8,214 nt of DNA from a bacterium (GTDB taxonomy: Bacteria > CG2-30-53-67 > CG2-30-70-394), in contig JAJRSX010000081.1 of the NCBI GenBank assembly GCA_024278555.1, positions 1-8,214 on the forward strand, read 5' to 3'. Of this stretch, positions 1 to 8,214 are shown one piece after another. Position 1 is the stretch's first letter. Each line of letters opens with the position of its first letter. The translations under genes were made by a program, and so were the position numbers. The notes under the pieces were generated by a model. It made no database searches. It saw only the letters and a list, made by a program, of their open reading frames with translations, and was not told the origin of the DNA.

Positions 1-417
1 CTGGAGGCGGGGCTGCTCCCCGGTGCCATGCGGCGCAACGACTGCCTCCGCTTCGTCTGTCGCCAGCAGACCCTGCGGGTGGAGAACGCCTCCACCCCCT
101 TCACCGGCAACTACCAAGCGGGCCAGGTGGTGCGCATCCCCATCGCCCACGCCGAGGGCAACTACTACGCCGACCCCGATACCCTCGCCGACCTGGAGGC
201 GAACGGCCGGGTGGTCTTCCGCTACTGCGACGCCCACGGCGAGGCCACCGAAGAGGCGAACCCGAACGGCTCCCTGGCGAACATCGCCGGTATCTGCAAC
301 CGGAAGGGCAACGTCCTCGGGATGATGCCCCACCCGGAGCGCGCCGCCGAGGCGCTCCTCGGCTCCACGGACGGCCTCGCCCTCTTCCAGTCGCTGCTGG
401 GCGCGGTGGCGGCGTAG
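1..417 (+). CDS. purQ: Phosphoribosylformylglycinamidine synthase glutaminase subunit PurQ, 3' part
   Basis: This is the C-terminal 138 residues of PurQ; the 5' end lies outside the window. PurQ is the class I glutamine amidotransferase subunit that releases ammonia from glutamine for the FGAR to FGAM step of purine synthesis, working with PurL and PurS in the cytoplasm. Visible family motifs are [36 protein letters not shown], and [11 protein letters not shown], which holds the catalytic His and Glu of the triad; the nucleophilic Cys would be upstream of the window. The frame is open from base 1 and ends at TAG 415-417. A separate PurQ, rather than a domain fused to PurL, argues against an enteric-type gammaproteobacterium. 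It converges on the methyltransferase gene with only 47 bases between the two stops. Identification is secure. Confidence 0.95.
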
Positions 418-464
418 GGGACGGCCGCGAGCCGGCGGGCGCCGGAATCTCCACTGAAGACGGT

Positions 465-1208
465 TCAGCCCGCACGCACCGCCCGAAAGAGGGCACCGCG
501 CGTCATTGCGGAGGTGGCCATGGGGGTGGTACCCACATGTTCCACCTCGATGAACCCCACCTCCCGCAGGAGGGTGCCGAGATCCCCGACCGGGATCGCG
601 CCGCCAATTCACTGGGACCAGGCGTCGATGGAGCAGGTGTCCACCGAGGGGACACCGTCGGCGAGGCAGATGTCCGCCAGGTGGAGCCGGCCGCCGGGGC
701 GCAGGACCCGGTGGAGCTCGCGAAAGACCGCCTCCTTGCGCGGTGAGAGGTTGAGGAGACCATTGGAGGTGACCACGTCGAAGCGGCCGTCGGGATAAGG
801 GATCGCCTTGGCCGCGGCCACCCGCACCTCGGCGTGGCCGATCCCCGCCGCCGCCAGGTTGGTGCGGGCACGGGCGGCCATCTCCGGGGTCAGGTCGATG
901 CCGCACACCCGTCCCCCCGGCCCCACGAGGCGCGCCGCCACGAAGAGGTCGAGGCCTCCGCCGCACCCCACGTCGAGGACCGACTCGCCCGGTCGAATCT
1001 CGCCCAGGGCGAAGGGGTTGCCGACGCCACAGTAGGCGTCGAAGAGCGGCTCCGGAGCCGCGACCAGATGGTCCGCGTCGTAGCCAAGCACCTCCGCCCC
1101 GGCCCTCCCGGTGGTATAGGCAAAGCGGCCGGCCACGCCCTCCGCCACCGCGGCGTACTTCTGCCGTACCCCCTGTTGGATCGCCTCTACGTCGCGCTCG
1201 CTCGCCAT
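465..1208 (-). CDS. ArsM/UbiE-like SAM-dependent methyltransferase, probable selenoprotein (in-frame TGA 609-611 read as Sec)
   Basis: A 247-residue class I methyltransferase if TGA 609-611 is decoded as residue U200. Seen: SAM motif I VLDVGCGGG (77-85), GID (103-105), TPEM, SNGLLNLSP (148-156), the strand RVLRPGGRLHLADI (167-180), then D-A-W-S-Q-U-I-G-G-A-I-P and 47 more residues to a second TGA at 465-467. Human AS3MT has WGECLGGALY at this site, whose Cys (C206) is catalytic, so U sits at that position. The other arsenic-binding cysteines differ: the YGCG-type Cys is Val (C60 lies two residues earlier) and the SNC Cys is Gly (G150). The substrate is therefore open: arsenite, selenium or tellurium species, or something else. 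ATG 1208 follows the SHOCT gene stop by one base (TGAGATG) and has GGAG about 8 bases upstream. It is the last gene of the 2172-465 operon. Conventional annotation would stop at 609 (199 residues) and lose the C-terminus. A nonsense mutation or read error is the alternative. Confidence 0.82.
578..600 (-). promoter_or_regulatory. Candidate bacterial SECIS hairpin
   Basis: In the minus-strand transcript, bases 600-592 pair with 578-586: eight pairs with one C-U mismatch at 598/580. The five-base apical loop is GGUCG (591-587). Eight bases separate the UGA from the foot of the stem and 17 separate it from the loop. Bacterial SECIS elements lie within the coding sequence just after the UGA and present a loop G-U to SelB; the E. 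coli fdhF loop is GGUCU, 18 bases after its UGA. Loop sequence and spacing both match. No bulged U is evident in the upper stem, unlike fdhF. I folded this by eye and did not compute an energy. Confidence 0.68.
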
Positions 1209-1209
1209 C

Positions 1210-1440
1210 TCAGCTCTCCGTGAGGTCGTCTTCAAACTCTTCCCTGGAAATCTCGCCCCGCGCATACCGTGATTTCAAGATTTCCAGAGGTCGCTCTTGC
1301 GGATCGCGACGCCGATGGTGGCCACTCCACGGGGCGCACCCTGGGCCAATCCCACCTCGACCGAAGAGCAGAAAGACCTCCACCAGCATGGTGAGGGGGA
1401 AGATCCACATCCCACTGCCCCAGAAATATTCAGGACCCAT
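1210..1440 (-). CDS. SHOCT-domain small membrane protein
   Basis: A 76-residue protein. The N-terminal half has one membrane segment (MWIFPLTMLVEVFLLF, about residues 11-26), then a Gly/His/Arg-rich linker, then a C-terminal SHOCT motif: PLEILKSRYARGEISREEFED (about 53-73). SHOCT is a short oligomerisation-type motif at the C-terminus of many small bacterial membrane proteins, and no biochemical role is assigned. ATG 1440 was chosen because GAGGAG lies eight bases upstream and the family usually begins just before the membrane helix; longer in-frame starts add only low-complexity sequence. The start overlaps the end of the upstream winged-helix-like gene by 11 bases, and the stop is one base before the methyltransferase ATG, so all three are probably translationally coupled. 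SHOCT assignment is confident, function unknown. Confidence 0.85.
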   Translation of the reverse strand: MGPEYFWGSGMWIFPLTMLVEVFLLFGRGGIGPGCAPWSGHHRRRDPQERPLEILKSRYARGEISREEFEDDLTES

Positions 1441-1708
1441 TGTGGGGCTCCTCGCGCTTGGCCGGGGCCGGCCGTGCATACAGGGAAATTTTCCCCGCTG
1501 CGGCCATGCGGCCGAGGAGGTGGGCGGTGGTCACCGGTGCGAGGCCGAGGTGGTTGGCGATGGCGGTGAGGTCGGTCGGCTCGTCCTCCGCCAGATGGGC
1601 GAGGAGCTCCTCCTCCACCGTCGCCAACCAGTCGTCGAAGAGCGGCCGCAGCTCTGGGGCGGCAAGGGCGGTGGGATGAGGCTGGGTAGTGCATCCAACC
1701 GCCCCCAC
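1430..1708 (-). CDS. Small winged-helix-like protein, function unknown
   Basis: A 92-residue soluble protein from GTG 1708. After about 15 low-complexity residues comes an acidic helix (LFDDWLATVEEELLAHLAE), then a segment that reads like a helix-turn-helix with wing: DLTAIANHLGLAPVTTAHLLGRMAAAGKISLY (about 46-77). This resembles the DNA-binding half of small MarR- or ArsR-like proteins, but I do not recognise a named family. It lies between a DsrE protein (38 bases upstream) and SHOCT (11-base overlap), so it is cotranscribed. The only purine-rich Shine-Dalgarno, GGGGGAGGG, lies in one arm of a nine-base-pair hairpin just upstream of the GTG. A later non-canonical start is possible, because homology-like sequence begins near the Leu-Ala-Ala-Pro-Glu-Leu stretch. 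It could be a local regulator of the operon; that is inference. Confidence 0.68.
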   Translation of the reverse strand: MGAVGCTTQPHPTALAAPELRPLFDDWLATVEEELLAHLAEDEPTDLTAIANHLGLAPVTTAHLLGRMAAAGKISLYARPAPAKREEPHNGS

Positions 1709-1713
1709 CCCAG

Positions 1714-1734
1714 CCCTCCCCCAGAGGGGGAGGG
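1714..1734. repeat. Perfect 9-bp hairpin, REP-like, covering a Shine-Dalgarno
   Basis: CCCTCCCCC (1714-1722), AGA loop (1723-1725) and GGGGGAGGG (1726-1734) form a perfect inverted repeat between the DsrE-family stop and the next gene start. Hairpins of this C/G-rich type, whose surroundings translate as proline-rich peptides of the SPPPEGEG kind, are common dispersed intergenic repeats in GC-rich proteobacteria. In the minus-strand mRNA the 3' arm is also the Shine-Dalgarno of the gene starting at 1708. There is no T tract, so it is not a classical terminator. Copy number in the genome cannot be judged here. Confidence 0.6.
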
Positions 1735-1746
1735 AGCAGAGACAGG

Positions 1747-2172
1747 CTAGAACACCAGGTTCATGTCCGCTGGCATGACGATGTCGGTGTAGTAGGTCTC
1801 GGGGTCGGCGACTGCCACGCCCTCCACGAAGTCACCGTCCACCATCTCGAAGACCTCCTTGTTCAGGGGGCAGGCGAGGAGGAGGGCGCCCTCCATGTGG
1901 AGCATGGTGAGGAGGTCGTCGACGGTGGGGAGGTTCATCGTCTCCATGCGTGCCTCCACCCGCGCCTGCACCGCATCAGGCTGGTCCGGGAGGCAGCGCA
2001 GCTCGTTGACCCTCTCCAGGTGGACCGCGTAGATGCCCCGTGAGCCGAAAAAGACGGTCACCTCGGCCCCGGCCCGCAGTAGGCTCAAGGCGGTCATCAG
2101 GCCGTTGAAGACCTGGCACAGCTCATCGTGGAAGAGCATCACCGATGCCTGCTTTGCCTTCTGGGTTCCCAT
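1747..2172 (-). CDS. DsrE/DsrF/DrsH-like family protein
   Basis: A 141-residue DsrE-superfamily protein, a fold used for sulfur-relay and persulfide-carrying proteins (TusBCD, DsrEFH) and for uncharacterised peroxiredoxin-like relatives. Seen: a Rossmann-like start (KQASVMLFHDELCQVFNGLMTA), a second strand (GAEVTVFFGSRGIYAV), a long insert, and the family-typical late stretch GALLLACPLNKEVF (about 95-108) whose single Cys is the likely reactive residue; further Cys occur near residues 19 and 60. The length is slightly above the compact TusD type and fits the DrsH-like group. ATG 2172 has GGAGG eight bases upstream. It is the first gene of the 2172-465 operon, so its neighbours suggest it supplies or senses a sulfur/selenium-type ligand for the methyltransferase, which is inference. 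Confidence 0.85.
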   Translation of the reverse strand: MGTQKAKQASVMLFHDELCQVFNGLMTALSLLRAGAEVTVFFGSRGIYAVHLERVNELRCLPDQPDAVQARVEARMETMNLPTVDDLLTMLHMEGALLLACPLNKEVFEMVDGDFVEGVAVADPETYYTDIVMPADMNLVF

Positions 2173-2247
2173 GGTCCGTCCTCCGGTGAGAAATGCGGGT
2201 TAGGTTGGTCGATCACCGCGTCGCGTGACCCCGCCGTTTCGTGGCGG

Positions 2248-2275
2248 TTGACGCGTTGCCATGCTGATATATTAG
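2248..2275 (+). promoter_or_regulatory. Putative divergent promoter facing the VTT-rhodanese remnant
   Basis: TTGACG (2248-2253) and TATTAG (2270-2275) are 16 bases apart on the plus strand and overlap the minus-strand promoter. If both are real, the AT-rich patch is a compact divergent promoter, now partly serving a broken gene. The match is moderate, and chance similarity in AT-rich sequence is possible. Confidence 0.3.
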
Positions 2276-2296
2276 TATCGTTGCATATTATGTCCA
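2269..2296 (-). promoter_or_regulatory. Putative sigma70-type promoter of the DsrE-methyltransferase operon
   Basis: On the minus strand TGGACA (2296-2291) and TAATAT (2274-2269) are separated by 16 bases, in the only AT-rich patch of this region. It would start transcription near 2262 and give a leader of about 90 bases. The -10 overlaps the inverted pair GATA-n6-TATC (2266-2279), a possible operator. Predicted from sequence only. Confidence 0.45.
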
Positions 2297-2662
2297 TTGC
2301 ATACGACATCATCGCGTCCCGTGGCCGCGGCTGGGGGTGGCCGCGATGAGGCCGCCGGCGCCCCTCAAGCTCCGCCGCTGGCTGCCTACACCTACCTGGG
2401 GTACGCCGGGCAGGCGGCGGCGACGGGCGGCGAAGGGGCGATCCGCAAGGGGCTCCTTGCCCTCGGGGTGCTGGCGGCGGTAGCCCTGCTTCCGCGTCTG
2501 GTGCGACGGCTGCGTGGTGGCGACCCGGTGGCGGCCGAGCTCACCGCTACCACCCTCGAGGAGGGGCTGATCCGCGGCGAGGTGGACTTGGCGCTCGACG
2601 TGCGCGATACCAAAAGATTACGTCACCGGTCCTCGACATCCTCCGCAACCCGGTGGCGGTGA
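2297..2662 (+). pseudogene. Remnant of a VTT (TVP38/TMEM64)-rhodanese fusion protein, broken at both ends
   Basis: The open frame holds AAYTYLGYAGQAAATGGEG (from about 2382), which resembles the end of the VTT membrane domain where intact proteins read PGT-x-x-Y-x-Y-L-G. Then follow a membrane helix ending LPRLVRRLRGG and the start of a rhodanese domain (EGLIRGEVDLALDVRD, to about 2608). The several upstream VTT membrane helices are missing; the sequence before about 2380 is unrelated and has only a weak TTG start. After DVRD the frame degenerates. One neighbouring frame reads PKDYVTGP, which looks like a normal rhodanese continuation; another gives SPVLDILRNPVAVTMTEAR then stop at 2682. The active-site Cys loop is absent. 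I read this as a 5'-truncated, 3'-frameshifted decay product. Intact relatives are membrane proteins with a cytoplasmic sulfurtransferase domain. Family call from memory of motifs; moderate certainty. Confidence 0.55.
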
Positions 2663-2685
2663 CCATGACCGAGGCCAGGTGACCG

Positions 2686-2720
2686 GGACGAGAAAAGGGT
2701 CCTGTCCCCTTTTTCGGTCC
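2686..2720. terminator. Bidirectional intrinsic terminator / dispersed palindrome
   Basis: AAAAGGG (2693-2699) pairs with CCCTTTT (2707-2713) around a seven-base loop, and GGAC (2686-2689) with GTCC (2717-2720) extends the stem after a small internal loop. A T-rich side exists on both strands: TTTTT at 2710-2714 on plus, and CTTTTCT opposite on minus. It lies just beyond the stop of the cytochrome gene at 2728 and after the VTT-rhodanese remnant, so it can serve both. The AAAAGGGGACAGG-type core also occurs as a dispersed palindrome in many environmental bacteria, so a repeat origin is possible. Confidence 0.6.
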
Positions 2721-2727
2721 TTCTCGA

Positions 2728-3900
2728 TCACTGCCGTTGTAGGGCGATGCGCCGCCGGAAGAGGTCGTAGGCGATGGGCTTCTTGTTTTCGTAACCGATG
2801 CGAGCCCGCCGCTTTTCGTCGAGGAGGTGGTAGCGGACGATGACCACCAGGGTCGCGGGGGCGCCGGGGCCACCGTCGGGAAACCGGAAGGTGTAGGTGC
2901 GCGGCTGGTGGCGGAGTAGCCGCGTGTCCCACAGGTCGACGATGAAGGGGCGCCAGAGGATGGTGCGCCGCAGGCGGTGGGTCTGCTCCCGCACCACCCG
3001 ACCGGTGTCGTCGAGGAGGCGGAAGGCGGCGGTGAGGTGGCGGTCCGGGGTGCCCGTGGGCAGGGCGTGGGCGGCACCGGTGTTGGTGAGGGTGAGGGTG
3101 AAGGCGCGCTCTCCGGAGCTCGGCCGCGCCACCTCCGTAAGCGCCACCTTCAGGGCGGCGCGGACGGTGGCCGGGTCATGGCCGCCGCGCCAGATGTGGC
3201 GGTGGCCGGCGCGCACCGGGCCGCCCTCCGCCGCCGGTCGGGCCACCTCGGGCATGTGGCAGGAGACGCAGTCGACCGGCCCGCCCGCAGCGCGGATCTC
3301 CGCCACCGTGCCGCACGGTGGGATGCGGAGGCGGGTGTCCCAGCGCCGGTTGTCCACCACGTGGCAGCGGAAGCAGACCTGGTTCGGGTCGGCGAGGCGG
3401 CGCGTCGGGTGGGGGGCATCGACTTCGCCGTACGGGCCGAGGAGCGCCCCGCTGTCTGTCTGATCGAGGTGGCAGACGAGGCAGGTGACCCCCTCGTGCT
3501 GGAGGGCGGGATCGAAGTCCGGGTTGGGGGCGAGGATGGGATCCCACCGGGCCCGGTCCCGGAAGCCGAGGACCCGCTTCCGCTGTTGCGCCGCAAACGG
3601 GGTGTGACAGTTGAGACACACCTGCTGGTCGCCGTCGAAGTGGCGGTCTACCTGGTAGTACGGCTCATCCCACGCCTGGTGGTGGACGGTGCTGCGCCAC
3701 TCGGCGTAGATCGCCGGGTGGCAGGTCGCGCACCCCTCGGCGGAGAGCCCCTCCAGGGGGGCGGGCAGGGTCGCCACCTCGATGGGGAGGGCGAAGCGGT
3801 CGGCCACCTCGAAGATGTGGAGCGGTCGGACCATCCGCCAGGCGAGGAAGGCGACGAGGGCGGCGAGGAGAGTCCAGGCGAGGCGGCGACGGGAGGACAT
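2728..3900 (-). CDS. Membrane-anchored pentahaem c-type cytochrome
   Basis: A 390-residue protein with an N-terminal membrane anchor or uncleaved signal (LAWTLLAALVAFLAWRMV, residues 7-24) and five CxxCH haem c sites: CATCH (57-61), CLNCH (95-99), CLVCH (140-144), CFRCH (176-180) and CVSCH (211-215). The spacing and the AIYAEWRSTVHHQAW stretch resemble the cytochrome c554/NrfA-related multihaem group. Residues 230-390 contain no haem motif and look beta-rich, with a conserved-looking NTGAAHALPTGTPDRH segment. It would act on the periplasmic side in electron transfer; the partner is unknown. ATG 3900 was chosen because the anchor follows directly; the frame stays open to TTG 4050, but that would overlap the desaturase gene. 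No good Shine-Dalgarno precedes 3900, whereas one precedes a 13-codon ORF at 3974-3933. It is the last gene of the ArsR operon, ending at 2728 before a terminator. Confidence 0.88.
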   Translation of the reverse strand: MSSRRRLAWTLLAALVAFLAWRMVRPLHIFEVADRFALPIEVATLPAPLEGLSAEGCATCHPAIYAEWRSTVHHQAWDEPYYQVDRHFDGDQQVCLNCHTPFAAQQRKRVLGFRDRARWDPILAPNPDFDPALQHEGVTCLVCHLDQTDSGALLGPYGEVDAPHPTRRLADPNQVCFRCHVVDNRRWDTRLRIPPCGTVAEIRAAGGPVDCVSCHMPEVARPAAEGGPVRAGHRHIWRGGHDPATVRAALKVALTEVARPSSGERAFTLTLTNTGAAHALPTGTPDRHLTAAFRLLDDTGRVVREQTHRLRRTILWRPFIVDLWDTRLLRHQPRTYTFRFPDGGPGAPATLVVIVRYHLLDEKRRARIGYENKKPIAYDLFRRRIALQRQ

Positions 3901-3932
3901 GGGTTGGGGGCGGAGGCTGGGTATCGAGAACG

Positions 3933-3974
3933 TCAACAGCGGGATGGCTGCGGCCGGGAAGGCGGCAACACCAT
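3933..3974 (-). other. 13-codon upstream ORF with strong ribosome binding site
   Basis: ATG 3974 is preceded by AGGGAGGAAG (3990-3981) at good spacing and runs 13 codons to TGA 3935-3933, about 32 bases before the cytochrome ATG. The cytochrome ATG itself lacks an evident Shine-Dalgarno, so ribosomes terminating here could re-initiate downstream. Equally, the Shine-Dalgarno may be fortuitous. No function is claimed for the peptide. Confidence 0.3.
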
Positions 3975-4012
3975 CGTGGTCTTCCTCCCTCTCTCGATCG
4001 CGGATGGCCGCT

Positions 4013-4831
4013 TTACTGCCTGCTCTCCCGCCGGAGACTGTACCGCCCAAGATCGCCGGTGACCGGCAGGAGGAGGCAGCCGAGGAGGGTGAGGCGGACC
4101 GGGTCGCGCTCGGTGGCGAGGCCGATCTGCATCGCTTCGTGGCCGGCTGCCGGCTGGGCGCGATAGGTGCCGCACAGGCGGTCCCACCAAGAGACGGAGA
4201 AGCCGAAGTTGGAGTTGGTCTCCGCCACCACCACCGAGTGGTGGACGCGGTGCATGTCCGGGGTGACCACGACGCACCGGAGCCACCGGTCGACCCGCTC
4301 GGGGATCGCTACGTTGCCGTGGTTGAAGAGGGAGCCACCGTTGAGGAGGATCTCGAAGAGGACCACCGCCCCCACCGGCGGGCCGATCGCCGCCACCACC
4401 ACCGCCTTGATCGCCAGGGAGAGGAAGATCTCCACCGGGTGGAAGCGCAGGCCGGTGGTGACGTCGAAGCCGAGGTCGGCGTGGTGGACCATGTGCAGCC
4501 GCCACAAGATCGGCACCGCGTGGAAGAGCACGTGCTGGAGGTAGATGGCGAAGTCGAGGATCACCCAGCTCGCCACGAAGGCGAGCCAGCCGGGCAGGGC
4601 CACGGCGTGGAAGAGCCCCCAGCCGTGGGCGGCGGCCGCCCGCGCCGTGGCCACCGCCGCCGCCCCCACGGTGAACCGCACGAGGAGCATGTCGAGGAGG
4701 GTGATGGTGAGGTTCACCGGCCACCGCTGGCGTCGCGATTGGGCCAGGGTGAGGCGCGGCCGTTTGCGCTCCCACACCGCCATGGCGGCGAAGAGGGAGA
4801 GAAAGATCGACAGGCGGAGGGCGGACGCCAT
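4013..4831 (-). CDS. Sterol desaturase / fatty acid hydroxylase superfamily membrane protein
   Basis: A 272-residue integral membrane di-iron enzyme of the fatty acid hydroxylase/sterol desaturase superfamily. The histidine clusters are complete: HVLFH (100-104), HMVHH (113-117), H131 in RFHPVE, H171 in FNHGN, and HRVHH (194-198). Hydrophobic segments lie at about 5-20, 40-65, 78-98 and 135-165. Members use O2 and two irons to hydroxylate or desaturate lipids, sterols or carotenoids; the substrate here cannot be told. The start codon shares one base with the DsrE stop (TGATG), which indicates translational coupling and explains the lack of a strong Shine-Dalgarno. The membrane-lipid oxygenase is an unexpected partner for an ArsR-regulated DsrE gene; a lipid-remodelling response to metal(loid) or redox stress is one reading, as inference. 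Confidence 0.9.
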   Translation of the reverse strand: MASALRLSIFLSLFAAMAVWERKRPRLTLAQSRRQRWPVNLTITLLDMLLVRFTVGAAAVATARAAAAHGWGLFHAVALPGWLAFVASWVILDFAIYLQHVLFHAVPILWRLHMVHHADLGFDVTTGLRFHPVEIFLSLAIKAVVVAAIGPPVGAVVLFEILLNGGSLFNHGNVAIPERVDRWLRCVVVTPDMHRVHHSVVVAETNSNFGFSVSWWDRLCGTYRAQPAAGHEAMQIGLATERDPVRLTLLGCLLLPVTGDLGRYSLRRESRQ

Positions 4832-5190
4832 CAGAAGGTGAGGGTCTGGTGCCCCGCCATCAGGGCGGTGACCGTGGGGATCTGGACGATCGTACAGCCG
4901 TCGATGAGCTCTGCCTCGTCGATGCCGTAGGTCTTGGCGCAGGCGCCGCAGACCATCAGCTTGACGCCGGCGTCACGGAGGATGGGGAGGAGGTCGCGCA
5001 CCGGTGCGTGGTTGCGCCCCTCGATCGTCCCGGCCACGCCGCGGCGGGCGAGGTTTGCTCCCTCGAAGAGGAAGAAGGTCGCCACCTCATGGTCGTCGGC
5101 CACCAGGGCGGCGGCGAAGGCGACGGCGGCGTTCGCCCGATCCTCGTCGTCCTTTGCGTGGGTGATGATCAGCAGATATCTCTCGGCCAT
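4831..5190 (-). CDS. DsrE family protein
   Basis: A 119-residue compact DsrE-family protein. It starts with the typical MAERYLLIITHAKDDEDRA strand-loop-helix, continues with VATFFLFEGANLARRG, and carries the characteristic cysteine region VKLMVCGACAKTYGI (about 77-91), then CTIVQIPT. The paired Cys in CGAC and the downstream Cys are candidates for a persulfide or metal(loid)-binding site. DsrE proteins are cytoplasmic and usually form homo- or hetero-oligomers in sulfur transfer. ATG 5190 was chosen because MAE-x-YL is the usual family start; a longer in-frame start at 5259 would overlap the preceding gene and adds non-conserved residues. It lies 40 bases after the HMA-like gene and overlaps the desaturase start by one base. 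It is only distantly similar to the 1747-2172 DsrE protein, so the pair is not a recent duplication. Confidence 0.9.
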   Translation of the reverse strand: MAERYLLIITHAKDDEDRANAAVAFAAALVADDHEVATFFLFEGANLARRGVAGTIEGRNHAPVRDLLPILRDAGVKLMVCGACAKTYGIDEAELIDGCTIVQIPTVTALMAGHQTLTF

Positions 5191-5230
5191 GGGACTGCCG
5201 GATGAGTTGTGAGGGGAGCTCGACAGACCC

Positions 5231-5464
5231 CTACAGCCCCACGAGCTCCGCGTGAACATCCTCGGCGGTGAGCCGCTCGAGGATCGCCCCCTCCGTGGTC
5301 GCCTGCGGATCGTTGGCGACGACCATCATGTGCGGCTTGTCGTCGTGCAAGGCGACGGAGATCACACCGGGATCCTGCCGCAGCCTCGCCTCGATTATCG
5401 CCAGGCGGTCGTGGTCGAGGGTCTCGTCGAGGTGGATGAGCACATCGGGAAGGTTGATCTTCAT
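5231..5464 (-). CDS. Small HMA-like ferredoxin-fold protein without CxxC
   Basis: A 77-residue soluble protein with an alternating beta-alpha-beta-beta-alpha-beta pattern: LPDVLIHLDETLDHDRLAII, then RLRQDPGVISVALHDDKPHM, then MMVVANDPQATTEGAILERL, then AEDVHAELVGL. The DPGVISVAL turn is what heavy-metal-associated domains show after their metal loop, but there is no CxxC and no cysteine at all, so it should not bind copper in the usual way. It may be a sensor or partner domain. The ATG at 5464 has a perfect AGGAGG (5475-5470) five bases upstream, the strongest ribosome site in the window, so this gene is probably well expressed. It lies 29 bases downstream of arsR and is followed by DsrE. Confidence 0.8.
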   Translation of the reverse strand: MKINLPDVLIHLDETLDHDRLAIIEARLRQDPGVISVALHDDKPHMMVVANDPQATTEGAILERLTAEDVHAELVGL

Positions 5465-5493
5465 GGCTGCCTCCTGTGAGAGGGTTCGCTTCC

Positions 5494-5808
5494 CTACCCC
5501 TTACCGGTGCAACAGGTGGGCTCGGGCGATGCCTCCTCGACCTCCTCGTCGAGGAGGTCGAGGAGGCGCACGACCCGAGAGTCCTTCAAGAAATAGCAGC
5601 GCAGGCGGCCGTCCACGTAGAAGTCCACGACCCCTGCCTTGCGCAGAACCGCCAGGTGCTGGGAGACATTCGGCTGCGGCACACCGAGGTCGGGCTCGAG
5701 GTCGGAGACGCAGAGCGGCTCCCCCTCCGCCGCCAGCCGCTCGATAATCTTGAGCCGCGTGGAGTGGGCGACCACCCGCAAGAGCTGCACCTTGTCGTGA
5801 ACATCCAT
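5494..5808 (-). CDS. ArsR/SmtB-family transcriptional repressor
   Basis: A 104-residue winged-helix repressor of the ArsR/SmtB family. Domains: an N-terminal helix, then VVAHSTRLKIIERLAAEGE (about 12-30), the metal-site helix PLCVSDLEPDLG (31-42), recognition helix PQPNVSQHLAVLRKAGVV (44-61), wing FYVDGRLRCYFL (63-74) and a C-terminal helix ending in TCCTGKG. Classic arsenic sensors read ELCVCDL; here the second Cys is Ser, leaving C33, C71 and the C-terminal pair C99/C100 as possible ligands. This could be an alternative thiol site for As, Sb or another soft ligand, or a persulfide sensor. It is the first gene of the 5808-2728 operon and presumably represses it. The ATG has no Shine-Dalgarno, and a TATTAA box lies only 18 bases upstream, so translation may be leaderless. 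Confidence 0.93.
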   Translation of the reverse strand: MDVHDKVQLLRVVAHSTRLKIIERLAAEGEPLCVSDLEPDLGVPQPNVSQHLAVLRKAGVVDFYVDGRLRCYFLKDSRVVRLLDLLDEEVEEASPEPTCCTGKG

Positions 5809-5821
5809 GAGTCAAACGTAC

Positions 5822-5858
5822 ATCGATTAATACATTCTGTCGACGATATATATTGCCT
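5822..5858 (-). promoter_or_regulatory. AT-rich promoter/operator of the ArsR operon
   Basis: Upstream of arsR is a sharply AT-rich segment in otherwise GC-rich DNA. It contains the six-base palindromes ATCGAT (5822-5827) and GTCGAC (5839-5844), a TATTAA box (5832-5827) and a TATATATA run (5846-5853). ArsR-type repressors bind AT-rich imperfect palindromes overlapping their own promoter, which fits. No convincing -35 is visible. Its edge abuts the truncated gene stub ending at 5862. Confidence 0.45.
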
Positions 5859-5861
5859 TGA

Positions 5862-6005
5862 TCAGTCGCTCTGTACTTTCCGGCCGACCCAAATGGTGTA
5901 GCCGCCGCCCACCCGGATCGAATACTCCTGCCCCCGCCGGTAGAGGCGAAGCTCACCGCCGTTTCCCGGTATCGGCGCGCGGTCGAGAAGCTCCCACGGA
6001 GCCAT
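5862..6005 (-). pseudogene. N-terminal stub of a spermidine-synthase-like gene
   Basis: A 47-codon frame with GAGG six bases before its ATG (6005). It begins MAPWELLDRAPIPGNGGELR, then LYRRGQEYSIRVGG. This is how SpeE-like/spermidine-synthase-family SAM enzymes begin (P-W-E-x-L-D then G-x-E-L-x-L-x-R-R-G-x-E-[FY]-S-I-R), where a further 180 or more residues would follow. Here the similarity ends near residue 35, and 12 unrelated residues lead to TGA 5864-5862, exactly where the AT-rich ArsR promoter region begins. I interpret it as a gene decapitated by a deletion or insertion, retaining its own ribosome site. It could still produce a short peptide. Family recognition is from remembered motifs only. 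Confidence 0.55.
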
Positions 6006-6045
6006 CAATCACCTCGGTGGTCACCCCGGCGGCCGGCTGCGGTGC

Positions 6046-6663
6046 TCACCCCTGCTCCGGCTTGGGCGGGCGGGGGAGGTCGAAGCGGGCACGGCAGGTG
6101 CAGTAGCTCTGGCCGCCGAGGCGGCCGATCGGGTCGAGGGGGCTCGGGTCGATGCGGCCGCCGTTCCACACCGCCTCGCGCACGTGGTAGCGGAGGATGG
6201 TGGCGAGGATGAGGTGGGCGCCGCGGTCATCCTCGGCGACCTCGACCACCTGGCGCAGACGACACTCCATGGCGATGGGCGCCTCCGCCACCCGCGGCGG
6301 CTTCACCACCTCCGAGGCGACCGCGGTGAAGCCGCAGGCGGTGAGCTCGTCGACCTCGGGCGGGTAGTCGGCGGAGCAGGCGACCATCCGCTCGGCCATC
6401 GATCGATCGACCATGTGGATCACCAGCTCGCGGGTGGCGACGATGTTGGCGTAGGTGTCCTTCTCCGGTTGGCGGCGTCCCACCGAGAAGCAGAGGGTGG
6501 GGGGGGTGGAGGCGACGCCGGTGAAGTAGGAGAAGGGCGCGAGGTTGACCACCCCCTCGGCGGAGCGGGTCGAGACCAGGGCGATGGGGCGCGGCTGGAT
6601 ACAGGCGAGCTGCAGGAGGTAGGCGCGCGTCGGGTTGAGGGAGGCGGGGTCGAGGGAGATCAC
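6046..6663 (-). CDS. Flavin reductase-like domain protein (FMN-binding split barrel)
   Basis: A 205-residue member of the flavin reductase-like family (DIM6/NTAB type). The N-terminus MISLDPASLNPTRAYLLQ and the FMN-binding stretch PRPIALVSTRSAEGVVNLAP (about 26-45), followed by FSYFTGVASTPPTLCFS, are characteristic. Later parts are typical split-barrel strands (IAMECRLRQVVEVAEDDRGAHLILATI). These proteins bind FMN and either reduce flavin or use it in hydride transfer; the substrate is unknown. The GTG start at 6663 overlaps the DsbA-like stop by four bases (GTGA), showing translational coupling. It is the last gene of the 7736-6046 operon. The length is normal for the family and no break is seen. 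Confidence 0.93.
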   Translation of the reverse strand: MISLDPASLNPTRAYLLQLACIQPRPIALVSTRSAEGVVNLAPFSYFTGVASTPPTLCFSVGRRQPEKDTYANIVATRELVIHMVDRSMAERMVACSADYPPEVDELTACGFTAVASEVVKPPRVAEAPIAMECRLRQVVEVAEDDRGAHLILATILRYHVREAVWNGGRIDPSPLDPIGRLGGQSYCTCRARFDLPRPPKPEQG

Positions 6664-7382
6664 CGCGCCACCACCTCGGGGACGTCGTCGTCGCAGCCGT
6701 TCGCCTCATCGTCGTCGTCCATCGCCGCCCCCTCGATCTCGCCCAGCGCCGCCTGGACCGCCTTCTCGTAGATCGCCAGGGGCTTCGCCCCCTTGATATA
6801 GAGGCCGTTGACGAAGATCGCCGGTACGCCGGTGGCGCCGATATCGAGCATCTCCCGGGTCTCCCGTTGGATCTGATCGCGGAAGCGGCCGGTGGCGAGG
6901 TCGTAGTTGAACTGCACCATGTCCAGGCCAAGGGACTGGGCGTAGGCGTCGAGGTCCTCGCGGGTGAGGGCGTCGCGGAAGGCGAAGAGGAGGTCGTGCA
7001 TCTCCCAGAACTTCCCCTGGGCGCCGGCGGCGAGGGCCGCCTCGGCGGCAAGCTGGGCGTGCTTGTGGAGGTGGGGCAGGGGGTGGTTCTTGAAGACCAG
7101 GCGGACCTTGTCGGGGAAGCGGGCGGTGAGCTCCTTCATGGTGTCGTGGGCGCGCTTGCAGTAGGGACACTCAAAGTCGGAGTACTCGACCACCACCACC
7201 GGCGCGTCCGCCGGCCCCTTGGAGGGGGCGTCGCCCACCCGAATCGGATAGACTGCCCCAGGGACCGCGCGCTTGATCGACGGTTTGGGCGTCGCCCGCT
7301 CGGCCGGCGACTGGCCCGGCAGCCACTGGGCGCAGGCGGATAGGGGGATGAGGAGGACGGCGAGGAAGGTGAGGGTGCGCAT
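6660..7382 (-). CDS. DsbA-family thiol:disulfide lipoprotein
   Basis: A 240-residue thioredoxin-fold protein. The signal peptide ends in a lipobox LSAC with Cys17 and is followed by Ala, so it should be an outer-membrane or periplasm-facing lipoprotein by the enterobacterial rule. The active site is FECPYC (C72, C75), and the cis-proline loop is TGVPAIF (P187) before VNGLYIKGAKP. The helical insert between them fits the DsbA/FrnE-like DsbA-type proteins often annotated as DSBA oxidoreductase. It should catalyse disulfide exchange or reduction in the periplasm. The C-terminus is an unusual acidic tail (MDDDDEANGCDDD) with an extra Cys. ATG 7382 lies 15 bases after the VOC stop with no clear Shine-Dalgarno. 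It overlaps the flavin reductase start by four bases. Confidence 0.93.
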   Translation of the reverse strand: MRTLTFLAVLLIPLSACAQWLPGQSPAERATPKPSIKRAVPGAVYPIRVGDAPSKGPADAPVVVVEYSDFECPYCKRAHDTMKELTARFPDKVRLVFKNHPLPHLHKHAQLAAEAALAAGAQGKFWEMHDLLFAFRDALTREDLDAYAQSLGLDMVQFNYDLATGRFRDQIQRETREMLDIGATGVPAIFVNGLYIKGAKPLAIYEKAVQAALGEIEGAAMDDDDEANGCDDDVPEVVAR

Positions 7383-7397
7383 AGTGGGGGTTTGGGG

Positions 7398-7736
7398 TCA
7401 GGCGAAGTGGAGCCAGTGGCCGTCGGGATCTTGAAAGCCGCGGCGGTCACCGAAGGTGTGGAGTTGGATGGAGAAGAGCTCCAGGGTGCGTTCGAAGGAG
7501 GCGCGTCGTTCGGGAGCGACCTTCAGGCCGATGTGGTGCAGGCCGCCGGCAAGGAGGCTGTCGGCCGCCGCCTCGAAGAGGACGAGCTCCTGCGCCCCGA
7601 TGCGCAGGTCGACGTGGAAGGGGTCTTCCTCCACCACCTGGGCACCGAGGATCTCCCGGTACCACTTGGCGCTCTTCTGGATGTCGCGGCAGTAGAGCCC
7701 CACGTGGTGGATTCCTTCGATGGACAACTCTTCCAT
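7398..7736 (-). CDS. VOC (glyoxalase/bleomycin resistance) superfamily protein
   Basis: A 112-residue single-unit VOC protein of two beta-alpha-beta-beta-beta modules. Seen: IEGIHHVGLYCRDIQKSAKWYREILGA at the start, then LVLFEAA closing module one, then GLHHIGLKV opening module two and FQDPDGHWLHF at the end. Possible metal ligands are H10 or H11 in module one, the Glu of the LVLFE strand, and H66/H67 in module two. The family includes glyoxalase I, dioxygenases and resistance proteins, and length alone does not decide among them. The ATG at 7736 has GGGGGA (7748-7743) six bases upstream and a promoter further up, so it opens the three-gene operon with the DsbA-like lipoprotein and flavin reductase. 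Confidence 0.93.
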   Translation of the reverse strand: MEELSIEGIHHVGLYCRDIQKSAKWYREILGAQVVEEDPFHVDLRIGAQELVLFEAAADSLLAGGLHHIGLKVAPERRASFERTLELFSIQLHTFGDRRGFQDPDGHWLHFA

Positions 7737-7793
7737 GGTGTGTCCCCCGTCGATCTGACGGTGCCCCGGCCCCCTTGGACGGGATCGACGATT

Positions 7794-7822
7794 ACTGTAT
7801 CAGCACGGCCGACGCTGCCCAA
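7794..7822 (-). promoter_or_regulatory. Sigma70-type promoter of the VOC-DsbA-flavin reductase operon
   Basis: TTGGGC (7822-7817) and TACAGT (7799-7794) on the minus strand are 17 bases apart, both close to the sigma70 consensus. Transcription would start near 7787, giving a leader of about 50 bases before the ATG at 7736. This is the best promoter match in the window. Confidence 0.55.
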
Positions 7823-8001
7823 CGGGGGGTGCTTGCGCGCGGTCGGCGAACAGCGGTCAGCTTTCAGTAAGCGGTGCGGGTGGTGCGGTGGAGTCGAAGG
7901 GGTTGCGCTGGCACCACCGCCGGGGGTGTGCTTCGAAAGGAAAACATTTGTCGCAGAGAGGATCGGCGGAAATAACTCGGTTGCACCGGATTTTCATTCC
8001 G
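7823..8001. other. Intergenic stretch without an evident gene
   Basis: Between the VOC promoter and the terminator I see no supported coding sequence or RNA gene. It holds an eight-base inverted repeat, GGTGGTGC (7879-7886) and GCACCACC (7911-7918), separated by 24 bases, and a more AT-rich segment at about 7935-8005. The repeat may be structural, but I cannot assign it. Confidence 0.5.
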
Positions 8002-8023
8002 AAAACGGCCCCAAAATGGGCCG
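8002..8023 (-). terminator. Rho-independent terminator of the gene at 8043
   Basis: On the minus-strand transcript CGGCCC (8023-8018), loop ATTTTG and GGGCCG (8011-8006) form a six-pair GC hairpin followed at once by TTTT (8005-8002). It lies 19 bases beyond the TGA of the partial gene entering from the right edge. Confidence 0.7.
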
Positions 8024-8042
8024 CGGTCGGCCTCTACGGCGA

Positions 8043-8214
8043 TCAGACGGGGTAGAGAAGGAGCACGGCGTTGACGGGTCCGGACGGGGTTTCGACTGGG
8101 GGAAGGGGCACCCAGGCGGCGAGGATGCGGATCCCGCCGGAGACGAGCCAGAAGGCGTGATCCGTCTCCAGAGCCCGCGCCACCTGGGTGGCCGCGTGCA
8201 GGCCCGTCAGGCTC
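8043..8214 (-). CDS. Unidentified protein, C-terminal part (runs off window)
   Basis: The last 56 residues of a gene entering from the right edge, in the frame whose codon starts include 8213, ending at TGA 8045-8043. The segment reads SLTGLHAATQVARALETDHA, then FWLVSGGIRILAAWVPLPPV, then ETPSGPVNAVLLLYPV. Third positions are almost all G or C, as in the other genes here, and a good terminator follows, so I think it is real. I do not recognise the family; the final hydrophobic strands suggest a soluble alpha/beta domain more than a membrane segment. Confidence 0.6.
   Translation of the reverse strand, partial: SLTGLHAATQVARALETDHAFWLVSGGIRILAAWVPLPPVETPSGPVNAVLLLYPV

Follow-up and report, generated by a model that had tools for sequence, protein, structure and literature searches.

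Selenoproteins classed as arsenite methyltransferases have been listed since 2007-2008 (Fomenko 2007, GOS 2008). Eight sequences are given in PMC2398784, and the group stands among the verified selenoproteins in PMC9312934 and PMC13188914, both of which cite Fomenko 2007; fused double selenoproteins (NF041537, NF047649 and NF041536) are attributed to Haft and Tolstoy 2025, as quoted in PMC13188914. For the canonical enzymes, all three cysteines are needed to convert As(III) to MMAs, while those at positions 174 and 224 are needed for MMAs to DMAs (PMC6950371). An arsenite methyltransferase from Thermus works with a single Cys, two His serving as further ligands (PMC8649762). The gene described here is therefore not the first of its kind; it is a further, stand-alone example of a selenoprotein that is already known. 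An original prediction made for this DNA could not say whether the family had been reported, and both the literature lists and the NCBIfam models place it on record.

The window, by which is meant the whole stretch of 8,214 nucleotides that was analysed, carries the gene on its minus strand:

465 to 1208, minus strand: predicted gene for a selenocysteine (Sec)-containing ArsM-like SAM methyltransferase, 247 amino acids with U200, terminal TGA at 467-465 (readthrough translation, Pfam, NCBIfam, structure model)
609 to 611, minus strand: TGA predicted to be read as selenocysteine, U200, in the column of CmArsM Cys224 (same-column TGA in the clade, alignment to ArsM structures in the PDB)
465 to 608, minus strand: post-UGA C-terminal coding segment, 47 codons and stop (as conserved as the segment before the UGA; pN/pS below 1 in every pair tested)

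The frame opens with an ATG at 1208 and runs for 199 codons to the TGA at 611-609 (codon 200), then continues for 47 sense codons to a second TGA at 467-465, the readthrough protein ending in FRAVRAG. The original prediction had these two TGA codons and the 47 codons between them in place, and both the peptide that it quoted (IGGAIPVGDLGTLLREVGF) and its length of 247 residues are correct; the strand it left unstated. The readthrough product is a class I SAM methyltransferase with Pfam methyltransferase domains. U200 lies within the W-x-x-C motif, here WSQU-IGGA, and an alignment that is free of gaps across residues 142 to 233 of the query sets it against Cys224 of CmArsM (PDB 5eg5/4fr0), in agreement with the proposal that the TGA falls on the third arsenic-binding Cys. 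An AlphaFold model, calculated with Cys in place of Sec, has a mean pLDDT of 89.5 with the lowest values near residues 190-200 (54), and its best matches in the PDB are the ArsM enzymes 4fr0, 6cx6 and 5evj; 205 residues superpose on 4fr0 with a Z of 24.6, an rmsd of 2.3 and 28% identity.

The best NCBIfam matches are to three ArsM-type selenoprotein models (E 2e-84 to 3e-73). None reaches its cut-off, since the C-terminal extensions of these models have no counterpart in the window protein. It scores 283.1 bits against the 510 of NF041537 (ArsM/AhpD, ArsM_AhpD_UU) and ends after the methyltransferase, with no AhpD domain or second Sec; 260.7 bits against the 460 of NF047649 (methyltransferase/UXPK-star, MTase_UXPK_star), with FRAVRAG-stop rather than U-x-P-K-stop at its end; and 246.6 bits against the 575 of NF041536 (ArsM/DUF2284, ArsM_DUF2284_UU), whose C-terminal second domain is missing. 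The arsenite methyltransferase selenoprotein (PRK11873/NF008823, motif UxxG, WP_011987699.1) likewise combines the ArsM fold of a SAM methyltransferase with Sec in the column of Cys224, but the window protein reaches only 184 bits against its cut-off of 263 and has no equivalents of Cys72 and Cys174. A further Sec at the second TGA, in the manner of the fused families, was rejected; since the sequence beyond this codon is unconserved and lies antisense to a convergent open reading frame at 1-417, it is most likely a real stop. Also rejected was the use of TGA as a general sense codon: the window gene terminates in TGA, as does a paralogue, 74% identical and on another contig of the source genome, and this genome encodes tRNA-Sec and SelB.

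The residues that bind As(III) in canonical ArsM/AS3MT enzymes set the window protein apart from them, and three further codons on the minus strand are of interest:

1023 to 1025, minus strand: codon of Val62, in the column of CmArsM Cys72, ligand lost (alignment and clade table)
759 to 761, minus strand: codon of Gly150, in the column of CmArsM Cys174, ligand lost (alignment and clade table)
1029 to 1031, minus strand: codon of Cys60, in the [FY]CGVGNPF motif of near relatives, Cys in 58% of the clade (clade table)

The ArsM/AS3MT family is recognised by a class I SAM methyltransferase domain with the ArsM fold, which the protein has in common with CmArsM (4fr0) and CrArsM (5evj), and by three, or at least two, arsenic-binding cysteines. 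In their place (CmArsM Cys72, Cys174 and Cys224) the alignment gives Val62, Gly150 and U200; two of the three As(III) ligands are absent and the third is predicted to be Sec. The original description of this residue as the third, catalytic arsenic-binding Cys therefore stands as far as the column is concerned, but the first two cysteines are lost throughout the clade and arsenic chemistry is not established.

Relatives were tabulated from about 650 sampled genomes and from one pattern scan of a species-representative collection. Among these sampled relatives all 46 proteins with Gly150, the in-genome paralogue included, have Sec (an in-frame TGA) at position 200 and none has Cys; the 68 with Cys150 comprise 58 with Cys at 200 and 10 with TGA. 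When separating columns were defined as those at least 90% fixed in the Gly150/Sec clade and below 20% in the Cys150 set, columns 62, 150 and 200 were the only ones in the whole protein to distinguish the clade from ArsM. The Gly150/Sec set forms one side of a branch with support of 100/97, and the window protein, with Gly150 and TGA200, falls inside this clade, which is a grouping made in this analysis. The AhpD-like (L138, L140, L147), UXPK-like (L141, L142, L146, L167) and DUF2284-like (L144, L168, L169) tails all belong to members of the same clade. In one further case (L125 / L135, G038:C268) a Gly150/Sec ArsM-like domain continues in the same frame into a radical SAM domain (Pfam E 1.1e-15).

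Sec proteins with Cys150 occupy another part of the tree, where they are nested within Cys proteins. This separate lineage (L170-L178 and L180, in Thermodesulfobacteriota-sample genomes) has Sec at the same column but keeps the equivalents of Cys72 and Cys174, and the tree needs a separate change to account for it. The positions of the two Sec groups therefore suggest that Sec was taken up at least twice, a single origin followed by loss being less probable. Another hairpin-like sequence follows the UGA in these genes. We found no statement in the literature that ties Sec strictly to the loss of two arsenic ligands, Haft and Tolstoy 2025 being known to us via PMC13188914, and no novelty is claimed for this link.

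The genes around the Sec methyltransferase include two of particular note:

1210 to 1479, minus strand: small SHOCT-domain protein, directly upstream of the Sec gene (Pfam SHOCT, E 1.4e-8)
5494 to 5808, minus strand: ArsR/SmtB-family metalloregulator (NCBIfam NF033788 above cut-off; Pfam HTH_5)

Two DsrE-like proteins, a multihaem cytochrome and a fatty-acid-hydroxylase-type membrane protein are also encoded in the window. A locus from another phylum (L002) has the hydroxylase, SHOCT-like and ArsR-type genes in common with it, including a SHOCT-like C-terminus just upstream of the Sec gene, and there the Sec methyltransferase adjoins an intact VTT-rhodanese gene and an RND-type efflux protein. 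The paralogue, on contig C48, is near a MerR-type regulator. Judged by gene content, the neighbourhood is compatible with metal(loid) handling; it names no substrate. The ArsR/SmtB regulator has a CC pair near its C-terminus (EPTCCTGKG) and a weak similarity to TsoR. The protein encoded at 1430-1708 on the minus strand matches the C-terminal part of TsoA weakly (E 1.7e-8, short of the cut-off) and lacks the LULAXC part; TsoA is an already named selenoprotein from another Sec neighbourhood. At 6660-7382 on the minus strand is a DsbA-like lipoprotein akin to the Rcas_1661 (seleno)lipoprotein family, and its CPYC motif identifies it as a Cys form. The plus strand at 2241-2614 holds remnants of a VTT-rhodanese membrane protein, with most of the VTT part lost and changes of frame; an intact copy is present at L131 6847-7980. 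Between the window and L131 (source genome C48:18000-37000) there are at least 8 blocks of 59-730 bases with 74-91% identity in rearranged order, and the locus of the Sec methyltransferase is thus a duplicated and shuffled segment.

With Cys72 and Cys174 lost, Sec is the only conserved chalcogen ligand left, which makes arsenite doubtful as the substrate. In the clade, no further His or Cys that might act as a ligand is conserved at the 95% level: Cys60 is present in 58% and Cys82 in 78%. Cys60 is accordingly a weak candidate to substitute for the Cys72 ligand. We propose, tentatively, that a widespread clade has traded the three-Cys arsenite site for one obligate Sec and that its substrate is not arsenite; candidates would be organomercurials, dimethylated arsenicals and other soft metal(loid)s. 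In that case the arsenite methyltransferase names of the clade's fused members would be wrong. The three-thiol As(III) site has shrunk in this clade to a single selenol, with Val in place of Cys72, Gly in place of Cys174 and Sec in place of Cys224, and the selenolate would anchor a soft metal(loid) through one Se bond and present it to SAM for methylation. Our best guess is that the candidate substrates are a methylated arsenical or other organometal(loid), bound in monodentate fashion. Substrates that have a single free valence, such as organomercurials and dimethylated arsenicals, would suit a lone Se ligand better than arsenite would. A substrate other than arsenite is a possibility that stops short of being probable; bidentate or tridentate binding of arsenite, as in classical ArsM, is unlikely.

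Alternatively, and in line with the original prediction and the NCBIfam names, the protein may be a plain arsenite methyltransferase whose third Cys is Sec, carrying out the classical ArsM reaction at a higher rate or a different redox potential. The top family matches are named arsenite methyltransferase selenoproteins, the predicted structure has the ArsM fold and an ArsR-family regulator is close by; further, the single-Cys enzyme of Thermus shows that loss of ligands is compatible with arsenite as a substrate. That enzyme (TtArsM of Thermus thermophilus, PMC8649762) is reported to methylate arsenite with one Cys, but it is distant in sequence and has two His ligands, and its Cys77 need not correspond to Sec200; in the clade studied here no His or additional Cys is conserved at the 95% level. 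The clade-wide absence of Cys72 and Cys174, when the published work requires three cysteines for As(III) to MMAs (PMC6950371), stands against the classical chemistry, as does the fact that the separate Sec-ArsM lineage has kept both. The source genome, moreover, already encodes a homologue that retains the three cysteines of ArsM (L217), so that the Sec enzyme is probably not its sole arsenic-type methyltransferase. The plain arsenite methyltransferase is a rather unlikely explanation.

Whatever the substrate, UGA codon 200 is almost certainly decoded as selenocysteine in a 247-residue ArsM-like protein, a conclusion drawn from comparative sequence data. The paralogue has a TGA at the same codon, a column that it has retained in spite of independent synonymous divergence from the window gene. 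The same-column TGA is seen in two genomes of the same class as the source and in relatives from Brocadia, a deltaproteobacterial MAG, Uabimicrobium, Geobacteraceae, Delongbacteria and other Planctomycetota. One other genome (G061, C146 and C142) also has two Sec paralogues of the clade, whose identities with the window protein are 56% and 55%. The downstream peptide (about 46 codons) is 43-85% identical between pairs of relatives, a level like that upstream: identities before and after the TGA are 73 and 77% for the window gene and its paralogue, 57 and 57% for the window gene and L102, and 87 and 85% for L102 and L103. Values of pN/pS were below 1 on both sides of the TGA in every pair tested (0.19 before and 0.16 after for L102-L103); for the window gene and its paralogue (L124) the value is higher after the TGA (0.55 against 0.39), over 47 codons, and the other pairs do not have such a difference. 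The downstream part is therefore translated and selected as protein. A functional product that ends at codon 199, with readthrough minor or regulatory (selenium-dependent isoforms), could be imagined, as decoding of UGA by SelB competes with termination in bacteria generally. It is very improbable here, since the residues after the UGA are constrained like the rest of the protein and form an ordered helix and strands, of high confidence, in the model.

A candidate for the signal that directs decoding lies shortly after the codon:

581 to 597, minus strand: putative SECIS hairpin, GAUCCC-GGUCG-GGGAUC (fold, fit to the bSECIS model, compensatory changes, codon conservation)

The stem starts 11 nt after the UGA and the loop, GGUCG, 17 nt after it; the stem has 6 bp and the energy is -9.2 kcal/mol. 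The bSECIS model (PMC13188914) describes a spacing of 16-37 nt, a G in the first two loop positions, a stem of 4-16 bp and an energy below -7.5, and the hairpin has the loop G, a stem of 6-7 bp and a spacing of 17-18 nt. By itself it is not unusually stable (z -0.26), an equally stable hairpin following 6 of the 148 TGA triplets in this GC-rich window. Stability is thus uninformative and the case for a SECIS rests on conservation. The hairpin is retained among 11 near relatives whose genes range from 41 to 72% GC, and in this near subclade double compensatory changes are found at 2 of 7 pairs; in L003 two base pairs are changed on both sides, with Arg to Trp and Asp to Asn as a by-product. Of 205 six-codon stretches of the gene, the one that makes up the hairpin has the highest same-codon usage (0.76, against 0.37 elsewhere). 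In 15 relatives outside the near subclade (the sister subclade) a different hairpin is found at 23 nt; 98% of its cells are paired, and double changes occur at 4 of 8 pairs in 8 cells, a result reached by 0 of 500 shuffles. These comparisons show a hairpin of SECIS geometry to be kept across phyla, with compensatory changes in the stem and constraint on synonymous sites. Rfam, searched at gathering threshold, gave no match in the window; given the diversity of bacterial SECIS elements, this is no argument against a SECIS. Across the aligned loci (among them L138-L149, L105, L166, L112 and L125) the spacing is 17-18 nt in one subclade and 23 nt in others, and two spacings in one protein family indicate that the RNA element has moved along the gene.

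The source genome (3.06 Mb, 211 contigs, 100% complete) encodes selA (541 bits), selB (326 bits) and selD (357 bits), all above the family cut-offs, together with a tRNA-Sec (77 bits, also above its cut-off) whose anticodon is TCA by ARAGORN, i.e. tRNA-Sec(UCA). The selD frame itself has one TGA, with U in the active-site stretch DCAGUASK, and SelD is thus a selenoprotein too. SelA was present in 8 of 10 genomes checked, these being carriers or relatives of carriers; selA was not found in the draft genomes of two relatives (G060 and G064), perhaps through incompleteness of the drafts. In the proposed mechanism tRNA-Sec and SelB would decode UGA codon 200, guided by the hairpin 17 nt downstream. 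The original prediction had suggested that homologues be aligned at position 200 and the genome searched for selA, selB, selC and selD; the column holds Cys or U (TGA), all four genes (selC as the tRNA-Sec) are present, and its reading of a Cys-to-TGA change as the mark of a selenoprotein is backed by this machinery, by the same-column TGA in many phyla and by the SECIS-like hairpin, and thus by each of the computational checks able to overturn it. That the gene is instead decaying, with the TGA a nonsense mutation or sequencing error, has next to no probability in spite of the decayed VTT-rhodanese sequence at 2241-2614, being refuted by the recurrence of the TGA in independent genomes, namely in the paralogue and in relatives of several phyla, with conservation beyond it and a conserved hairpin.

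Genes of this type are usually annotated as cut at the TGA, and the key residue is lost. In the Sec-only ArsM branch the gain of Sec and the loss of two arsenite ligands are coupled without exception in the sample, which opens to direct experiment the question of whether a single selenol can stand in for a three-thiol metalloid site. Since two arsenic-ligand cysteines are lost across the clade, "arsenite methyltransferase" may be the wrong name for its members, and the fitness of this label for Sec-clade proteins in surveys of arsM likewise becomes a question that can be tested.
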